Source: Herminiimonas fonticola
GTDB taxonomy: Bacteria > Pseudomonadota > Gammaproteobacteria > Burkholderiales > Burkholderiaceae_D
Direction of reading: 5' to 3'
DNA length: 64,000 nucleotides
NCBI RefSeq assembly: GCF_003293745.1
Contig: NZ_PTLZ01000002.1
Coordinates: 124,001-188,000 of the forward strand
Shown here: piece by piece, positions 1 to 64,000 of the stretch
Numbering within the stretch: the stretch's first letter is position 1
Layout: each line of letters starts with the position of its first letter
Notes under the pieces: generated by a model
Seen by the model: only the letters and a program-made list of their open reading frames with translations
What the model was told of the DNA's origin: nothing
Database searches by the model: none
Made by a program: the position numbers and the translations under genes

Positions 1-1094
1 AGATATTGCAGCCTGTGTTCGAGATTGCGCAGGAAGGTGTACGCATGCAGCAATTGGGCTACGACTTCCGGTTTGAACAATTCTTTTTCGGCCAGTGTGC
101 GCAAGGTGCTGCGCGTTGAACGATCGCGCAAGGCGGCGTCGCGCCCACCACGTATCAATTGGTGTACTTGTGCGAGGAATTCAATTTCGCGTATGCCGCC
201 GCGCCCCAGCTTGACGTTATTGCTGCGATCGGGGTGGCGCGCTTCCTGGCGCGTAACTTCGGCGCGTATCTGCGCATGCATATTGCGGATCGCATCAATG
301 GAGCCGTAATCCAGATAACGTCTGTAGATAAAAGGCCGGGTGATTTTTTCCAGAGCCGCGATGTCGGACGGCTTGCCGGTTAGTGCGCGCGCCTTGACCC
401 ATGCATAGCGCTCCCATTCGCGGCCTTGCACGATCAGGTATTCCTCCACCATATTGAAGCTGGCGGCCAGCGGGCCGGATGCGCCGTTCGGGCGCAAGGC
501 CATATCAACGCGGAAGGTGAAGCCGTCTTCGGTGATTTCCGACAGAGCGGCTATCAATTTCTTGCCTAAGCGGACAAAGAATTCGTGGTTCGACAATTGT
601 CTTTGTTCGGGCGTGGTGGTGACGGTTTCACCATCTTCGGGATAAACGAAGATCAGGTCGATATCTGAAGAAACGTTCAATTCTCCGCCGCCCAGTTTGC
701 CCATGCCGAGCACGATCATTTCCTGCTGCTCGCCTGATTCTGCGCCTATGGGCGTGCCATGGCTGGCAATCATCTCGGTCGTGACGGCAGCCAAATGTGT
801 CTGCACTGCAAAATCGCCAAAGGCCGTCATCGTGTCGACTACTTCGGCCAAGTCGGCCAGTCCGCTCAGATCGCGCTGGATCAGTGTCGAAATGATCAGA
901 TTGCGCAAGCGCCGCATTGCCGCCGGCAGGGAGGCGCCTGCATCTGTTTCGGTTTGTAAGATTTCAGCGAAGATGGCCGAGTTCAGGGATAATCTGCCGA
1001 CTTCGGCAACCTTTTGCGCGCGGGATGCGTCAGCGTTAATCCATCGGGAATAGAACCGGGAAGCAGAAACTGGAGTCAAAGATAGGTTAGGCAC
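1..1094 (-). CDS. glnE: Glutamine synthetase adenylyltransferase GlnE, N-terminal part (runs off left edge)
   Basis: Bifunctional enzyme that adenylylates and deadenylylates glutamine synthetase in nitrogen control. Translation of the reverse strand gives the nucleotidyltransferase signature GMGKLGGGELNVSSD followed by DLIFVYPEDG, then DMALRPNG and a GRGGIREIEF stretch, all typical of GlnE. Only about 364 of the usual 900 or more residues are inside the window; the C-terminus lies to the left. The start chosen is GTG at 1094 (protein begins VPNLSLTPVSASRF), because a stop codon lies in frame a few codons upstream and no ATG intervenes. It is divergent from yhdP, with about 125 bases between the two starts. 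The family call is very secure; the exact start is less so. Confidence 0.93.
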   Translation of the reverse strand, partial: MPNLSLTPVSASRFYSRWINADASRAQKVAEVGRLSLNSAIFAEILQTETDAGASLPAAMRRLRNLIISTLIQRDLSGLADLAEVVDTMTAFGDFAVQTHLAAVTTEMIASHGTPIGAESGEQQEMIVLGMGKLGGGELNVSSDIDLIFVYPEDGETVTTTPEQRQLSNHEFFVRLGKKLIAALSEITEDGFTFRVDMALRPNGASGPLAASFNMVEEYLIVQGREWERYAWVKARALTGKPSDIAALEKITRPFIYRRYLDYGSIDAIRNMHAQIRAEVTRQEARHPDRSNNVKLGRGGIREIEFLAQVHQLIRGGRDAALRDRSTRSTLRTLAEKELFKPEVVAQLLHAYTFLRNLEHRLQY

Positions 1095-1220
1095 GGGCTT
1101 GGGAGTATCCTAGAGTTCTTGTCGTTGAGCTTGAGGTAAAAGCTTTGTTTTATTTATGCCAGCCGATTGCCAGCCAGCCTGTTTTATTCTACGCGAAGTA
1201 GATTTGCCGACCTTTGATTG

Positions 1221-4200
1221 ATGCATATAGATCCACGCCCACCTGAACAGACCCTGATTGCCAATCGGCTGCAGCTATGCTGGCGCGCGATCCAACAATC
1301 GGCTCGCGCTACCAATAGCGTCGGTTGCCGTCTTCTCGGCTGGCTGTTGAAGTTGCTGGTCGTTGCCTACTTCATCTTCTGCGCGCTCTTCCTTACCTTG
1401 CGTTATGCAGTCTTGCCGCAAATTTCCGCTTACCGCGTCGATGTGGAACAAGTCGCGACCAAAGCGATAGGGCGCCAGGTTTCGATAGAAACCATTGCCG
1501 CATCGTGGCACGGTTTGCGTCCATATTTATCGCTGAGCAATGTCGTGGTCTACGACAAGGACGGCGGAACGGCCTTGCAATTGCCTGCGGTTTCGGCGAC
1601 GGTTTCCTGGTGGTCACTGGTGGTTGCCGATTTGCGTCTGCACAATCTGGAGATCGACAAACCGAACATGGATGTGCAGCGCGATGCAAACGGCAATTTT
1701 TATGTTGCCGGCTTGTTGGTCGATTTAAAAAAAGAGGGTGATGGCAAGGCTGCCAACTGGATACTGTCGCAACGCGAGATTCGCATCAAGGATGGGCAAT
1801 TGCGCTGGCAGGATAATTTACGCCAGGCTCCGGAATTACTGCTGAGTCACGTCAACATCGTCTTGCATAACGAAGGACGGCACCATCAGTTTGCAGTGAA
1901 AGCAACGCCACCTGCTGAGATTGCTGCACCTCTCGATATACGTGCCAATTTCTATCACCCGATTTTTTCTCAAAAAATTTCCGATGCATCGCGCTGGACC
2001 GGTCAGCTATATACCGATTTGCGCGATAGCGACCTGGCGGCATGGAAGACTTATCTCGATTTCCCTTTTGATCTGCAGCAAGCCAAAGGCTCTATGCGCG
2101 CCTGGCTGTCCTTTGATCGTGCGCAAGTTGCCGACTTCACTGCCGATTTGAGTTTGTCGGATGTGGCTGTGCAATTACGCAAGAATATGGCGCCGCTGGC
2201 ATTGGCCAATGCAAATGGACGGATTTCTGTGCGCGAGACTCTGGATGGCGGATCTCGCGATGGCGTGCCGACTTTCGGGACGCAGGGACATACGATTTCA
2301 GTGGTGGATTTTTCTCTGCAAACTGTCGATGGTTTGAGCTTGCCCAAAACCACGATGAGCGAGCATTACGTTGCCGCCAAAAAAGGCGCGCCAGAACGGA
2401 TGGAAATTCAAGCGAAATCGCTGGATCTGCAAGCGTGGACCAATTTTGCCGGACGCTTGCCTTTGCCGGAAACGCAGTTGCGCCTGCTGCAGGATTTTGC
2501 GCCGCGCGGCAAGCTGAAAGATTTTTCAGCGCAATGGCAGGGCGCGTATCCGAATATTTCTTCCTACAAGATCAAAGGCGATTTTGTAGGCTTGGCGATG
2601 AGTGCACAAGCAGCCCGTCTGGCGCGTGCCGCTAGCGCCAACTTGCCGGCGCAAGCTGCCATCCCTGCAATTCCCGGTTTTGAGAATTTGACTGGTCATG
2701 TCGATGCGAGCAATCAGGGCGGGACATTCACGCTGGCATCGGAAAAAATCAAACTGGATTTGCCTGGTTATTTCACAGAACCGAAGATCGATCTTGATGC
2801 ATTGAAAGTGGATGCGAAATGGACCTTCCAGAAAAACGATCAGTTGCTGCTGGAATTGCAAAAGATGAGTTTTGCACGTCAGGGTTTGGTCGGGTCGTTT
2901 GCCGGCACGCAGTTGATGTCTATGCAAAGCCAAGTGCCCCATGCGCTGGGCACCATCGATTTGACCGGTAGTTTGACCGGGTTGGAACTGAACAAGGTAC
3001 GCGATTACCTGCCATTGGCCATGAACGAACATTTCCGCTCGTGGCTGGGCAGCGCCTTGATTGATGGCACGCTACGCGATGGCTACCTCAAGGTCAAAGG
3101 CGATTTGAATCATTTCCCGTTCCGTACGCAAAAGCTAGGTGAAAAACCGAAAGGCGAATTCATTTTCGGCGGCAAGATCGATAACGGTGGTTTGAACTAC
3201 GCACCCGATATGTTTGGCAAAGACGGCAAGGTGCCGCTGTGGCCTTTGCTGGAAAAAGTCAAAGGGACAATTCTGTTCGACCGTACCCGTATGGAAATCA
3301 AGGGCGAAAGCGGCAAAACCCACGGCGCAGAAGTATCGAATGTGAAAGCAGTGATTGCGGATTTGCTGGCAAACGATCCTGTGCTCGAAATCGATGGTCA
3401 TGCAGCTGGTACCTTGCAGGACATGGTGCAATACACGGTAGACAGTCCGGTTGCAGGCTGGATAGGGCACTTCACCGATGAAACCAAAGCAACCGGCAAC
3501 GCCACGCTCGCGCTGAGTCTGAAATTGCCGCTGAATCAAATGATAGAAGCCAAGGTGCAGGGCGCGCTGAAGTTTGCCAACAATAATGTGATTTTGCAGA
3601 ATGGCATTCCATCCTTGATGCAGGCAAACGGCCAGCTGGATTTCGATGAAAAGGGGCTAACCCTGAAGGGTATCAAGGCAAATTTCCTCGGTGGTCCTTT
3701 GACTGTCGCCGGCGGTACGCAAAAAGACGGCAATATTTTGATCAAGGCAGACGGCACGATCACGGCTGCCGGTTTGCGCAAGAACTATCCCGCGCCAGCG
3801 ATGCAAAAACTGATAGACAAAATAAGTGGCAGCACACGCTTTGGTGTCGCTATCAGTGTCAAGAGCAAGCGAGTCGAGATTGTGGTCGATTCCAATTTGC
3901 GCGGCTTGGGTCTGGCTTTCCCTGCACCTTTGCAAAAATCGGCGAAGGATGCGTTGCCCTTGAAGATAGAACAAGCCAGCCTGCTATCCGACAACGCGGC
4001 GGTCATGCGTGACGGTATCAAGCTTTCATTGGGTTCATCGATGGTGGCTAGTTATCTACGCGAAAAAAATGCAAACGATTTTGCCGCCGCCTGGCGTTTG
4101 GTACGTGGCGGCATAGGCGTCAATACGCCGGCACCTGAACCGGATAGCGGCTTGATGGTGAACGTCAATCTGCGTTCGCTGAATATTGACGAGTGGATCG

Positions 4201-5429
4201 GTGTCGCGTCGTCGCTTACTGCGACGAGCGGCAAGCCTGAACAAAAGAAAATTGCAGACTCGTCAGACGCACTCAATATGTCGCAATACGTGGAGCCGAA
4301 TGTGCTTGCTGCGCGTGCTAACGAATTGATTTTGATGGGCAAGAAATTCGACGACGTCGTGGTTGGTGTATCCCATGAAACCAGCGTGTGGCAGGCCAAT
4401 ATCGACTCGGCGCAGGCATCGGGTTATCTAACCTGGGTCGAGTCTTCGTCCGGTCGTGGTTTGGGTAAAGTCACCGCGCGTCTGGCGTCTATGGTGATCC
4501 CTAAATCAGTTGGCTCGGACGTCAAGAATTTAATGGACGGTGTAGACAGCACGACAGAAATGCCGGCGCTGGATGTGGTCGCCGAGAACTTTGAATTGTT
4601 CGGCAAGAAGCTCGGACGCCTTGAACTACTCGCAAATTATGTGCGCGCAACAGAAGGGCGTGAGTGGCGCATACGCAATCTGTCGCTTGCCAATCCGGAT
4701 GCGACTCTGACGGCTAAAGGAAACTGGTTGGCGAAAAATGGCGGTAACGTTTCCAGCCTCGATTACAGTTTGAATATCACGAACGCCGGCAATCTGTTGA
4801 ATCGTTTTGGCTTTGTCGATGTGCTGCGTGGTGGCAAGGGCAAGATGGACGGTGATATCAGCTGGAAAGGTTTGCCGTTTTCATTTGATATTCCCAGCTT
4901 GTCCGGCAACATCAATCTCGACATTGCATCCGGACAGTTCCTGAAGGTTGAGCCGGGTGCTGCCAAGCTGCTCGGGGTATTGAGTTTGCAATCGATACCA
5001 CGTCGCTTGACGCTGGATTTTCGTGATGTGTTTTCAGAAGGTTTTGCATTTGACGGCATTAACGGTAGTGCGCGCATTTCCAATGGCGTGGCGAGCACTG
5101 ACAACCTCAAGATGCGCGGTGTCAGCGCAACGGTACTAATAGACGGTACCGCCAATATCACCAAGGAGTCGCAGAATCTGCGTGCGGTTGTGATACCAGA
5201 AATAAATGCGGGTGCCGCGTCGGTTGCGTATGCCTTGGCGATCAATCCTGTCATCGGTGCCGGCACTTTCCTGGCGCAGTTATTCCTGCGTGAACCGCTG
5301 GCGCGTGCATTCACGTTTGAATATGCGATTACCGGACCATGGAGCGATCCAAACGTGAGCAAGGTCGATCGCAAGGCGGAACCGGCCGCGCCAAAATCAG
5401 GCATTGCAGAACCCAGCATAGAGGGCTGA
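1221..5429 (+). CDS. yhdP: YhdP family AsmA-like inner-membrane protein
   Basis: Very large (1402 aa) protein of the YhdP/TIGR02099 family. It has one N-terminal membrane segment (about residues 38-62, LLGWLLKLLVVAYFIF region) and a long periplasmic beta-rich remainder made of repeated DUF3971/AsmA-like units ending in an AsmA C-terminal block (AQLFLREPLARAFTFEYAI). Family members are proposed to bridge inner and outer membranes and to carry phospholipids outward. I start at the ATG at 1221; a TTG directly before it is also in frame. The downstream nitrilase starts four bases after the stop (GAGGG ribosome site inside the yhdP end), so the two are probably cotranscribed. Confidence 0.9.
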   Translation: MHIDPRPPEQTLIANRLQLCWRAIQQSARATNSVGCRLLGWLLKLLVVAYFIFCALFLTLRYAVLPQISAYRVDVEQVATKAIGRQVSIETIAASWHGLRPYLSLSNVVVYDKDGGTALQLPAVSATVSWWSLVVADLRLHNLEIDKPNMDVQRDANGNFYVAGLLVDLKKEGDGKAANWILSQREIRIKDGQLRWQDNLRQAPELLLSHVNIVLHNEGRHHQFAVKATPPAEIAAPLDIRANFYHPIFSQKISDASRWTGQLYTDLRDSDLAAWKTYLDFPFDLQQAKGSMRAWLSFDRAQVADFTADLSLSDVAVQLRKNMAPLALANANGRISVRETLDGGSRDGVPTFGTQGHTISVVDFSLQTVDGLSLPKTTMSEHYVAAKKGAPERMEIQAKSLDLQAWTNFAGRLPLPETQLRLLQDFAPRGKLKDFSAQWQGAYPNISSYKIKGDFVGLAMSAQAARLARAASANLPAQAAIPAIPGFENLTGHVDASNQGGTFTLASEKIKLDLPGYFTEPKIDLDALKVDAKWTFQKNDQLLLELQKMSFARQGLVGSFAGTQLMSMQSQVPHALGTIDLTGSLTGLELNKVRDYLPLAMNEHFRSWLGSALIDGTLRDGYLKVKGDLNHFPFRTQKLGEKPKGEFIFGGKIDNGGLNYAPDMFGKDGKVPLWPLLEKVKGTILFDRTRMEIKGESGKTHGAEVSNVKAVIADLLANDPVLEIDGHAAGTLQDMVQYTVDSPVAGWIGHFTDETKATGNATLALSLKLPLNQMIEAKVQGALKFANNNVILQNGIPSLMQANGQLDFDEKGLTLKGIKANFLGGPLTVAGGTQKDGNILIKADGTITAAGLRKNYPAPAMQKLIDKISGSTRFGVAISVKSKRVEIVVDSNLRGLGLAFPAPLQKSAKDALPLKIEQASLLSDNAAVMRDGIKLSLGSSMVASYLREKNANDFAAAWRLVRGGIGVNTPAPEPDSGLMVNVNLRSLNIDEWIGVASSLTATSGKPEQKKIADSSDALNMSQYVEPNVLAARANELILMGKKFDDVVVGVSHETSVWQANIDSAQASGYLTWVESSSGRGLGKVTARLASMVIPKSVGSDVKNLMDGVDSTTEMPALDVVAENFELFGKKLGRLELLANYVRATEGREWRIRNLSLANPDATLTAKGNWLAKNGGNVSSLDYSLNITNAGNLLNRFGFVDVLRGGKGKMDGDISWKGLPFSFDIPSLSGNINLDIASGQFLKVEPGAAKLLGVLSLQSIPRRLTLDFRDVFSEGFAFDGINGSARISNGVASTDNLKMRGVSATVLIDGTANITKESQNLRAVVIPEINAGAASVAYALAINPVIGAGTFLAQLFLREPLARAFTFEYAITGPWSDPNVSKVDRKAEPAAPKSGIAEPSIEG

Positions 5430-5432
5430 ATC

Positions 5433-6242
5433 ATGACCAATTCCCTGACACGTGTAGCTGCCATACAAATGGTCTCTACACCTTCGGTTGAAGAAAATAT
5501 CGCTACTGCACGTCGCTTGATTGCAGACGCCGCACGCCAGGGCGCGAATCTTGTTCTGCTGCCTGAATATTGGGCGGCCATGGGCATGCATGAAAACGAC
5601 AAGCTGGGTTTGGCGGAGCAAATTGATGTCGGGCCTATTCAAAGCTTCATGGCTGAAACTGCACGCGAACATCAAGTGTGGTTGATAGGCGGTACCTTGC
5701 CGATGGCTGCATCGGTAGCCGACAAGGTATTGAATACGATGATGGTCTACAACCCGGCTGGCGAGCGGATAAAGCGTTACGACAAGATTCATTTGTTCAG
5801 CTTTACCAAGGGTGCGGAATCGTACGACGAGGCACGCACCATCGCGCAAGGCACAGAAGTCACAAGCTTCGATGCACCTTTCGGCAAAGTGGGTTTGTCG
5901 GTTTGCTACGACTTGCGTTTTCCCGAGTTGTATCGCGCGATGGGCGACTGCACACTGATCGTTGTGCCGGCTGCATTTACCTATACAACCGGCAAGGCAC
6001 ATTGGGAAATTTTGTTGCGCGCACGTGCCATCGAAAATCAATGTTATGTGCTGGCAGCTGCGCAAGGTGGACGTCATCAAAACGGCCGCACGACATGGGG
6101 ACACAGCATGCTGATTGATCCGTGGGGTGAAATCAAGGCAGTGTTGCCAGACGGCGAAGGCCTTGTAATCGGCGATATCGAACCCAACTATTTATCCGGT
6201 ATCCGGGAAAATCTTCCAGCCTTGAAACACCGCAAGCTGTAA
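5433..6242 (+). CDS. Carbon-nitrogen hydrolase (Nit1/YbeM-like nitrilase superfamily)
   Basis: A 269-residue nitrilase-superfamily hydrolase acting on C-N bonds. The Glu-Lys-Cys triad is visible: E45 in LLPEYWA, K118 in RYDKIHLF and C158 in GLSVCYDLRFPELYR. The length and the RYDKIHLFSF motif fit the Nit/YbeM branch, whose better studied members repair deaminated glutathione; the substrate here is inferred by family only. It follows yhdP by three bases, and tldD begins 100 bases downstream, an order (yhdP, nitrilase, tldD) common in proteobacteria. A hairpin with arms at 6222-6230 and 6253-6261 spans the stop codon but has no T-run. Confidence 0.9.
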   Translation: MTNSLTRVAAIQMVSTPSVEENIATARRLIADAARQGANLVLLPEYWAAMGMHENDKLGLAEQIDVGPIQSFMAETAREHQVWLIGGTLPMAASVADKVLNTMMVYNPAGERIKRYDKIHLFSFTKGAESYDEARTIAQGTEVTSFDAPFGKVGLSVCYDLRFPELYRAMGDCTLIVVPAAFTYTTGKAHWEILLRARAIENQCYVLAAAQGGRHQNGRTTWGHSMLIDPWGEIKAVLPDGEGLVIGDIEPNYLSGIRENLPALKHRKL

Positions 6243-6342
6243 CTGCATTGCAGTGTTTCAAGGGGCTTTGAGCCAGATGCTCTACAATTCGTTATCCGAA
6301 TCAATTTTGTTTGCGCATCAACGCGCAAATGGCAAATAAACA

Positions 6343-7803
6343 ATGACTCCATTTGAACCAAATCTGAAAACCCTTGCCGTTGCGCGCGATGTATTGCTGA
6401 CGCCTTTCGGCCTGGACGAATCCATCCTGATCAAGACCTTGGGAACGATGTTTACGCATCGCGTCGATTACGCAGATTTGTATTTCCAGTTTACGAAGAG
6501 TGAAGGCTGGAGTCTGGAAGAAGGCATAGTCAAAACCGGCAGCTTCTCTATCGACCAGGGTGTCGGTGTGCGCGCGGTATCCGGCGACAAGACAGCTTTC
6601 TCGTATTCGGATGAAATCTCCGAACGTGCATTGAATGAAGCAGCGATTGCGACGCGCACGATTGCGCGTCAGGGCGCAGGCAAGATCAAAGTGGCTTCAG
6701 CGATACAACAAGTAGGTGGTCGCGATCTGTATTTGCCGAATGATCCATTGACATCGCTGGACGCAACAGAAAAAGTAAAACTGCTGGAAAAAATCGAACG
6801 CATCGCACGCGCAAAAGATCCGCGCGTAGTGCAAGTGATGGCTGGCCTCGCTGGTGAATACGATGTCGTTCTTGTCGTACGCAGTGATGGCGTGTTGGCC
6901 GCTGATATTCGTCCACTGGTGCGTGTCTCGATCACAGTGATTGCAGAACAGAACGGTAGGCGCGAAATGGGTTCCAGCGGTGGTGGCGGTCGCTACAGCT
7001 ATGGCTATTTCAGTGATGAATTGCTGGAGAAATATGCGAGCGAAGCTGTCGCTTCCGCACTGGTCAATCTTGAAGCGCGTCCGGCTCCTGCCGGTCCGAT
7101 GACAGTCGTACTCGGACCTGGCTGGCCAGGCGTGTTGTTACATGAAGCGATTGGCCATGGACTGGAAGGCGATTTCAATCGCAAGGGTTCCAGCGCATTC
7201 TCCGGTCGTATCGGTGAACGCGTTGCTGCCAAAGGCGTGACGGTAGTCGATGACGGCACCATCGCCGATAGACGGGGTTCGCTGAACATCGATGATGAAG
7301 GCAATCCTACCCAATGCACGACGCTGATCGAAGACGGTATCTTGAAGGGCTATATTCAAGACACGATGAACGCACGCTTGATGAAGATGCCTGTCACAGG
7401 CAACGCGCGTCGTGAATCCTTCGCGCATCTGCCTATGCCGCGTATGACGAATACTTACATGCTCGGTGGCGACAAAGACCCGGCGGAAATTCTGGCATCG
7501 GTAAAAAATGGTTTGTACGCAGTCAATTTTGGCGGCGGTCAGGTCGATATTACCAACGGCAAGTTCGTGTTCTCGGCGAGTGAAGCCTACATGATCGAAA
7601 ACGGTAAAGTCACGTATCCGGTCAAGGGTGCAACCCTGATCGGTAACGGTCCGGATGTATTGAACCGTGTCTCGATGATAGGTAACGATATGCGCCTGGA
7701 CAGCGGTGTTGGCGTTTGCGGCAAGGAAGGTCAGAGCGTGCCGGTAGGCGTCGGTCAGCCGACCTTGCGCATCGACGGCGTGACCGTAGGCGGAACGGCT
7801 TGA
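6343..7803 (+). CDS. tldD: Metalloprotease TldD
   Basis: 486-residue TldD subunit of the TldD/TldE (PmbA) peptidase, which degrades unfolded peptides and matures some ribosomally made peptides. The zinc site HExxxH is at residues 267-272 (HEAIGH), and the C-terminal glycine-rich block with [14 protein letters not shown] matches TldD rather than TldE. The ATG at 6343 has no strong ribosome site but fits the family N-terminus (FGLDESIL). No tldE/pmbA is present in the window. A hairpin (arms 7810-7818 and 7834-7842) directly after the stop may end the transcript. Confidence 0.95.
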
Positions 7804-7809
7804 TGTTTG

Positions 7810-7842
7810 TTGGCATTCTTCCAAAATTTGTTTGAATGCCAA
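7810..7842 (+). terminator. Hairpin after tldD
   Basis: Inverted repeat TTGGCATTC / GAATGCCAA, a perfect 9-bp stem with a 15-base loop, begins seven bases after the tldD stop. The T-tract after it is weak, so this may be a 3'-end stabiliser or an inefficient terminator rather than a strong intrinsic one. Confidence 0.45.
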
Positions 7843-7922
7843 GCCATTTTCCAAGCTTTTCTTGCCAAATCACCTGAATTATTGCAATATTACCGACAGA
7901 TCAAACAGAATTCAGTATAGAT

Positions 7923-7994
7923 ATGACTGCTTCGCGCTTCCAATTTTATTTTTACTTTAGCTATTCCAGCCCAACGGCGGTGGAGAAGCGGTAA
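7923..7994 (+). CDS. Putative Phe/Tyr-rich leader peptide of aroG
   Basis: A 23-codon reading frame (ATG 7923, TAA 7992-7994) starting MTASR and continuing FQFYFYFSY, then SSPTAVEKR. Residues 6-14 hold four Phe and three Tyr, far above chance, and the products of the shikimate pathway that AroG begins include exactly these amino acids. The codons after the run (Ala-Val, 7977-7982) overlap the GGCGGT segment (7976-7981) that can pair with ACCGCC (8035-8040) and thereby block the terminator before aroG. This is the classical layout of a leader peptide for ribosome-mediated attenuation. No good Shine-Dalgarno sequence is seen before the ATG, which is the main weakness. It is shorter than usual gene-finder limits. 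Confidence 0.72.
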   Translation: MTASRFQFYFYFSYSSPTAVEKR

Positions 7995-8057
7995 GCGCGC
8001 AGGTAAAAAAGCTTAAACCGAAATTCTTTAAATAACCGCCCGCGATGGCGGTTTTTT
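7976..8057 (+). promoter_or_regulatory. Transcription attenuator in the aroG leader
   Basis: Three short segments can pair in two exclusive ways. GGCGGT at 7976-7981 (inside the leader peptide) is complementary to ACCGCC at 8035-8040, forming an antiterminator. The same ACCGCC, extended to AACCGCC from 8034, pairs with GGCGGTT at 8047-8053 around a six-base loop, followed by a T-tract, forming an intrinsic terminator. A ribosome stalled at the Phe/Tyr codons (7938-7964) would leave the first segment free; one that reaches the stop codon would cover it. The terminator ends about 35 bases before the aroG start. Confidence 0.7.
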
Positions 8058-8092
8058 ATTTTTTGCAGAACAGATTTTGACCGGAGAAAAAC

Positions 8093-9157
8093 ATGCCACG
8101 CACAGATGATTTACGGATTAAAGAAATGAAAGAATTGACACCGCCGTCGCATTTGATCCGCGAACTGGGCGTTTCCGAAAAAGCAGAGACGACCGCTGCC
8201 GATGCGCGCATTGCATTGCATCGGATCTTGCACGGCCAGGATGATCGTCTGATGGTGGTGATCGGGCCATGCTCCATACACGACACCACAGCTGCGATGG
8301 AATACGCAAATCGTCTGGTGAAAGAACGTGCACGTTTTGCCGGTGAACTGGAAATCGTGATGCGCGTCTATTTCGAGAAGCCACGCACCACGGTCGGCTG
8401 GAAGGGTTTGATCAACGATCCGTACATGGACAACAGCTTCCGCATTAATGAAGGTTTGCACATTGCGCGTGAACTGCTATTGAACATCAATGAACTCGGC
8501 CTGCCGGCGGGTACTGAGTTCCTTGACGTCATCAGTCCGCAATACATTGCCGACCTGATCAGTTGGGGCGCGATCGGTGCACGCACGACAGAATCACAGA
8601 TTCATCGCGAACTGGCTTCCGGTTTGTCCTGCCCTGTCGGTTTCAAGAACGGTACCGACGGTAACGTGAAAATTGCAGTCGATGCGATCAAGGCTGCATC
8701 GCAGCCGCATCATTTCCTGTCAGTCACCAAAGGTGGTCATTCGGCAATCGTTTCGACCAGCGGCAATGAAGATTGCCACGTCATTTTGCGCGGCGGTAAG
8801 ACGCCTAACTATGATGCAGTCAGTGTCGAACAAGCTTGCAAGGATATCGCAGCGAACGGCCTGGCATCGCGTTTGATGATAGATACCTCGCACGCCAACA
8901 GCTCGAAAAAACCGGAAAACCAAATCCCGGTGTGCGCTGATATCGCAAAGCAGGTTGCCGGTGGCGATACGCGTATCGTCGGCGTGATGATCGAGTCGCA
9001 TCTGGTTGCTGGTCGCCAGGATCTGATTCCGGGCAAGGAACTGGTTTATGGTCAATCGGTAACGGACGGTTGCATCAGCTGGGAAGATAGCCTGGGTGTA
9101 TTGGAAGGCTTGGCAGAAGCGGTCAAACAACGTCGTCTGAAAGATCCGGACGCATAA
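8093..9157 (+). CDS. aroG: 3-deoxy-7-phosphoheptulonate synthase, AroG type
   Basis: First enzyme of the shikimate pathway (phosphoenolpyruvate plus erythrose 4-phosphate to DAHP), class I, 354 aa as in E. coli AroG/F/H. Visible signatures are GPCSIHD (residues 58-64), the YFEKPRTTVGWKG block, GARTTESQIHRE, and the C-terminal DTSHANSSKKPENQ and MIESHLVAGRQ segments. The ribosome site CGGAGA precedes the ATG at 8093. The leader upstream carries a Phe/Tyr-rich peptide and a terminator, so expression is probably tuned by charged tRNA-Phe and tRNA-Tyr supply in addition to any feedback inhibition. A strong palindromic terminator follows. Confidence 0.97.
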   Translation: MPRTDDLRIKEMKELTPPSHLIRELGVSEKAETTAADARIALHRILHGQDDRLMVVIGPCSIHDTTAAMEYANRLVKERARFAGELEIVMRVYFEKPRTTVGWKGLINDPYMDNSFRINEGLHIARELLLNINELGLPAGTEFLDVISPQYIADLISWGAIGARTTESQIHRELASGLSCPVGFKNGTDGNVKIAVDAIKAASQPHHFLSVTKGGHSAIVSTSGNEDCHVILRGGKTPNYDAVSVEQACKDIAANGLASRLMIDTSHANSSKKPENQIPVCADIAKQVAGGDTRIVGVMIESHLVAGRQDLIPGKELVYGQSVTDGCISWEDSLGVLEGLAEAVKQRRLKDPDA

Positions 9158-9200
9158 GCGATAGCAGTAGAAGCAGTCGCAGAACTTGCAGCAGAAAATA

Positions 9201-9233
9201 AAAACGGGCACTGAATTCAGTGCCCGTTTTTTT
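9201..9233. terminator. Bidirectional terminator between aroG and the aspartic protease
   Basis: Perfect palindrome AAAACGGGCACTGAA / TTCAGTGCCCGTTTT followed by further Ts. It has A-runs on one side and T-runs on the other, so it can serve both the rightward aroG and the leftward protease gene. Confidence 0.9.
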
Positions 9234-9246
9234 ATTGCATCCGACT

Positions 9247-9879
9247 TTAATATCGTTTGGTCAAAACCATCTGTTCGCCTTCGCGTCGCATCTCGGTACG
9301 ATTCAAAAAGGACATGCCAAGCAGGGCAAAACTCAAACCGTTTTCCTGCACCAGCGCATCGACCTGGTTCAAGGTGATATCGCCTATCTTGACTGAATTC
9401 AACACCACCTGATACGCCGTTGTAACGCCGTTCGCCGTATTGACGTAGGCAGTCTGGCCTTTCTTGTAATCGATGCCCAAACGCCTTGCATCTGCGGCTG
9501 GCAAGGCAATCAGGGACGCACCGGTATCCACTAGCATGCGCATCGTGCCACCGTTGATTTGCCCTTGCACCATGAAGTGACCGCGGCCATCCGCTTGCAA
9601 AGTCACGCTGCTGGGGCCGGACGGAGCAATACGATTGACGTGTCCACCTATATCGATTTTTTGTTTTTTGCCGCTGGCATCGAAGGTTGCAGTGGTTTCG
9701 TTGACGTCGACCAGTTTGATACCGGAGGTCACCGTATTGCCGACCGAGTAGGTCTTCGGCGAACCGCCATCGATCACCAGCACGGCCTTGCCGGGGAAGA
9801 GGCCGATAACACTGATATCTGCCGCCTGGACTTGCAGCGCGGTGCAGCAAAGAATGGATGCGATCAGGGTACGATTCAT
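9247..9879 (-). CDS. Exported retropepsin-like aspartic protease (clan AA, TIGR02281 type)
   Basis: 210-residue protein with a signal peptide (MNRTLIASILCCTALQVQA, then AD) and one aspartic-protease motif, VDTGAS with D118, in the C-terminal retropepsin-like domain (about residues 100-205). A single DTG per chain implies dimerisation for activity. The start is placed at the ATG at 9879, because it gives a proper signal peptide; longer in-frame extensions begin with unrelated sequence. Residues 21-95 form a small beta domain typical of this bacterial family. The function in the cell envelope is unknown. Confidence 0.85.
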   Translation of the reverse strand: MNRTLIASILCCTALQVQAADISVIGLFPGKAVLVIDGGSPKTYSVGNTVTSGIKLVDVNETTATFDASGKKQKIDIGGHVNRIAPSGPSSVTLQADGRGHFMVQGQINGGTMRMLVDTGASLIALPAADARRLGIDYKKGQTAYVNTANGVTTAYQVVLNSVKIGDITLNQVDALVQENGLSFALLGMSFLNRTEMRREGEQMVLTKRY

Positions 9880-10000
9880 GGCAGATGTCGTTGATATGAA
9901 AACAATGATTCTGTCACGAAATGTTCGTGATTTGGAAGGAAACGCGATGCCGCGATGAGGGCAGCAACAAACTGTCGCTAAATTGCCCAATATGGAAGAA

Positions 10001-10031
10001 ATGCCGGCAAGCGAGATTCACTTGCCGGCAT
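10001..10031 (-). terminator. Hairpin downstream of yajQ
   Basis: Stem ATGCCGGCAAG / CTTGCCGGCAT (11 bp, perfect) with a nine-base loop lies between the leftward yajQ and protease genes. On the minus strand it is followed by TTTCTTCC, a poor T-tract, so it is a probable but not strong terminator of yajQ. Confidence 0.6.
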
Positions 10032-10098
10032 CTGCATAACAGTAGTTGTTAAAAACAGCGTTTAATGTAGAAAGTGCGGTGGGAAATGCTGCCGGAAA

Positions 10099-10584
10099 TC
10101 AGTCGCGGAAGTTATTGAATTCCAGTGGCAGATCGGCAACTTCCTTGCGCAACAAGGCCATTGCATCTTGCAAATCGTCGCGTTTTGCGCCGGTGACACG
10201 AACTGCATCGCCCTGAATGCTGGCTTGCACTTTCAGCTTGCTGTCTTTCAGGATGCGCACGATTTTCTTGGCTGCTTCGGTTTCGATACCGTTCTTGATC
10301 TTGACAACTTGCTTGACCTTGTCGCCGCCGATTTTTTCTATCTTGCCGCGATCGAGGAAACGTACATCGACATTGCGTTTGACCAGCTTGTTGGTCAACA
10401 CGTCCAGAACCTGATTCAACTGAAATTCCGAATCGGCATACGCGGTCAGGTCACGTTCTTTTTGTTCTACGCGGGCATCGCTACCCTTGAAGTCAAAACG
10501 GGTCGTGATTTCTTTTCCTGCCTGATCGACAGCATTCTTGACTTCAACCATATTGGCTTCAGAGACGGTATCAAAAGACGGCAT
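10099..10584 (-). CDS. yajQ: YajQ family nucleotide-binding protein (UPF0234)
   Basis: 161-residue YajQ protein, beginning [18 protein letters not shown], with two ferredoxin-like halves. Family members bind cyclic-di-GMP (shown for relatives in Xanthomonas and Pseudomonas) or nucleic acids and nucleotides. Typical blocks are [11 protein letters not shown] and [15 protein letters not shown], and the end [10 protein letters not shown] is characteristic. It is transcribed away from murB. Family assignment is firm; the role in this organism is inferred. A GGDEF protein elsewhere in the window (23464-24552) would supply the possible ligand. Confidence 0.93.
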
Positions 10585-10751
10585 GATGATTTTCCTTATT
10601 GTTGCCTGGCTCGCGACAAATGCCGACGAAGACCAGCTTGTTTATCCAGCTTACCCATCAGGAGTGCACTCCGATTTGTCCGCCATTCTAGCGGACAAAA
10701 AAACGAGGGGCTAGGGCTGTGGATGGTGAGCAGAGATTATAATCGCCCACT

Positions 10752-11780
10752 ATGGCTCATTCTCTCCCGATTCAGTACGATTTTTCCCTGCGCAACCATA
10801 ACACCTTCGGGGTGGAAGCGAATGCACATGCGTATTTGCCGATTGCCTCGGCCGATATGCTGGTCAAAGTCAAAAGTGATATCACGCTTGCCGCCATGCC
10901 GCGTCTGGTATTGGGCGGCGGCAGCAATATTCTATTGACCAGGGATTTCCCCGGCCTGGTTTTGCATATGGAAATCAAGGGAATCGAGATTGTCGGTGAA
11001 GATGATGATGCGACTTATGTGCGCGCTGCCGCTGGTGAAAACTGGCATCAATTCGTGCAATGGACTTTGGCGCACAATCTGGGCGGACTGGAAAACCTGT
11101 CGCTGATTCCCGGTAGCGTGGGAGCTGCGCCGATACAGAATATCGGCGCTTACGGCATAGAGATCAAGGATCGTTTTCATTCGCTGACGCTGTTTGATTT
11201 TGAAACCGGCGAGCAAAGTACGCTGGATAAAGCAGATTGCATGTTCGGTTATCGCGATAGCGTGTTCAAACATTGCTTGCGCGATAAAGCCGTGGTGCTG
11301 GATGTGACTTTCGCCCTGCCAAAGAAATGGCAAGCCGTGATTCGTTACGCTGATGTGACGCAAGAACTGGCGGCGCGCAAGATTGCAGAGCCGACTGCGC
11401 AAGACATCAGCGCCGCAGTGATTGCGATTCGTACGCGAAAGTTGCCCGATCCTGCAATGATAGGCAATGCAGGTAGTTTCTTCAAAAATCCGGTAGTGAC
11501 TCCATTACAACGCGACGCACTGCTCGCGACTTATCCGCAATTGGTCAACTATGCGCAGCCGGATGGCAGCGTCAAACTGGCGGCAGGCTGGTTGATAGAT
11601 CAGTGTGGCTGGAAGGGTAAAACTGCGGGTGCGGCCGGTGTCTATGAAAACCAGGCACTCGTGCTGGTGAATCGCGGCGGTGCCAGCGGGACCGAGATCG
11701 CGCAACTGGCCGCTGCCATTCAGGCCGATGTAGCGCAACGTTTCGATGTGCAACTCGAACCCGAACCTATTTTCCTTTGA
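10752..11780 (+). CDS. murB: UDP-N-acetylenolpyruvoylglucosamine reductase MurB
   Basis: 342-residue flavoenzyme that reduces UDP-GlcNAc-enolpyruvate to UDP-MurNAc in peptidoglycan synthesis. It begins with the HNTFGVEA motif, then has LGGGSNIL (FAD binding), [31 protein letters not shown], and [12 protein letters not shown] with the catalytic Ser. The length fits the E. coli-like type I enzyme. The next gene begins 16 bases after the stop. Confidence 0.97.
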
Positions 11781-11796
11781 TTCGCAGAACAAAGTA

Positions 11797-12111
11797 ATGG
11801 AATCGAAAATTTTATTGCCAGTACTGGGCAGTTATTTCGTACTCAGCTTGCTGAGCTTTGCTGCTTATGCGATTGATAAATCGGCAGCGCGCAAGGGTGA
11901 ATGGCGGATTAGTGAAGGCAATCTGCACTTGCTTGATTTTCTTGGCGGCTGGCCCGGTGGATGGCTGGCGCAAAAATTTCTCCGACATAAAACCAGCAAA
12001 GCTTCATTCCAGCGTATTTACTGGGTGACGGTGCTACTGCATTGCGCTTGTGTGGGCTGGTTACTGTCGCCTTACGGCAGGGATGCGCTGCATGCGCTGA
12101 GGAATGGTTGA
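11797..12111 (+). CDS. DUF1294 family small membrane protein
   Basis: 104-residue protein with a hydrophobic N-terminal segment (ILLPVLGSYFVLSLLSFAAYAID) and a second near the C-terminus (YWVTVLLHCACVGWLL). Between them lies the family pattern SAARKGEWRISEGNLHLLDFLGGWPGGWLAQ (quoted here only for its key RISE and GGWPGG residues). DUF1294 proteins often carry an N-terminal cold-shock domain; this one has only the membrane part. The start at 11797 follows murB by 16 bases, suggesting cotranscription. Function unknown. Confidence 0.85.
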   Translation: MESKILLPVLGSYFVLSLLSFAAYAIDKSAARKGEWRISEGNLHLLDFLGGWPGGWLAQKFLRHKTSKASFQRIYWVTVLLHCACVGWLLSPYGRDALHALRNG

Positions 12112-12135
12112 TAGAACAACGTCTATCTAGTTAGC

Positions 12136-12162
12136 AGTGCCAGCTCAGTTTGAGCCGGCACT
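12136..12162. terminator. Stem-loop between convergent genes
   Basis: AGTGCC-A-GCTCA / TGAGC-C-GGCACT forms an 11-pair stem with one mismatch and a short loop, between the rightward DUF1294 gene and the leftward HDAC-fold gene. No long T-tract is seen, so termination strength is uncertain. Confidence 0.5.
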
Positions 12163-12183
12163 ATATCCATATTACTTAGCCCC

Positions 12184-13500
12184 TTACTTGGACAGATAAC
12201 TATCCTTGTCCTTGTCCTGCAGGAAGGCCTGCGAGTATTGCCCAACTGCGCGCCCAATCTCCGTTTTATTGAACTGCTCTTCACCATAGCTGCGGCAAGG
12301 CGCGCAGGCATAGCGTGGAATCTGCACCGCCAGGATGTGATTATGCGTATCGTCGCAGCGCGAATCGATCACGACGGTGCCGCCGCAATCCTGACAGGAA
12401 CGTACCGTTTCATTGATGGTTTCGCGGATGCCGTCGGTATCGTAGTACACGTCCATGCTGCGCTTGTGGAACTCTTGTTCAGGATAGACCTGCTCACGTA
12501 GCGTGTCGCGATTGTTCCAATGGTGGAAGGTCGCATCCTTCAATTTCTCCAGGTAGGCACCAATCGCAGCAGGCTGTTTCTGGCTTTCTGCGTCGTAGTC
12601 CGGTTCCTGGATGTGGCTGAAATCCATGCCTGCCATCGCCAGGATGATGCCGGTGTTGATGTAGGGCAGAGCGGTTTCTATTGAGTAGCCGCCTTCCAGC
12701 ACAGCCAGATCAGGTGCGAGTCGCTGATTGAGTACCGCGTAACCATGCGCGGTAAATTTCATGTTCGTGATCGGATCGGAATAGTGATTGTCCTGTCCTG
12801 CGGAATTGATGATCAAATCCGGTTTGAATTCTTCCAGGATAGGCATCACGATTTCATCCAGCACATACAGAAAGCCTTCTTCGCAAGTGTCTGGCGGCAT
12901 AGGCAGATTGATCGTGGTGCCGAAGGCATTCGGTCCACCCAGCTCGTCCGGGAAGCCGGAACCGGGATAAAGAGTGCGGCCATCCTGATGCATGGAGATG
13001 AACAGCGTATTCGGATCGTGCCAGAAAATATCCTGCGAACCGTCGCCATGATGGCAGTCGGTATCGACGATGGCGATCTTCTTCACGCCATATTTATGGC
13101 GGATGTACTCGACCATGATCGCTTCCATGTTCAGCGTGCAAAAGCCACGGCTGCCATGCACGACACGGTATGAATGATGACCGCAAGGACGCACCAGCGC
13201 AAAGGCGTTATCCACTTCCTTGGTCATCACCTTGTCGGCCGCAGTGATGCAGCCGCCGACGGCAATCAGATGCGACGCATGCACGATCTCGTCTATGCCG
13301 GGCACGCAAAAATGTACGCGTTGAATGTCTTCAGCAGTTGCTACGCCGGGTTTGAATTCCTTGATGTTGTCGAAATCCAGCAAGCCTTCTTCAAACACCT
13401 GATCCTGCGTGTACAAAAGACGTTCTTCGCGTTCCGGATGCGTGGGTGAAATCGCGTAATCGAATGCCGGGAAAAATACCAATCCTGTGTTTTTCTTCAT
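12184..13500 (-). CDS. Histone deacetylase-fold amidohydrolase with C-terminal Cys-rich domain
   Basis: 438-residue zinc amidohydrolase of the HDAC / acetylpolyamine amidohydrolase superfamily. The catalytic set is present: H108-H109 in PCGHHSY, D146/D148/H150-H151 in DTDCHHGDG and D237 in SAGQDNHY. After the catalytic domain (about 1-330) comes a region with two CxxC-like pairs (CQDCGG and CAPC) that could bind another metal. The start at 13500 is chosen over one at 13527 because GAGGAAA lies just upstream and the gap to the preceding hydantoinase gene is then 10 bases. The substrate is not known; coupling with a hydantoinase/oxoprolinase-type protein hints at small amide or acetylated substrates rather than histones. 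Confidence 0.85.
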   Translation of the reverse strand: MKKNTGLVFFPAFDYAISPTHPEREERLLYTQDQVFEEGLLDFDNIKEFKPGVATAEDIQRVHFCVPGIDEIVHASHLIAVGGCITAADKVMTKEVDNAFALVRPCGHHSYRVVHGSRGFCTLNMEAIMVEYIRHKYGVKKIAIVDTDCHHGDGSQDIFWHDPNTLFISMHQDGRTLYPGSGFPDELGGPNAFGTTINLPMPPDTCEEGFLYVLDEIVMPILEEFKPDLIINSAGQDNHYSDPITNMKFTAHGYAVLNQRLAPDLAVLEGGYSIETALPYINTGIILAMAGMDFSHIQEPDYDAESQKQPAAIGAYLEKLKDATFHHWNNRDTLREQVYPEQEFHKRSMDVYYDTDGIRETINETVRSCQDCGGTVVIDSRCDDTHNHILAVQIPRYACAPCRSYGEEQFNKTEIGRAVGQYSQAFLQDKDKDSYLSK

Positions 13501-13510
13501 GATGCTTTCC

Positions 13511-15175
13511 TCAGACTTGTTCTTCATGTTTGATCAATCCGGGTTTGATTTGCAATCGGACGCGGATGTTCTTGCCCGTGGTTGCATAGCCGTGGATGAC
13601 ATTGAATGACTGGCAGTCGGCGACTTCCACTTCCAGATCTTCATCGCGTGCACCGGCGGCCCTGGCGATTTCAAGCAATCTTTCTTGGCCGATTGCCACC
13701 ACATCGTCGACCGTGGCGCGCGAAGAGATCTTCATCTTGCGGCCGTCTTCAGCGAAGGTCAGTTGCTGCGATTCGGTATCGGCGAGCAGATTCAACTCGA
13801 CGGTGGTGCGTGCCATCGCGGCACCGCTAGCATTGATCACTTCGGAATTCTCCGGCACTACTGCCGGCAGTTGCAGCAATTCTCCGACCTGTTTGGCAAG
13901 ATAGGGCGCAGGTCCGCCGACGGCGATTAATTGCTGCGGGTTAAGCACTTTGCCTTCGAGCAGTTCATGAATGGTGTAGACCGGCTTGCTGTTGACCTCA
14001 CTGATCATTTGCGTAACCTTGCTGGCAATGCTGGCGCACATGCTATCCACGATGGACTTGGCAACCTGTTCTGGCGTTTGCTGCAATGTGCTTGCGAGGC
14101 TTTCCATCGCGCGCAGAGCTTTGCTCTTGTCGCCGATGTCAGCTAGCCCGAGGACGATCAGCGCGTCGGTTGGCGTCGGTACCGGACCATCGAAGGCCAT
14201 GGCAGAGCCCTTGCGTTCAGGTCCGATCTGCAATGCGCCGTTCACGACCTGCACATGACTGTCGCCACCGAGCGCCATCGAATGCGTGAGCAGGCCGCGG
14301 ATCAAGGTCTTGTGTCCTTCTATCTCAACGCCCTTCGGTTCCAGTAATGGTGCACCGTCGGCGAATAGTGCGATATCTGTTGTCGTACCGCCTACGTCTA
14401 TCGATACAGAATCCTGTGTTGACGAAACAAAAGGCAGCACGCCCATGATGGTGGCGGCCGGTCCGGACAGAATGGTTTGCACCGGATAGTTGCGCGATTG
14501 CTGTACGCCTATGGTGCCGCCGTCAGCCTTCAGAATAAACAAGGGCACATCGACACCGAGTTCCTGCAGATAGCTGGCTAGCTGATCGACCATGCGGCTG
14601 TGCAAGCTCCAGATCGCGGCGTTCAGATAAGTGGTTGCGATACGGCGTGGAAAATTCAGCACGCCGGATTGATGATGGCCGAGGGATACGTGCGCAATCT
14701 GGTCAGCGAAGAAGGCACCGACTTCCTGCTCATGCACAGGATTGCGTGTCGAAAACTTGCCGATGACTGCAAGATGTTCGATCTTGTCCGCGCTGAATTC
14801 TTGTTTCAGTGCCTGCAGCTCATCATCATCGATGGCCTCGGCTTCTATGCCGCGATGGTTCATATAGCCGGCGATCAAGTGTGTCTGGTCAGCGAGCGGC
14901 AAATCCTTAGGCGAAACGCCAGGTCCGTTCATGACTATCAGGCCAACCGGATCGAGCTGGTTTTGCGCCACGGCATTGGTAGAAATTGTGGTGCTGAGCA
15001 CGATGCGCTTCAGCTGCTTGATATCGTCCGCAGTTGCGACAGCCTGGGTAGCGCGCATCACGCAAGCCAAAATATCATTCTTATCGGTCAGTACTTTTGA
15101 CTTGCGGATGATTTTGCGGTTTTGCATCAATACCGAATCGGTATGCGTGCCTCCGACATCAATTCCAAGGATCAT
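13511..15175 (-). CDS. Hydantoinase/oxoprolinase family protein (HyuA-like)
   Basis: 554-residue ASKHA-fold protein of the hydantoinase A / 5-oxoprolinase family, ATP-dependent hydrolases of cyclic amides. The N-terminal phosphate-binding loop GIDVGGTHTDSVL and the internal SIDVGGTTTDIALF repeat are clear, with LSGPAATIMG between. Starting at 15175 (MILGIDVGG) is supported by AGGAAAG upstream; a longer frame to 15199 lacks this. The usual partner HyuB is absent. Instead the gene is followed at 10 bases by an HDAC-fold enzyme, so the two are almost certainly one transcript. The substrate is unknown. Confidence 0.87.
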   Translation of the reverse strand: MILGIDVGGTHTDSVLMQNRKIIRKSKVLTDKNDILACVMRATQAVATADDIKQLKRIVLSTTISTNAVAQNQLDPVGLIVMNGPGVSPKDLPLADQTHLIAGYMNHRGIEAEAIDDDELQALKQEFSADKIEHLAVIGKFSTRNPVHEQEVGAFFADQIAHVSLGHHQSGVLNFPRRIATTYLNAAIWSLHSRMVDQLASYLQELGVDVPLFILKADGGTIGVQQSRNYPVQTILSGPAATIMGVLPFVSSTQDSVSIDVGGTTTDIALFADGAPLLEPKGVEIEGHKTLIRGLLTHSMALGGDSHVQVVNGALQIGPERKGSAMAFDGPVPTPTDALIVLGLADIGDKSKALRAMESLASTLQQTPEQVAKSIVDSMCASIASKVTQMISEVNSKPVYTIHELLEGKVLNPQQLIAVGGPAPYLAKQVGELLQLPAVVPENSEVINASGAAMARTTVELNLLADTESQQLTFAEDGRKMKISSRATVDDVVAIGQERLLEIARAAGARDEDLEVEVADCQSFNVIHGYATTGKNIRVRLQIKPGLIKHEEQV

Positions 15176-15336
15176 GCTTTTCTTTCCTGGGTAAAACACA
15201 GCGAGAGTGTTGCGAGCGAACAGGATCGCGCTGTGGGTTGCATATGTAAGTCAATTCAAATCTGCAGAGAGCAATTTTCAAAGCGTCATTATGGTGGAAG
15301 GATTACAAGGCCGTCCATAATCTGGCCGCAAACAGC

Positions 15337-15373
15337 AAAAAAGCCCGGCTCCATGATGAAGCCGGGCTTTTTT
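15337..15373 (-). terminator. Terminator after ppnP
   Basis: AAAAAAGCCCGGCT / AGCCGGGCTTTTTT stem with a nine-base loop. It follows the ppnP stop on the minus strand and separates the argF-argG-ppnP run from the hydantoinase operon. Confidence 0.88.
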
Positions 15374-15386
15374 ATTCGCTATCCAA

Positions 15387-15701
15387 TCAGATGAAATGGC
15401 AAACGTAATCCAGTGTTTCTACCGTTTCAATGTCGAAGCTCGAATTTGCAGGTACTTCGAATTGCTGGCCGCCTTCGTAGGTATTCCATTCAGTTGCACC
15501 AGCCAGGCGAATGCGGCATTTGCCTGCATTCAGTTCCATGATTTCTGCAGCGCCCGTGTTGAATTTCAGGGTCGATGGAAAAATGATGCCTATGGTTTTC
15601 TTGGTGCCGTCCGCGAACAATACGGTGTGCGACACGCATTTGCCATCGAAGTAGAGATTGGCTTTTTTGACGACGGAAACGTTATCGAATTGAGTAGTCA
15701 T
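15387..15701 (-). CDS. ppnP: Pyrimidine/purine nucleoside phosphorylase PpnP
   Basis: 104-residue cupin-fold protein (formerly DUF1255/YaiE) that phosphorolyses several nucleosides to base and ribose 1-phosphate. It has the family pattern [17 protein letters not shown], then KKTIGIIFP and a C-terminal [18 protein letters not shown] segment. The length matches the family (about 94-105). It lies 38 bases after argG on the same strand and before a strong terminator, so it is probably transcribed with argG. Confidence 0.9.
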
Positions 15702-15739
15702 GATCTGTATGTTTAATGTTGAAGGAATTATTCGTTTCT

Positions 15740-17119
<1,380 letters not shown>

Positions 17120-17143
17120 TTAAGATGCGAGATAAAACTAAGA

Positions 17144-18058
17144 TTAGTTGAGCTTGCCGAGGACCAGATATTCGAGCAACGCTTTTTGCACGTGCAAGCG
17201 GTTTTCCGCTTCGTCCCAGACTACCGATTGCGGACCGTCTATGACTTCTGCCGCGACTTCTTCGCCGCGATGTGCCGGCAGGCAGTGCATGAACAGTGCA
17301 TCAGGCTGCGCGCGCTGCATTTTTGCGGCATCAACGATCCAGCCATCGAATGCTTTCAAACGTGCAGCGTTTTCTTCTTCGAAGCCCATGCTGGTCCACA
17401 CGTCGGTGGTCACCAGATGTGCGCCTACGCAGGCGTCTGAAGGCAATGCATGCAAGGTGTAATGCGTGTTGTCGGCAGCGACCAAAGTCGGATCAATCTC
17501 GTAACCTTTAGGCGTCGACACATTGACGTGGAAGTCGAAAACCTGCGCCGCCTGCAACCACGAGTACAGCATGTTGTTGGCGTCGCCTATCCACGCAACC
17601 GTCTTGCCTTTGATAGTCCCGCGCTGTTCGATGTAGGTAAAGACATCGGCCAGTACCTGGCAAGGATGATGTTCATTGGTCAAGCCATTGATCACCGGTA
17701 CGCGCGAATTGGCGGCGAAGCGTTCGATGATGTCCTGGCCGAAGGTACGGATCATGATGATGTCGCACATGCGTGACATGACTTGCGCCGCATCTTCCAC
17801 CGGTTCGCCGCGGCCGAGTTGGCTGTCGCGTGTGTTCAGGTAAATTGCTGCGCCGCCGAGCTGGTGCATGCCGGCTTCAAACGACAGGCGTGTACGGGTG
17901 GAGTTTTTTTCGAACACCATCACCAGCGTGCGATCAGCCAGCGGATGGTAGGGCTCGTAATTCTTGAATTTGCTTTTGATGACACGGGTGCGTTCGATCA
18001 CATGCTCGAACTCGTCCAGCGTCAAATCGGAAAATTGCAGAAAGTGTTTGATTGCCAT
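17144..18058 (-). CDS. argF: Ornithine carbamoyltransferase
   Basis: 304-residue enzyme making citrulline from ornithine and carbamoyl phosphate. The carbamoyl phosphate site FEKNSTRTRLSFE, the HPCQVLAD motif and the ornithine loop MHCLPAHRGEE are all visible. It is the first gene of the leftward argF-argG-ppnP run. The region upstream has a TATAAT-like box on the minus strand 55 bases before the start. Confidence 0.97.
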   Translation of the reverse strand: MAIKHFLQFSDLTLDEFEHVIERTRVIKSKFKNYEPYHPLADRTLVMVFEKNSTRTRLSFEAGMHQLGGAAIYLNTRDSQLGRGEPVEDAAQVMSRMCDIIMIRTFGQDIIERFAANSRVPVINGLTNEHHPCQVLADVFTYIEQRGTIKGKTVAWIGDANNMLYSWLQAAQVFDFHVNVSTPKGYEIDPTLVAADNTHYTLHALPSDACVGAHLVTTDVWTSMGFEEENAARLKAFDGWIVDAAKMQRAQPDALFMHCLPAHRGEEVAAEVIDGPQSVVWDEAENRLHVQKALLEYLVLGKLN

Positions 18059-18112
18059 AATTGAAAACGGCGACTAGGTTGCCGCCTGCCGCCGAATGTT
18101 GTAACTGCTTCA

Positions 18113-18118
18113 ATTATA
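18113..18118 (-). promoter_or_regulatory. argF: Probable -10 box of argF
   Basis: On the minus strand TATAAT lies about 55 bases upstream of the argF ATG. The -35 region at 17 bases spacing is poor (GGCTTT), so activity may need help or the true -35 differs. No other good candidate was seen in the gap between rsgA and argF. Confidence 0.45.
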
Positions 18119-18165
18119 AGGGATTTTGACCCGAAAAAGCCACTTGCAGCGGCGCTTGCCTGGTT

Positions 18166-19080
18166 TCAATAAAGCTTCTGTGATGATTCATGCAATAACT
18201 GCAGGTACAAGGCGTGCCGCATCGGTGCGATATCGCCGGCTGCCACCGCTGTACGAATCGCACATTCCGGTTCATTCGAATGATGGCAATTATAAAATTT
18301 GCATTTGCCCAGATACTGCTCGAATTCCGGGAAAGCGCGCTCCAGCATGCCTTCGGTCAAATGATAAAGGCCGAATTCCTGGAAGCCAGGAGAATCGATA
18401 ATCATCGTTTTGTCGTCCATCGCATACAGGCGTGTGAACGTGGTTGTATGTTTACCGGTATCGAGCGCGGCGGAAATCTCGCGTACTGCAATCGCCGCAT
18501 CCGGAATGATCAGGTTGATGATGGATGACTTGCCCATGCCGGATTGGCCGATCAGGATGGTCGATTGCCCGACCAGCAAAGGCATCAGCGCGGCGACGGT
18601 TTCTTCCGGTTGCGCAGTGGCTGAGACTTCATGCACGGGATAACCGAGGCCGGCATAGAAGGCGACGCGCTTGCGGGTTTTTTCCAGCGATGCGACGACG
18701 TCGATTTTATTCAGGATGATATGCACGGCAACGCCGGCGGCTTCGGCCGCGACCAAGGAGCGCGACACGAGGTCATCGGTAAATCCAGGTTCGGTCGCCA
18801 CCACGATGAATAGCTGCGTGACGTTGGCCGCCAGCAATTTGGATTTGTACTGGTCTGAACGATACAGCAGCGTCTTGCGTTCAGTAATCTCTTCGATCAC
18901 GCCCTGATTGGCGGAGGTCAATTTCAGCTTGACGATATCGCCGACGGCTACATCGCTTTTCTTGCCGCGTGTGACGCATTGAAGTTTTTTGTCGTCGGCT
19001 TGAACCAGATAGTGTCGGCCATGTGCCGCGATGACGGTGCCTGTGACAGTGTCTGTAAGTGCGTCGATAGGTTTGGTCAT
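18166..19080 (-). CDS. rsgA: Ribosome small subunit-dependent GTPase RsgA
   Basis: 304-residue circularly permuted GTPase acting late in 30S subunit maturation. An N-terminal OB-fold (about 10-75) is followed by the permuted G motifs: NKID (G4), then GQSGMGKSS (G1) and DSPGFQEFG (G3). The C-terminal zinc knuckle with [14 protein letters not shown] is intact. The start lies three bases after the stop of the pterin dehydratase gene, so M48 peptidase, phhB and rsgA form one operon. Confidence 0.96.
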
Positions 19081-19083
19081 TAA

Positions 19084-19434
19084 TTAAGCGAACGAGCGTT
19101 CGTAGACGGCATTCAATTTGGCCGCGCAGATAAAGTCGTTGTCCGACAAGCCGCCTTTTCCCTCATTGACGGAATGCGTATTGAATTTGACGATGCAGCG
19201 GTTATAGGTAATCACCAGCTCGGGATGATGATCTTCGGCGTGGATGACGTAGGCGATTGCATTAACGAAGGCTAGCGTGTCGTAATAATCGGGGAAGGTG
19301 AATTCCCTGACGATTTTTCCATCCTGTAGTTTCCACGTGGAGACTGCTTGCAAACGCTGCGCGATTTCTTCCGCGTTCAATGCCGTCACTTGATGACAGC
19401 ATTTTTGTTTGAGTAAGTCGGCAGCGTTGCTCAT
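19084..19434 (-). CDS. phhB: 4a-hydroxytetrahydrobiopterin dehydratase (pterin-4a-carbinolamine dehydratase)
   Basis: 116-residue PCD/DCoH family protein recycling pterin cofactor after aromatic amino acid hydroxylation. The motif EDHHPELVITYNRCIVKFNTH carries the family histidines (HH, then the H in the last segment). The ATG at 19434 is preferred to a TTG at 19449 that overlaps the peptidase stop. No phenylalanine hydroxylase gene is in the window, so the physiological partner is not shown here. It is the middle gene of the M48-phhB-rsgA operon. Confidence 0.9.
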   Translation of the reverse strand: MSNAADLLKQKCCHQVTALNAEEIAQRLQAVSTWKLQDGKIVREFTFPDYYDTLAFVNAIAYVIHAEDHHPELVITYNRCIVKFNTHSVNEGKGGLSDNDFICAAKLNAVYERSFA

Positions 19435-19445
19435 GATGGGTGGAC

Positions 19446-20702
19446 TCAAATGGCCAGTAACTTGTTGATACGCACACTCGCTGGTGGATGCGAATCGTAA
19501 AACGCCGAATGCAATGGATCAGGCGTCAGCGTCGATGCATTGTCTTCATACAGTTTGACGAGTGCAGAAACCAGATCCTGAGAATTGGTGTACTGCGCGG
19601 CAAATGCATCGGCTTCGAATTCGTGCTTGCGCGAACTGAGGGAAGTCAGCGGCGACAGCAGGAAAGCGAAAACCGGCAGTATCAGTGCAAACAGAATCAG
19701 CGCCATTGCATCGTTGCTGGCACCCATCATCGGTTCTACGCCGAGGCCGGTATAAAACCAGGTTTGCGATTTCAAATAGCCGAGCAACGCGAGCAACACC
19801 AGCGATGAAGCAAACATGACGGCAATGCGTTTGACGATATGTTTGAGTTTGAAGTGGCCAAGTTCATGTGCCAGCACCGCTTCAATTTCATGTGGCGCCA
19901 GGCGTTCCAGCAAGGTATCGAAAAACACGATGCGCTTGGCGGCGCCAAAGCCGGAAAAATACGCATTGCCGTGTGCACTGCGGCGCGAGCCGTCCATCAC
20001 GAACAAGCCGCTGGATGCAAAGCCTATGCGCTGCATCAGATTTTCAATACGGGTACGCAGACTCTCATCTTCCAGTGGTTTGAACTTGTTGAACATGGGC
20101 GCGATGAACAGCGGCACCAATACCAGCATCAGCATCTGGAATGCGCACCACAGCACCCATGCATACAACCACCACAAGTCACCAGATTTTTCCATCAGGA
20201 TCAAGGTGACCCATACCAGACTGAGGCCGAGCGCCAGCGACAACACGGTACTTTTAAACAGATCGGTAAAGAACAGCGCAGGTGACATGCGATTGAAGCC
20301 AAAGCGCGCTTCCAGCACGAACTGGCGGAAATAATCGAAAGGCAATTCAATCAGACCGGAGATCAGCGCAAATGCCAGCACCAGTCCCAACTGATAACGC
20401 CAGCCATCACCGAAGACGGAAAACGAAGCACTCGCCAGCCATTGCAGACCACCCATCAGCGTAAAACCAATCAGCACGGCAGCATTCAGCAACACAATAA
20501 ACAGAGCGAACTTGGTTTTCGCAATAGAGTAATCAGCCGCTTTTTGATGCGCTTCCAGCGAAATCTGACCGGCAAATTGCGCAGGCACAGTAGCGCGATT
20601 CACAAGAATGTGGCGGATATGGCGCGAGGCCAGCCAGAAGCGAACTACCAGACTGATAAGCAGGAAGCTGATAAACAAAACAGTAAACGCAAGTGATGAC
20701 AT
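19446..20702 (-). CDS. M48 family CAAX-type membrane metallopeptidase
   Basis: 418-residue membrane peptidase resembling Ste24/CAAX prenyl protease 1. It has several N-terminal hydrophobic segments (beginning [22 protein letters not shown]), then the zinc motif HELGH (within LAHELGHFK) and further C-terminal membrane spans. A downstream E in [11 protein letters not shown] is the third zinc ligand. The start at 20702 gives a sensible membrane N-terminus, whereas an upstream extension is polar and off-family. In bacteria this group is thought to act in membrane protein quality control. It faces orn with only about 50 bases between starts. Confidence 0.9.
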
Positions 20703-20752
20703 TCTTTTCCTGTGAGAAAATGGCGGATTACGCCGGTCTAAGGGAAACAATT

Positions 20753-21349
20753 ATGTCACAAGCTGTTGAAGTAACACCATCCGTAACGCCATCCACCGCG
20801 CCTGCGCGCCCGAATGAGTTCAATCTGGTGTGGCTCGATATGGAAATGACCGGACTGGATCCGGAAAATGACCGCATCATCGAGGTTGCCGTGGTGGTAA
20901 CAGATTCAGAATTGAATGTCATTGGCGAAGGTCCGGTGTTCGCGATTCATCAATCGGATGAGGCGCTGGACGCAATGGATGCATGGAACAAAGGCACGCA
21001 TGGCCGTTCCGGTTTGATCGAACGCGTCAAGGCATCGACTGTGACAGAAGCGCAGGCAGAAGAAGAATTAATCGAGTTTTTGAAAAAATACGTACCTAAA
21101 GGCAAATCGCCTATGTGCGGCAATTCGATTTGTCAGGACCGCCGCTTCATGGCGAAGGGCATGCCGAAGCTGGAAGCCTTCTTCCACTATCGCAATCTGG
21201 ATGTCTCGACACTGAAAGAGTTGTGCAAACGCTGGAAGCCTGAACTGGCTAGCGGTTTCAAAAAGCACCAAAAGCACACTGCGCTGGCCGACATTATTGA
21301 ATCGATAGAAGAACTGCGTTACTACCGCGAGCATTTCATCAAGGAATAA
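20753..21349 (+). CDS. orn: Oligoribonuclease
   Basis: 198-residue DEDDh 3'-5' exoribonuclease that finishes degradation of short RNAs and of pGpG from cyclic-di-GMP turnover. The Exo motifs are visible: [28 protein letters not shown] and KHTALADI with the catalytic His. Residues 1-22 are an extra Thr/Pro-rich N-terminal stretch before the conserved domain. The start at 20753 is the only ATG that leaves a short leader from the divergent peptidase gene. Confidence 0.96.
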
Positions 21350-21376
21350 TGCGTCGCTGATTTCAGCCATGGATGT

Positions 21377-21409
21377 AAAAAAGGCATGTGATGATCACAT
21401 GCCTTTTTT
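21377..21409. terminator. Bidirectional terminator after orn
   Basis: AAAAAAGGCATGTGAT / ATCACATGCCTTTTTT stem with a minimal loop lies between the convergent orn and SEC-C protein genes. Confidence 0.9.
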
Positions 21410-21437
21410 CTTATCCAGGTGTTGACGTTTATTCTGC

Positions 21438-22136
21438 TCAGTCTTCAGCAGTTCCAGCACCGCAGCACTTCTTGAATTTCTTGCCACTGCCACATGAGCA
21501 ATCGTCATTGCGGCCGACCTTCGGTGTTTCGCGCTGTACGGTTTTGACTGCAGACTTGCGGTGTGGCAGCCAGAACTTGTGGATTTCCGGGATTGCGGCT
21601 TCTATCTCGATGGTCAGCTTGTGGCATTTGACTGGATTGTCGACCAGTACCAATTCTTCTTCTTCGATTTCTTCTGCGCCCAGCAGATAGATAGGGCGCA
21701 TCAGCGGCGCAATGTTCGAGGTTTGGATAGGCTCCCATGCCTCGGCGCGCAGGCTCATGCCTAAGTTGAAACCCCAGGCCCAGGCTTCGCCGTCGAGGAT
21801 TGGTTTGCCTTCCCATTCGTGTTCGCAGAACAGCGGTTCGTATTCTTTGGGTGCGACTTCCAGTGTGATCGCGATTTCGTTCATGAAGCGGGCGATCAGC
21901 GCGACGATGCGTTCGTATTCCTTGTCATTCTTGAATTTCGGTATCGCTTCAGCATCTTCGCCCCAGACATGCGGCAACCATTCAGCCAGCGGCACTTCTT
22001 CCGGGCCGACGGCGAGGGCGGTCAGGTAGCCGTGTAGCGAGTCCATCGCCATGCAGTCGTCGGCGGTGCGATCGGACAGCAGGAATTTATCGAGTTCGTC
22101 GAATTCTTTATCGGAGAGGGGCTGGTCGAGATGCAT
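21438..22136 (-). CDS. YecA/UPF0149 family protein with SEC-C motif
   Basis: 232-residue protein with an N-terminal UPF0149 (YgfB/YecA) domain (about 1-170; [21 protein letters not shown]) and a C-terminal SEC-C zinc motif, [18 protein letters not shown]. The SEC-C tail is the one SecA uses to bind SecB and ribosomes, so this may be a ribosome- or chaperone-associated factor; that is inference. It is monocistronic between two terminator or promoter regions. Confidence 0.85.
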
Positions 22137-22288
22137 GATGAGTTTCTTTGTTGATGTGCAGAGCCGAAGTGTATCAGCATGAAGGCCAAAGATTGAGCGT
22201 GATTGCTGAAATCACATGATCTGCGCGGCCGATGTGTTCCCGAGGAAATGTAACGCTGAAAAATACGCATGCACCGTACAATGCGCAG

Positions 22289-23290
22289 ATGAATGAATCC
22301 TCTGCCTTGTCTTCGACTATATCTTTTACGGCACTTACGCCCGATTGCGTACTCGATGCGCTGGAAAGCGTTGGCTTGTACAGCGATGGTCGCTTGCTTG
22401 CTCTCAATAGTTACGAAAACCGTGTTTATCAAATTGGTATCGAAGACGGCCCGCCACTGGTCGCCAAGTTCTATAGACCAGCGCGCTGGAGCGATGAAGC
22501 GATACTGGAAGAGCATGCATTTGTCAGTGAGTTAGTCGAAAGGGAAATCCCGGTTGTCCCTGCGATGACGCTGTCGAATGGCAAAACGCTGCATGAATTT
22601 TCCGGTTTTCGTTTTGCGGTATTTGCCCGACATGGCGGCAGGGCGCCGGAACTCGATGATCCGGCGACACTGGAATGGATGGGGCGTTTTATCGGCCGTA
22701 TTCATGCAGTCGGTAGCTTGCAAACGTTTCAGCACAGACCGGCATTGAATATCGTTACCTTTGGCGAAGAGCCGCGCGATTATCTGCTGGCGAATAATTT
22801 TATTCCGCCCGATCTGCTCGACGCATATCGCAGTGTGATTGCGCAGGCGATCGATGGCGTGCGCCGTTGTTTCGACCGGGCAGGTGACGTGAAGAATCTG
22901 CGACTGCATGGCGATTGTCATATTGGAAATGTCTTGTGGACCGATGCCGGTCCGCACTTTGTCGACTTTGACGATAGTCGCACCGGACCGGCCATCCAGG
23001 ATTTATGGATGCTGCTATCCGGCGAGCGGCGCGATATGGTGAGGCAGTTCTCTGACTTGCTGGCAGGTTATGAAGACTTTGCCGAATTCGACACGCGCGA
23101 ATTGCATTTGGTCGAAGCCTTGCGCACGCTGCGCCTGATTCACTACGCCGCTTGGTTGGCGCGTCGTTGGGACGATCCGGCTTTCCCCGTTGCTTTCCCG
23201 TGGTTCAACACGCAACGTTACTGGCAGGATCGCATACTGGAATTGCGCGAACAGGTAGCGCTGATGGATGAAGCTCCGTTGTGGGATTAA
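22289..23290 (+). CDS. srkA: Stress response serine/threonine protein kinase SrkA (YihE)
   Basis: About 333 residues, APH/choline-kinase fold. The YihE-type start SLYSDGRLLALNSYENRVY (here GLYSDGRLLALNSYENRVY), the Brenner-like catalytic segment HGDCHIGNVLW and the metal-binding FVDFDDSRTGPAIQD are clear. E. coli SrkA limits MazF-dependent death under stress. I choose ATG 22289 over an upstream in-frame codon, because the extension is not conserved-looking; there is no strong ribosome site for either. Confidence 0.9.
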   Translation: MNESSALSSTISFTALTPDCVLDALESVGLYSDGRLLALNSYENRVYQIGIEDGPPLVAKFYRPARWSDEAILEEHAFVSELVEREIPVVPAMTLSNGKTLHEFSGFRFAVFARHGGRAPELDDPATLEWMGRFIGRIHAVGSLQTFQHRPALNIVTFGEEPRDYLLANNFIPPDLLDAYRSVIAQAIDGVRRCFDRAGDVKNLRLHGDCHIGNVLWTDAGPHFVDFDDSRTGPAIQDLWMLLSGERRDMVRQFSDLLAGYEDFAEFDTRELHLVEALRTLRLIHYAAWLARRWDDPAFPVAFPWFNTQRYWQDRILELREQVALMDEAPLWD

Positions 23291-23463
23291 GCTGTTTGGC
23301 CGGGGTAATTCTTCGCTCTGTTCACATGGATAAAACGCAAGCGCGTTAGCGATTGTGAAGGAATTTTCATTGTGGCAATATGCGTTATTCCTTGAAGCAG
23401 TTTTGCGTGATTCCAGGCTCGGCAAGACTCATAAGAAAAAATTACCCCACCAGACTAGTTGAT

Positions 23464-24552
23464 ATGAGTTTTTTTCATTGGTTAACCAGTCTTCCCAGCG
23501 ATAAATTTGAAGCCATCAGCGAGTTCGCACAAGCGAAACTGAGGGTTTTTAACGTCACGCCGTTTTGCCTGTATTTGATTCTGGCCTGGCATTTCAACTG
23601 GCAAGCAGTGTCGCCCAGTGTCGTGATCGGCGCTGCGGGATACATCGCGTATGCGTTCTTCTGGGTGCTGGTCGTACGCTTCTCTCTTCTTGATGTCACG
23701 CTACGTCGCACAACAGCGGCAATACTGGATCAGGCTTTGCCGGCCTTGGGCATGTATCTGGCCGGTTTTCTGGCGGGCCTGGTTGCCTGGGTTCCTGCGC
23801 TCGGGTCCATAGGCAGCGGTTTGCGCTTTGGGACGCGATATACATGGTTGTCATCGATAGTCGGTGGCCCGCTGATGGCCACCGCATTTTATTTTTCGTC
23901 CGACTGGAACACCATCCCTGCCGTTGCTGGCGGCATCGTGCTGGTGAATGTGCTGGTTCCACTTTATGTTGTGGCACTCGTCAAGAAACTCGAATTCGCA
24001 AAACGCGAAATCGAGTTACGGGCTGCACACTTTGAGGAAGCAACCAAGCATGACTATCTGACCGGATTACTGAATCGCGCGGGTTTCGCGGACGAACTGG
24101 AAGATCTATTCATGCCGGGAGCGGAATCACGTGAAGTGAATGCCGTCCTGTTGCTGGATCTGGATGGTTTCAAGGCGATTAACGATGCCTGCGGCCATGC
24201 GGAAGGCGACCAGATACTGAAAGTAGTCGCGCAGTCTTTAAAGAATTGCGTAAGGATCTCGGACAAGGTGGCGCGATTGGGCGGTGACGAATTCGGCATA
24301 CTGTTGCGACATATCGTCGACGAGAAAAATGCAGAGGCGATGGTTGCAAAAATGCTGCGTGCGATTGCAGATATTTCACTGCCGCGCAAGGATTTGCGTT
24401 TGGGTGCCAGCTTCGGCATTTGCGTCATGCCACATCCGGATTTGTCTACGTATGAAGACGTCTTGAAAGTCGCCGATAGCCTGATGTATACAGCCAAAGC
24501 GGCAGGGAAAAATCAATTCCGCACTTTGGTAACATCAGCTGTGGCTTGCTAG
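23464..24552 (+). CDS. Membrane diguanylate cyclase (GGDEF)
   Basis: 362-residue protein. The N-terminal half has five or so hydrophobic segments (from about residue 22, then SVVIGAAGYIAYAFFW, ALPALGMYLAGFLAGL and GGIVLVNVLVPLYVVALV), followed by a GGDEF domain. The signature GGDEF is intact at residues 273-277, preceded at the right distance by RISD, an RxxD product-inhibition site. The domain start KHDYLTGLLNRAGF is canonical. It therefore should make cyclic-di-GMP and be feedback inhibited. The input signal is unknown. The membrane part resembles MASE-type sensor domains, but I cannot name a subtype. Confidence 0.9.
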   Translation: MSFFHWLTSLPSDKFEAISEFAQAKLRVFNVTPFCLYLILAWHFNWQAVSPSVVIGAAGYIAYAFFWVLVVRFSLLDVTLRRTTAAILDQALPALGMYLAGFLAGLVAWVPALGSIGSGLRFGTRYTWLSSIVGGPLMATAFYFSSDWNTIPAVAGGIVLVNVLVPLYVVALVKKLEFAKREIELRAAHFEEATKHDYLTGLLNRAGFADELEDLFMPGAESREVNAVLLLDLDGFKAINDACGHAEGDQILKVVAQSLKNCVRISDKVARLGGDEFGILLRHIVDEKNAEAMVAKMLRAIADISLPRKDLRLGASFGICVMPHPDLSTYEDVLKVADSLMYTAKAAGKNQFRTLVTSAVAC

Positions 24553-24610
24553 CGGAACCAGCCTGCAACTCAATTCACAAGCCTGGTTCAGCTAAACCGG
24601 TGGCCGATTT

Positions 24611-24949
24611 TTAAATCTTTTGCGCGTTCTTTGTCATCGCGTCCAGCGCTGCAATCACCTTGTCGATAGACGCATCGCTATTGGCAATCAGCACTGCTTT
24701 TTCAATCGCATCGTCACGTTTTGTTTTGGCAAAATAACTGAGCAGGTAATCGCCGTTTTCAACGCCAGTATTGTTTCTGGCGTCATCCTTTGCCAGACGG
24801 CGCGCGTACCAGACGGCGTAGCCGTTCGACTCTTCGCAGCAATACACTTCTACTGAATGATGCGGGCCAAGTGGAAATTCTTCCGGGTCGGTGTGCCAGA
24901 TGGTTTTGCGCCACAGGTGATTCTTTTTCGATTCAGGGATTTGGTTCAT
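24611..24949 (-). CDS. Hypothetical protein
   Basis: 112-residue soluble protein (MNQIPESKKNHLWRKTIW start) not recognised. It has two adjacent Cys (VEVYCCEES), a central YAVWYARRLAKDDARNN segment and an Ala/Asp-rich helical C-terminus. There is no signal peptide or membrane segment. It is leftward, convergent with the GGDEF gene (58 bases between the stops), and alone. The reading frame has coding character like its neighbours, so it is probably real. Confidence 0.65.
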   Translation of the reverse strand: MNQIPESKKNHLWRKTIWHTDPEEFPLGPHHSVEVYCCEESNGYAVWYARRLAKDDARNNTGVENGDYLLSYFAKTKRDDAIEKAVLIANSDASIDKVIAALDAMTKNAQKI

Positions 24950-25067
24950 TTCTTGATACTTTCAGCATGTTCTGAATGATGTGGGCAGATGATTGCGTGT
25001 TGGCTGCATACGTGATGATACAGCGAGTGCCGCGTTCTATTAGTTTCAAGTAGCGCTTGGGCGACTG

Positions 25068-26642
25068 TCAGTGCGGGTCACGCAAGCCGGAGGGCTCTGT
25101 TGGAGCCGCAGCATGCAGCATGTGATGCAATTTTTCGTCTATGCGCGCGTACTCAAGTTCAATCGCATTCAAGCGCAACAATGCATCATCCAGTTCATTA
25201 TTTTTTGCCTGGATTTCAAGATCCCTGCACAAAGCCGCCAGTGCAGTGGCACCTATCGACGCCGTACTGCCACACAAGACATGCGCCAACCGCGCGGTAA
25301 CCGTCGCATCGCGTTCGCCAATTGCGGTATTCAGCAGCGTCAATCGCTTCGGACTGTCATTCAGGAACAAGTGTGCAAGTTCTGCAAAATCCTCGCCAAA
25401 CATTTCAAGCGTTGCGTCCAGTTCATCATCCTGTTGCATAGTGGCAGTGGTGTTGTTTATGCCGGTTGGTAGCCAGCGGATCAATAATTCATGCAGGGTT
25501 TTCAGTCGTATCGGTTTGGCGATGAAATCATCCATACCGATGGCAAGGCAGGTGTCGCGCACATTGTGTTTGCCTCCAGCTGACCAGCCGATGATGAGTG
25601 TATGGTTGTCGGCCGATTCCATCGCACGTAATAACGCAGTGGTTTGATAGCCATCCATCTGCGGCATCTGGCAATCCATCAGCACCAGATCGTAATGATG
25701 TTCGTGGGCCATTTGCAGTGCTTGCTGGCCGCTGCTTGCCGTATCGACACGGCAGCCGAAGCGAACAAGCATCTGCTTCACTACCTGCAAGTTCATCGGA
25801 TTGTCATCGACTGCGAGAATGCGCGCGTCAGAGAAAATCGCCAATGCTTCGGCGTTACCTGCATTCGCATGAGTGGTTTGCCGCACACCGGCGCAGACAA
25901 AACGCGGCGCATCTTTCTTCGCGATGCAAGTGCACAGCATATTCAGGGTGTTAAGCAGCGTGGTGTCGGAAGCCGGTTTGGGTAGCCATGCAGAAAAACC
26001 TGCGTTTGTCAGGCGAGTTGCATCGCTGCGATGGTGCTGGTCGCTGATCAATACGATCAACGCATCTCGATACAAGGGCGAACTGCTGATTGCCATGCCC
26101 AATGTCTCGCCATCTATCCCTTGGATGTTTTGATCCAGTAAAACGATGCGATACGGATCGCCGCTCACCGCTGCTTGATCCAGCGCGGTTAACGCATCTT
26201 TTGGTAACGCGAAGCTGTCGATGCGGACCACGCGTTGCTGCAACTTCTTTTCAATGCGGGAGCGATTGTCTGCATCCGGATCGACCAGCATCATTTTGAC
26301 GTATGCAATTGGATTACTGGTGATATCCAGGGGCGCCGCGCTGGCGAAATGCGGATCCGATGCGAGTAATTGATCGACTTCCAGCAGCAGATTTTCGGCG
26401 CTGTCTTGGGCCAGATGGATCATGTCTGATTGATCGGATGCCAGATCGTTTTTTCGCACCATTTCCAGCACGCCGATGATGCCGTGCATTTGCGTGTTGA
26501 TCATGCGCTGCAGATCGTCTAGCAGCTGCACGTTCACTTTTGTTTTGCTTGGCTCGCTGTTCTGATCTTCACGACGGCGCGCCTTCCGGCCGCGCTGTAC
26601 GGCGGTGAGCGGCTTCACTTTGAACCGGATGATTGGGGACAT
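25068..26642 (-). CDS. Phosphorelay protein: degenerate HisKA, two receiver domains and Hpt, no ATPase domain
   Basis: 524 residues arranged like the back half of a BarA-type hybrid kinase. Residues 36-92 look like a HisKA helix pair, but the phospho-acceptor position holds Arg (DLQRMINTQMHGIIG against the usual SHEIRTPMNGIIG). No HATPase domain follows. REC1 (about 115-235) has D170 in VLLDQN; REC2 (275-395) has VDD, D323 in LMDCQMPQMDGY and K376; the Hpt domain (415-510) has H454 in RLAHVLCGSTASIG. It can receive and pass phosphate but not make it, so it needs a separate kinase. GAGAG precedes the ATG at 26642. It lies alone, leftward. Confidence 0.85.
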   Translation of the reverse strand: MSPIIRFKVKPLTAVQRGRKARRREDQNSEPSKTKVNVQLLDDLQRMINTQMHGIIGVLEMVRKNDLASDQSDMIHLAQDSAENLLLEVDQLLASDPHFASAAPLDITSNPIAYVKMMLVDPDADNRSRIEKKLQQRVVRIDSFALPKDALTALDQAAVSGDPYRIVLLDQNIQGIDGETLGMAISSSPLYRDALIVLISDQHHRSDATRLTNAGFSAWLPKPASDTTLLNTLNMLCTCIAKKDAPRFVCAGVRQTTHANAGNAEALAIFSDARILAVDDNPMNLQVVKQMLVRFGCRVDTASSGQQALQMAHEHHYDLVLMDCQMPQMDGYQTTALLRAMESADNHTLIIGWSAGGKHNVRDTCLAIGMDDFIAKPIRLKTLHELLIRWLPTGINNTTATMQQDDELDATLEMFGEDFAELAHLFLNDSPKRLTLLNTAIGERDATVTARLAHVLCGSTASIGATALAALCRDLEIQAKNNELDDALLRLNAIELEYARIDEKLHHMLHAAAPTEPSGLRDPH

Positions 26643-27076
26643 GATCTCTCTAGAGAGGTTTTTTTAGCATCATCTGATATGGCAGTTGATGGTCGCTTGC
26701 TCACATCAAGTGTCACGCTGGTGTATATGCAGAATATATCAAAGCATGGCGCAAATGAATTGATCCGGGCGCTTTATTTTATTGCAAAAAATACATCTGT
26801 TCATGTAATCTTGCGGCTGCCTGTGATCAATAGAAAATCGAATCAAAAATGCAGGCTGCAACATCGAGTGTCCAGGGAGTACTCGTGGTGATCGAATCTG
26901 ATCAGTACGAGTGAAGTACGAATAAAAGAACAATCGTAGTCAGGAGTGCACAAGCGAAGTGGCTTGATGCCTGCTCTAAAAGCAAATATCAGAAGCCGGG
27001 AGCGCTGCTGTATTTTTCGCGTTCTCTGCGTACTGCTATTCATGTGATGGTGTCAGATATTGCAAGGGGAGAATGC
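26643..27076. other. Long intergenic region between divergent genes
   Basis: About 430 bases between the leftward phosphorelay gene and the rightward peroxidase operon. Short reading frames exist on both strands but lack ribosome sites and protein-like composition, so I call none. It is AT-richer than the flanks and presumably holds both promoters. A small imperfect inverted repeat (ACTCGT ... ACGAGT near 26880-26912) with GATC repeats inside could be an operator, but nothing identifies it. Confidence 0.4.
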
Positions 27077-27697
27077 ATGTCGAATATCGCTGGAAAAGCG
27101 TATGCCATGAACGTGATCACACCGATCCGTTGGTATATGACGTGGATTAACAAGGTCATTTTCTGGGTGGCGCTCAAGCTGCCATCGACGCTCAGAGGCT
27201 TGATTACGCTGTCGCTGATTCACTACGCGCGCTGGGTGATCATAGGCCGCAAGCAGTTTCCGCATCTGAGCAAGCATCAGCCGAAGGAAACGCTGAATTA
27301 TTCCTACATGCTGTTCTTCAGTAATTTCAACGGTAGCTGGGCGCAGTACGTCGATTCATTTACGTTCTCGATTCCCAGCGGCCTCGATCTGTTCTGGAAA
27401 TGGAATATTCGTTATCCGCGCTCGGTGCCGCTGACGCCTTTCCACGAATACATACAGTTCAACCAGATTCAAACCGATCACTACTACAACGCCTATCCAA
27501 TGGCAGCGTCGAATGACATCAAGTCGGCGAAGACCTTGACAACCGCATTGCTGGAGTTCGATGCCGCGCACAGCAACGCGCCGCCCGATCAATTCCTGAA
27601 ACAGTACAAGGCATTGCTGCGTAACCTGCAGCACGATATGGGCACCATGCAGCCCTTGCCGATTGTCAGTCTGGCCGATCAGGCAAAGGGAGATTGA
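27077..27697 (+). CDS. Unknown protein, first gene of the Dyp peroxidase operon
   Basis: 206 residues, family not recognised. It begins MSNIAGKAYAMNVITPIRW, has one hydrophobic stretch (about residues 22-50, with VIFWVALKL and ITLSLIHYARWVII) and a soluble C-terminal part rich in aromatic residues (FFSNFNGSWAQYVDSFTF). AAGGGGA precedes the chosen ATG; an upstream in-frame ATG lacks one. The next gene starts two bases after its stop, and its product shares the GKAYA start and the pattern around SNFNGSWAQYVDSF, so the two look like diverged paralogues. Both precede a Dyp-type peroxidase, suggesting a joint role in haem-peroxidase chemistry. Confidence 0.75.
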   Translation: MSNIAGKAYAMNVITPIRWYMTWINKVIFWVALKLPSTLRGLITLSLIHYARWVIIGRKQFPHLSKHQPKETLNYSYMLFFSNFNGSWAQYVDSFTFSIPSGLDLFWKWNIRYPRSVPLTPFHEYIQFNQIQTDHYYNAYPMAASNDIKSAKTLTTALLEFDAAHSNAPPDQFLKQYKALLRNLQHDMGTMQPLPIVSLADQAKGD

Positions 27698-27698
27698 G

Positions 27699-28382
27699 AT
27701 GGCAAATACCAGCGGCAAGGCCTACGCATTAACCTGTCTTTGTCCTATCGAGAAAGGCCACCACAATGGCACTGCCTATAGCGATGAAGTCAGACATCGT
27801 TTGCAGGACTGGGGTTTGCTTGAGCACAGCCCTATGGCCAAAGTCCCGCAAACTTATTTGTGTCGTTATTTTGTACTGGACGACGTGTATTACGAGTCCT
27901 TGGCCGGTACTGAATTCGGTGGAACGTTTTACGACTTCATGTCTATCTTTTCGGACAAGTTTCGCCGCAGGGCCTTGCCGAGAGAAGATCACCTCAAATC
28001 CAAATACATCGTTTTTTCCTGCAATCTGCATGGCGATCTTGATGCGTATTTGCGTGGAATGTGGGCAGCGATCAGCGAAGACATCAAGCATATCTGGCAA
28101 TTCTGCTACGGCTTCGATCAGGTCACGGATGCAGATTCATTTGTCGTCTACATCAAGAAGTGCCAATTGAAGGCGGCATTGTTCTTTGTCGGATCGAACG
28201 ACGACCCCTTGCCTGAACAGTTGAAGGCGCTGTATCTGAAGCAGGAATTCTCACGCTTCGCAGCCGATCATCAAGGCATGCCGGCAGCGCAGTTGCAGCA
28301 GGCCTATCAGGCATTCATTCAGCGTGTTGAGCCGCTCAATCTGGCGGGGCCGGCGTGGACGCCAGGTCAGTCTGCACTATAA
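27699..28382 (+). CDS. Unknown protein, second gene of the Dyp peroxidase operon (paralogue of the first)
   Basis: 227 residues, no recognised family. It begins MANTSGKAYALTCLCPIEKG, matching the GKAYA and CPI/TPI pattern of the preceding protein. The segment KYIVFSCNLHGDLDAYLRGMW lines up with YSYMLFFSNFNGSWAQYVDSF of its neighbour (only parts quoted). No signal peptide or membrane span is obvious, unlike the neighbour. It starts one base after the preceding stop; the peroxidase begins 18 bases after its own stop. Tight spacing supports a three-gene operon. Confidence 0.75.
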   Translation: MANTSGKAYALTCLCPIEKGHHNGTAYSDEVRHRLQDWGLLEHSPMAKVPQTYLCRYFVLDDVYYESLAGTEFGGTFYDFMSIFSDKFRRRALPREDHLKSKYIVFSCNLHGDLDAYLRGMWAAISEDIKHIWQFCYGFDQVTDADSFVVYIKKCQLKAALFFVGSNDDPLPEQLKALYLKQEFSRFAADHQGMPAAQLQQAYQAFIQRVEPLNLAGPAWTPGQSAL

Positions 28383-28400
28383 AAATAAAGGACAAACATC

Positions 28401-29930
28401 GTGGACAAACAGCTGGATCTGCTGGACATTCAAGGCAACGTGATCAAAGCCTACGGCCGCTATAACTTTCCGGTGGCGCGTTATCTCTTCCTGAATATTC
28501 GTGACGGTAAACGCGCGCGTGAATTTGTCGGCGCAGTTACCGAAGAAGTCACCACCGCCGTCAAATGGGATGACGGTGTTAATCCGATACCCAAGCCGCC
28601 GGCTACCGTCAACATCGCTTTTACCTATCCGGGTTTGAAGCAGCTTAACTTGCCGCGTGCTTCACTGATCGGCTTCCCTATGGAATTCGTGATGGGGATG
28701 AAGAAGCGCAAGGACATTCTCGGCGACGATGGTCGCAGCGCGCCCGATCATTGGGACCCGATCTGGCGCGACAGTCGCGAAACCGACTGGAACAAGGACG
28801 TGCACATCTGGATTTCAATCAATGGCCAGACGCCAGCCGATGTGCAGAAGCGTTATGAATGGCTGCAAGAACTGGTGACGCGCAGCGCGGGTGGCGTGGC
28901 AATTTTGTCCGGTCATCGCGGCGATGACGATGCAGAACATCTGCTGTTTCAGGATGTGCACGCGGTGATTGAAAACGGCAAACCGACCAGCAAGGAACAC
29001 TTCGGTTATACCGACGGCATAGGCGATCCGGTATTCGAAGGATTGCCAGGCCGACCGGAGCGCGTGATCGGCCGAGGCAAGCAAATGAAGGATGGCAAAT
29101 GGGCGCCACTCGCAACCGGCGAATTTATCCTCGGCCATCGCGACGAAGCCGATGAATATCCGACAGCGCCCGCACCGCAATTATTGTCACGCAACGGTAC
29201 CTTCATGGTGTATCGCAAGCTGCATGAAAACGTCGGCACCTTCAACGCTTATCTGGAACAGGAAGGTGCGAAATATCCCGGTGGTAAAGAATTGCTCGCT
29301 GCAAAATTTGTCGGACGCTGGCGCGATAACGGCGCGCCTTTGGTTGATGCGCCTGATGCAAAGAGCAAGACTGAATGGGATGCGAAGTTCCTCGCGGCGA
29401 ATGCCGTCGAGCGCGACAAGATGTTGAGCGGCTTTACTTTCAACAACGATAAGGATGGTGCGAAATGCCCATTCAGCTCGCATCTGCGCCGCATCAATCC
29501 GCGTGCCTCGCTGGAGTCAACGCCGGATGCATTTGAGACGCCAGGCGCATTGGCGAATCGCCGTCGCGTCATGCGACGCGGGCTGCCTTACGGCGACGTC
29601 AAGGATGCGACGCGCGACGATGGCAATCACGGCATCGTCATCATGATGATCAGCGCCAGCATCAGTCGCCAGTTTGAATTCGTGCAGCAACAGTGGATAA
29701 ATTACGGTAACGACTTCCACGCCGGTAACGACAAGGAAATCATTCTCGGCAATCACAGCGCGGATTTGTCCAGCCGTGCGGTGCTGGAGGTAGAGAAGGA
29801 CAGCGATGATGCGCCTTACTTCCTGTCAAAAATCCCGCGTCTGGTAGAAACACGTGGTGGCGATTACTTCTTCATTCCGAGCATGACGGCATTGCGGATG
29901 ATAGCCAAAGGGATAGTTGATCCTACTTGA
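28401..29930 (+). CDS. Dyp-type peroxidase family protein
   Basis: 509-residue haem peroxidase of the dye-decolorising superfamily, of the longer class. The family motif is present in variant form, GYTDGIGDP (about residues 201-209; Asp as the distal catalytic residue), and the proximal haem ligand is the His of CPFSSHLRRINPR at about residue 360. No Tat or Sec signal is seen, so it should be cytoplasmic. The start codon is GTG at 28401, with AAAGGA at a suitable distance. It is the third gene of the operon with the two unknown paralogues. The substrate is unknown. Confidence 0.88.
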   Translation: MDKQLDLLDIQGNVIKAYGRYNFPVARYLFLNIRDGKRAREFVGAVTEEVTTAVKWDDGVNPIPKPPATVNIAFTYPGLKQLNLPRASLIGFPMEFVMGMKKRKDILGDDGRSAPDHWDPIWRDSRETDWNKDVHIWISINGQTPADVQKRYEWLQELVTRSAGGVAILSGHRGDDDAEHLLFQDVHAVIENGKPTSKEHFGYTDGIGDPVFEGLPGRPERVIGRGKQMKDGKWAPLATGEFILGHRDEADEYPTAPAPQLLSRNGTFMVYRKLHENVGTFNAYLEQEGAKYPGGKELLAAKFVGRWRDNGAPLVDAPDAKSKTEWDAKFLAANAVERDKMLSGFTFNNDKDGAKCPFSSHLRRINPRASLESTPDAFETPGALANRRRVMRRGLPYGDVKDATRDDGNHGIVIMMISASISRQFEFVQQQWINYGNDFHAGNDKEIILGNHSADLSSRAVLEVEKDSDDAPYFLSKIPRLVETRGGDYFFIPSMTALRMIAKGIVDPT

Positions 29931-30034
29931 TGAGGAAAGTAGGGGATCGCGGGGGAATAGTTACTGCGATTCTCTGCCTATCTGCGTGGCGCGTTTTGCA
30001 GGCGTTTGATCGGATCAAGTTATGATTCGTCATA

Positions 30035-30706
30035 ATGAACGCCCGCATAGATACCTTTGTGGCACCGCCGTGTGCCGATGACATCACCATCCTTTATCAG
30101 GATGACGCGATATTACTGATCAATAAACCCAGCGGCTTGTTGTCGCTATCGGGTAAAAATCCGCTCAATCTCGATTCAGTCCATTACCGTTTAGTGCAGC
30201 AATTCCCGACGGCCTTGCTATTGCATCGGCTTGATTTTGGTACGTCGGGAATAATGATTGTTGCGCTCAACAAGGCGGTCGCGGCCAATATCAATCGCCA
30301 ATTTCAGGCGCGCACCGTGGTCAAGACTTATCAGGCGGTGTTAGCGGGACACGTAGCTGCAGATGAAGGAGATATCGAATTACCGATAGCCAAAGATCCG
30401 GTCAATTTTCCGAAGTTGAAAGTTTGTTTCGAAACTGGCAAGGCTGCCAGCAGTCATTTTCAGGTGTTGGATAGACAGACAGGACCGGACACGACTCGCG
30501 TACTGTTCACACCTAGTACTGGGCGCACTCATCAATTGAGAATTCACAGTGCAGGGATGTGCCATCCTATTCTAGGTTGTGATCTCTATGGCACGGCTGA
30601 CAGCCAAGGCATGGCCAAAAGACTTTTGCTACATGCTACTGGCGTGGAGTTCGCTCACCCCACTAGCGGCGAGCGAATTTTCGGTATCAGTGATTGTGCG
30701 TTTTAG
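30035..30706 (+). CDS. RluA family pseudouridine synthase
   Basis: 223-residue RNA pseudouridine synthase. The catalytic motif is HRLDFGTSG with the nucleophilic Asp, followed by KTYQAVLAGHV and the C-terminal PSTGRTHQLRIH block, all typical of RluA-type enzymes. There is no S4 domain, which places it near the short RluA/TruC-like members; the target RNA site cannot be told from sequence. It is a single gene, about 100 bases after the peroxidase. Confidence 0.9.
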   Translation: MNARIDTFVAPPCADDITILYQDDAILLINKPSGLLSLSGKNPLNLDSVHYRLVQQFPTALLLHRLDFGTSGIMIVALNKAVAANINRQFQARTVVKTYQAVLAGHVAADEGDIELPIAKDPVNFPKLKVCFETGKAASSHFQVLDRQTGPDTTRVLFTPSTGRTHQLRIHSAGMCHPILGCDLYGTADSQGMAKRLLLHATGVEFAHPTSGERIFGISDCAF

Positions 30707-30747
30707 CCAGAGACCGGACTGACACTAAAGTTTTCAATGTCAGAAAT

Positions 30748-30774
30748 AAAAAAGCCCAGCTTTTAACTAGGCCT
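30748..30774 (-). terminator. Minus-strand terminator beside the tRNA fragment
   Basis: Read on the minus strand, AAGGCCTAG ... CTGGGCTT forms an eight-pair stem with one bulge, followed by TTTTTT. It lies about 11 bases beyond the tRNA-like 3' end at 30786 and after the leftward catalase-family gene, so it may serve that gene now while deriving from a tRNA transcript end. Confidence 0.6.
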
Positions 30775-30785
30775 TCATATTTTCT

Positions 30786-30814
30786 TGGCTCCCCGCCTTA
30801 GACTCGAACTTAGG
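30786..30814 (-). pseudogene. tRNA 3'-end fragment (T-arm, acceptor strand, CCA)
   Basis: The minus strand reads CTAAG TTCGAGT CTAAG GCGGGGA G CCA: a T-stem with four of five pairs, a perfect T-loop, a seven-base acceptor strand, discriminator G and CCA. The matching 5' acceptor strand and anticodon arm are not found upstream, so it is a fragment. The acceptor and CCA end look like tRNA-Asn of related bacteria as I remember it. Such fragments are usually left at one end of an element integrated at a tRNA gene. Confidence 0.55.
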
Positions 30815-30880
30815 GGGGGCTCTTTGCTTTACCTGCGCTATTTGGAGAAAAAACTTGAGTGCTTACAATGAAGAGTGCAA

Positions 30881-31891
30881 TCAAATTTCCCAACTAGTAG
30901 GTTCCCGCCGCGGCACATTATTGCGTGTATGACGGAAAGTAGAAATCGCATCGTAGACTATCTTGCGTGCGCGATTGATGCCGCCCAAAGGTCTATGCGC
31001 AGGTAAGCTGTGCCAAGGCGTGAACGATAAATTTTCCCCAAAGCTGCGTTGCGCTTCGCTGTCGAATTCTTGCTGAGGTATGCGGATGGTGGCGACTTTG
31101 CGGAAGGGCGATTTCGACTCCTTCCATTCATGGCCTGGATCTTCAATCGGCATGTCGGTTGCGTCGACTTGCAATTGCACGGTGAAGTCGAACACGGCTT
31201 CGCGTTGCGACAACTGGCGCACCATCGCTTCACGCAAATAATCCGGCCCGGGATTTGCCGGAATTTCGTCAGGATGCGTAACGCGTGGGATCGTCGAATA
31301 TTTGACTGCCGTTTCGCCAAACAGATACGGCGTCGTACTCCAGTAGCGTGTCTGCAGCGGATTGGCGAATTTTTTCAGGGACTTGATCAGGTTCCAGATG
31401 ACGCGCCAGTGCGTGGCGAAGTAGCTGATTTTTGCCCAGATGCTGCCGGTCATCGCCTTGATCAAGCCATCGAATTCCGCCACGTCCTTGGTGACGAACA
31501 CATTGGTGGTGATGACGATAAAGTCTTGCGTCTGTTCGTGGCGCTCGGCTTCCAGCAATTTATCGCCGGCCACGCCCATCAACTTGATCGCCATGCCGCG
31601 TATGTCGCGCGAGGTGTCGGGCTGGATGGTGCCGTCCTGATTTGAAAAACGTATCCATGCCTGATAAGTGCGCGCTTCGCTGAAGATGCCTACTTTTAGC
31701 TCAAGCGGCAAGTCGGGTTCTATCGTGAACTCGGCTTTGACCAGACCATGCATTTTGGGATGAGCATCGCGGCGCATGATGCCGGTCGGATTGTCGCGGA
31801 TGATTTTGGCTTGCAAGCGGGCTGCGAGGTCGCGTGTATCCTCAATTTCGCGGGCCGGGATGATTTCTTGAGCTAGTGCATTGTTGGACAT
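30881..31891 (-). CDS. Catalase-family (SrpA/allene-oxide-synthase-like) haem protein
   Basis: 336-residue protein of the catalase-related superfamily. The conserved distal region is HPKMHGLVKAEF with H48, followed by FSEARTYQAWIRFSNQ, RDIRGMAIKLMGV and DFIVITTNVFV, and a STTPYLFGETAVKY segment. Members of this group are smaller than true catalases and act as peroxidases or on lipid hydroperoxides. The N-terminus LAQEIIPAREIEDTRDLAARL is soluble, with no signal peptide. It sits near the Dyp peroxidase operon on the opposite strand, separated by the pseudouridine synthase gene. The ribosome site before the ATG is weak. Confidence 0.82.
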   Translation of the reverse strand: MSNNALAQEIIPAREIEDTRDLAARLQAKIIRDNPTGIMRRDAHPKMHGLVKAEFTIEPDLPLELKVGIFSEARTYQAWIRFSNQDGTIQPDTSRDIRGMAIKLMGVAGDKLLEAERHEQTQDFIVITTNVFVTKDVAEFDGLIKAMTGSIWAKISYFATHWRVIWNLIKSLKKFANPLQTRYWSTTPYLFGETAVKYSTIPRVTHPDEIPANPGPDYLREAMVRQLSQREAVFDFTVQLQVDATDMPIEDPGHEWKESKSPFRKVATIRIPQQEFDSEAQRSFGENLSFTPWHSLPAHRPLGGINRARKIVYDAISTFRHTRNNVPRREPTSWEI

Positions 31892-32093
31892 GATTTATTA
31901 TTGATTTGATACCACATCGTTGCCGCGTAGCAGACATTTCAAGCTATATTACGAGGGGCGGTGGACCGAGTAATAGTTGGCTATCATCAACTGTAATTAA
32001 TTTTTTGGCAAGAAAAAGCGAGACAGCTTTTCGTCGATTTGAATACAAGCGGAGCATCAAATCAAACCTCAACAAGCATCGAATTGGTCAACA

Positions 32094-35000
32094 TTGTCGA
32101 AGCGGGCAGGCCCGGTGAAAACCGGCTTGCACCGCTCCATGTTTTTTCGTCCGTCGATCGCATCCGGTTCCGAACAGGAACAAGCCGCAACTTCAGCACA
32201 AAGCGCGTATGACTTGAACGCTGCGCTAGCGCTGTTTGTCGCACTGATACATGGCCTGCGCGAAGTACATCAGCGCATCGATTTGCATCAGGCTTTGTGC
32301 CTGGCTAATTTACGTTTGCTGCAAGACGGTTCGGTTGAATTGCGTAACGACGCGACGGTGCCGCTCGCATATAGCTCACCGGAACAAACCGGGCGCATGA
32401 ACCGGCAGGTCGACTATCGCAGTGACTATTATTCGCTGGGCATCGTGCTGTATGAATTGTTGAGCGGCCATCTGCCTTTCGAGTCTGACAGCGTGATGGA
32501 GCTGGTGCACAGTCACATTGCCAAAAAACCTTTGCCGCCCAGCCGCCTGAATCCTGCGATCCCTGAAGTGCTCGGGAATGTGGTCCTGAAGTTATTGGCG
32601 AAGAATGCGGAAGACCGTTATCAAAGTCTGGAAGGTTTGCTGAAGGACGTAGAGCGCTGCCAATCTTCGCTGGCAGAAACGGGTGTGATGGAACCGTTTC
32701 CGCTGGCGCAAAACGATGTCTGCGATCGTTTGCAGATTTCACAAAAACTGTATGGCCGACATTACGAATACAGCCGCTTGCTGAATGCATTCAAGCGCGT
32801 TGCAAGCGGCGGTGCAGAGTTGCTGCTGGTAAGCGGCTACGCCGGTATCGGCAAGTCGTCGCTGGTGAATGAAATCCACAAACCGGTGGTGGCGCAGGGC
32901 GGCTATTTCATTTCAGGAAAATTCGACCAGTTCAAGCGCACGATTCCATATTCCGCTTTCAATGATGCCTTCCGCGAATTGATGCGGCAAATCCTGACCG
33001 AGAGCGAAGCGCGGATTGCCGAATGGCGCAGCAAGTTGTTGAAGGCGCTGGGGCCTAACGGTCAACTGATCATTGAAGCCATTCCCGAGCTGGAATTCAT
33101 TATCGGCAAGCAGCCGCAAGTGCCACTGCCGGGCGCGACGCGTAACAGCTTCAACTATGTGATGCAGAATTTCGTCAGTGTGTTTACGCACTCTGATCAT
33201 CCTATCGTTTTATTCCTCGACGATTTGCAATGGGCGGATGCGGCATCGCTGAAGCTCATCACTCTGTTGATGAAAGATCTGGACGATCCATGCTTGTTGC
33301 TGGTCGGCGCGTATCGCGACAATGAAGTGGATATTGCACATCCGCTGAATCTGACTATCGATCTGATCCGCAAGAACACGATCGTCACGATCGTTGAAGT
33401 CAGCCCCTTGCTGGAAGACAGCATAGAAGAATTGGTCGCCGATACGCTCAAGCGCGATGCGGTAGAAACGCGTCCGCTGGCACAACTGATTTACCGCAAA
33501 ACTCTGGGCAATCCCTTCTTCATCGGTCAGTTCATCAAGAGCTTGCACGGCGATGGCTTATTGCAATTCGAAAGCAGTTCGTGGAATTGGGATATCGATC
33601 AAATCAAGGCGTCGGATATTACCGATAACGTCGTCGAGTTGTTGACCAGGGAATTGCGTCGCTTGCCGGCATCTACGCAACGGCTGTTGACGATTGCGGC
33701 GTGTATCGGCAACCGTTTCGATCTGCAAACACTGGAAACAGTCAGCGAAAAATCACGGCATGAAATCAGCGAGTTATTGCACGATGCATTGCAAACCGGC
33801 TTGATCATACCGGCCGAACATACTGTTGCAGCAGTAGCGCTGCCGCCTTCGTCCTATCAGTTCCAGCATGATCGGGTACAGCAAGCTGCGTATGAAGGCA
33901 TAGATAAACATGAAACAGATGTCGTGCATCTGGAGATAGGTCGCCTGCTGCTGAACAGCCTGACTGCAGTCGAGCAGGAAGAACAAATCTTCAACATCGT
34001 CGATCACCTGAACCAGGGACGAAACTTGTTGGCACAGCAAGTCGAGAAAGATGAGCTGGCCAATTTGAATTTGCTGGCGGCACAAAAAGCGCGCAAATCG
34101 GCAGCCTTCGATGTGCACTGCGACTGTATAGCAATTGCAGACGAATTCGGTAGTGACGATGACTGGAGCAAGAAGCCTGACTTCATGCACGAGTTGTACA
34201 TGGAGTTGATCAACGTTGCTTTTGCCCGCGCCGATTATCGCGAGATGGAAAGACTGTGTCAGATCGTTTGCGAAAAGAGTGCCACGCCGCACCAAATTAT
34301 CGCTGCCAAGGATTATCTGATTCGCTGTTATGGCGCGATTTACAAGCCGCAGGAATTGATGAAAACCGGGATCGAAATGCTGGAGATTTCCGGCATCAAG
34401 GTGCCGGCAGATTTGAATGAACAAGACATTCGGCTTGCACGTCTGAGACTCAAGCTGGCACTGCGCGGCAAGGATATCCTGGAGCTGGCTGATTTGCCGC
34501 CGGCAACCGATCCGCAATATCTGTTGCAACTGCATGCGACGATGGCGTTTCTTGGCTACGGGTTTACGTATCTTGCCGGTTCAAATGTAGTGTTGTGGGT
34601 TGCTCTGGAAATCGTGCGTCGTTCGGTACGTTACGGCTCATCGCCGAGCGCTGCCTATGCTTATGCTGTATGGGGACGTACGCTGGCCGGCAAATTAGGC
34701 CGGCAGCAAGAAGGCTATAAATTCGGCAAGGTCGCCGAGCAGCTCGGTGGCCATAAGCGCTTGCTGGGCGCGGTCGGTATCTTCCACGGCATTATTCGCC
34801 ATCATCGCGAGCACCTGCGTTTGTCGCTGGAGCCTTTGATGGATACCTACGTCAAGGCAATGGAAACCGGCGACAGGCCGGGCGCGATGGTCGCCTTGTC
34901 ATTTTCGGATGCGATTCGCTTCCAGTCCGGCGGCAATGTACAGGATGCCTTGATCACGATACGCAAGGATCTCGATATCTATCGCAAGATGGATTACGCA

Positions 35001-37127
35001 GCCTTGCTGGGCGTGATGGTGCCGTGGGCCTTGCTGTTCTCACGCCTGGTGGGAGAGTCGATCACCGATATCACGCAAGGACGCGAGCAGGAAGATTACG
35101 CATTGGCACGCAAGCATGCCTCCGATCCATGGGGCGTCTTTTACGTGCGGACGATACAAGCGATAGGCGAATATTATTTCGGCGAATTTGCCAGCGCGCA
35201 TTTGCATGCGAAAGAAGCGATTGACTTGCCGGGTTTTGATTTCGGTACGCCATCATCCGGATTCCTGATGTGGTTACATTCGCTGTCCGAACTTGCACTG
35301 TGCCGTCCTTACGAGAGCAACGCCAAGGCGCTGGCAAGCGTCAAATCCCTGCAGGCGCGATTCAAGCCATGGGCGGATAGCGCGCCTATGAATTATCTGC
35401 ATAAATGGCAGTTGGTAGAAGCTGAGCAGCTTCGTGTCGCCGGGAAAAGTGCACGAGCGGAGCAGTTCTACGAACTGGCAATCAAGGGCGCGCGCGACAA
35501 CGGCTTTCTTAACGATGAAGCTTTGTCGCATGAATTGGCCGGCAAGTTTTATCTTGGTGTCGGTAAAGAGATTAATGCGCGCATGCATCTGGAACAGGCG
35601 CATGCCAAGTATGAAGAATGGGGTGCTTTTGCAAAAGCGCTGCAACTCGAATCGCTTCATTCTGCATTACTGGCGCGTGTGATTGAGCGCAAGCGTGAAG
35701 ATAGCCGCGGCCTCGCCGAAGCACGTGAACGGCAAGTGGATATTCAAACGGTGATCCGTGCATCGCAGGCTTTGTCGGGTGAGATTCAACTCGATAAATT
35801 GCTGTCGAAATTAATGCATTTGCTGATCGAGAATGCCGGTGCGCAAAAAGGCGCATTGCTGGTAGCAGAACATGGTCGCCTGTTTGTGCAGGCAGAAATC
35901 AATGCAGACACCATCACTCTGCAACAGGATCTGGCGATAGAAAAATGCGAATACCTCGCACTTTCCGTCATCAACTACGTCAAGCGTACCGGTGAAAAAG
36001 TTGTGTTGGGTGATGCCGCTCACGATAGCCAATTCAATGGCGATCCCTACATAGAGCGCGAACAGCCAAAATCGATCATGTGCCTGCCTTTGCAAAAACA
36101 GGGGAAATTGGTCGGCATGCTGTACATGGAAAACAATCTGGCGGTGGATGCCTTCACGGCTGAACATGCAGAGTTGTTGCAGATTCTATCGACGCAGATT
36201 GCGATCTCGCTGGAAAACGCAGCCTTGTATAACGACCTTGAACAAAAAATCGAGGCACGCACGCAAGCGCTCAGTCAGAAAAATAGCGAATTGCACGATA
36301 CGCTGAATTCATTGCGGCTCACGCAAAAGCAGTTGGTAGAATCCGCCAAGCTCGCTTCCCTCGGTCAGCTGGTCGCTGGTGTCGCGCATGAAATCAATAC
36401 GCCGGTCGGTGTCGGCGTGACGGGTGCATCTACGCTGGCAGAAGAAACGATGCGTCTTAAATCCCTGTTCCAGAGCGGCGATATGAAGCGCTCCGATCTG
36501 GATGCGTATGTCGGTACTGCCACCACGATCAGCAAATTGCTGCTGTCGAATATGGAACGTGCAGCAACGCTGATTCAAAGTTTTAAAGACGTGGCGGTGG
36601 ATCAGACCAGTGAAGAGCGACGCACCTTCCGTTTGAAGGCCTACATCGATGAGGTGTTGTCTAATTTGAGCCCGATGTTGCGCCGCTCTGAACATCGGAT
36701 GACAGTCAATTGCGATGAGACGATAGAAATCGATACTTATCCTGGTGCCTTGGCGCAGGTCATTATCAACTTTGTCATGAATGCCTTGCTGCATGCCTTC
36801 CCTGATAACAGGCCAGGTGAAATGCTGATCGTGGTGCGCAATGTATATGCAAAAGGAATGGAAACCGATTTGATCGAGCTGCGGTTTTCCGATAATGGTA
36901 TCGGTATCAAGCAAGCTAATCTGGCCAAAATTTTCGACCCATTCTTCACCACCATGCGTGGCCGTGGCGGTAGCGGTCTGGGGCTGAACATTATTCATAA
37001 TCTGGTCACTGGCAGCTTGCAGGGACAAATCACGGTTGAAAGCCAGGTTGGTGTCGGTACAACTTTCATCGTGCGTTTTCCGCGCAATCCTGTGGCTGAA
37101 GCGCAAGCTCAACCAGGTCAGGCTTAA
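32094..37127 (+). CDS. Giant sensor: truncated pseudokinase, AAA ATPase, TPR-like region, GAF and histidine kinase
   Basis: About 1677 residues in the order of the 'trifunctional' Ser/Thr kinase-ATPase-sensor kinase family. The kinase part (1-190) lacks the whole N-lobe and its catalytic segments are eroded (DLHQALCLANL in place of HKDINPSN, no DFG), though AYSSPEQTGRMNR and YYSLGIVLYELL remain. Then come an AAA domain with the P-loop GYAGIGKSS (about 247-254) and DDLQWAD (about 376), a long helical region, a GAF domain (about 1240-1370), HisKA with H about 1431 (VAGVAHEINTP), and HATPase with N-box NFVMNALLHAF and GGSGLGL. The start is uncertain: TTG 32094, GTG 32115 or ATG 32139. The hybrid kinase begins eight bases after its stop. 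Confidence 0.85.
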   Translation: MSKRAGPVKTGLHRSMFFRPSIASGSEQEQAATSAQSAYDLNAALALFVALIHGLREVHQRIDLHQALCLANLRLLQDGSVELRNDATVPLAYSSPEQTGRMNRQVDYRSDYYSLGIVLYELLSGHLPFESDSVMELVHSHIAKKPLPPSRLNPAIPEVLGNVVLKLLAKNAEDRYQSLEGLLKDVERCQSSLAETGVMEPFPLAQNDVCDRLQISQKLYGRHYEYSRLLNAFKRVASGGAELLLVSGYAGIGKSSLVNEIHKPVVAQGGYFISGKFDQFKRTIPYSAFNDAFRELMRQILTESEARIAEWRSKLLKALGPNGQLIIEAIPELEFIIGKQPQVPLPGATRNSFNYVMQNFVSVFTHSDHPIVLFLDDLQWADAASLKLITLLMKDLDDPCLLLVGAYRDNEVDIAHPLNLTIDLIRKNTIVTIVEVSPLLEDSIEELVADTLKRDAVETRPLAQLIYRKTLGNPFFIGQFIKSLHGDGLLQFESSSWNWDIDQIKASDITDNVVELLTRELRRLPASTQRLLTIAACIGNRFDLQTLETVSEKSRHEISELLHDALQTGLIIPAEHTVAAVALPPSSYQFQHDRVQQAAYEGIDKHETDVVHLEIGRLLLNSLTAVEQEEQIFNIVDHLNQGRNLLAQQVEKDELANLNLLAAQKARKSAAFDVHCDCIAIADEFGSDDDWSKKPDFMHELYMELINVAFARADYREMERLCQIVCEKSATPHQIIAAKDYLIRCYGAIYKPQELMKTGIEMLEISGIKVPADLNEQDIRLARLRLKLALRGKDILELADLPPATDPQYLLQLHATMAFLGYGFTYLAGSNVVLWVALEIVRRSVRYGSSPSAAYAYAVWGRTLAGKLGRQQEGYKFGKVAEQLGGHKRLLGAVGIFHGIIRHHREHLRLSLEPLMDTYVKAMETGDRPGAMVALSFSDAIRFQSGGNVQDALITIRKDLDIYRKMDYAALLGVMVPWALLFSRLVGESITDITQGREQEDYALARKHASDPWGVFYVRTIQAIGEYYFGEFASAHLHAKEAIDLPGFDFGTPSSGFLMWLHSLSELALCRPYESNAKALASVKSLQARFKPWADSAPMNYLHKWQLVEAEQLRVAGKSARAEQFYELAIKGARDNGFLNDEALSHELAGKFYLGVGKEINARMHLEQAHAKYEEWGAFAKALQLESLHSALLARVIERKREDSRGLAEARERQVDIQTVIRASQALSGEIQLDKLLSKLMHLLIENAGAQKGALLVAEHGRLFVQAEINADTITLQQDLAIEKCEYLALSVINYVKRTGEKVVLGDAAHDSQFNGDPYIEREQPKSIMCLPLQKQGKLVGMLYMENNLAVDAFTAEHAELLQILSTQIAISLENAALYNDLEQKIEARTQALSQKNSELHDTLNSLRLTQKQLVESAKLASLGQLVAGVAHEINTPVGVGVTGASTLAEETMRLKSLFQSGDMKRSDLDAYVGTATTISKLLLSNMERAATLIQSFKDVAVDQTSEERRTFRLKAYIDEVLSNLSPMLRRSEHRMTVNCDETIEIDTYPGALAQVIINFVMNALLHAFPDNRPGEMLIVVRNVYAKGMETDLIELRFSDNGIGIKQANLAKIFDPFFTTMRGRGGSGLGLNIIHNLVTGSLQGQITVESQVGVGTTFIVRFPRNPVAEAQAQPGQA

Positions 37128-37135
37128 GGCGCACC

Positions 37136-38818
37136 ATGTTTGAAGATTTTAAATTTGCGCCAGAAAAAGAAGGCAGCGTAGCCAGCACAGAACCGCCGTG
37201 GAAAATTCTGATTGCCGATGATGAGGAAGAAGTCCATCAGGTGACGGCAGTCGCGATGATCGATGTGCAGTTCAAGGGACGCAAGCTGGAATTCCTGCAC
37301 GCATACTCTGCCGGTGAAGCACGCGATATGCTCGCAGCCGATCGCGACATTGCGATTATTCTGCTCGATGTGGTGATGGAGGAGGACGATGCCGGTTTGA
37401 AACTGGTCCGTCATATTCGCGAGCAAATGAATAATCGACGTGTGCGTATCGTGCTGCGTACCGGGCAGCCAGGGCAGGCACCTGAGCGCGATGTTGTGGT
37501 CGATTACGACATCAACGATTACAAATCAAAAACCGAATTGACGCGACAAAAGCTTTTGACATGCATCATTTCTGCCTTGCGCTCATACGACGATATCGTC
37601 GCACTGGAAAATCTGACCCGCGATCTGGAAAATCAGGTCATGGTACGTACACGCGAATTATCGTTGGCAAAAGAAGAGGCGGAGTCGGCTACTCGTGCCA
37701 AATCCGAATTTCTCGCTGTCATGAGTCATGAAATACGCACGCCTATGAACGGCATGCTGGGCATGATGCAACTGGCGCTGATGCACGCAGCGAACGACGA
37801 GCAGAAGGAACATCTGGAAACGGTACAGTATTCAGCCGAAGCCTTGCTGACCATCCTGAATGACATCCTGGATTTTTCCAAACTGGAATCCGGCCAGCTG
37901 GAGTTTGAGACTACCGATTTCGATTTGATCAAGGCGGTCGATAGCGTGATTGATTTGATGAGCGCCAGAACGCACAGTGCCGCCTTGTCGCTCAGCGTCG
38001 ATTACGCAGGCGACTTGCCACGCGCATTGGCAGGCGATGTCGGACGCTTGCGCCAGGTTTTGCTGAACCTGATCAACAATGCATTGAAATTTACGGAGGA
38101 GGGCGGTGTCGCGCTGAAGCTGGAACAGCTCCCTGCCAGCGATGGACAGATTCTCTTGCGATTTACCGTGATTGATACCGGTATCGGCATTGCGCCGGAA
38201 GCGCAGGCTCGTTTATTCCAGTCGTTTTCCCAAGCAGATAATTCAATCTCGCGGCGCTTTGGCGGAACCGGGCTGGGCTTGTCGATCTGTAAAAAGATCG
38301 TCGAGATGCAAGGCGGCCGCATAGGCGTTGAAAGTACTGTGGGTGAGGGCAGCCGTTTCTGGTTCGAGTTGGCGTTTACGCCTGTGGTCGACATTCAAAG
38401 AAAACCGGCGGCTGTTAGCGCGGGACTTTCACTCGCCAGCCGTGCCTTGCATATATTGCTGGCCGAAGATAACGTAGTGAATCAGAAGGTTGCCGTCGCC
38501 TTGCTGAAAAGATCCGGCCATACGGTGCAGGTTGCTCAAAATGGACATGAAGCAGTGCTGGCCGTGCAGCAAGGTAATTTCGACGTTATTTTGATGGACA
38601 TGCACATGCCGGAAATGGACGGACTGGCGGCAACGCGAGCAATTCGCGGCATGTCGGCACCTGCGTCCGGCTTGCCTATTGTGGCGTTGACGGCGGCGGG
38701 GGCCTTGTCTGATATACAAACCTGTATGGATGCGGGGATGAATTACTTCCTGGTCAAACCGTTCAGAATGGAGCGCTTGAGCGGGATTTTGGACCAATTA
38801 TCCAGCGCCAAACTGTAA
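37136..38818 (+). CDS. Hybrid histidine kinase, REC-HisKA-HATPase-REC
   Basis: 560 residues, soluble. The N-terminal receiver has DDEEE and D78 in LLDVVMEEDD; a coiled linker (about 155-190) leads to HisKA with H198 in VMSHEIRTPMNG, HATPase with NLINNALKF (about 311-319), DTGIGI and GGTGLGL, and a C-terminal receiver with D488 in LMDMHMPEMDG and a KPF lysine. It begins eight bases after the giant sensor and is surely cotranscribed; an obvious reading is that the sensor phosphorylates the N-terminal receiver and the signal passes on. The final output protein is not identified. Confidence 0.92.
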   Translation: MFEDFKFAPEKEGSVASTEPPWKILIADDEEEVHQVTAVAMIDVQFKGRKLEFLHAYSAGEARDMLAADRDIAIILLDVVMEEDDAGLKLVRHIREQMNNRRVRIVLRTGQPGQAPERDVVVDYDINDYKSKTELTRQKLLTCIISALRSYDDIVALENLTRDLENQVMVRTRELSLAKEEAESATRAKSEFLAVMSHEIRTPMNGMLGMMQLALMHAANDEQKEHLETVQYSAEALLTILNDILDFSKLESGQLEFETTDFDLIKAVDSVIDLMSARTHSAALSLSVDYAGDLPRALAGDVGRLRQVLLNLINNALKFTEEGGVALKLEQLPASDGQILLRFTVIDTGIGIAPEAQARLFQSFSQADNSISRRFGGTGLGLSICKKIVEMQGGRIGVESTVGEGSRFWFELAFTPVVDIQRKPAAVSAGLSLASRALHILLAEDNVVNQKVAVALLKRSGHTVQVAQNGHEAVLAVQQGNFDVILMDMHMPEMDGLAATRAIRGMSAPASGLPIVALTAAGALSDIQTCMDAGMNYFLVKPFRMERLSGILDQLSSAKL

Positions 38819-38987
38819 AAAACCGCTTGGCTGTCCCGGTAAAACATTCTCCATATCGCTGAAATAGCCGGATTTCCCCCCTCTTCTTCAAGCCTGATTG
38901 TCAGTCCATCCTCCGATAATGCTTATTAAGAAATTCCGACTGGCGTAAACAGCGTCAGCAGAATTGACTCTCAAGCGAGGATCCACG

Positions 38988-41900
38988 ATGGAAACGAATC
39001 AGGCACTGCGTAAAAACTTTTCTCTGCAAGCAGCGGATGCGGGGAATGACGACTTCATTGATACCGTTATCGATGCGCCCAAGACTGGCGAACGCGTAGC
39101 TGGTATGGACTTGAAGGCGATTCGTGAAGCCATCGCCCGCGTGGAAGCAGAAGCCAAGGCGACTGTAACGGCCGAGAATCGTGCTTACGCAGAAGCGCAC
39201 GCACGCTCACTTGCAGAAGACCGCGTCCAGGCTGATGCCGCCGCGATTGCCGAAGCCAATCGCAACGCCAAAGCAGCCGAAGAAGCAATCGCCGCCAGCC
39301 GCGCTCGTCTGGAAGTAGAGCGTCAGGCACGTGCCGCCAGCGAAGCACGCACCGCTGCAGTCAACAAGGAAATCGCTGAACTGCGCGCCCGTACCGAAGC
39401 CGATACCCAGCTCGGCATTATTGCAATCGGACGCGCCAAGGCAGAACAACTGGCACGCAAACGCACGATAGATCAAATCGCCGAAGAAACTCAATTAGGT
39501 GCGCAGGCAGCAGAAGCAGCGGAAAAACTGGCTGCAGAAACAGAATACAAGCGTCAGCAAATGGCAGAGCGCATCAGTGCTACCCATATCGCGACCGAAG
39601 CTGCAAAAGCGGAAGCAGAAGAACGTGCACGTCTTGAGTCGCATGTGGCTGATCTGGCGCGCGAACATGAGCGCCGCGAAAAAAGCGCACGCGAAACGAA
39701 TCAAACACTGATCAATACACGCCGTGATGCGATGCTGCTGACGCAGCAACGCGAAGAAGCCGACACCAAGGCGCTGGCCTCGATGTTGAATCGCGTTCCG
39801 GCCGAAGTACGCGCCCGCGAAGATGCACTGGCACGGGCGGCGACCGAGCAAGAGCAACAGGCAACGGCGCAAGCACGTATCGAATCTGAACAACGCGCGC
39901 TGGAAGCGATCCAGATACGTCTGCACGCCGAAACTGAAATGCGCGCTGCAGCCGAACGTCGTGAACATATTGAAAGCATTGCAGCGGTAGCTGCGCAGTC
40001 GCGTCGCGAGGCAGACGAACGTGTGCGCGTCGCGACCGAAGCACGTATTCAAGTTGAAAAACAGTTGCAGACTTCCGCAATTGCACGTGTAGAAGCGGAA
40101 CATCAGGCTGACGAACAGGCACGTGCGCGTATCGCAGTGGAAGCACGTGGCGAAGAAGAAGCACGCCAACGCGCAATCGCAGAGCAGCAGGCCGCAGCAG
40201 CAGCACGCGTGCGTGCAGAAGAAGAACAACGCGCCAGAGAATTGGCAGAACAACGCATAACAATGGAACGCGCAGCGGCTGAAATGGCAAGCGCACGTTC
40301 AGTATCTGAAAAATTTGCAGTAGACAAGGCAGCCGAGTGCGCAGCCTTGCAACAGCAGATGGCTGAAATCGCTGCACAAAAAGCGCAAGAAGCGCTGGAG
40401 CTGGCGAACGCAGAACACGCACGCCTGGAAGCAGAACAACGTACATTGCTGGCCCTGCAGGAAAAGAAACAGCTGGAAGCCAATGTTACAGCCACGGCTA
40501 ACGCTCGCGCGGAAGTAAACAAAGAGCAAGTCGCGCTTTTGCAGCTACAGCAGGAAGCAGAGCAAAAAGCCTTGTCCGCTGCCGTAACTGAAAGCGCAGC
40601 GCTCAAGCTCAAGCTGGAACAAACCAAGGAACAAGCCGACCTTAAGCGCGCTGCGGCAGAAGCTGCATTGGCTCAAGCGCGTGAGGCAGTTGCCTTGGCA
40701 AAGGTACAGGCGCAACGTTTGCAGGATGAACAAAAAGCATTGGCCGTTACGCAGAAAAAACTGGCAGCAGAGCGCGAGCATGCCGAAGCTGTACAAAAGG
40801 AAATGCAAACTACCCAGGCAAGAATTGAAAAAGAAAATGCTGCGCGTGCAGCAGCTGAAGCACGTGCTCGTGCGGATGAAGAAAATTCGGTATTGCTGGC
40901 AGCGCAAGAGCAGGCCGATAAAGAATTGCGTGCGGCACGCCAGGCCGAATGTGTGGCGAATGAACACATTCTGGAGCAGGCCAAAGCCAAGACCGCGTTG
41001 CAAAGAAAAACAGCTCATCTGGCCTTGGACAAGGTTCGCCAAATGGTCGAGTTGACTCGTGTTCAACGCGAGCACGCCGAGGCCGAAGCATTGGCTTTGC
41101 AGGCACTGGAAGAGAAATGCCAGATCGAAGCTGCGGCAAAAGCAGAAGCTGAAGCGCGCATCCAGACTGACTTGCAACAAATGGAATTGCTGCGTGAACG
41201 CGAACTGAATGAACGCAAAATTCGTGAAGCTGCCGAAGCTGAATGCGTAGCAAGCCGCGAGGTGCTGGAACAAACCAGAGTCAAGGCAGAGTTGCAACAA
41301 GCAAGCGCATTGGCCTCCGAACAGCGGGCGGCAGAAGCACTGGAATTGGCACAAGCTGAACGTGTACGTAGTCTGGCTGAACAAAAAGCACTGGCAGCGA
41401 TTCAGGAAAAATTGAGCAGCGAGCAAAAAGCCCGCTCTGAAGCGGAAGCACGTATTTTGCAAGAGCAGGAACAAGCTGGCGTCTTGCAGGCGCAAGCAGA
41501 AGCCGATCATGCATCGCGCACTGCCAAGGAATCGATACTGCAAGCAGAAAAGCAAGTGCTGGAAGCCGCTGTACAGCAGGCAGAACAGCAGCGCCAGGCA
41601 GCGCAAGCCGCGCAGACCGCAGCAAGACAAGCCGTCGAGTTGGCCAAGGCAGAACGCGCGCGTGCCGACCTTGAGAAAAAGGCGATGGATGCGATTGAAG
41701 ACAAGTTGCTGGCTGAACAGCAACGTCTGGAAGGTGCCGCCAATATGTTGCGCGTCACGCAGGAAAAAATCGCAGCAGAAAAAGCCGCATTGCTCGAATC
41801 AGAATTGAGAATTCATGCTGAAAAAGAACAGGCAGCAATTTTGCGCAGCAGAGAGCAGGCACAACAAGCGATGCGTCATGCGACAGAAGTGATTGCCAGT

Positions 41901-42725
41901 GCTGAAAAAGAATTGCTGGTCACGGAAATGCAGCAAGTCGAAGCACAAAGAATCGTGATGGAAGCGGCTGAACGCAAGGCACTGGAAGCGCGCGAACTGG
42001 CGCAAGTCGAGGAACAACGCGCACTGGCCGAACAACGTACTCTGGAATTGCTGGAAGAACAGCAACTGTTGGAGCAACAGCGTCTGGAAGCAAGCGAAAT
42101 CGCCTTGGCTGCAATTGAAGAAAAACTGCAGGCCGAACAAAAAGCGTGCAGCGAAGCTGAATTAACCGCAATCGCCGAACTTGAAATGGCAGAAGTATCG
42201 AAGCAGCGCCTGGCTGTTGAAGAGGAAGCACGTTTGGCGCAGGAAGCACAGCTTGCAGCAGAACGCGAAGCACTGGTTGCGGCCGAAGAGAAAGCAAAAG
42301 CGGCTGCCGCTGCGCTGGAATTATCGAAAGCCGATCAAGTTCAACGCGATCTTGAACAAGCAGAAGCGGAAGCGATTGCACGTGATTTGATTTCCCGCAT
42401 CAGCGACAGGGGCGAGCAACATGATGAATGGCGCGAGCGCGCTACTGCAGTCCTGGCGGAATCTGGCGCATCGGTACCGCACAAAACCAGATCCGGTACG
42501 CGTATGTGGGCCTCGATTGCAGCCGGCCTTGCATTGTTTGTTGGCGTGGCAGGCTGGAGTGTTCAGCAAGATGCTTTCCACATGTTCGCACCACAGGCTG
42601 GCAAGTCGGTGGCGACTGTGAGCAATGTTTCAACTGGCGCAGTTGCACCGGCAACGCTGCAAATTTCTTATGCACTGTCCAGTTTCCCAGCCGAGATGAC
42701 AACTCCTGGGCAGGGCGCAGAATAA
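38988..42725 (+). CDS. Giant Ala/Glu-rich coiled-coil protein with C-terminal membrane anchor
   Basis: 1245 residues, almost entirely Ala-, Glu-, Arg- and Gln-rich helical sequence from about residue 40 to 1160, with repeated units such as EAEARIQ, LAEQKALAAIQEKL and AEQ(R/K)xLE. One membrane segment lies near the C-terminus (MWASIAAGLALFVGVAGWSV), followed by about 55 mostly small residues rich in Ala, Ser, Thr and Val. Thus a long rod would extend into the cytoplasm from the inner membrane. AGCGAGGA precedes the ATG at 38988. No known family is recognised, although such repeats attract false matches to many coiled-coil proteins. It lies 170 bases after the hybrid kinase; long frames on the opposite strand are shadows of its repeats. 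Confidence 0.85.
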   Translation: METNQALRKNFSLQAADAGNDDFIDTVIDAPKTGERVAGMDLKAIREAIARVEAEAKATVTAENRAYAEAHARSLAEDRVQADAAAIAEANRNAKAAEEAIAASRARLEVERQARAASEARTAAVNKEIAELRARTEADTQLGIIAIGRAKAEQLARKRTIDQIAEETQLGAQAAEAAEKLAAETEYKRQQMAERISATHIATEAAKAEAEERARLESHVADLAREHERREKSARETNQTLINTRRDAMLLTQQREEADTKALASMLNRVPAEVRAREDALARAATEQEQQATAQARIESEQRALEAIQIRLHAETEMRAAAERREHIESIAAVAAQSRREADERVRVATEARIQVEKQLQTSAIARVEAEHQADEQARARIAVEARGEEEARQRAIAEQQAAAAARVRAEEEQRARELAEQRITMERAAAEMASARSVSEKFAVDKAAECAALQQQMAEIAAQKAQEALELANAEHARLEAEQRTLLALQEKKQLEANVTATANARAEVNKEQVALLQLQQEAEQKALSAAVTESAALKLKLEQTKEQADLKRAAAEAALAQAREAVALAKVQAQRLQDEQKALAVTQKKLAAEREHAEAVQKEMQTTQARIEKENAARAAAEARARADEENSVLLAAQEQADKELRAARQAECVANEHILEQAKAKTALQRKTAHLALDKVRQMVELTRVQREHAEAEALALQALEEKCQIEAAAKAEAEARIQTDLQQMELLRERELNERKIREAAEAECVASREVLEQTRVKAELQQASALASEQRAAEALELAQAERVRSLAEQKALAAIQEKLSSEQKARSEAEARILQEQEQAGVLQAQAEADHASRTAKESILQAEKQVLEAAVQQAEQQRQAAQAAQTAARQAVELAKAERARADLEKKAMDAIEDKLLAEQQRLEGAANMLRVTQEKIAAEKAALLESELRIHAEKEQAAILRSREQAQQAMRHATEVIASAEKELLVTEMQQVEAQRIVMEAAERKALEARELAQVEEQRALAEQRTLELLEEQQLLEQQRLEASEIALAAIEEKLQAEQKACSEAELTAIAELEMAEVSKQRLAVEEEARLAQEAQLAAEREALVAAEEKAKAAAAALELSKADQVQRDLEQAEAEAIARDLISRISDRGEQHDEWRERATAVLAESGASVPHKTRSGTRMWASIAAGLALFVGVAGWSVQQDAFHMFAPQAGKSVATVSNVSTGAVAPATLQISYALSSFPAEMTTPGQGAE

Positions 42726-43095
42726 GTAAATCGATAATAGAAGGCTGGTCAGAGTAATTTTTGACCGCTTGTTTTTATGCAAGAGGGAGCCAGGCAATCA
42801 GCCTTGCTCCCTCTTGGTGCGTTCGGGGTAGAGCGGCGTGTTTGCCGTCCCATTTTCATCAGGTGCGGATGCCTTCGATGAGAATTATCGATTTGCTTGC
42901 CGTTACTGACTGAAGCCCCGCAAATCCTGTCTTTAAGCCGCATCATCCGTATCAAGCTTTGCAGCATGCTTGTGCCCCTCTCAAAACGTAGCCATCCAGC
43001 CACATCGCCGCGCAGCAATCGGTTGGGGAAGATGAGCGGTTTGTCGTACTATATCGGCTGTGCGCAATTATCTAATAACCATAACAAGGAAAACC
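42726..43095. other. Intergenic region after the coiled-coil gene
   Basis: About 370 bases without a convincing gene. At 42781-42815 there is a long stem, AAGAGGGAGC / GCTCCCTCTT with an inner GGC/GCC extension, lacking a T-tract; it may still end the coiled-coil transcript. The rest shows nothing I can name apart from the ribosome site AAGGAAAA directly before the TPR gene. Confidence 0.5.
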
Positions 43096-44250
43096 ATGTT
43101 CTTCGCGTCACGTCGCACCTTCAATTCAGGCTTACGTTACGTGTTGAGCCGGACTTTGGCTTTGTCTCTGGCAGGATTCTGCGCGTTCCCGGCAATGGCG
43201 GATGATCTGTCCGACGTTTCGCAATTATTGCGCTCCGGGCAGCATGTTGCCGCATTGGCAAAAGCCGATGCCTTTTTGAATAAAAATCCACGCGATGCGC
43301 AAATGCGTTTTTTGAAAGGCGTGATCCTGACCGAGCAAAATAAATCGGCAGAAGCGATCGCGATTTTCAGCAAGTTGACGGATGATTATCCAACCTTGCC
43401 TGAGCCATATAACAATCTGGCAGTGCTGTACGCATCCAGCGGCCAATACGAAAAAGCGCGTACCGCGCTCGATATGGCGATACGCACCAATCCAACTTAT
43501 GCAACTGCTTACGAGAATCTGGGTGATGTGCACGCCAAACTCGCAAGCCAGGCCTATGACAAGGCGTTGCAACTTGATAACTCGAATACTGGTGCCAAGT
43601 CCAAATTGACGATGGTGCGTACGCTGGTTGGCAATACGAATGGTGGTACCAATCCAAAAGTAGCCGTGGTTGCTGCTGCACCTTCAGCGCCTGCAAAAGT
43701 GGAGATCAAGCCAGAACCGAAGGTCGAGACCAAGCCGCCTGTGAAGGAAGTGCCTAAGGTCGAACCAAAAGTTGAACCAAAATCTCAAGCCAAACCTGAA
43801 GTAAAAGCGGAAGCCAAGCCAGATCCGAAAGCTGAACAAAAGCAGGCGCAGAAACTGGAAGCAGAAGCCAAGCGTGAAGCAAAGGCTAAAGCCAATGCAG
43901 CTGAAGCCGCCGAGCGCGAGCAAGTGATGAGTGCAGTCAACGCATGGGCGAAAGCCTGGAGCGCGCGCGACGTCAAAGCGTATCTGAATGCTTATTCCAG
44001 TGAATTCGATTTGCCTGCAGGTCAAACGCGCAAGGCGTGGTCGGATGAACGTCGTGCCCGTATCGAAGACAAAGGTCGTATCAGCGTGAAAATCGAAACG
44101 CCGCAAGTCACAGTAAACGGCAATACGGCGACCGTGAAATTCCGTCAGATTTATGATTCCGACCGGACCAAGGCTAACAGCCGCAAGACTATGGTGCTGA
44201 TCAAGCAATCCGGTAAATGGCACATCAAGCAGGAGCGTGCGGGTAGCTAA
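43096..44250 (+). CDS. Exported TPR protein with C-terminal Cds6/NTF2-like domain
   Basis: 384 residues. The N-terminus has a signal peptide (MFFASRRTFNSGLRYVLSRT start, cleavage after FPAMA). TPR repeats span about residues 28-165 (YNNLAVLYASSGQYEKARTA, YENLGDVHAKLA). A Lys/Pro/Glu-rich linker (about 195-275) leads to a C-terminal domain (about 280-384) with AWAKAWSARDVKAYLNAYS, QVTVNGNTATVKFRQIY and SGKWHIKQE. The same domain type ends the next gene, an L,D-transpeptidase. The stop and the next start overlap (TAATG), so translation is coupled; a role in cell-wall assembly is inferred. ATG 43096 has AAGGAAAA before it. Confidence 0.88.
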   Translation: MFFASRRTFNSGLRYVLSRTLALSLAGFCAFPAMADDLSDVSQLLRSGQHVAALAKADAFLNKNPRDAQMRFLKGVILTEQNKSAEAIAIFSKLTDDYPTLPEPYNNLAVLYASSGQYEKARTALDMAIRTNPTYATAYENLGDVHAKLASQAYDKALQLDNSNTGAKSKLTMVRTLVGNTNGGTNPKVAVVAAAPSAPAKVEIKPEPKVETKPPVKEVPKVEPKVEPKSQAKPEVKAEAKPDPKAEQKQAQKLEAEAKREAKAKANAAEAAEREQVMSAVNAWAKAWSARDVKAYLNAYSSEFDLPAGQTRKAWSDERRARIEDKGRISVKIETPQVTVNGNTATVKFRQIYDSDRTKANSRKTMVLIKQSGKWHIKQERAGS

Positions 44251-45509
44251 TGGCTGGTAATAAATTAAAGTTGCGGTTAATCGCACGTCGTATTGGATGT
44301 TGGACAGGTGCAGCAGCTTTAAGCTTACTGGTCGCTGGTGGTGCCAGCTTGCCTTTGCCATCTTTTGCCAGCGGCAGCAAGCCTGGTGTGCCGGCGCGTC
44401 TCGATCCGGAAATCATGCTGATCGATGTCTACAAGGCACTCGCAGCGAATCGTTTGCGTGATGCGCAGGCTAAAGCCGATGCTTTAGTCGCGGCTTATCC
44501 AAACTTCCGGCTCGGTCATCTGGTACGCGGTGATTTGCTGCTATTGCATACACAGCCTATCAAGACCTTTGGCGCGGCAACGAATGCGCCAGCCGAAAAA
44601 CTCAATAATCTGCGTGCCGAAGCGATCGTGCGTTTGAAGTCCTTGCGTGAGCGTCCGGACCCGAACATGATTCCGCGCGTGATTTTGCAAATGCGTGAGG
44701 ACCAGAAAAAAATTGTACTGGTCGATGCCAAACGTTCACGCCTCTATGTCTATGAGCGCAGTAACGATCAATTAAAACTGGTCAGTGATTACTACGTCAG
44801 TCAGGGCAAACTCGGTGTAGAGAAATTCAAGGAAGGCGATCAAAAGACGCCGCTTGGTGTGTACTACATTACTGCGCGTCTGGCCGGTGCAAAGCTGCCT
44901 GAGTTTTACGGGCCTGGCGCATTGCCTATCAATTATCCGAACGAATGGGACAAGGCCAACGGCCGCAGTGGTTCCGGCATCTGGTTGCACGGTACGCCAT
45001 CGGACAGCTACAGTCGCCCACCATTGTCGTCGGATGGTTGTGTAGTCCTCACCAATCCCGACTTGAAGGAATTGTCTGCAACGGTTGAAGTTGGCAATAC
45101 ACCTGTCATCATCAGCGACGATCTGAAGTTCGTCACGAAGGCGAAATGGGAAGCGGATAGGCTCAGCGCCAACAAGATGCTGGAAGCATGGCGCGTCGAT
45201 GTGGAAAGCACGGATTCGGATCGTTTGCGTCGACATTATTCGCGCAGCTTCAAGGCGCCACGCGGGCAAAGTCTGGATGGATGGTTGACCAAGCTGGAGC
45301 AATCAACTCTGGGTGCGCGCAAGATTGAGGTTGCAATGCGCGATGTGACTTTGTTCCGCTATCCGGATGGCAAGGATCAAAAGGAAATGATCGTCGCTGC
45401 CTTCACTCAGGAAGCTGTGATTGGCAAGGGCAAGCATGTCACGCGCAAGCGCCAGTACTGGGCTAAAGAAGGTGCGCAATGGAAAATTGTTTCTGAAGTT
45501 AATCTGTAA
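44250..45509 (+). CDS. L,D-transpeptidase (YkuD) with C-terminal Cds6-like domain
   Basis: 419-residue exported enzyme that would form 3-3 crosslinks in peptidoglycan or attach proteins to it. Signal peptide (about 1-40, ending PSFA); a small helical region (50-135); YkuD catalytic domain (about 152-290) with H247 in WLHGTP and C264 in SSDGCVVLTN; then an NTF2-like C-terminal domain (about 308-419) with LEAWRVDVESTDSDRLRRHY and EGAQWKIVSEVNL. The start overlaps the preceding TPR gene stop by one base. Sharing of the terminal domain by both partners suggests a common binding target. Confidence 0.93.
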   Translation: MAGNKLKLRLIARRIGCWTGAAALSLLVAGGASLPLPSFASGSKPGVPARLDPEIMLIDVYKALAANRLRDAQAKADALVAAYPNFRLGHLVRGDLLLLHTQPIKTFGAATNAPAEKLNNLRAEAIVRLKSLRERPDPNMIPRVILQMREDQKKIVLVDAKRSRLYVYERSNDQLKLVSDYYVSQGKLGVEKFKEGDQKTPLGVYYITARLAGAKLPEFYGPGALPINYPNEWDKANGRSGSGIWLHGTPSDSYSRPPLSSDGCVVLTNPDLKELSATVEVGNTPVIISDDLKFVTKAKWEADRLSANKMLEAWRVDVESTDSDRLRRHYSRSFKAPRGQSLDGWLTKLEQSTLGARKIEVAMRDVTLFRYPDGKDQKEMIVAAFTQEAVIGKGKHVTRKRQYWAKEGAQWKIVSEVNL

Positions 45510-45746
45510 CTGATTCCTCGGTACACCGAAAATTGCATTGATTTTCTCAACGAGAATTGATGCAATTTCATCATGAATTTTTCCTGCAATTCCATCAATC
45601 ACATCTCGTATCGTCTTCATACTTCTTTACAGTTGTAAAAGACTATTTCTTCCGTGGATTTCCCCTGTGCGATCTATATAGTGATTTCATGTCGACGCGA
45701 TTCATAAACCAAATCTGGTTTTCGCAGCGGCTAACAGGAGTCAATC

Positions 45747-46169
45747 ATGCTGCACAAAAAATGGATAGGCATTGCTCTGCTGGCGACAGCCGCAGTCTCG
45801 ACGACCGCTTCTGCTGATAATCGCGGCGTCAATACGGCATTGGGTGCTGTGGTCGGTGCAGTCATCGGCAATAGTGTCGGCGGGCAGGATGCAGCGATTA
45901 TTGGCGGCGTGCTGGGCGCAGTAGTTGGCGCAAGTGCTTCCAGTGGTCACAACGACGACCGCAATTACGGACGTCGTCAGCCACAGGGCTACTACCAGCC
46001 ACAACCTTATTACCAGGCTCAGCCTGTTTATTATCGGCCGGCTCCAGTGTATGCAAGACCGGTTTATCGCGAGAACTATGGTCAACGTAACGACTATCGC
46101 GACCGTTATCAATACGAGGGACGTCGCGGTGAATACGGCGGCTATGATCGCGGTGATTATCGTCGTTAA
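45747..46169 (+). CDS. Exported glycine-zipper protein with Tyr/Pro-rich tail
   Basis: 140 residues: a signal peptide (MLHKKWIGIALLATAAVSTT, cleaved after ASA), a glycine-zipper membrane segment (ALGAVVGAVIGNSVGGQDA and IIGGVLGAVVGA) and a tail of QPYYQ, PVYYRPAPVYARPVY and Arg/Tyr repeats. Related proteins sit in the outer membrane or periplasm; the function is unknown. Strong ribosome site ACAGGAG. It is the first of three nearby small Tyr/Pro-rich envelope proteins. Confidence 0.85.
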   Translation: MLHKKWIGIALLATAAVSTTASADNRGVNTALGAVVGAVIGNSVGGQDAAIIGGVLGAVVGASASSGHNDDRNYGRRQPQGYYQPQPYYQAQPVYYRPAPVYARPVYRENYGQRNDYRDRYQYEGRRGEYGGYDRGDYRR

Positions 46170-46218
46170 GTAATTTTGGAAAACTGAAACACGCGTAAAA
46201 AACGTCAAGCTTGGGAGG

Positions 46219-46245
46219 GCGTAGTCATCGACAAGATGACTACGC
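46219..46245. terminator. Hairpin after the glycine-zipper gene
   Basis: GCGTAGTCATC / GATGACTACGC, a perfect 11-bp stem with a five-base loop, about 50 bases after the stop. No T-tract follows, so it may be a weak terminator or another RNA structure. Confidence 0.45.
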
Positions 46246-46391
46246 AACAAGCAACCGTATTGTTAGAGCCATAAACGTTACAGCGCATTTTTTGAAGTGG
46301 AAGATAGAAAAAAGCAAAAGTTGGCATGAATGAAAACTATGCAGACTATGCGATTTTTTCCTTCGACTTTGGTGGAAGAAAGGCTGTTGCG

Positions 46392-46643
46392 ATGAAAACA
46401 TTGAATACGCGCGTAGCGAAGCGCATGCTTATTTCGCTTGTAGGCTTGGCCGCCTTGGGCGGCTGCGCAGTCGTGCCGTATAACTCGGGTTACTACGAGC
46501 AGCCTTATGGCGGCCCAGTTTATGCGGCACAACCTGTCTATGTTGCGCCTGTCGTGAATTTTGGACTAAGTTACCGTTCGCGTGGCTACTATGGTCCGCG
46601 TTATTACGGTGGCGGTGGTTATCACGGTCGTGGTCGCTGGTAA
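46392..46643 (+). CDS. Small Tyr/Gly-rich lipoprotein
   Basis: 83 residues with a lipoprotein signal peptide: positive start (MKTLNTRVAKRM), hydrophobic core and lipobox LGGC. The mature part is low-complexity (YYEQPYGGPVYAAQPVYVAP, then GYYGPRYYGGGGYHGRG). A longer in-frame start at 46326 would bury the signal peptide, so 46392 is preferred. Function unknown. Strong terminator 42 bases downstream. Confidence 0.8.
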   Translation: MKTLNTRVAKRMLISLVGLAALGGCAVVPYNSGYYEQPYGGPVYAAQPVYVAPVVNFGLSYRSRGYYGPRYYGGGGYHGRGRW

Positions 46644-46684
46644 TCAAGGCGTCGACACTGGAAACGTGGATGGACGTATAAATT

Positions 46685-46717
46685 AAAAATGGCTAGTCGA
46701 ATCGACTAGCCATTTTT
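46685..46717. terminator. Bidirectional terminator
   Basis: AAAAATGGCTAGTCGA / TCGACTAGCCATTTTT, a perfect palindrome between the convergent lipoprotein and Tyr/Pro-rich protein genes. Confidence 0.9.
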
Positions 46718-46738
46718 GTATGTAATGAATGATAAAAA

Positions 46739-47080
46739 TCAGTGGTCATAATCCCGATATTCACGATACCCGCGTTGATAGCCGTAGCGACCATCGTGTG
46801 GACGTTGTCTATCACGATAACTGTAGACTAATACCGGAGCCGGCGAAAAATACACGGGCGCCGGTTCATATACCGGTACTGCAGCGCCGTAAATAACCGG
46901 TGGTGCGTAATAATTGGAATAGTTGTTGTAGAGCGGAGCCGGCGCATAATACACGGGTGGTGGCGGATAAAAACCACCGACACCAACGTTGACCGACCAG
47001 TTTACGCCGCCAGCAATGGCACTCGTTCCAGCCAGTGTCAAGACGGTTGCCAAACCGCAAAATGTAATTAACTTTTTCAT
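46739..47080 (-). CDS. Small exported Tyr/Pro-rich protein
   Basis: 113 residues: signal peptide (MKKLITFCGLATVLTLAGTS, cleavage near AIA-GG), then a mature part of PPPPVYYAPAPLYNN, PVYEPAPVYFSPAPV and an Arg/Tyr-rich end. It resembles the glycine-zipper gene product nearby in its PVY repeats but lacks the zipper. No function is known. It is on the opposite strand and shares the bidirectional terminator. Confidence 0.8.
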   Translation of the reverse strand: MKKLITFCGLATVLTLAGTSAIAGGVNWSVNVGVGGFYPPPPVYYAPAPLYNNYSNYYAPPVIYGAAVPVYEPAPVYFSPAPVLVYSYRDRQRPHDGRYGYQRGYREYRDYDH

Positions 47081-47231
47081 AGCGATCTCACACTAGTAAT
47101 GCCTATATTACACGCCAAATAATCGTGCACTGCCACTGCTATTTCGTAACATTGTGTATCGTTTAATATATAAACAATAGTCCAACATGGCGTCGTGGTC
47201 TACTGCTCAACCCGGTATAAAACAGACAGAT

Positions 47232-47684
47232 TTATTTGGGATCGGTCGCCACCAGCAGGCTGCAGCGAATTTTCTCTACCAGCAAGGCATCGGTTGCGCC
47301 ACGCCACCAGCGCATGGCCAGCGATTGATGGCGCGAATGGCCAACAATGACCAGCTCGATTCCCAATTGATCGACCAGCTCGGCAATGGTCGGCACAGGT
47401 TCGCCGACTTCGATATGGGTTTGTACGTTGAGGCCGGCTTCGCGCAGGAGGGAGCCGCCATCGTTTAAATCGTGCTCCATTTTTTTCTTTTCGGCCTGAA
47501 TTTCTTCTTCAATACCGACCATCGCTACCATTGCGTATTCGCCTATGACAACCGATGGCGGCGGGTTGACGACGGCGAGTAGATGGATTTCAGTAGAAGG
47601 GTCGGGTCCCAGCCGTATGCATTCCTGCAAGGCGGAACGACTTTCAGGCGTGCCGTTGTAAGCGACCAGAATTTTGCGGTACAT
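47232..47684 (-). CDS. Universal stress protein (UspA family)
   Basis: 150 residues, single Usp domain. The N-terminal strand-loop RKILVAYNGTPESRSALQ and the ATP-binding-type region VIVGHSRHQSLAMRWWRGAT near the C-terminus are present, although the G-x2-G-x9-G(S/T) motif is only partly kept (GHSRHQ), so nucleotide binding is uncertain. Single gene, leftward. Confidence 0.88.
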   Translation of the reverse strand: MYRKILVAYNGTPESRSALQECIRLGPDPSTEIHLLAVVNPPPSVVIGEYAMVAMVGIEEEIQAEKKKMEHDLNDGGSLLREAGLNVQTHIEVGEPVPTIAELVDQLGIELVIVGHSRHQSLAMRWWRGATDALLVEKIRCSLLVATDPK

Positions 47685-47799
47685 AGACCCCTCCCGATAT
47701 GCGATGGCACGTCATTAGTATAGCGCTAACAATGGAACGGGCAAGTCAGGTAAGAATGCGGTGTGTGACGAGTCTATCCAGTCTGTGAAGTTGCCAGAT

Positions 47800-48999
47800 T
47801 CAGGTTGCCGATTTCAGATGGCTGAAAGTCAGCGCAGTCAGCAGGACGCCAATTGCGCCGACTGCAATCACCGGTCCGGTACCGAAATACCCGACGGCCA
47901 GCCCGGCTGCTCCCACGCCTGTCGATTGGCCGAGGAAGAAACAGGCGGCAAATGCGGAAACGGCGGCACCGCGCCGTTCCGGTGCCATCTGCGTGGCATT
48001 CATCTGCAGTGTGTTGTGCAGCATGTAAAAACCCATACCCGAAGCGAAGCAGGCAGGAATGGCCCACTGCCAGCTTGGCGCCAACCCTATCGTGAGGAAG
48101 GATGTCGCGACGATGATTCCGCCCCAGCGCGTCAAACCTTTTTCACCTAGCTTGCGCACCAGCCGACGCGAGGTGCTGGCATACAGCAAGCCACCCAGAC
48201 TGAATAACATTACCAGAGAGGCCGCATTCGTCAGGGACAGATGGTGTACGCGGTGCAGATGCGAAGCGATAAATGCAAACGCGCCGTACAGGCATCCGCC
48301 TTCCAGGAACACGGTAACCAATACCACGCGAGCCCACGGCCGGGATAAAACCTGACCGAATTCATTGATCATCCGGCGTAGTGCAGACCCTTCTGCCTTG
48401 TGCGTAGTCAGCGCATAGGCAGGAAGGCGCCGATTGAAGGAAAAGAGCGTCAGGGCGATTAATACAAAGCAGAGTGAAATACCAAAAAACGGTATGCGCC
48501 AACTGAAATAATCACCGGCCAAACCGCCGAACAACACACCGGCAGAGATTCCCACGATCTGGCCGATCAGGAATTGCGCGAGCACCGGCTGACGTTGGTC
48601 ATACGGTACTACATCACCTATCCATGCCATCGACAGCGGCACGATGGCGGCTGCCGTTGCACCGGCCAGTAGGCGCGCCACGATCAGCAAGGGGTAATTG
48701 GGGGCCAGTGCGCACAAGAGTGCAGTGACGGTACATGCCACACAAGCCCAGGCAATCACCAGGTACTTTCCGAAGCGGTCGCCCAAGGGACCGAAAAACA
48801 GCTGTGAAAAGCCGTACGCAATCGAGAACGCAGTAATGACGTAGGAAACGCTTCCCAGCGACATGTCGAATTCCGATGCCAGCCGGGGCAGTAATGGGTC
48901 GGTTACCCGTAACGAGATCGCGCTGCCGAAAGCAGCAAGCGACAAGGCCGGTATGGCAAGTGGCGGAATAACAGAGGCGGCTGGTTCGTTGGCGGGCAT
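47800..48999 (-). CDS. Major facilitator superfamily transporter
   Basis: About 399 residues with twelve predicted hydrophobic segments. The MFS loop 2-3 motif is FFGPLGDRFGKY, and the pattern resembles the DHA1 drug or arabinose-efflux type. Substrate unknown. The start is placed at ATG 48999 (MPANEPAASVIPPL); a longer frame to 49062 would add a Cys- and Arg-rich stretch. Neither has a good ribosome site. The roughly 300 bases upstream to the next gene hold no other feature I can support. Confidence 0.88.
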   Translation of the reverse strand: MPANEPAASVIPPLAIPALSLAAFGSAISLRVTDPLLPRLASEFDMSLGSVSYVITAFSIAYGFSQLFFGPLGDRFGKYLVIAWACVACTVTALLCALAPNYPLLIVARLLAGATAAAIVPLSMAWIGDVVPYDQRQPVLAQFLIGQIVGISAGVLFGGLAGDYFSWRIPFFGISLCFVLIALTLFSFNRRLPAYALTTHKAEGSALRRMINEFGQVLSRPWARVVLVTVFLEGGCLYGAFAFIASHLHRVHHLSLTNAASLVMLFSLGGLLYASTSRRLVRKLGEKGLTRWGGIIVATSFLTIGLAPSWQWAIPACFASGMGFYMLHNTLQMNATQMAPERRGAAVSAFAACFFLGQSTGVGAAGLAVGYFGTGPVIAVGAIGVLLTALTFSHLKSAT

Positions 49000-49300
49000 G
49001 GAAGCTATTAAATAAATGCAGGTAGCGAAGCGTACAACAAATCTGCAAAACGTATTTTGCATGCAGGCAACATGATGAACTGTACCGAAGCGACATTCTC
49101 CGGTATGAATGCGCCATTCAAGACTTGGACTTCGCTTTTTCCTACAAGAAATCGAGGCGCTGTCCTATATTAGGCAATTCATAACACAGATACGATTCTA
49201 CTCAACTGCCACAGCCGTATGGATGTGCTTGATAGACATGGGGCGGTAGCAGTCCAGAGTTTGAATACCATCAAACCGAAGTGTAAAAAAGGGGTGAATT

Positions 49301-49732
49301 ATGTCTATTCTCCATACAACTTTGCAAGATGCTTCCACTCTTTTCAAGGGTAATGTGACAGTCGAGTGGCCGGCTTATATCAAGGCTTGCCGTCAGATTG
49401 CCGAAAAAAAAACTGATCCCGTTGAAGTAGTTTTGCGGCAAAAACGCAGCCAGGCATTGAAATACCTGTGCAATAACACACCTGCGACCGGCCCTGCCTA
49501 TAGCCTGACCGAACCGCGCATTTTTACACCTCAATTTATTTCCGAATTAGGTGCGGCGAATTCCAGATTGCGTGCCAAGCGTAATCCATGGGTGGAAGCC
49601 ATGTTGAAGGAGATGCGCGAAAAGAGTGTCTGGCCATTAGTTGCAGACAGAAAAAATTTTCGATCTTTCGGGCCACCGATTGCGGTGCCGGAGCAGAGCA
49701 GCATTAGCGAGTCTGTTCGATCATCCGCATGA
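49301..49732 (+). CDS. Hypothetical protein
   Basis: 143 residues, not recognised. It begins MSILHTTLQDASTLFKGNVT, is basic in the middle (RQKRSQALKYLCNNTP, SRLRAKRNPWVEAM) and has no signal peptide or membrane segment. AAAAGGGGTG lies at a good distance from the ATG. A 55-residue exported peptide gene follows after 34 bases, then a strong terminator, so the two may form one transcript. Confidence 0.7.
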   Translation: MSILHTTLQDASTLFKGNVTVEWPAYIKACRQIAEKKTDPVEVVLRQKRSQALKYLCNNTPATGPAYSLTEPRIFTPQFISELGAANSRLRAKRNPWVEAMLKEMREKSVWPLVADRKNFRSFGPPIAVPEQSSISESVRSSA

Positions 49733-49766
49733 GGTGAAACATTACTCCAGAATTGAAAGCACTACC

Positions 49767-49934
49767 ATGAAACGCCTTTATACTTTATTCATATGTACGA
49801 TTGCCACGATTGGTGCTCTGTTTGTGATCTTGAATCCGATCACTGTATCGGCAGAAACCAGCCAGAATGGCATTGTCGAGCAAGCGCAAATTAACACTCT
49901 GGTGGCGATGGCGACTCCACCTTACAAGTGGTAA
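49767..49934 (+). CDS. Small exported peptide
   Basis: 55 residues: a signal peptide (MKRLYTLFICTIATIGALFV, then ILNPITVSA) and only about 26 mature residues (ETSQNGIVEQAQINTL, ending ATPPYKW). ATG 49767 is chosen because it gives the signal peptide; an upstream in-frame start continues the previous gene region and is off-pattern. Unknown function; too short to classify. Confidence 0.6.
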   Translation: MKRLYTLFICTIATIGALFVILNPITVSAETSQNGIVEQAQINTLVAMATPPYKW

Positions 49935-49959
49935 GTCCGAAGCGCGGATCTTAAAATGA

Positions 49960-49996
49960 AAAGCAGCAGACCTGATATTTACAGGTCTGCTGCTTT
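49960..49996 (+). terminator. Terminator after the small exported peptide
   Basis: AAAGCAGCAGACCTG / CAGGTCTGCTGCTTT, a perfect 15-bp stem followed by GGTTTT. Confidence 0.85.
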
Positions 49997-50052
49997 GGTT
50001 TTGCGATGGGCTGCGTAAGCGTGGAATAGAGTTCTGGCTCTGAACGCATTTA

Positions 50053-50203
50053 TTAAATTTTTGACAGAGTCTCTACAGCTTCATCGTTATTCTCAGGTGC
50101 GCGATCGCTCGCCTTCTTCAATCTTTCAAAAAGCCAGATAAAAGCAAAAAATCGCGAGTATGGAAGCACTTACCAGCCAGCCAATATAATATTTGCTGCC
50201 CAT
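50053..50203 (-). pseudogene. Small membrane protein gene with a one-base frameshift in a T6 tract
   Basis: With ATG 50203 (GGAG six bases upstream), the frame reads MGSKYYIGWLVSASILAIF and then CFYLAF-stop (25 aa, ending at 50126). Dropping one T from the run of six in GATTTTTTGC restores a frame that continues AFIWLFERLKKASDRAPENN and DEAVETLSKI to a TAA at 50053. That gives a sensible 50-residue protein: one membrane helix with a charged cytoplasmic tail. The tail looks coding, so the gene is probably broken here, or the tract was misread. Confidence 0.55.
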
Positions 50204-50432
50204 TTCAAGCTCCGTTTTTATGTATTTGATTGCTTGATTGAAATCAAGAGAGTTCAGGATAAACCTTGCCTAACTTGTCTTCTGTGCGCTCAGTCACTTA
50301 AAGCGGTGCATATGAATAAATACTTTTGAAGTGCGGATAAAAAATCAGGCGGACATTTCTGTACGCCTGATTTGTGAGTCTGATGAACGTCGATTCGTTC
50401 TGCGACGCAAGGCCGATTCGGAATGTGCAGAG

Positions 50433-50639
50433 TTACTGCAAGCGAATTTCCCCATCAAAAGCAATATTCAGTTTTACGCCTTCGATTTCCAGCGTTACTT
50501 TTGCCGGGAATGATTCGGTACCACTGATGCGACCTTCGGCTATGGCTTTTTCCACTGCTTTTTCAATGGCATTTTGTGATCCGACACCAACGGTTTTCAA
50601 GAATTTTCGCATGCTGAGGTTGAAGCTTTCTTCGTCCAT
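50433..50639 (-). CDS. DUF6494 family small protein
   Basis: 68 residues, starting MDEESFNLSMRKFLKTVGVG and ending FDGEIRLQ. It matches my memory of the DUF6494 family, small conserved soluble proteins of unknown function in proteobacteria. A good ribosome site (CAGGAG) precedes the ATG at 50639; a longer frame to 50687 lacks this. Single gene. Confidence 0.8.
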   Translation of the reverse strand: MDEESFNLSMRKFLKTVGVGSQNAIEKAVEKAIAEGRISGTESFPAKVTLEIEGVKLNIAFDGEIRLQ

Positions 50640-50825
50640 AGTGCACTCCTGTGTGGTGAGGGAAAAATTCGGCAATTCACGATTCATGTTCGGGTGGATG
50701 CAGCTCGACGACTATGCGCGCCCTTTTAGATCATAGCGAATTTTATCTGCATATGACAGATCAAAAATAAGGCCTGCATCGAAGTTCGACCGGGCCTGAT
50801 GACAAGAGTTTCTGTTGCGGTTCAA

Positions 50826-51488
50826 TCAGACCGGCCATTGCTCCAGACGATAAGCAGAATCCCAGAACATCCATTCCAGTTTTGCCGCATGCGTATAGGC
50901 AATGTGCATGTCACGGCGCGTTTCTGCGCTGGCAACTGACGCAACACGATCAACCGTAGCGATGACACCACGTACGGCGGCATGGAATTCTTCACCGGCA
51001 TAAGTGCTAATCCAGGAATCGTAGGGATTGTTCTTTGCCGCGCGTGCAAGGATATCGCGACCGATTTCTGCATAGATCCAGAAGCAGGGCAGCAGTGCAG
51101 CCAATACGACCGGATAGGATGCGCTCCACGCCGTCGCAATCAGGTAGCTGCTGTAGTGATGCGTTGCCGGCGACAGTGGGGTTGCTGCAAAGGTCGCAGG
51201 ACTGACATTGAACTGCTCCATGAAATCCGCATGCAGACTGCGTTCGACGATAATCGCAGTGTGCGCGCCATGCGCGAACTGGACGATCTCATCCGTGTTG
51301 TCGGCTTTTGCTGCAGCAACAGCAAGCGCCCGACCGAATGCGATCAGGTAATGCGCATCCTGAATCATGTAATGGCGGAAACGCTCCTGGCTCAAGGTCC
51401 CGTCAGCCAGTTCCTGATTGAAAGGCATGGTGCGTATGGTTTCAAACAGCGCGGCGTTTTCTTGCCAGATTTCAGCGGTAAAAGACAT
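50826..51488 (-). CDS. tenA: TenA family aminopyrimidine aminohydrolase (TenA_C, active type)
   Basis: 220-residue thiamine-salvage hydrolase. The catalytic residues fall at the same numbers as in B. subtilis TenA: D44 (MIQDAHYL), C135 (LLPCFWIY) and E205 (LEWMFWD). It should hydrolyse aminopyrimidines or thiamine. It lies 59 bases after a second TenA homologue on the same strand, probably cotranscribed. No thi biosynthesis genes and no recognisable TPP riboswitch are nearby. Confidence 0.9.
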   Translation of the reverse strand: MSFTAEIWQENAALFETIRTMPFNQELADGTLSQERFRHYMIQDAHYLIAFGRALAVAAAKADNTDEIVQFAHGAHTAIIVERSLHADFMEQFNVSPATFAATPLSPATHHYSSYLIATAWSASYPVVLAALLPCFWIYAEIGRDILARAAKNNPYDSWISTYAGEEFHAAVRGVIATVDRVASVASAETRRDMHIAYTHAAKLEWMFWDSAYRLEQWPV

Positions 51489-51547
51489 GAAGTTCCTTAA
51501 TGAAGAGTACAGCCCGCTCGCATTGCTAGCTGCCAGCAGGCAGGGAT

Positions 51548-52246
51548 TCAAGAGTAGGTGAGCGGAGTGTAGACGTGATCGAAAAATGCGCGCTCCAGCG
51601 CAACTGCGCGACTGAACATGCCGACGCAACGCGCCTGCTCCTGCGCATCCAGCAGTGGCCCGGTACGATCGAGTTCAGAACGCATCCAGCCGATAAATTC
51701 TGCAAATGTCGGATTGTTATGTAACGTAATCCATTCGGCATGGATGAAGCGTTCCGGTAGTTTTGCATCAGGGCGATCGGCCCAGCTTAAATACAACCAT
51801 TCTGCAACGACCAGTACAGACAGGCACAAAGGATACATCCGGCTTTCAGCCGATTCGGTCATCAAGGCCTGGAACGCTTTGGTTGCTTCTGTCAGTGGCG
51901 GCGTGATCCGATGTTTGTCTGCGAGACCAAGTTCATCGAAGGCGCGCAGGAAGTATGTATTTTCGTCGCTGGTAATCATCGCGGCAAAGCGCGAGAAGCG
52001 CACGCGCGATGTGAAGAGATCTGCGCTTGCAATCGCTGCACCCAGCAAGGCGACAAAGCGATCGATGAATTGATAGTCTTGCACCAGGTAATGTTGCAGT
52101 ACATCGTCAGCGACGCTGCCGGCAAATAACTCATCGATAAAGCGATGATTGATGGCGGCATCCCAATTTTCCTGATTCTGTTCGCGCAACCATTCGGTGA
52201 AGGTGCTGGTAGGATTGTTGCGTTTGCTGAAAGGTGTATCTGTCAT
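51548..52246 (-). CDS. TenA-like protein, TenA_E type
   Basis: 232-residue TenA homologue. The region matching the catalytic Cys reads YPLCLSVLVVAEWLY: the Cys position is Ala (148) and a Glu (E149) follows, the mark of the TenA_E subfamily. The N-terminal Asp pair HYLVQDYQFIDRF is kept. TenA_E enzymes act on other pyrimidine breakdown products of thiamine. It is immediately upstream of the TenA_C gene and may hand product on to it. Confidence 0.85.
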   Translation of the reverse strand: MTDTPFSKRNNPTSTFTEWLREQNQENWDAAINHRFIDELFAGSVADDVLQHYLVQDYQFIDRFVALLGAAIASADLFTSRVRFSRFAAMITSDENTYFLRAFDELGLADKHRITPPLTEATKAFQALMTESAESRMYPLCLSVLVVAEWLYLSWADRPDAKLPERFIHAEWITLHNNPTFAEFIGWMRSELDRTGPLLDAQEQARCVGMFSRAVALERAFFDHVYTPLTYS

Positions 52247-52381
52247 GGAGATATTGATTAATCTAGAAGTTTGCTCGTATGAGCTAGCGCAAAATATAAA
52301 AAGTGGCGAGGGTCATCAGACATGGAAAACATAGGCTTGATTGTTGCTGACAACAATCAGAACAATGCTCAGTCCTGAATT

Positions 52382-52711
52382 TTACAGTGGCGGATATTTC
52401 TTTGCGTTCATGATCAGCTTGTCTTGAATTGCCGCGCTCAGATCAACCTTCAACACTGAGGCCAGACGAATCAGGTACAGCGCCACGTCAGCCAGTTCCT
52501 GCCGTACATGTTCTGCAGTCTCAGGTGCCTGCGCAACTTGCCACGATTCTTCTTCGCTGCGCCACTGAAAAATCTCCACCAACTCGCCGACTTCACCGGT
52601 TAATGCCATTGCCAGATTTTTTGGGGAATGAAATTGTTGCCAGTTGCGCGCATCCGCAAAGTCTTGCAATGTTTTTTCCAGCAACTTTGTATCGAGCAGC
52701 GTTTGCGTCAT
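52382..52711 (-). CDS. MazG-like nucleotide pyrophosphohydrolase (dCTPase/RS21-C6 type)
   Basis: 109-residue all-alpha NTP-PPase. The metal-binding pattern EVGELVEIFQWRSEEE and the later ELADVALYLIRLA are typical of the single-domain MazG-like/RS21-C6 group, which removes abnormal or excess (d)NTPs. The start at 52711 (MTQTLLDTKLLEK) leaves out a hydrophobic extension that has no ribosome site. Confidence 0.88.
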   Translation of the reverse strand: MTQTLLDTKLLEKTLQDFADARNWQQFHSPKNLAMALTGEVGELVEIFQWRSEEESWQVAQAPETAEHVRQELADVALYLIRLASVLKVDLSAAIQDKLIMNAKKYPPL

Positions 52712-52994
52712 GACGGAGGAAATGAGGTTCGAATAAGCCAGCATGATAGCGCAGCTCAGTGCCTGCATTCATGTTGTTGCTGTCTTGTGTGAGGATAAGG
52801 CCCTGTTCTTCTCTGACATCATTGATGCCAGGGTAATTAAGCACGGAGGCGCGACTAGGTGACTTCCACAATTTACCGGTGCCGGCCTCATCTCTATAGT
52901 AGACACACAAATTAGTGGCCAGGCGCGAGTATTCCAATAGCGTCGGCTCAGCGACTATCGTCTGAAAAAATAATCACCCATATCAAGGAAAAAA

Positions 52995-53213
52995 ATGAAA
53001 ACATCGTTATTCGCAGCATTGTTGCTGGCATTGTCGTTGACTGCTTGCAACTCGGAAAAATCAGCATCGACTGAAGCCGCTCCTGCAGCTGCGCCTGTTG
53101 CCGCCGAAGCAGCTCCTGCAACACCAGGTGCTCCATTGAGCGCTGAAGATGCTGAGAAAGAAAAAATCCGCAAACAAAACGCTGCTGCTGAAGCTGCTTT
53201 GTCCGGACACTAA
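52995..53213 (+). CDS. Small Ala-rich lipoprotein
   Basis: 72 residues with a lipoprotein signal peptide (MKTSLFAALLLALSLTAC, lipobox LTAC) and an Ala/Pro/Glu-rich mature chain ending KIRKQNAAAEAALSGH. AAGGAAAA lies before the ATG. Function unknown; a terminator follows within 50 bases. Confidence 0.82.
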   Translation: MKTSLFAALLLALSLTACNSEKSASTEAAPAAAPVAAEAAPATPGAPLSAEDAEKEKIRKQNAAAEAALSGH

Positions 53214-53232
53214 TCGCATTCCTTGCGAAAGT

Positions 53233-53261
53233 AAAAACCGTCGCTTGCGGCGGTTTTTTTT
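53233..53261 (+). terminator. Terminator after the small lipoprotein
   Basis: AACCGTCG / CGGCGGTT stem (eight pairs, one G-T) with a short loop and eight Ts. Confidence 0.82.
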
Positions 53262-53398
53262 CGTCTGCTATTTCCTGAATGAACAGTTGCCTGGACTCAT
53301 CGTTTGCTTGTCCTACACGAGAAGATCACTTTATCCTATACCGTTATTTCTCCAAACGCCTAAAATGAAAGATCGCGGTTATTGCCAAGGAGATCGTC

Positions 53399-53563
53399 AT
53401 GGTCAATCAAATTTCACCTCTTGAAAAAACAGATTCTGATCGTATGATTAAAGAAAGAGATACGAAGCAAGATCAACAGGATCAGAAACCGCTAGTTCGT
53501 AATAACGATTCAGACGTAGCGCCGGAAAAAAATCAGAACGACGTGCTGCGTCACCACGAGTAG
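53399..53563 (+). CDS. Small hydrophilic protein
   Basis: 54 residues, starting MVNQISPLEKTDSDRMIKER, very rich in Asp, Gln, Lys and Asn, with no hydrophobic core, likely disordered. AAGGAG precedes the ATG at good spacing. A second hydrophilic gene follows 75 bases on. Unknown function; the composition fits stress-type small proteins. Confidence 0.65.
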   Translation: MVNQISPLEKTDSDRMIKERDTKQDQQDQKPLVRNNDSDVAPEKNQNDVLRHHE

Positions 53564-53638
53564 TGGGTAGTGTGTGATCAGTAATGTGTTTGTCCGAAGC
53601 AGAGAGTCGGACGACGGGCTAGCCTTGAGGAGATAATC

Positions 53639-53965
53639 ATGCGCACGATATCAAAGACCGACAAGGATCTCGAAGAGAAATTTGCCAAGCTTGATTTGGG
53701 TTCTGCTGATGATTACCCTGATCATCAAGCACGGCAGGCTGTGAGTGAATCGTATGTTGCGGCGAATACTGTTTCTGCGGAAACTGGCGGAAGATTTGAT
53801 AATCGCACCGGTTTTACCGGCCACGTCGATGATGAAGATCTGCTTGATCCAGTCAATAGGGCAGACAACCCAACGATTCATTACGAAACCGTGCCCGGAG
53901 AAACCAACAAACGCAGCTATGTGAATGACAAACGGCTGATGAGCACTTCTGATGAAGATGTCTGA
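53639..53965 (+). CDS. Small acidic hydrophilic protein with ETVPGE motif
   Basis: 108 residues (MRTISKTDKDLEEKFAKLDL start), acidic and probably disordered. The C-terminal part IHYETVPGETNKRSY ... LMSTSDEDV resembles the protein at 63697-63864 (IVHETVPGEDRIQS ... VSTTDEDTN), so both belong to one small family. Ribosome site GAGGAG. No known function. Confidence 0.72.
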   Translation: MRTISKTDKDLEEKFAKLDLGSADDYPDHQARQAVSESYVAANTVSAETGGRFDNRTGFTGHVDDEDLLDPVNRADNPTIHYETVPGETNKRSYVNDKRLMSTSDEDV

Positions 53966-53996
53966 AGTCGCGTGACACAAAATCCGGAGCCACAAA

Positions 53997-54035
53997 GAAA
54001 AAGCCGTGCCGCATGTTTTCACATGGGGCACGGCT
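53997..54035 (-). terminator. Terminator of tRNA-His
   Basis: AGCCGTGCC plus CATG arms pair with CATG plus GGCACGGCT; on the minus strand the stem is followed by TTTTTC. It lies just beyond the tRNA-His CCA end. Confidence 0.82.
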
Positions 54036-54043
54036 AAAATTCT

Positions 54044-54120
54044 TGGGGTGGCTGATGGGGCTCGAACCCACGACAACAGGAATCACAATCCTGGACTCTA
54101 CCAACTGAGCTACAGCCACC
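54044..54120 (-). tRNA. tRNA-His (anticodon GTG)
   Basis: The minus strand folds as a complete cloverleaf: acceptor GGTGGCT / AGCCACC, D-arm with AGCTCAGTTGGTAGAG, anticodon loop around GTG (GGATTGTGATTCC), T-loop GGTTCGAGCCC and encoded CCA. Flanked by a sigma-70 promoter and a terminator; a single tRNA unit. Confidence 0.97.
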
Positions 54121-54167
54121 ATTGATTTACTGCGAGCGACTTGCGATGTTTTGCAAGACAGCTGCGC

Positions 54168-54196
54168 ATTATACAAAATTCATACGCGGCTGGCAA
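54168..54196 (-). promoter_or_regulatory. Sigma-70 promoter of tRNA-His
   Basis: On the minus strand TTGCCA (-35) and TATAAT (-10) are separated by exactly 17 bases, ending about 47 bases before the tRNA 5' end. Confidence 0.85.
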
Positions 54197-54251
54197 ATCA
54201 AATAAACAAAGTTGAGAAAACTAGTCGCTTGATGCCAGTTTTCGTACTGCC

Positions 54252-55106
54252 TTATACGGCTGCTTCGGTCTTCAGCGCAGTGACGGGAGGATGCAAATTC
54301 AGCAAGTTTGCGAAGGCATGCACCAATGAACTTTGGCTGCCGGTTGTAAATGCCTGCAGTGAACCCGGCATATTCTCGAAGCGTTGCAGCCCGCGCTGTT
54401 GCAGCAATCTTTCCAATTGGCGCGATACGGCCTCGCCGGTATCGATGATCGTCACCGGGACCTTGCTCTCGCGCTGAACTATGGCTTCAATTAAAGGCTG
54501 GACAAAAGGGTAGTGGGTACAGCCCAGCGCCAGCGTATCCGCACCGCCACGCAGCAAGGGCGTTACGTAACGCTCCAGCATCGCAGCAGTTTCCGGCGAT
54601 GACAGCTCGCCTTTTTCAATTTGATCTACCAAGCCTATGCAAGCCTGCGTCAGAAAAGTGACGCCGGTGGTTTCGGCAATCTGGTCGCGCAGAGCGATGA
54701 AGCGATGGCTGGCTAAAGTACTTGCCGTTGCCAGTACGCCGGCCTTGCCACTTTTACTGAATACCGCAGCCGGCTTCAGGCCTGGCTCTACGCCGACAAC
54801 AATCAGATCGGGATATTGTTGACGCAATGCCGCGATCGCAGCGGCTGTCGCTGTATTGCAGGCGACGACGATGGCCTTGACCTTCTGTGTCATCAGGAAG
54901 CTGGCGATGGCCAAGGTGCGTTCGATGATTTCAGTATCGGATTTGCCGCCGTAAGGAGCGTAGCCAGAATCTGCAAAACACAGCAGATGCTCGGACGGCA
55001 GGCGCGCCTGAACGTGACGCAACACCGACAACGCACCGACACCGGAATCGAAAATGCCGATAGGCGCTTCAGCAGCAACAGGGTCGGGATAGGCGGAGAA
55101 GCTCAA
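54252..55106 (-). CDS. murI: Glutamate racemase
   Basis: 284-residue enzyme making D-glutamate for peptidoglycan. The two catalytic Cys are in VVACNTATA and LALGCTHYPF, with IGIFDSGVGALSVL near the N-terminus and the FADSGYAPYG motif. The N-terminus is slightly extended (about 15 residues before the first strand). It ends close to tRNA-His and starts 48 bases after the fumarase stop, so may share its transcript. Confidence 0.96.
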   Translation of the reverse strand: MSFSAYPDPVAAEAPIGIFDSGVGALSVLRHVQARLPSEHLLCFADSGYAPYGGKSDTEIIERTLAIASFLMTQKVKAIVVACNTATAAAIAALRQQYPDLIVVGVEPGLKPAAVFSKSGKAGVLATASTLASHRFIALRDQIAETTGVTFLTQACIGLVDQIEKGELSSPETAAMLERYVTPLLRGGADTLALGCTHYPFVQPLIEAIVQRESKVPVTIIDTGEAVSRQLERLLQQRGLQRFENMPGSLQAFTTGSQSSLVHAFANLLNLHPPVTALKTEAAV

Positions 55107-55154
55107 GGTCGTGGTGCTGTTAAATGAATTATCAGGTGCGACACAATGTATCGA

Positions 55155-56696
55155 TCAAACCGCCGCAACAGGAATTTCGTTCAGGCGGATTTTTTCGATT
55201 TTTTCTTTCCACTCTTTCGGTCCGGTGTTGTGGACTGAGGTGCCGGTGGAATCGACGGCGACGGTGACGGGCATATCCGTGACGTCGAATTCGTAAATCG
55301 CTTCCATCCCCAGATCGGCGAAGCCCACTACCTTGGCAGTCTTGATTGCCTTCGATACCAGATATGCTGCACCGCCTACGGCCATCAGATACGCGGATTG
55401 ATGTTTCTTGATTGCTTCGATGGCAGTCGGGCCGCGTTCTGCTTTGCCGACCATGGAGATCAAACCGGTTTGCGCCAGCATCATCTCGGTAAATTTATCC
55501 ATGCGGGTTGCGGTAGTCGGGCCGGCTGGGCCAACCACTTCATCACGGACTGGATCTACCGGGCCTACGTAATAAATAATGCGATTGGTGAAGTCGACCG
55601 GCAGTTTTTCACCCTTGGCCAGCATGTCTTGTATGCGTTTGTGTGCAGCATCGCGACCGGTCAGCATCTTGCCGTTCAACAGCAAGGTTTGGCCTGGCTT
55701 CCATGAAGCGACTTCTTCCTTGGTCAGCGTATTCAAGTCCACGCGTTTCGACAATTCTGTATTCGGCATCCAGTTCACATCAGGCCAATCGGACAAGGAT
55801 GGCGGATCCAGATAAACCGGACCGGAGCCATCGAGTACGAAGTGTGCATGACGTGTCGCCGCGCAGTTAGGGATCATCGCCACCGGCTTCGATGCTGCGT
55901 GCGTAGGGTGCATCATGATCTTGACGTCGAGTACGGTCGTCAAACCGCCCAGACCCTGCGCGCCTATGCCGAGTGCATTGATCTTGTTGCACAACTCGAT
56001 ACGCAATTCTTCAGTCTTGTTTTGCGGGCCGCGTTGCTTCAGTTCGTACATGTCGACGTCTTCCATCAACACCTGTTTTGCCATCAGCATCGCGCGTTCT
56101 GCAGTGCCGCCGATGCCGATGCCCAGCATGCCGGGTGGGCACCAGCCTGCACCCATCAAAGGCACAGTTTGCATGACCCAATCGACCAGTGAATCGGATG
56201 GATTGAGCATGACGAATTTTGTTTTGTTTTCCGAACCGCCGCCTTTGGCTGCGACTTGCACGTCCACAGTATTGCCCGGCACTAGCTCCATGTGCACGAC
56301 GGCTGGTGTGTTGTCTTTGGTGTTCTTGCGCTCGAAGTGCGGGTCGGCCACGATCGATGCGCGCAAGGTGTTGTCTGGATGGTTGTATGCGCGACGCACA
56401 CCTTCATTCACTGCATCAGTGATCGAAGTTTTGCCGAAGCCTTCGAACTTCACTTCCATGCCGATTTTCAAAAAGACATTGACGATGCCGGTGTCCTGAC
56501 AGATAGGCCGTTTGCCTTCCGCGCACATGCGCGAATTGGTCAGGATCTGCGCAATCGCATCCTTGGCCGCCGGACTTTGTTCTGCTTCGTATGCCCGCGC
56601 CAGATGCTGGATGTAATCCTGCGGATGGTAGTAGCTGATGTATTGCAAGGCAGCGGCAACGGATTCGATCAAATCGTCTTGTTTAATGATGGTCAT
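55155..56696 (-). CDS. fumA: Class I (iron-sulfur) fumarate hydratase
   Basis: 513-residue [4Fe-4S] fumarase of the single-chain class I type (fumarate to malate). The cluster ligand Cys of RMCAEGKRPICQDTG, the GAGWCPPGMLGIGIGG block and the C-terminal half with AGPTTATRMDKF are typical. Oxygen-sensitive enzymes of this kind usually coexist with a stable FumC elsewhere. Leftward, preceding murI. Confidence 0.95.
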   Translation of the reverse strand: MTIIKQDDLIESVAAALQYISYYHPQDYIQHLARAYEAEQSPAAKDAIAQILTNSRMCAEGKRPICQDTGIVNVFLKIGMEVKFEGFGKTSITDAVNEGVRRAYNHPDNTLRASIVADPHFERKNTKDNTPAVVHMELVPGNTVDVQVAAKGGGSENKTKFVMLNPSDSLVDWVMQTVPLMGAGWCPPGMLGIGIGGTAERAMLMAKQVLMEDVDMYELKQRGPQNKTEELRIELCNKINALGIGAQGLGGLTTVLDVKIMMHPTHAASKPVAMIPNCAATRHAHFVLDGSGPVYLDPPSLSDWPDVNWMPNTELSKRVDLNTLTKEEVASWKPGQTLLLNGKMLTGRDAAHKRIQDMLAKGEKLPVDFTNRIIYYVGPVDPVRDEVVGPAGPTTATRMDKFTEMMLAQTGLISMVGKAERGPTAIEAIKKHQSAYLMAVGGAAYLVSKAIKTAKVVGFADLGMEAIYEFDVTDMPVTVAVDSTGTSVHNTGPKEWKEKIEKIRLNEIPVAAV

Positions 56697-56745
56697 GGCG
56701 GTATCGGCTGTGAACGTTAGTGGAAGATGGATTTAGTGAGTTGCT

Positions 56746-57369
56746 TCAGTGTGCTGCCTGATTCAGTGAGTTGGTTTCCGCCATGATGCGATCAGCGTAG
56801 GCAATCGCCAATGCGGAAATCAGGAAAACAATATGAATACCGGTTTGCGCGTACAGCGTCTTTGCATCGTAAGACGATGCATTGATAAATGTCTTCAGTA
56901 AATGAATGGACGAGATGCCGATGATTGCCGTCGCCAGTTTTACTTTCAGTACCGACGCGTTGACGTGCGATAACCATTCCGGTTGATCGGGATGGCTTTC
57001 CAGATTCATCCGCGAGACAAAGGTTTCGTAGCCGCCAACGATGACCATGATCAGCAGGTTCGAGATCATGACGACGTCGATCAAGCCAAGTACAACCAGC
57101 ATGATGGTGGTTTCTGTCAACTTCTCTGCGCGCTGCGCGCCGGGTATGGTGACGACGTCCAGAATATGTTTCAGCGATTCAGCATTGCCGAAGATCGCGC
57201 CTATCAAATCCGATAATTCCACCCAGAAGTGAAATACGTAGACGCATTGCGCCAGAATCAGACCCAGATACAATGGCAACTGTAGCCAGCGCGTCATGAA
57301 GATAAAATTGGCCAGCGGATGTATACGTTTTTTTGATGCTGATTCGTCAGTATGGGAAATTGATTTCAT
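56746..57369 (-). CDS. UPF0114/TIGR00645 family membrane protein (YqhA-like)
   Basis: 207 residues with about four hydrophobic segments (LYLGLILAQCVYVFHFWVEL; IMLVVLGLIDVVMISNLLIM; VKLATAIIGISSIHLL; VFLISALAIAYADRIM) and the family-typical GGYETFVSRM loop. Function unknown. A long in-frame extension upstream is excluded because ATG 57369 begins the conserved part. It is divergent from acs, with about 220 bases between. Confidence 0.88.
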   Translation of the reverse strand: MKSISHTDESASKKRIHPLANFIFMTRWLQLPLYLGLILAQCVYVFHFWVELSDLIGAIFGNAESLKHILDVVTIPGAQRAEKLTETTIMLVVLGLIDVVMISNLLIMVIVGGYETFVSRMNLESHPDQPEWLSHVNASVLKVKLATAIIGISSIHLLKTFINASSYDAKTLYAQTGIHIVFLISALAIAYADRIMAETNSLNQAAH

Positions 57370-57592
57370 TAGATGCGTTGGTGTAATAGATGACGAATGG
57401 AAGCTGCATTTTACACGCGCTCGTGTATTTTGCTGCGGTGCGGACCAAGGTAATGGCAACTTTCGACTCGAATTGCTTGGACTGGTTCCATAGGTGGTTT
57501 TACAGCTAGATTTGCAGTCAGATTGGTGTAAGGCTTCAGTAAGCGTAGAAGCATATTGTGAGTAACAAATAAAATCCGTAACGGAGGGGACA

Positions 57593-59575
57593 ATGTCCAG
57601 CATCGAGAGCTTCAAACAAGAGGAGCGGGTATTCAATTCGCCCGCAGATTTCGTCAACAACGCTGCTATCAGCGGCATGGAAGCTTATCGTGCCTTGTGT
57701 GCGGAAGCGGCCGACGATTACGAAGGTTTCTGGGCGCGCCTTGCGCAGCAGAACATACACTGGACCAAGCCGTTCACCAAAAAACTGGATGAGTCCAATG
57801 CGCCTTTTTATAAATGGTTTGAAGACGGTGAGCTGAACGTCTCCTGGAATTGCCTGGATAGGCACCTGACCAACGGCAATGCTGACAAAGTCGCGATCAT
57901 TTTTGAATCCGACGACGGCAAAGTGACACGCGCCACTTATAAAGAACTGTACGAGTACGTTTGCAAATTCGCCAACGGCCTCAAATCGCTGGATATCAAA
58001 AAAGGCGATCGCGTCATCATCTATATGCCGATGTCGATAGAAGGCGTCGCTGCAATGCAAGCCTGCGCACGCATAGGCGCGACGCACTCGGTCGTGTTCG
58101 GCGGCTTCTCTGCCAAGTCGCTGCAGGAACGTATTATCGATGCTGGTGCAGTTGCAGTACTGACTTCCGACTATCAGGTGCGCGGCGGCAAAAATCTCCC
58201 CTTGAAAGCCATCGTCGATGAAGCACTGGCGATGGGCGGTTGCGATACCATCCGCAACGTTGTTGTGTATCGACGCACAGGCGGCGACATCAACTTCGTC
58301 AAAGGCCGCGATACCTGGTTGCACGAGCTCGTTGAAAAACAAGCGACAGTATGCGAACCGGTCGCCGTCGGTGCCGAACATCCACTCTTCATCCTTTACA
58401 CATCGGGCTCCACCGGCAAACCAAAAGGCGTGCAGCATTCATCCGCCGGTTATCTGCTGTGGGCGATGCTGACGATGAAATGGGTGTTTGACATCAAGCC
58501 GAACGATGTCTACTGGTGTACTGCCGACATCGGCTGGATCACCGGCCACACCTATGTCACCTACGGCCCGCTCGCCGTTGGCGCAACGCAGATCGTGTTT
58601 GAAGGCGTACCGATGTTCCCGAACGCTGGTCGCTTCTGGGACATGGTGCAAAAGCACAAGGTTTCCATCTTCTATACCGCACCGACTGCGATCCGTTCTT
58701 TGATCAAGGCGGCAGAAGCCGATCCATCCGTACATCCAGGCAAATACGATCTCAGCAGCTTGCGCCTGCTCGGCTCGGTTGGCGAACCTATCAATCCGGA
58801 AGCATGGATGTGGTACTACAAAAATATCGGCGGCGAGCGTTGCCCGATTGCCGACACCTTCTGGCAAACGGAAACCGGCGGCCACGTGATTTCGCCATTG
58901 CCGGGTGCAACGCCTATGGTGCCGGGTTCCTGTACTTTGCCGCTGCCAGGCATTACCGCAGCGGTCGTCGATGATGGTGGCCACGATTTGCCGAATGGCA
59001 AAGGCGGCTTGCTTGTCATCAAGCGCCCATGGCCATCGATGATCCGCAATATCTGGAACGATCCGGAGCGCTTCCAAAAGAGTTACTTCCCGCCAGAACT
59101 GGGCGGCACAACTTACCTCGCAGGTGATGGTGCGATCCGCAATGAAGAAACCGGTTACTTCACCATCACCGGCCGTATCGATGACGTGTTGAATATCTCC
59201 GGCCATCGCATGGGCACGGCAGAAATCGAATCCGCACTGGTCGCCAATCCTATCGTGGCCGAAGCTGCAGTTGTCGGCAAACCGGATGAAACGACAGGCG
59301 AATCGATTTGTGCCTTCGTCGTTCTCAAGCGCAGCCGTCCGGAAGGGGATGACGCCAAACAGCTCGCCAAGGAATTGCGCGACTGGGTAGCAAAAGAAAT
59401 CGGCCCGATCGCCAAGCCGAAAGAAATCCGCTTTGGCGACAACTTGCCTAAGACCCGCTCCGGCAAGATCATGCGTCGGCTGTTGCGCGTGCTCGCCAAG
59501 GATGAAGACATCACGCAAGATATCTCCACCCTGGAGAATCCGGCAATTCTGGAGCAGCTCAAGCAGGCACAATAA
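57593..59575 (+). CDS. acs: Acetyl-CoA synthetase
   Basis: 660-residue AMP-forming acetate-CoA ligase. The AMP-binding motif [20 protein letters not shown], the WQTETGGH block, and the C-terminal lysine of [10 protein letters not shown] (about K625, the usual acetylation site) are intact. AACGGAGG sits just before the ATG. It is transcribed alone, ending in a strong terminator; the 220-base upstream gap shared with the UPF0114 gene leaves room for regulation. Confidence 0.97.
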
Positions 59576-59592
59576 ATTATCGTGGATTCAAC

Positions 59593-59628
59593 AAAAGCCG
59601 TCGCAGTAGCCTGCTCCGACGGCTTTTT
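59593..59628 (+). terminator. Terminator of acs
   Basis: AAAAGCCGTCG / CGACGGCTTTT stem with an internal loop followed by Ts. Confidence 0.88.
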
Positions 59629-59682
59629 TACGTCCTTTGTATAATGACAGAGCGGGAAAACCGGCCTATTCGGAGAAATTTT

Positions 59683-59691
59683 TGCTATAAT
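59683..59691 (+). promoter_or_regulatory. Extended -10 promoter of tRNA-Ser
   Basis: TGCTATAAT, an extended -10 box, about 42 bases before the tRNA 5' end. No good -35 was found at normal spacing, which extended -10 promoters tolerate. Confidence 0.7.
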
Positions 59692-59733
59692 CGGCGACTT
59701 CGCTAAAAAGCAGCACTGCGAAGAACAAATTCA

Positions 59734-59824
59734 GGAGAGATGGATGAGTGGTTTAAGTCGCACGCCTGGAAAGCGTGTGTAGGTTCATAGCCTACCGGGG
59801 GTTCGAATCCCCCTTTCTCCGCCA
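59734..59824 (+). tRNA. tRNA-Ser (anticodon GGA)
   Basis: Class II tRNA of 91 bases: acceptor GGAGAGA / TTTCTCC with encoded GCCA end, anticodon loop CTGGAAA with GGA, a long variable arm (TGTAGGTTCATAGCCTACC) and T-arm GGGGGTTCGAATCCCCC. Promoter and terminator flank it. Confidence 0.96.
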
Positions 59825-59830
59825 AAATAC

Positions 59831-59855
59831 AAAAGCCCGCGCAAGCGGGCTTTTT
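59831..59855 (+). terminator. Terminator of tRNA-Ser
   Basis: AAAAGCCCGC-GCAA-GCGGGCTTTTT hairpin six bases after the tRNA CCA end. Confidence 0.88.
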
Positions 59856-59871
59856 GTTTTTCGGCCGAGAA

Positions 59872-59940
59872 AAGTAAGCCGCCTGCGCGGCTTACGCGGG
59901 GATTCGAAGGGAATCGCTTGCAAGCGATTCCGCGGCCTGC
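59872..59940. repeat. REP-like palindromic element, copy 1
   Basis: Contains GTAAGCCGC / GCGGCTTAC (59872-59893) and the 22-base perfect palindrome GGAATCGCTTG / CAAGCGATTCC (59910-59931), preceded by GCGGGGATTCGAA. A diverged copy lies at 63466-63511. Both follow a terminator at similar distance. Confidence 0.65.
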
Positions 59941-59951
59941 GGAACGTAGGC

Positions 59952-59974
59952 GAATCCATTTTCTCTGCCAGAAT
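59952..59974 (+). pseudogene. Degenerate copy of the tRNA-Ser 3' end
   Basis: GCGAATCCATTTTCTCTGCC followed by AGAATA resembles the intact tRNA-Ser end (TCGAATCCCCCTTTCTCCGCC, then AAAATA) at most positions. It lies directly before the AT-rich accessory gene. This pattern suggests an old attachment-site duplication, though the match is short and imperfect. Confidence 0.45.
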
Positions 59975-59976
59975 AG

Positions 59977-61287
59977 TCAAAGTGTTTCGATCACAAATAT
60001 TTGGGAATAGCCTCGGTGTTTCTTTTTAAAGTTCTCTTTTATTAAAGATATGCGGTGTGTATTTGTAAATATATCTTTTTGACCTTTTTTATTGACTCCG
60101 AGAGTCTCTGTAACCGAGTCACTTTCTACTTTCGCGGCTTTTAATAAAGTTACACACAAATCCTGAAAATACTTTTCTGACTCCAATTTATTTGGAAACG
60201 TGTTCACGTTTAATTTGATCGTGAGTTTCTTTGCACAGTGCTCGTCGCCTTCTATGTAATAGGCAATGTTGTTCGGCAGAATATCATCGCTGCTTAGTTC
60301 CAGCATTGGTGAATTCGCAAACCATTTCTCGTCAAATTGTGGCCGGTAATTGCCCGCTACTAGGCCATCGTCGGAACAAAATAGTCTCGCTAGATAAGGA
60401 CTCCAGCCATCTTCTCTAGCGACAACTGGTGGGTGAGCTTCAGCGTATTTTTTATCCTTCAGTGCTTGAATAGATTTCAATACTTGTGCTTTGCTCGTTA
60501 GTGAATCCTTATACAACTCATGTGTCCACAATTCGATGAGTTGTGTATCTAGCGCGAATGACGTTATTGCTTTTCGCTTTGCATACAGCTGCAATTTCTT
60601 GTCTGTGATACTGGAAGTAATTCGTGGCGCACCGGATTCGTATGCCATATAAATTTTTAGAAAATAAATAAATGGTAGATAGAGCAGAGACAGAAAAAGC
60701 GGTACTGTGAATTCGCGGAGATTCGCAATACTTGCAAAGGCGGTGAAATCGTTTATCGCTTGATACAAGCCATTTAATAGATAGAAACATCCTGCTGTTA
60801 CTAGAACTGAAAAACTAATTTTGTGCGCAACTGCGTACTCCGGCTTTCGCTCTGTGAATACACTCAAAGCCGTGAACAACGCTAAGAATGGTACTAATAG
60901 AAGCTCGACAATCATCGGGAAGCTATACAACTCCATGATGAATGTGATTGCGACCGTAACTCGAAAGATGTCTCGCGTAGTTTTTTTAAAGTACGCATGA
61001 TCTTCACTAATTCGACTTAAATTAAAGAAAGTTACGAAACCGAATGTCAGAGCCCACACTAAAGTAGTCTTTAAATTTTCCCAATTCCACAACCCTACTT
61101 CTTTAAGAATAGTCGTGCTTAAAATGATCCAAAGTCCGGCTAACAGCAATGAAGCTAGTACCTTTCCTTGGCATATTGCCCGTATTAATGGTGGAATCGA
61201 GCTACGTACGCTGGCGTTCAACATAACCCAAGTGGTAAAGACAGCCAACCAAATTAGCGTCGATAATTCTCGATTACTAAGATTCAT
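59977..61287 (-). CDS. Unknown membrane protein with soluble C-terminal domain (AT-rich, accessory)
   Basis: 436 residues, family not recognised. The N-terminal half (about 1-225) has six or so hydrophobic segments (LIWLAVFTTWVMLNASV; VLASLLLAGLWIILS; TTLVWALTFGFVTFF; ITFIMELYSFPMIVELLLVPF; FSVLVTAGCFYLLNGLY; VPLFLSLLYLPFIYFLK), the C-terminal half is soluble and Lys-rich, with LTIKLNVNTFPNKLE. Base composition is clearly AT-richer than the neighbours and codon use differs, a sign of transfer. ATG 61287 is preferred to an upstream TTG. It ends right at the tRNA-Ser remnant. Confidence 0.75.
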   Translation of the reverse strand: MNLSNRELSTLIWLAVFTTWVMLNASVRSSIPPLIRAICQGKVLASLLLAGLWIILSTTILKEVGLWNWENLKTTLVWALTFGFVTFFNLSRISEDHAYFKKTTRDIFRVTVAITFIMELYSFPMIVELLLVPFLALFTALSVFTERKPEYAVAHKISFSVLVTAGCFYLLNGLYQAINDFTAFASIANLREFTVPLFLSLLYLPFIYFLKIYMAYESGAPRITSSITDKKLQLYAKRKAITSFALDTQLIELWTHELYKDSLTSKAQVLKSIQALKDKKYAEAHPPVVAREDGWSPYLARLFCSDDGLVAGNYRPQFDEKWFANSPMLELSSDDILPNNIAYYIEGDEHCAKKLTIKLNVNTFPNKLESEKYFQDLCVTLLKAAKVESDSVTETLGVNKKGQKDIFTNTHRISLIKENFKKKHRGYSQIFVIETL

Positions 61288-61439
61288 TATTTTTAACAAA
61301 AGATAGATGTTTTTTCAGCGATGATTAGCCGCATTTAATTCGCCTTTGGCATTCGTTGTGTTTTTAGTATTCAGAAGATTTTCGACTATTGCTAATATTT
61401 CTGCGTTGGGAAAATGCATGGAACTTTTATGCAGTGTCT

Positions 61440-61820
61440 TTACTGGGCTTTGTCATACTCGTCCCAGCTAGAGAAACCAATAGGTCTTTTAGGCTGTTCA
61501 ATATTTTCGCGCTTTAAAGCGACCAGCAATACGCTGATTTGTGTGACATGCTGAATTAACTCTACTTGCTGTCCATCCTCCGTTTTACCTCTGAACGACA
61601 TTAGTGAGGGATTCCAGAAGCCGATATCATCAATATGAATAGTGATGGATTGTCCGAAATTTACTAATCTTGCACCTACTTCATGTTCGTCATCAAGCTG
61701 ACGATGAAAGTCGTTGATCCATTGAATTAGCCGCCGATGAAACTCGTCTGCGAGATTGTGATCTTTTGGGGGCATCAAAGCCGAAAGGTTGATGTTTGGC
61801 TGGAAAAATTCTGTGTTCAT
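61440..61820 (-). CDS. DUF6173-like protein (AT-rich, accessory)
   Basis: 126 residues. The central pattern LDDEHEVGARLVNFGQSITI, IGFWNPSLMSFRG and VELIQHVTQISVLLVAL fits what I remember of DUF6173, a small family of unknown function; I hold this loosely. Soluble, no signal peptide. AT-rich like the gene downstream, with about 150 bases between. Start at 61820 is the first ATG of the frame. Confidence 0.7.
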   Translation of the reverse strand: MNTEFFQPNINLSALMPPKDHNLADEFHRRLIQWINDFHRQLDDEHEVGARLVNFGQSITIHIDDIGFWNPSLMSFRGKTEDGQQVELIQHVTQISVLLVALKRENIEQPKRPIGFSSWDEYDKAQ

Positions 61821-62123
61821 TGTTTCTCCTAGTTGTAATTGTTGTCATCGCATTCTACCCAAGGTTTGCGGTTATCTTCGATAACTAGATCGCCAAACAC
61901 ACGCTCGTTTTTCTAGTTCTTGAAATAGCTTGCGCGAGTTGGTAAGAAATCCTAAAAAATGCTCGTTCTAGCGGGCATTTTTGTTTGTGCAAAGTAGCTT
62001 GGTTACGCCTGGTTACACACCCGCAACGTTCCAGCTGAACTTCACCCTTTTATCCCCGTCTTACAAATACCAGTTTCTTGAGCCGCATCAGGACTGCCCA
62101 AACCTCACACACCAGGATTTGAT
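61821..62123. other. Intergenic region with a terminator-like hairpin
   Basis: About 300 bases before the YXWGXW gene. It holds a hairpin at 61955-61984 (AAAAATGCTCG / CGGGCATTTTT, one G-T pair) followed by T-rich sequence. No gene is seen. It separates the AT-rich patch from normal-composition DNA. Confidence 0.5.
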
Positions 62124-63377
62124 ATGGCTAGCTCTTTCTTTGCACGCGCTGCGCTGCTTATCTGTCTGACGCTACCTGCTGCAAGCTGGGCGCGGGTGGA
62201 TGTTTTCGTTTCATTTGCGCCGCCACCGCTACCGATTTATGTGCAGCCGCCGCTTCCCTATGAAGGCTATATCTGGTCGCCGGGTTATTGGGCGTACGAA
62301 GACGGCGACTATTATTGGGTGCCGGGCACATGGGTTCGCCCGCCTGCAATCGGTTTGTTCTGGACTCCGGGTTACTGGGCATGGAGTAATGGTGGATACA
62401 TATTCCACCGTGGTTACTGGGGTCCTCGCGTCGGTTTTTACGGCGGCGTGAACTACGGTTATGGATATAACGGTTACGGTTATCAGGGTGGTTACTGGAA
62501 TCGCGGCGCGTTCTATTACAACAAGTCGATCAACAATTTCGGTAACCGCCATGTTACGCGGGTTTACAACAAGACCGTCGTGAATAACACGACAGTTAAT
62601 AACATCAGCTATAACGGCGGCAATGGCGGCGTGAACGCCAGACCTAGTTCGCGCGAGCAAAATTATGCACGCGAAAAACATATCGCACCGACTTCTGTAC
62701 AGAGACAGCATGTGCAGGCCGCCATCGGCAACCGCGAACAACGCGCATCGGTTAATCAGGGCAGGCCGCCGATTGCTGCAACCGACCGGCCTGGTCAGTT
62801 CAAAGGTTCAGCAGTAGTACCTGCGCGTGCGGCGGGTGGCCCGTTGCCTGATCGATTACGTCAGAACGATGATAGGCGTTCGTATGACGGACGTCTGGAC
62901 TCTGCGCAACCTTTGTCACGACCTTCCACGTCGCAGATCAATCCGCAGCGTGACAATGGACAGCAAGCGCGTCCGCAGTTTGATCGCCCACAGGATCAGT
63001 CACGTCCGCAACAACAACGCGACGAACAGGTGCGACAACAACGTGACCAATCGCAGCGCGAAGTTCAACGATCCCAGCAGCAACGTGAACAGCAGGTACA
63101 GCGCGAACAGCAGATGCAGCAACGGGAGCAACAAGGACAGCAACAACGCATGCAACAAGTGCAACGTGAACAGCAAGTTCAGCAGCAGCGTGCACAGCAA
63201 GCGGAGCGCTCACAAAAGATGCAGCAACAACGTGAACAACAGCAAGCACGTCAGGCGCAACCGCGACAGGAATCACAGCACGTGGAGCCTAGACAACGCG
63301 AGCAGCGCCGGTCTCAGGCCTACGAGCAGGACAAAGCACCGCAAAACGAGCCACGTCGTGAAAGAGGGCGCGATTAA
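62124..63377 (+). CDS. Exported YXWGXW-repeat protein with Gln/Arg-rich tail
   Basis: 417 residues. Signal peptide (MASSFFARAALLICLTLPAA, cleaved after SWA), then YXWGXW-type repeats (about 45-105: GYIWSPGYWAYEDG, YYWVPGTWV, LFWTPGYWAW, GYIFHRGYWG), a Gly/Tyr/Asn-rich segment, a central RP/QR region and a C-terminal low-complexity tail of REQQ/QQR repeats (about 290-400). The first part matches a family often found near outer-membrane proteins. CCAGGA precedes the ATG. Function unknown; the tail could be a sticky surface or matrix segment. Confidence 0.85.
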   Translation: MASSFFARAALLICLTLPAASWARVDVFVSFAPPPLPIYVQPPLPYEGYIWSPGYWAYEDGDYYWVPGTWVRPPAIGLFWTPGYWAWSNGGYIFHRGYWGPRVGFYGGVNYGYGYNGYGYQGGYWNRGAFYYNKSINNFGNRHVTRVYNKTVVNNTTVNNISYNGGNGGVNARPSSREQNYAREKHIAPTSVQRQHVQAAIGNREQRASVNQGRPPIAATDRPGQFKGSAVVPARAAGGPLPDRLRQNDDRRSYDGRLDSAQPLSRPSTSQINPQRDNGQQARPQFDRPQDQSRPQQQRDEQVRQQRDQSQREVQRSQQQREQQVQREQQMQQREQQGQQQRMQQVQREQQVQQQRAQQAERSQKMQQQREQQQARQAQPRQESQHVEPRQREQRRSQAYEQDKAPQNEPRRERGRD

Positions 63378-63402
63378 CGGGTGGTTTTTATCTCTTCAGC
63401 AG

Positions 63403-63433
63403 AAAAAATGCCTGTGCGCGCGGGCATTTTTTT
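63403..63433 (+). terminator. Terminator after the YXWGXW gene
   Basis: AAAAAATGCC / GGGCATTTTTT hairpin with a GC-rich loop, followed by more Ts. Confidence 0.8.
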
Positions 63434-63465
63434 GTGGTGGAGAAAGCAAATCAGGAGTTTGGTTT

Positions 63466-63511
63466 GCGGGGAGGATTTGAAGGGAATTGCTTGCAAGCGA
63501 TTCCGCAGCTT
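63466..63511. repeat. REP-like palindromic element, copy 2
   Basis: GCGGGGAGGATTTGAAGGG followed by GGAATTGCTTGCAAGCGATTCC-type palindrome (63483-63504, one mismatch) and GCAGCTTGCT. It corresponds to GCGGGGATTCGAAGGG and the palindrome at 59894-59940. With the terminator before it, the layout mirrors copy 1. The rest of 63378-63696 shows nothing else apart from the ribosome site of the next gene. Confidence 0.6.
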
Positions 63512-63696
63512 GCTCAGCAGTTTTGGATGGTGTTGCTTATAGAGATGACTCGATTGTCATAAGGTTTTACTCGGCGACTCTTTCTGCCGGGAATGGAAAT
63601 GCAGGTCAATTCCCACAAGAGAATATCTGCTTGTCTGATTTTTTGTTTTGATCCAGCAACGTAAGATCAACACACAATCATTCAAAGGAGACCGTC

Positions 63697-63864
63697 ATGA
63701 TGACGCAAGTCGATGCAGTGAAGCAACGCAACGCAGAATTAAAAGATCGTGCCGAACGCGAAACGATTGTTCATGAGACGGTGCCGGGCGAAGATCGTAT
63801 TCAGTCCGAACAAACGAAAAAAGACAAAGCGTCAGTCAGTACGACGGATGAGGATACTAACTAA
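63697..63864 (+). CDS. Small hydrophilic protein with ETVPGE motif
   Basis: 55 residues (MMTQVDAVKQRNAELKDRAE start), highly charged and without hydrophobic core. It carries HETVPGEDRIQ and ends VSTTDEDTN, matching the C-terminus of the protein at 53639-53965. AAAGGAG precedes the ATG. Unknown function. Confidence 0.7.
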   Translation: MMTQVDAVKQRNAELKDRAERETIVHETVPGEDRIQSEQTKKDKASVSTTDEDTN

Positions 63865-63878
63865 CATCGGTCTCAAAT

Positions 63879-63917
63879 AAAAAACCGCGTCTCCTTTAAA
63901 AGAGGCGCGGTTTTTTT
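63879..63917 (+). terminator. Terminator after the small hydrophilic protein
   Basis: AAAACCGCGTCTC / GAGGCGCGGTTTT stem (one G-T pair) with an A/T loop and a T-tract. The last 80 bases of the window hold nothing I can name. Confidence 0.85.
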
Positions 63918-64000
63918 ATGTTTGCTTAAAAAACCATTCTTTATATGGTCCTCTTTTCTGATTTGTCAGGAAACTTTATAAACGTCGCTCGACTCGCTCA

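Follow-up and report, generated by a model that had tools for sequence, protein, structure and literature searches.

The enterobacterial attenuators of pheA (with its leader pheL) and trpE have an anatomy that provides the natural point of reference here: a leader ORF is followed by segments of RNA that can pair as a 1:2 protector, a 2:3 antiterminator or a 3:4 terminator, and such classic attenuators act during transcription. One leader may also sense several amino acids, as do those of ilvGMEDA and thr. Control of the shikimate pathway is usually taught from E. coli, where it is attributed to repressors together with feedback on the three DAHP synthases. A survey of attenuators in proteobacteria from 2004 reportedly covered the gamma and alpha groups.

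As regards the published literature, the accessible part of PMC5343134 describes trp and pheA as carrying attenuators. Nearer to the present case, the accessible part of PMC1173090 gives (in its Table 7, from an automated database) putative attenuators in Vibrio before aroA(I alpha)Y > tyrA, while the Bordetella parapertussis row of the same table concerns a gyrA-serC-aroQ-pheA-tyrA cluster and not aroG. A motif termed uORFC-13-1, found upstream of aroF in Acholeplasma and represented by 24 sequences from Acholeplasma and environmental DNA, is proposed in the corresponding part of PMC8632094 to consist of a uORF with Phe coding and a terminator, and its authors refer to an older hypothesis that E. 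coli aroF is attenuated. For the groups considered here no description of an aroG leader peptide was found in the open-access literature, where the accessible portions of PMC2965389, PMC5688073, PMC4603805, PMC4035088, PMC5343134, PMC7011215, PMC1173090, PMC8632094 and PMC4833913 mention no such leader for them; an automated prediction elsewhere, in subscription papers, supplements or databases, is possible.

The locus in question lies in a 64,000-nucleotide stretch of DNA from Herminiimonas fonticola, analysed as a whole and referred to below as the window; the genome from which it comes is of 3.1 Mb, and its nearest named relatives are Herminiimonas and Oxalicibacterium. We consider it highly probable that a ribosome-mediated transcription attenuator of the trp/phe type controls aroG here, aroG being the sole DAHP synthase found. 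The grounds for this are the anatomy of the locus, its conservation, the coding selection in its leader, its position at aroG and a fold that agrees with most of the ribosome positions modelled. The individual features are collected in Table 1.

Table 1 Features of the aroG leader region, in window coordinates.
Feature	Position	Strand	Basis or remark
Predicted sigma-70 promoter (TTGCCA, 17 nt, CAATAT)	7862..7890	+	conserved block
Leader peptide ORF, MTASRFQFYFYFSYSSPTAVEKR	7923..7994	+	23 codons, ATG start
Outer helix, 5' strand (encloses control codons; partner 7990-8005)	7928..7941	+	minimum-energy fold and swap test
Control codons (Phe x4 and Tyr x3 in nine codons)	7938..7964	+	aromatic runs also in relatives
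Segment 1, 5' strand of protector (1:2) hairpin (partner 7981-7989)	7960..7968	+	fold, pair counts
Segment 2, antiterminator arm GGCGGT, inside leader ORF	7976..7981	+	GGCGG after run in relatives
Protector hairpin, 3' strand	7981..7989	+	fold
Outer helix, 3' strand	7990..8005	+	fold, swap tests
Intrinsic terminator AACCGCC-CGCGAT-GGCGGTT (segments 3:4)	8034..8053	+	hairpin and pair counts
Segment 3, ACCGCC, common to antiterminator (2:3) and terminator (3:4)	8035..8040	+	sequence, fold
T-rich tail of terminator	8054..8063	+	sequence
aroG Shine-Dalgarno GGAG	8083..8086	+	sequence
aroG, class I DAHP synthase, 354 aa, monocistronic by layout	8093..9157	+	profile matches

An attenuator had originally been predicted from the letters of the window, and the description of the site on which that idea was founded stands: four Phe and three Tyr codons do occur among nine consecutive codons of a 23-codon frame, exactly as had been read, the positions given for the two GGCGGT segments (the second being 8047-8052, followed by a T run) and for the ACCGCC for which they would compete are all correct, and the gene directly downstream is indeed a DAHP synthase (DAHP_synth_1 / AroG by profile match). 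Within the leader the Phe codons are numbers 6, 8, 10 and 12 and the Tyr codons numbers 9, 11 and 14; the first GGCGGT begins 12 bases past the end of the last of these (7962-7964). Two elements, the protector hairpin and the outer helix, are additions to the scheme as first proposed. In the aligned loci 86% of cells in the protector pairing are paired, and four of its nine pairs have changed on both sides.

The device would work as follows, the transcription start, leader translation, actual termination and response to tRNA charging being steps that we infer. RNA polymerase would start about 25 nt before the leader ORF. When Phe-tRNA and Tyr-tRNA are both plentiful, a ribosome would reach the stop codon and cover segment 2, leaving segments 3 and 4 to pair as the terminator, so that transcription would stop near 8060; with no ribosome on the leader, the protector hairpin and outer helix would sequester segment 2, and the terminator would form in that case too. 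When either Phe-tRNA or Tyr-tRNA is scarce, the ribosome would stall at the Phe or Tyr codons and the protector would open, upon which the freed segment 2 would pair with segment 3 ahead of the synthesis of segment 4; the terminator would then fail and aroG would be transcribed. Since the same device precedes the same gene in many relatives, it very probably serves, to judge from these sequences, to raise the aromatic pathway when Phe or Tyr runs short.

AroG has a single match in each of the 13 genus genomes, among which there is no class II DAHP synthase (0/13) and no TrpR (0/13), while PF18024, which we take to be the TyrR-type HTH, is absent from the matches in the genome of the window and matches in five of the 13, three of them over the cut-off. 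Taken together, these results make it very likely that aroG encodes the single entry enzyme of the pathway and does so without the E. coli repressors. The gene appears from the layout to stand alone, because the next long ORF taken as a gene sits on the other strand. Between the convergent ends of aroG and that part of the minus strand occupied by the ORF 9247-9990 there is a 14-pair hairpin (AAAAACGGGCACTGAATTCAGTGCCCGTTTTT, 9200-9231) with A and T runs at its two ends, which is probably a two-way terminator.

As to initiation, a start of transcription about 25 nt before the leader ATG would be expected from the predicted promoter. A block consisting of TTGC[CG]A, a spacer of 17 or 18 and a -10 element TATAGT or CANNAT (mostly TATAGT) occurs at 56 of 60 GGCGGT-type loci as against 17 of 3000 mononucleotide shuffles, figures that must be read in the light of how the -10 pattern arose: a first version matched 23 of 62 loci, and the wider one used here was fitted to sequences already seen. 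The lack of a Shine-Dalgarno sequence before the leader ORF, recognised at the outset as a caveat, is real in the window and common to its relatives: a match of at least four bases precedes the leader start at only 6 of 71 loci, compared with 34 of 53 for aroG itself.

That missing signal would suit another reading, in which the ORF is a chance one lying between tldD and aroG beside an ordinary terminator for upstream transcription, with no regulation involved; tldD (6343-7803, coding for a TldD-type peptidase), the gene before the leader, does run in the same direction as aroG and would profit from a terminator. What decides against this is how regularly the arrangement recurs. A sample of 202 aroG upstream regions was assembled from 80 named loci, 13 genus genomes (including that of the window) and an order set of 100 best and nine second DAHP-synthase gene copies obtained by even sampling of Burkholderiales; these regions are not all independent (L018 and L095, for instance, are identical over the part compared). 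Small ORFs in which five or more of ten codons stand for Phe, Tyr or Trp were found in 129 of the 202; dinucleotide shuffling gave 45 of 1010 and the reverse complements 16 of 202. The count was, for such an aromatic ORF combined with a terminator, 115 of the 202, compared with one of 1010 shuffles. A stricter pattern, written after the sequences had been seen, required an aromatic run, GGCGG within the ORF and a CCGCC...GGCGG-T terminator; it is present in 122 of the 202 regions (115 of them distinct), and in none of 2020 shuffles and none of 202 reverse complements. Together with the coding selection, the GGCGG that follows the run and the model matches at aroG described below, and with conservation across 13 sampled families of the order and into a second order, these counts leave the chance reading with almost no likelihood of being correct, and on the strength of the shuffles and reverse complements we have rejected it.

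Broken down by set, the strict pattern occurs at 77 of the 80 named loci, all 13 genus genomes, 32 of the 100 best copies sampled in the order (failing at the other 68) and none of the nine second copies, and it is present in 13 of the 32 sampled families of Burkholderiales. Loss of both the codons and the paired segments in close relatives had been named beforehand as an outcome that would refute the idea; both are in fact kept in the named and genus loci to the extent just given. In the window itself, where the scan covered approximately the initial 63,700 bases of either strand, the pattern occurs at this site only.

Several of the exceptions deserve brief mention. L041 misses the strict pattern owing to a variant terminator; L116 and L177, both from the order set, have leader and terminator with no exact GGCGG after the run and were scored as misses; and L076, an apparent miss when 400 nt upstream are considered, does have the element within 600 nt. 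At L051 (Candidatus Burkholderia humilis), also a strict miss, the reading frame shifts out of the usual PLADREG register once past the aromatic run, and the core and terminator are still present. At L018, the third of the named misses, and L095 (genome G110), which do not differ over the last 140 bases compared, aroG begins 36 nt downstream of the stop codon of a tldD-like ORF and has no attenuator; this may be a natural loss of the element, and could show how aroG manages without one.

The leaders themselves vary a good deal in what they encode. Aromatic runs such as FYFYFSYSSP, FYFYFFWYLRP, FYFFFYFWSYL, FFFFFYYFP, YFFWFWFP and SFYFWYYFPKP differ in order and make-up, and among 71 dereplicated leaders 34 have Phe, Tyr and Trp, 34 have Phe and Tyr, two have Phe only and one has Phe and Trp; inspection by eye of the order-sample rows revealed no clear pattern relating Trp codons to the number of DAHP synthase copies. 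That the run is selected as coding sequence is evident from the single-base codon differences within it, of which the share that are synonymous is 0.73 in the leader frame as against 0.18 and 0.20 in the other frames for 21 Burkholderia-type leaders, and 0.48 as against 0.31 and 0.33 for 45 leaders of the GGCGGT type. There is in addition a marked preference for TTT: at the 53 loci with a full aroG, Phe is encoded in the leaders by TTT 188 times and TTC 64 times (188/252), and in aroG by TTT 67 times and TTC 277 times (67/344). Either slow decoding or else avoidance of structure would account for this.

The GGCGG core accompanies the run almost without exception, following it at 117 of 119 loci that had been picked solely for the run, compared with 840 of 11900 (7%) shuffled segments. 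Counted from the first base of the final aromatic codon, it starts at 8-20 nt, most often at 14 nt (53 of 115 loci), which is approximately where the front edge of a stalled ribosome would lie. The core is read in three different frames, giving an AVE/LAE type in 104 cases, GG in nine (two of which fail the strict test) and RR/WR in four, while the C-termini of the leaders differ between families (PLADREG, AVEKR, IGGG, SHRRAK). No NCBIfam model names the leader peptide.

These last observations also bear on whether the peptide might itself be the active agent, stalling its ribosome in the manner of TnaC or the Erm leaders in response to a free small molecule, for instance an aromatic amino acid. 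An aromatic-rich peptide would suit such a role, as would the similarity of C-termini within Oxalobacteraceae (PTAVEKR, PKAVE); yet between families the C-termini diverge and the core is carried in three frames, so that it is the RNA and not the end of the peptide that is kept, and the F/Y/W run varies both in length and in order. Nascent-peptide arrest was judged unlikely chiefly for the reason that the RNA core is carried by C-termini in three frames, and we would call it very improbable.

In order to evaluate the pairings of the proposed attenuator, use was made of swap tests, in which each segment is compared when paired with its own partner and with the partners of other loci, since a per-locus shuffle of the core against the terminator arm is weak for single loci (77 of 110 reached p<=0.05, that of the window giving 0.055). 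Over 71 loci, with kinship among them uncorrected, the z values were -5.7 for the outer helix, -4.0 for 1:2, -5.5 for the antiterminator and -10.5 for the terminator, with 0 of 5000 permutations in each case, whereas five far or unrelated pairings gave -0.8 to +0.2. Of three controls with reversed partners two were near zero, the third being that for the outer helix (-2.3 over all loci); in the GGCGGT group, which is Oxalobacteraceae-like, the outer helix gave -5.9 and its reversed control -4.1. Neither the 1:2 nor the 2:3 pairing stands out within this same type (+1.0 and -1.2), because the segments barely vary there; in the other families the corresponding values are -2.1 and -5.1, with -1.9 for the outer helix.

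It must be remembered that covariation cannot test the antiterminator core, which is invariant in both alignments at least partly by construction, the rows of A1 having been picked for a CCGCC...GGCGG terminator and the loci of both A1 and A2 selected for GGCGG and CCGCC. In A1, 84% of cells are paired, compared with 30-59% in slid versions, while nine pairs have changed on both sides as against eight in the best slid version, and such cells number 32 as against its 36; in A2 the core is invariant and the flanking pairs alone covary.

The behaviour of the switch was examined in a folding model in which all RNA 5' of the front edge of the ribosome (set at A-site +12) is removed and the transcript ends before segment 4. 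For the window, the modelled probability of the antiterminator is 0.91-0.95 with the ribosome at codons 8-14 (from the second Phe to the last Tyr), zero from codon 15 on and 0.01 for RNA free of ribosomes. For codons 1-7 it ranges from 0.43 to 0.84, the lowest value being that of the first Phe codon, and the non-aromatic codons 1 and 7 give 0.84 and 0.79, implying that in the model it is position and not the identity of the codon that decides. Setting the edge at +10 or +14 leaves the picture unchanged, while +8 lowers codon 8 to 0.55 and +16 loses the last Tyr. Over 70 loci the mean is 0.89 for the stalled state, compared with 0.36 (median 0.01) without a ribosome, and the stalled value is the higher in 65 of them; in the model, then, the protector hides the antiterminator arm in the untranslated RNA of the window, a behaviour that is not uniform across the 70 loci.

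The model thus reproduces the two states originally envisaged, in which a stall would free the antiterminator and completion of the leader would mask segment 2, with the proviso that the zero obtained with a ribosome at the stop is built in, since all RNA 5' of the front edge has been deleted; at 24 of 115 loci the core lies at least 25 nt before the stop and would be exposed again with a ribosome there. Competition of the first GGCGGT with the 3' arm of the terminator for ACCGCC is likewise upheld in silico. In the full-length fold of the window at equilibrium the terminator is favoured (0.89-0.99) for stalls before codon 13, from which it follows that the switch would have to act during transcription, with the antiterminator forming before segment 4.

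One might instead suppose that the leader controls translation of aroG, by re-initiation or coupling, and not its transcription, given that 98 nt lie between the end of the leader ORF and the beginning of aroG and that uORFs can couple. However, aroG has its own GGAG Shine-Dalgarno, frequently matched at other loci as noted above, and the hairpin is followed by a T run typical of terminators, while the pairing excludes the aroG Shine-Dalgarno; translational control is on this evidence extremely unlikely, and it is attenuation of transcription that we take to apply.

How widely the element is distributed was assessed with a covariance model (R1) built from the 71 dereplicated loci. One strong full-length match per genome (E 1.3e-8 or better) was obtained in 109 of 116 genomes of the family, a share that is somewhat flattered because some of these genomes (G012, G018, G067 and G144), probably along with close kin of others, contributed sequences to the model. 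In all except two of the 109 genomes this hit is on the same strand as the best AroG match and precedes it by 20-121 nt (median 37); in G226 and G190, among the AroG matches listed, the best match, or any match, is not on the contig concerned. Second matches in the family genomes are weaker (38.6 bits and below, among those listed), many being partial or on the opposite strand. The notion that the element is shared with other genes was considered and dropped, given that strong matches occur once per genome and, in 107 of 109 cases, at aroG.

Against Rfam 15 the region 6500-9500 of the window gave 13 matches at E<=5; all of them fell short of the gathering score, and no amino-acid leader was among them (one, RNAI, overlaps 7953-8059 with E 1.7 and 19.6 bits as against the 47 needed), and nine loci gave no matches at gathering scores. 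With a strong match in so large a share of the family and no accepted Rfam family, many genomes could be re-annotated at once.

Outside the order, an even sample of the class (274 genomes) gave strong matches in one other family (two genomes), and in the order to which that family belongs 15 of 81 genomes, from three families, have a strong full-length match. The 12 loci read from this order (L214, L215 and L223-L232) have leaders of types such as MNAARASFYFWYYFPKPLAEEGLRSP and MNRAATYFYWYYFPSPRAVEGRPVRV, and by eye the downstream translation of every one has an AroG-like N-terminus (TDDLR...). At L219 (genome G448) there is a weaker match (E 1.4e-5), with the leader MSHSTVHQKLNRKAAFKQAVACFFYFSFFSPALGG, a different candidate core (CTGGG with CCCAG) and a short T run, located upstream of what by the look of its translation is a DAHP-synthase-like ORF with a prephenate-dehydratase-like ORF nearby; it is possibly the same idea in other letters.

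A further role might in principle exist alongside attenuation, in that the terminated leader RNA or the peptide could also act in trans, attenuation then being only part of what the element does. Termination would yield a discrete RNA of about 160 nt, and there is a precedent in the trp leader peptide peTrpL of Sinorhizobium meliloti, as given in the accessible part of PMC7298713. The sequence diverges, on the other hand, outside the core, the run and the terminator, and we assign such a role a rather small probability.

If the sequences and the folding model are any guide, aroG in this genus carries an RNA switch that appears to read the charging of aromatic tRNAs directly, and the natural variation in F, Y and W codons makes it easy to test how several tRNAs are weighed by a single leader. 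More broadly, it is moderately probable that in Burkholderiales and a second gammaproteobacterial order DAHP synthase stands under one aromatic-run attenuator and not under repressors of the TyrR/TrpR type, and that this combines the charging signals of tRNA-Phe, tRNA-Tyr and, in roughly half of the leaders, tRNA-Trp, tuned by the Phe codon TTT; if so, it would be, to judge from the open-access literature, the first leader described as sensing Tyr, and all three aromatics together, by ribosome stalling.

Set beside the systems with which we began, the aroG leader resembles the Vibrio case in being a predicted attenuator before DAHP synthase, and differs from it in lineage and operon and in that no leader peptide is described for Vibrio in the accessible part of the source. 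Like uORFC-13-1 as proposed, it has a Phe-coding uORF and a terminator before a DAHP synthase gene; that motif, compared here through its description in the accessible text, belongs to another bacterial group and has at least one Phe instead of a long mixed run. The ilvGMEDA and thr leaders differ in using branched-chain and Thr/Ile codons and in preceding other genes. With pheA (pheL) and trpE it shares control codons for a product of the pathway, the same three pairings, a T run and a biosynthetic gene immediately following; unlike them, it has as its target DAHP synthase, with which the whole pathway begins, and its run mixes Phe with Tyr (and with Trp in many relatives), with the core GGCGG lying inside the ORF. 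The mechanism, in other words, is a classic one, and what is new is the target, DAHP synthase, and the mixture of Phe and Tyr (and Trp) codons.
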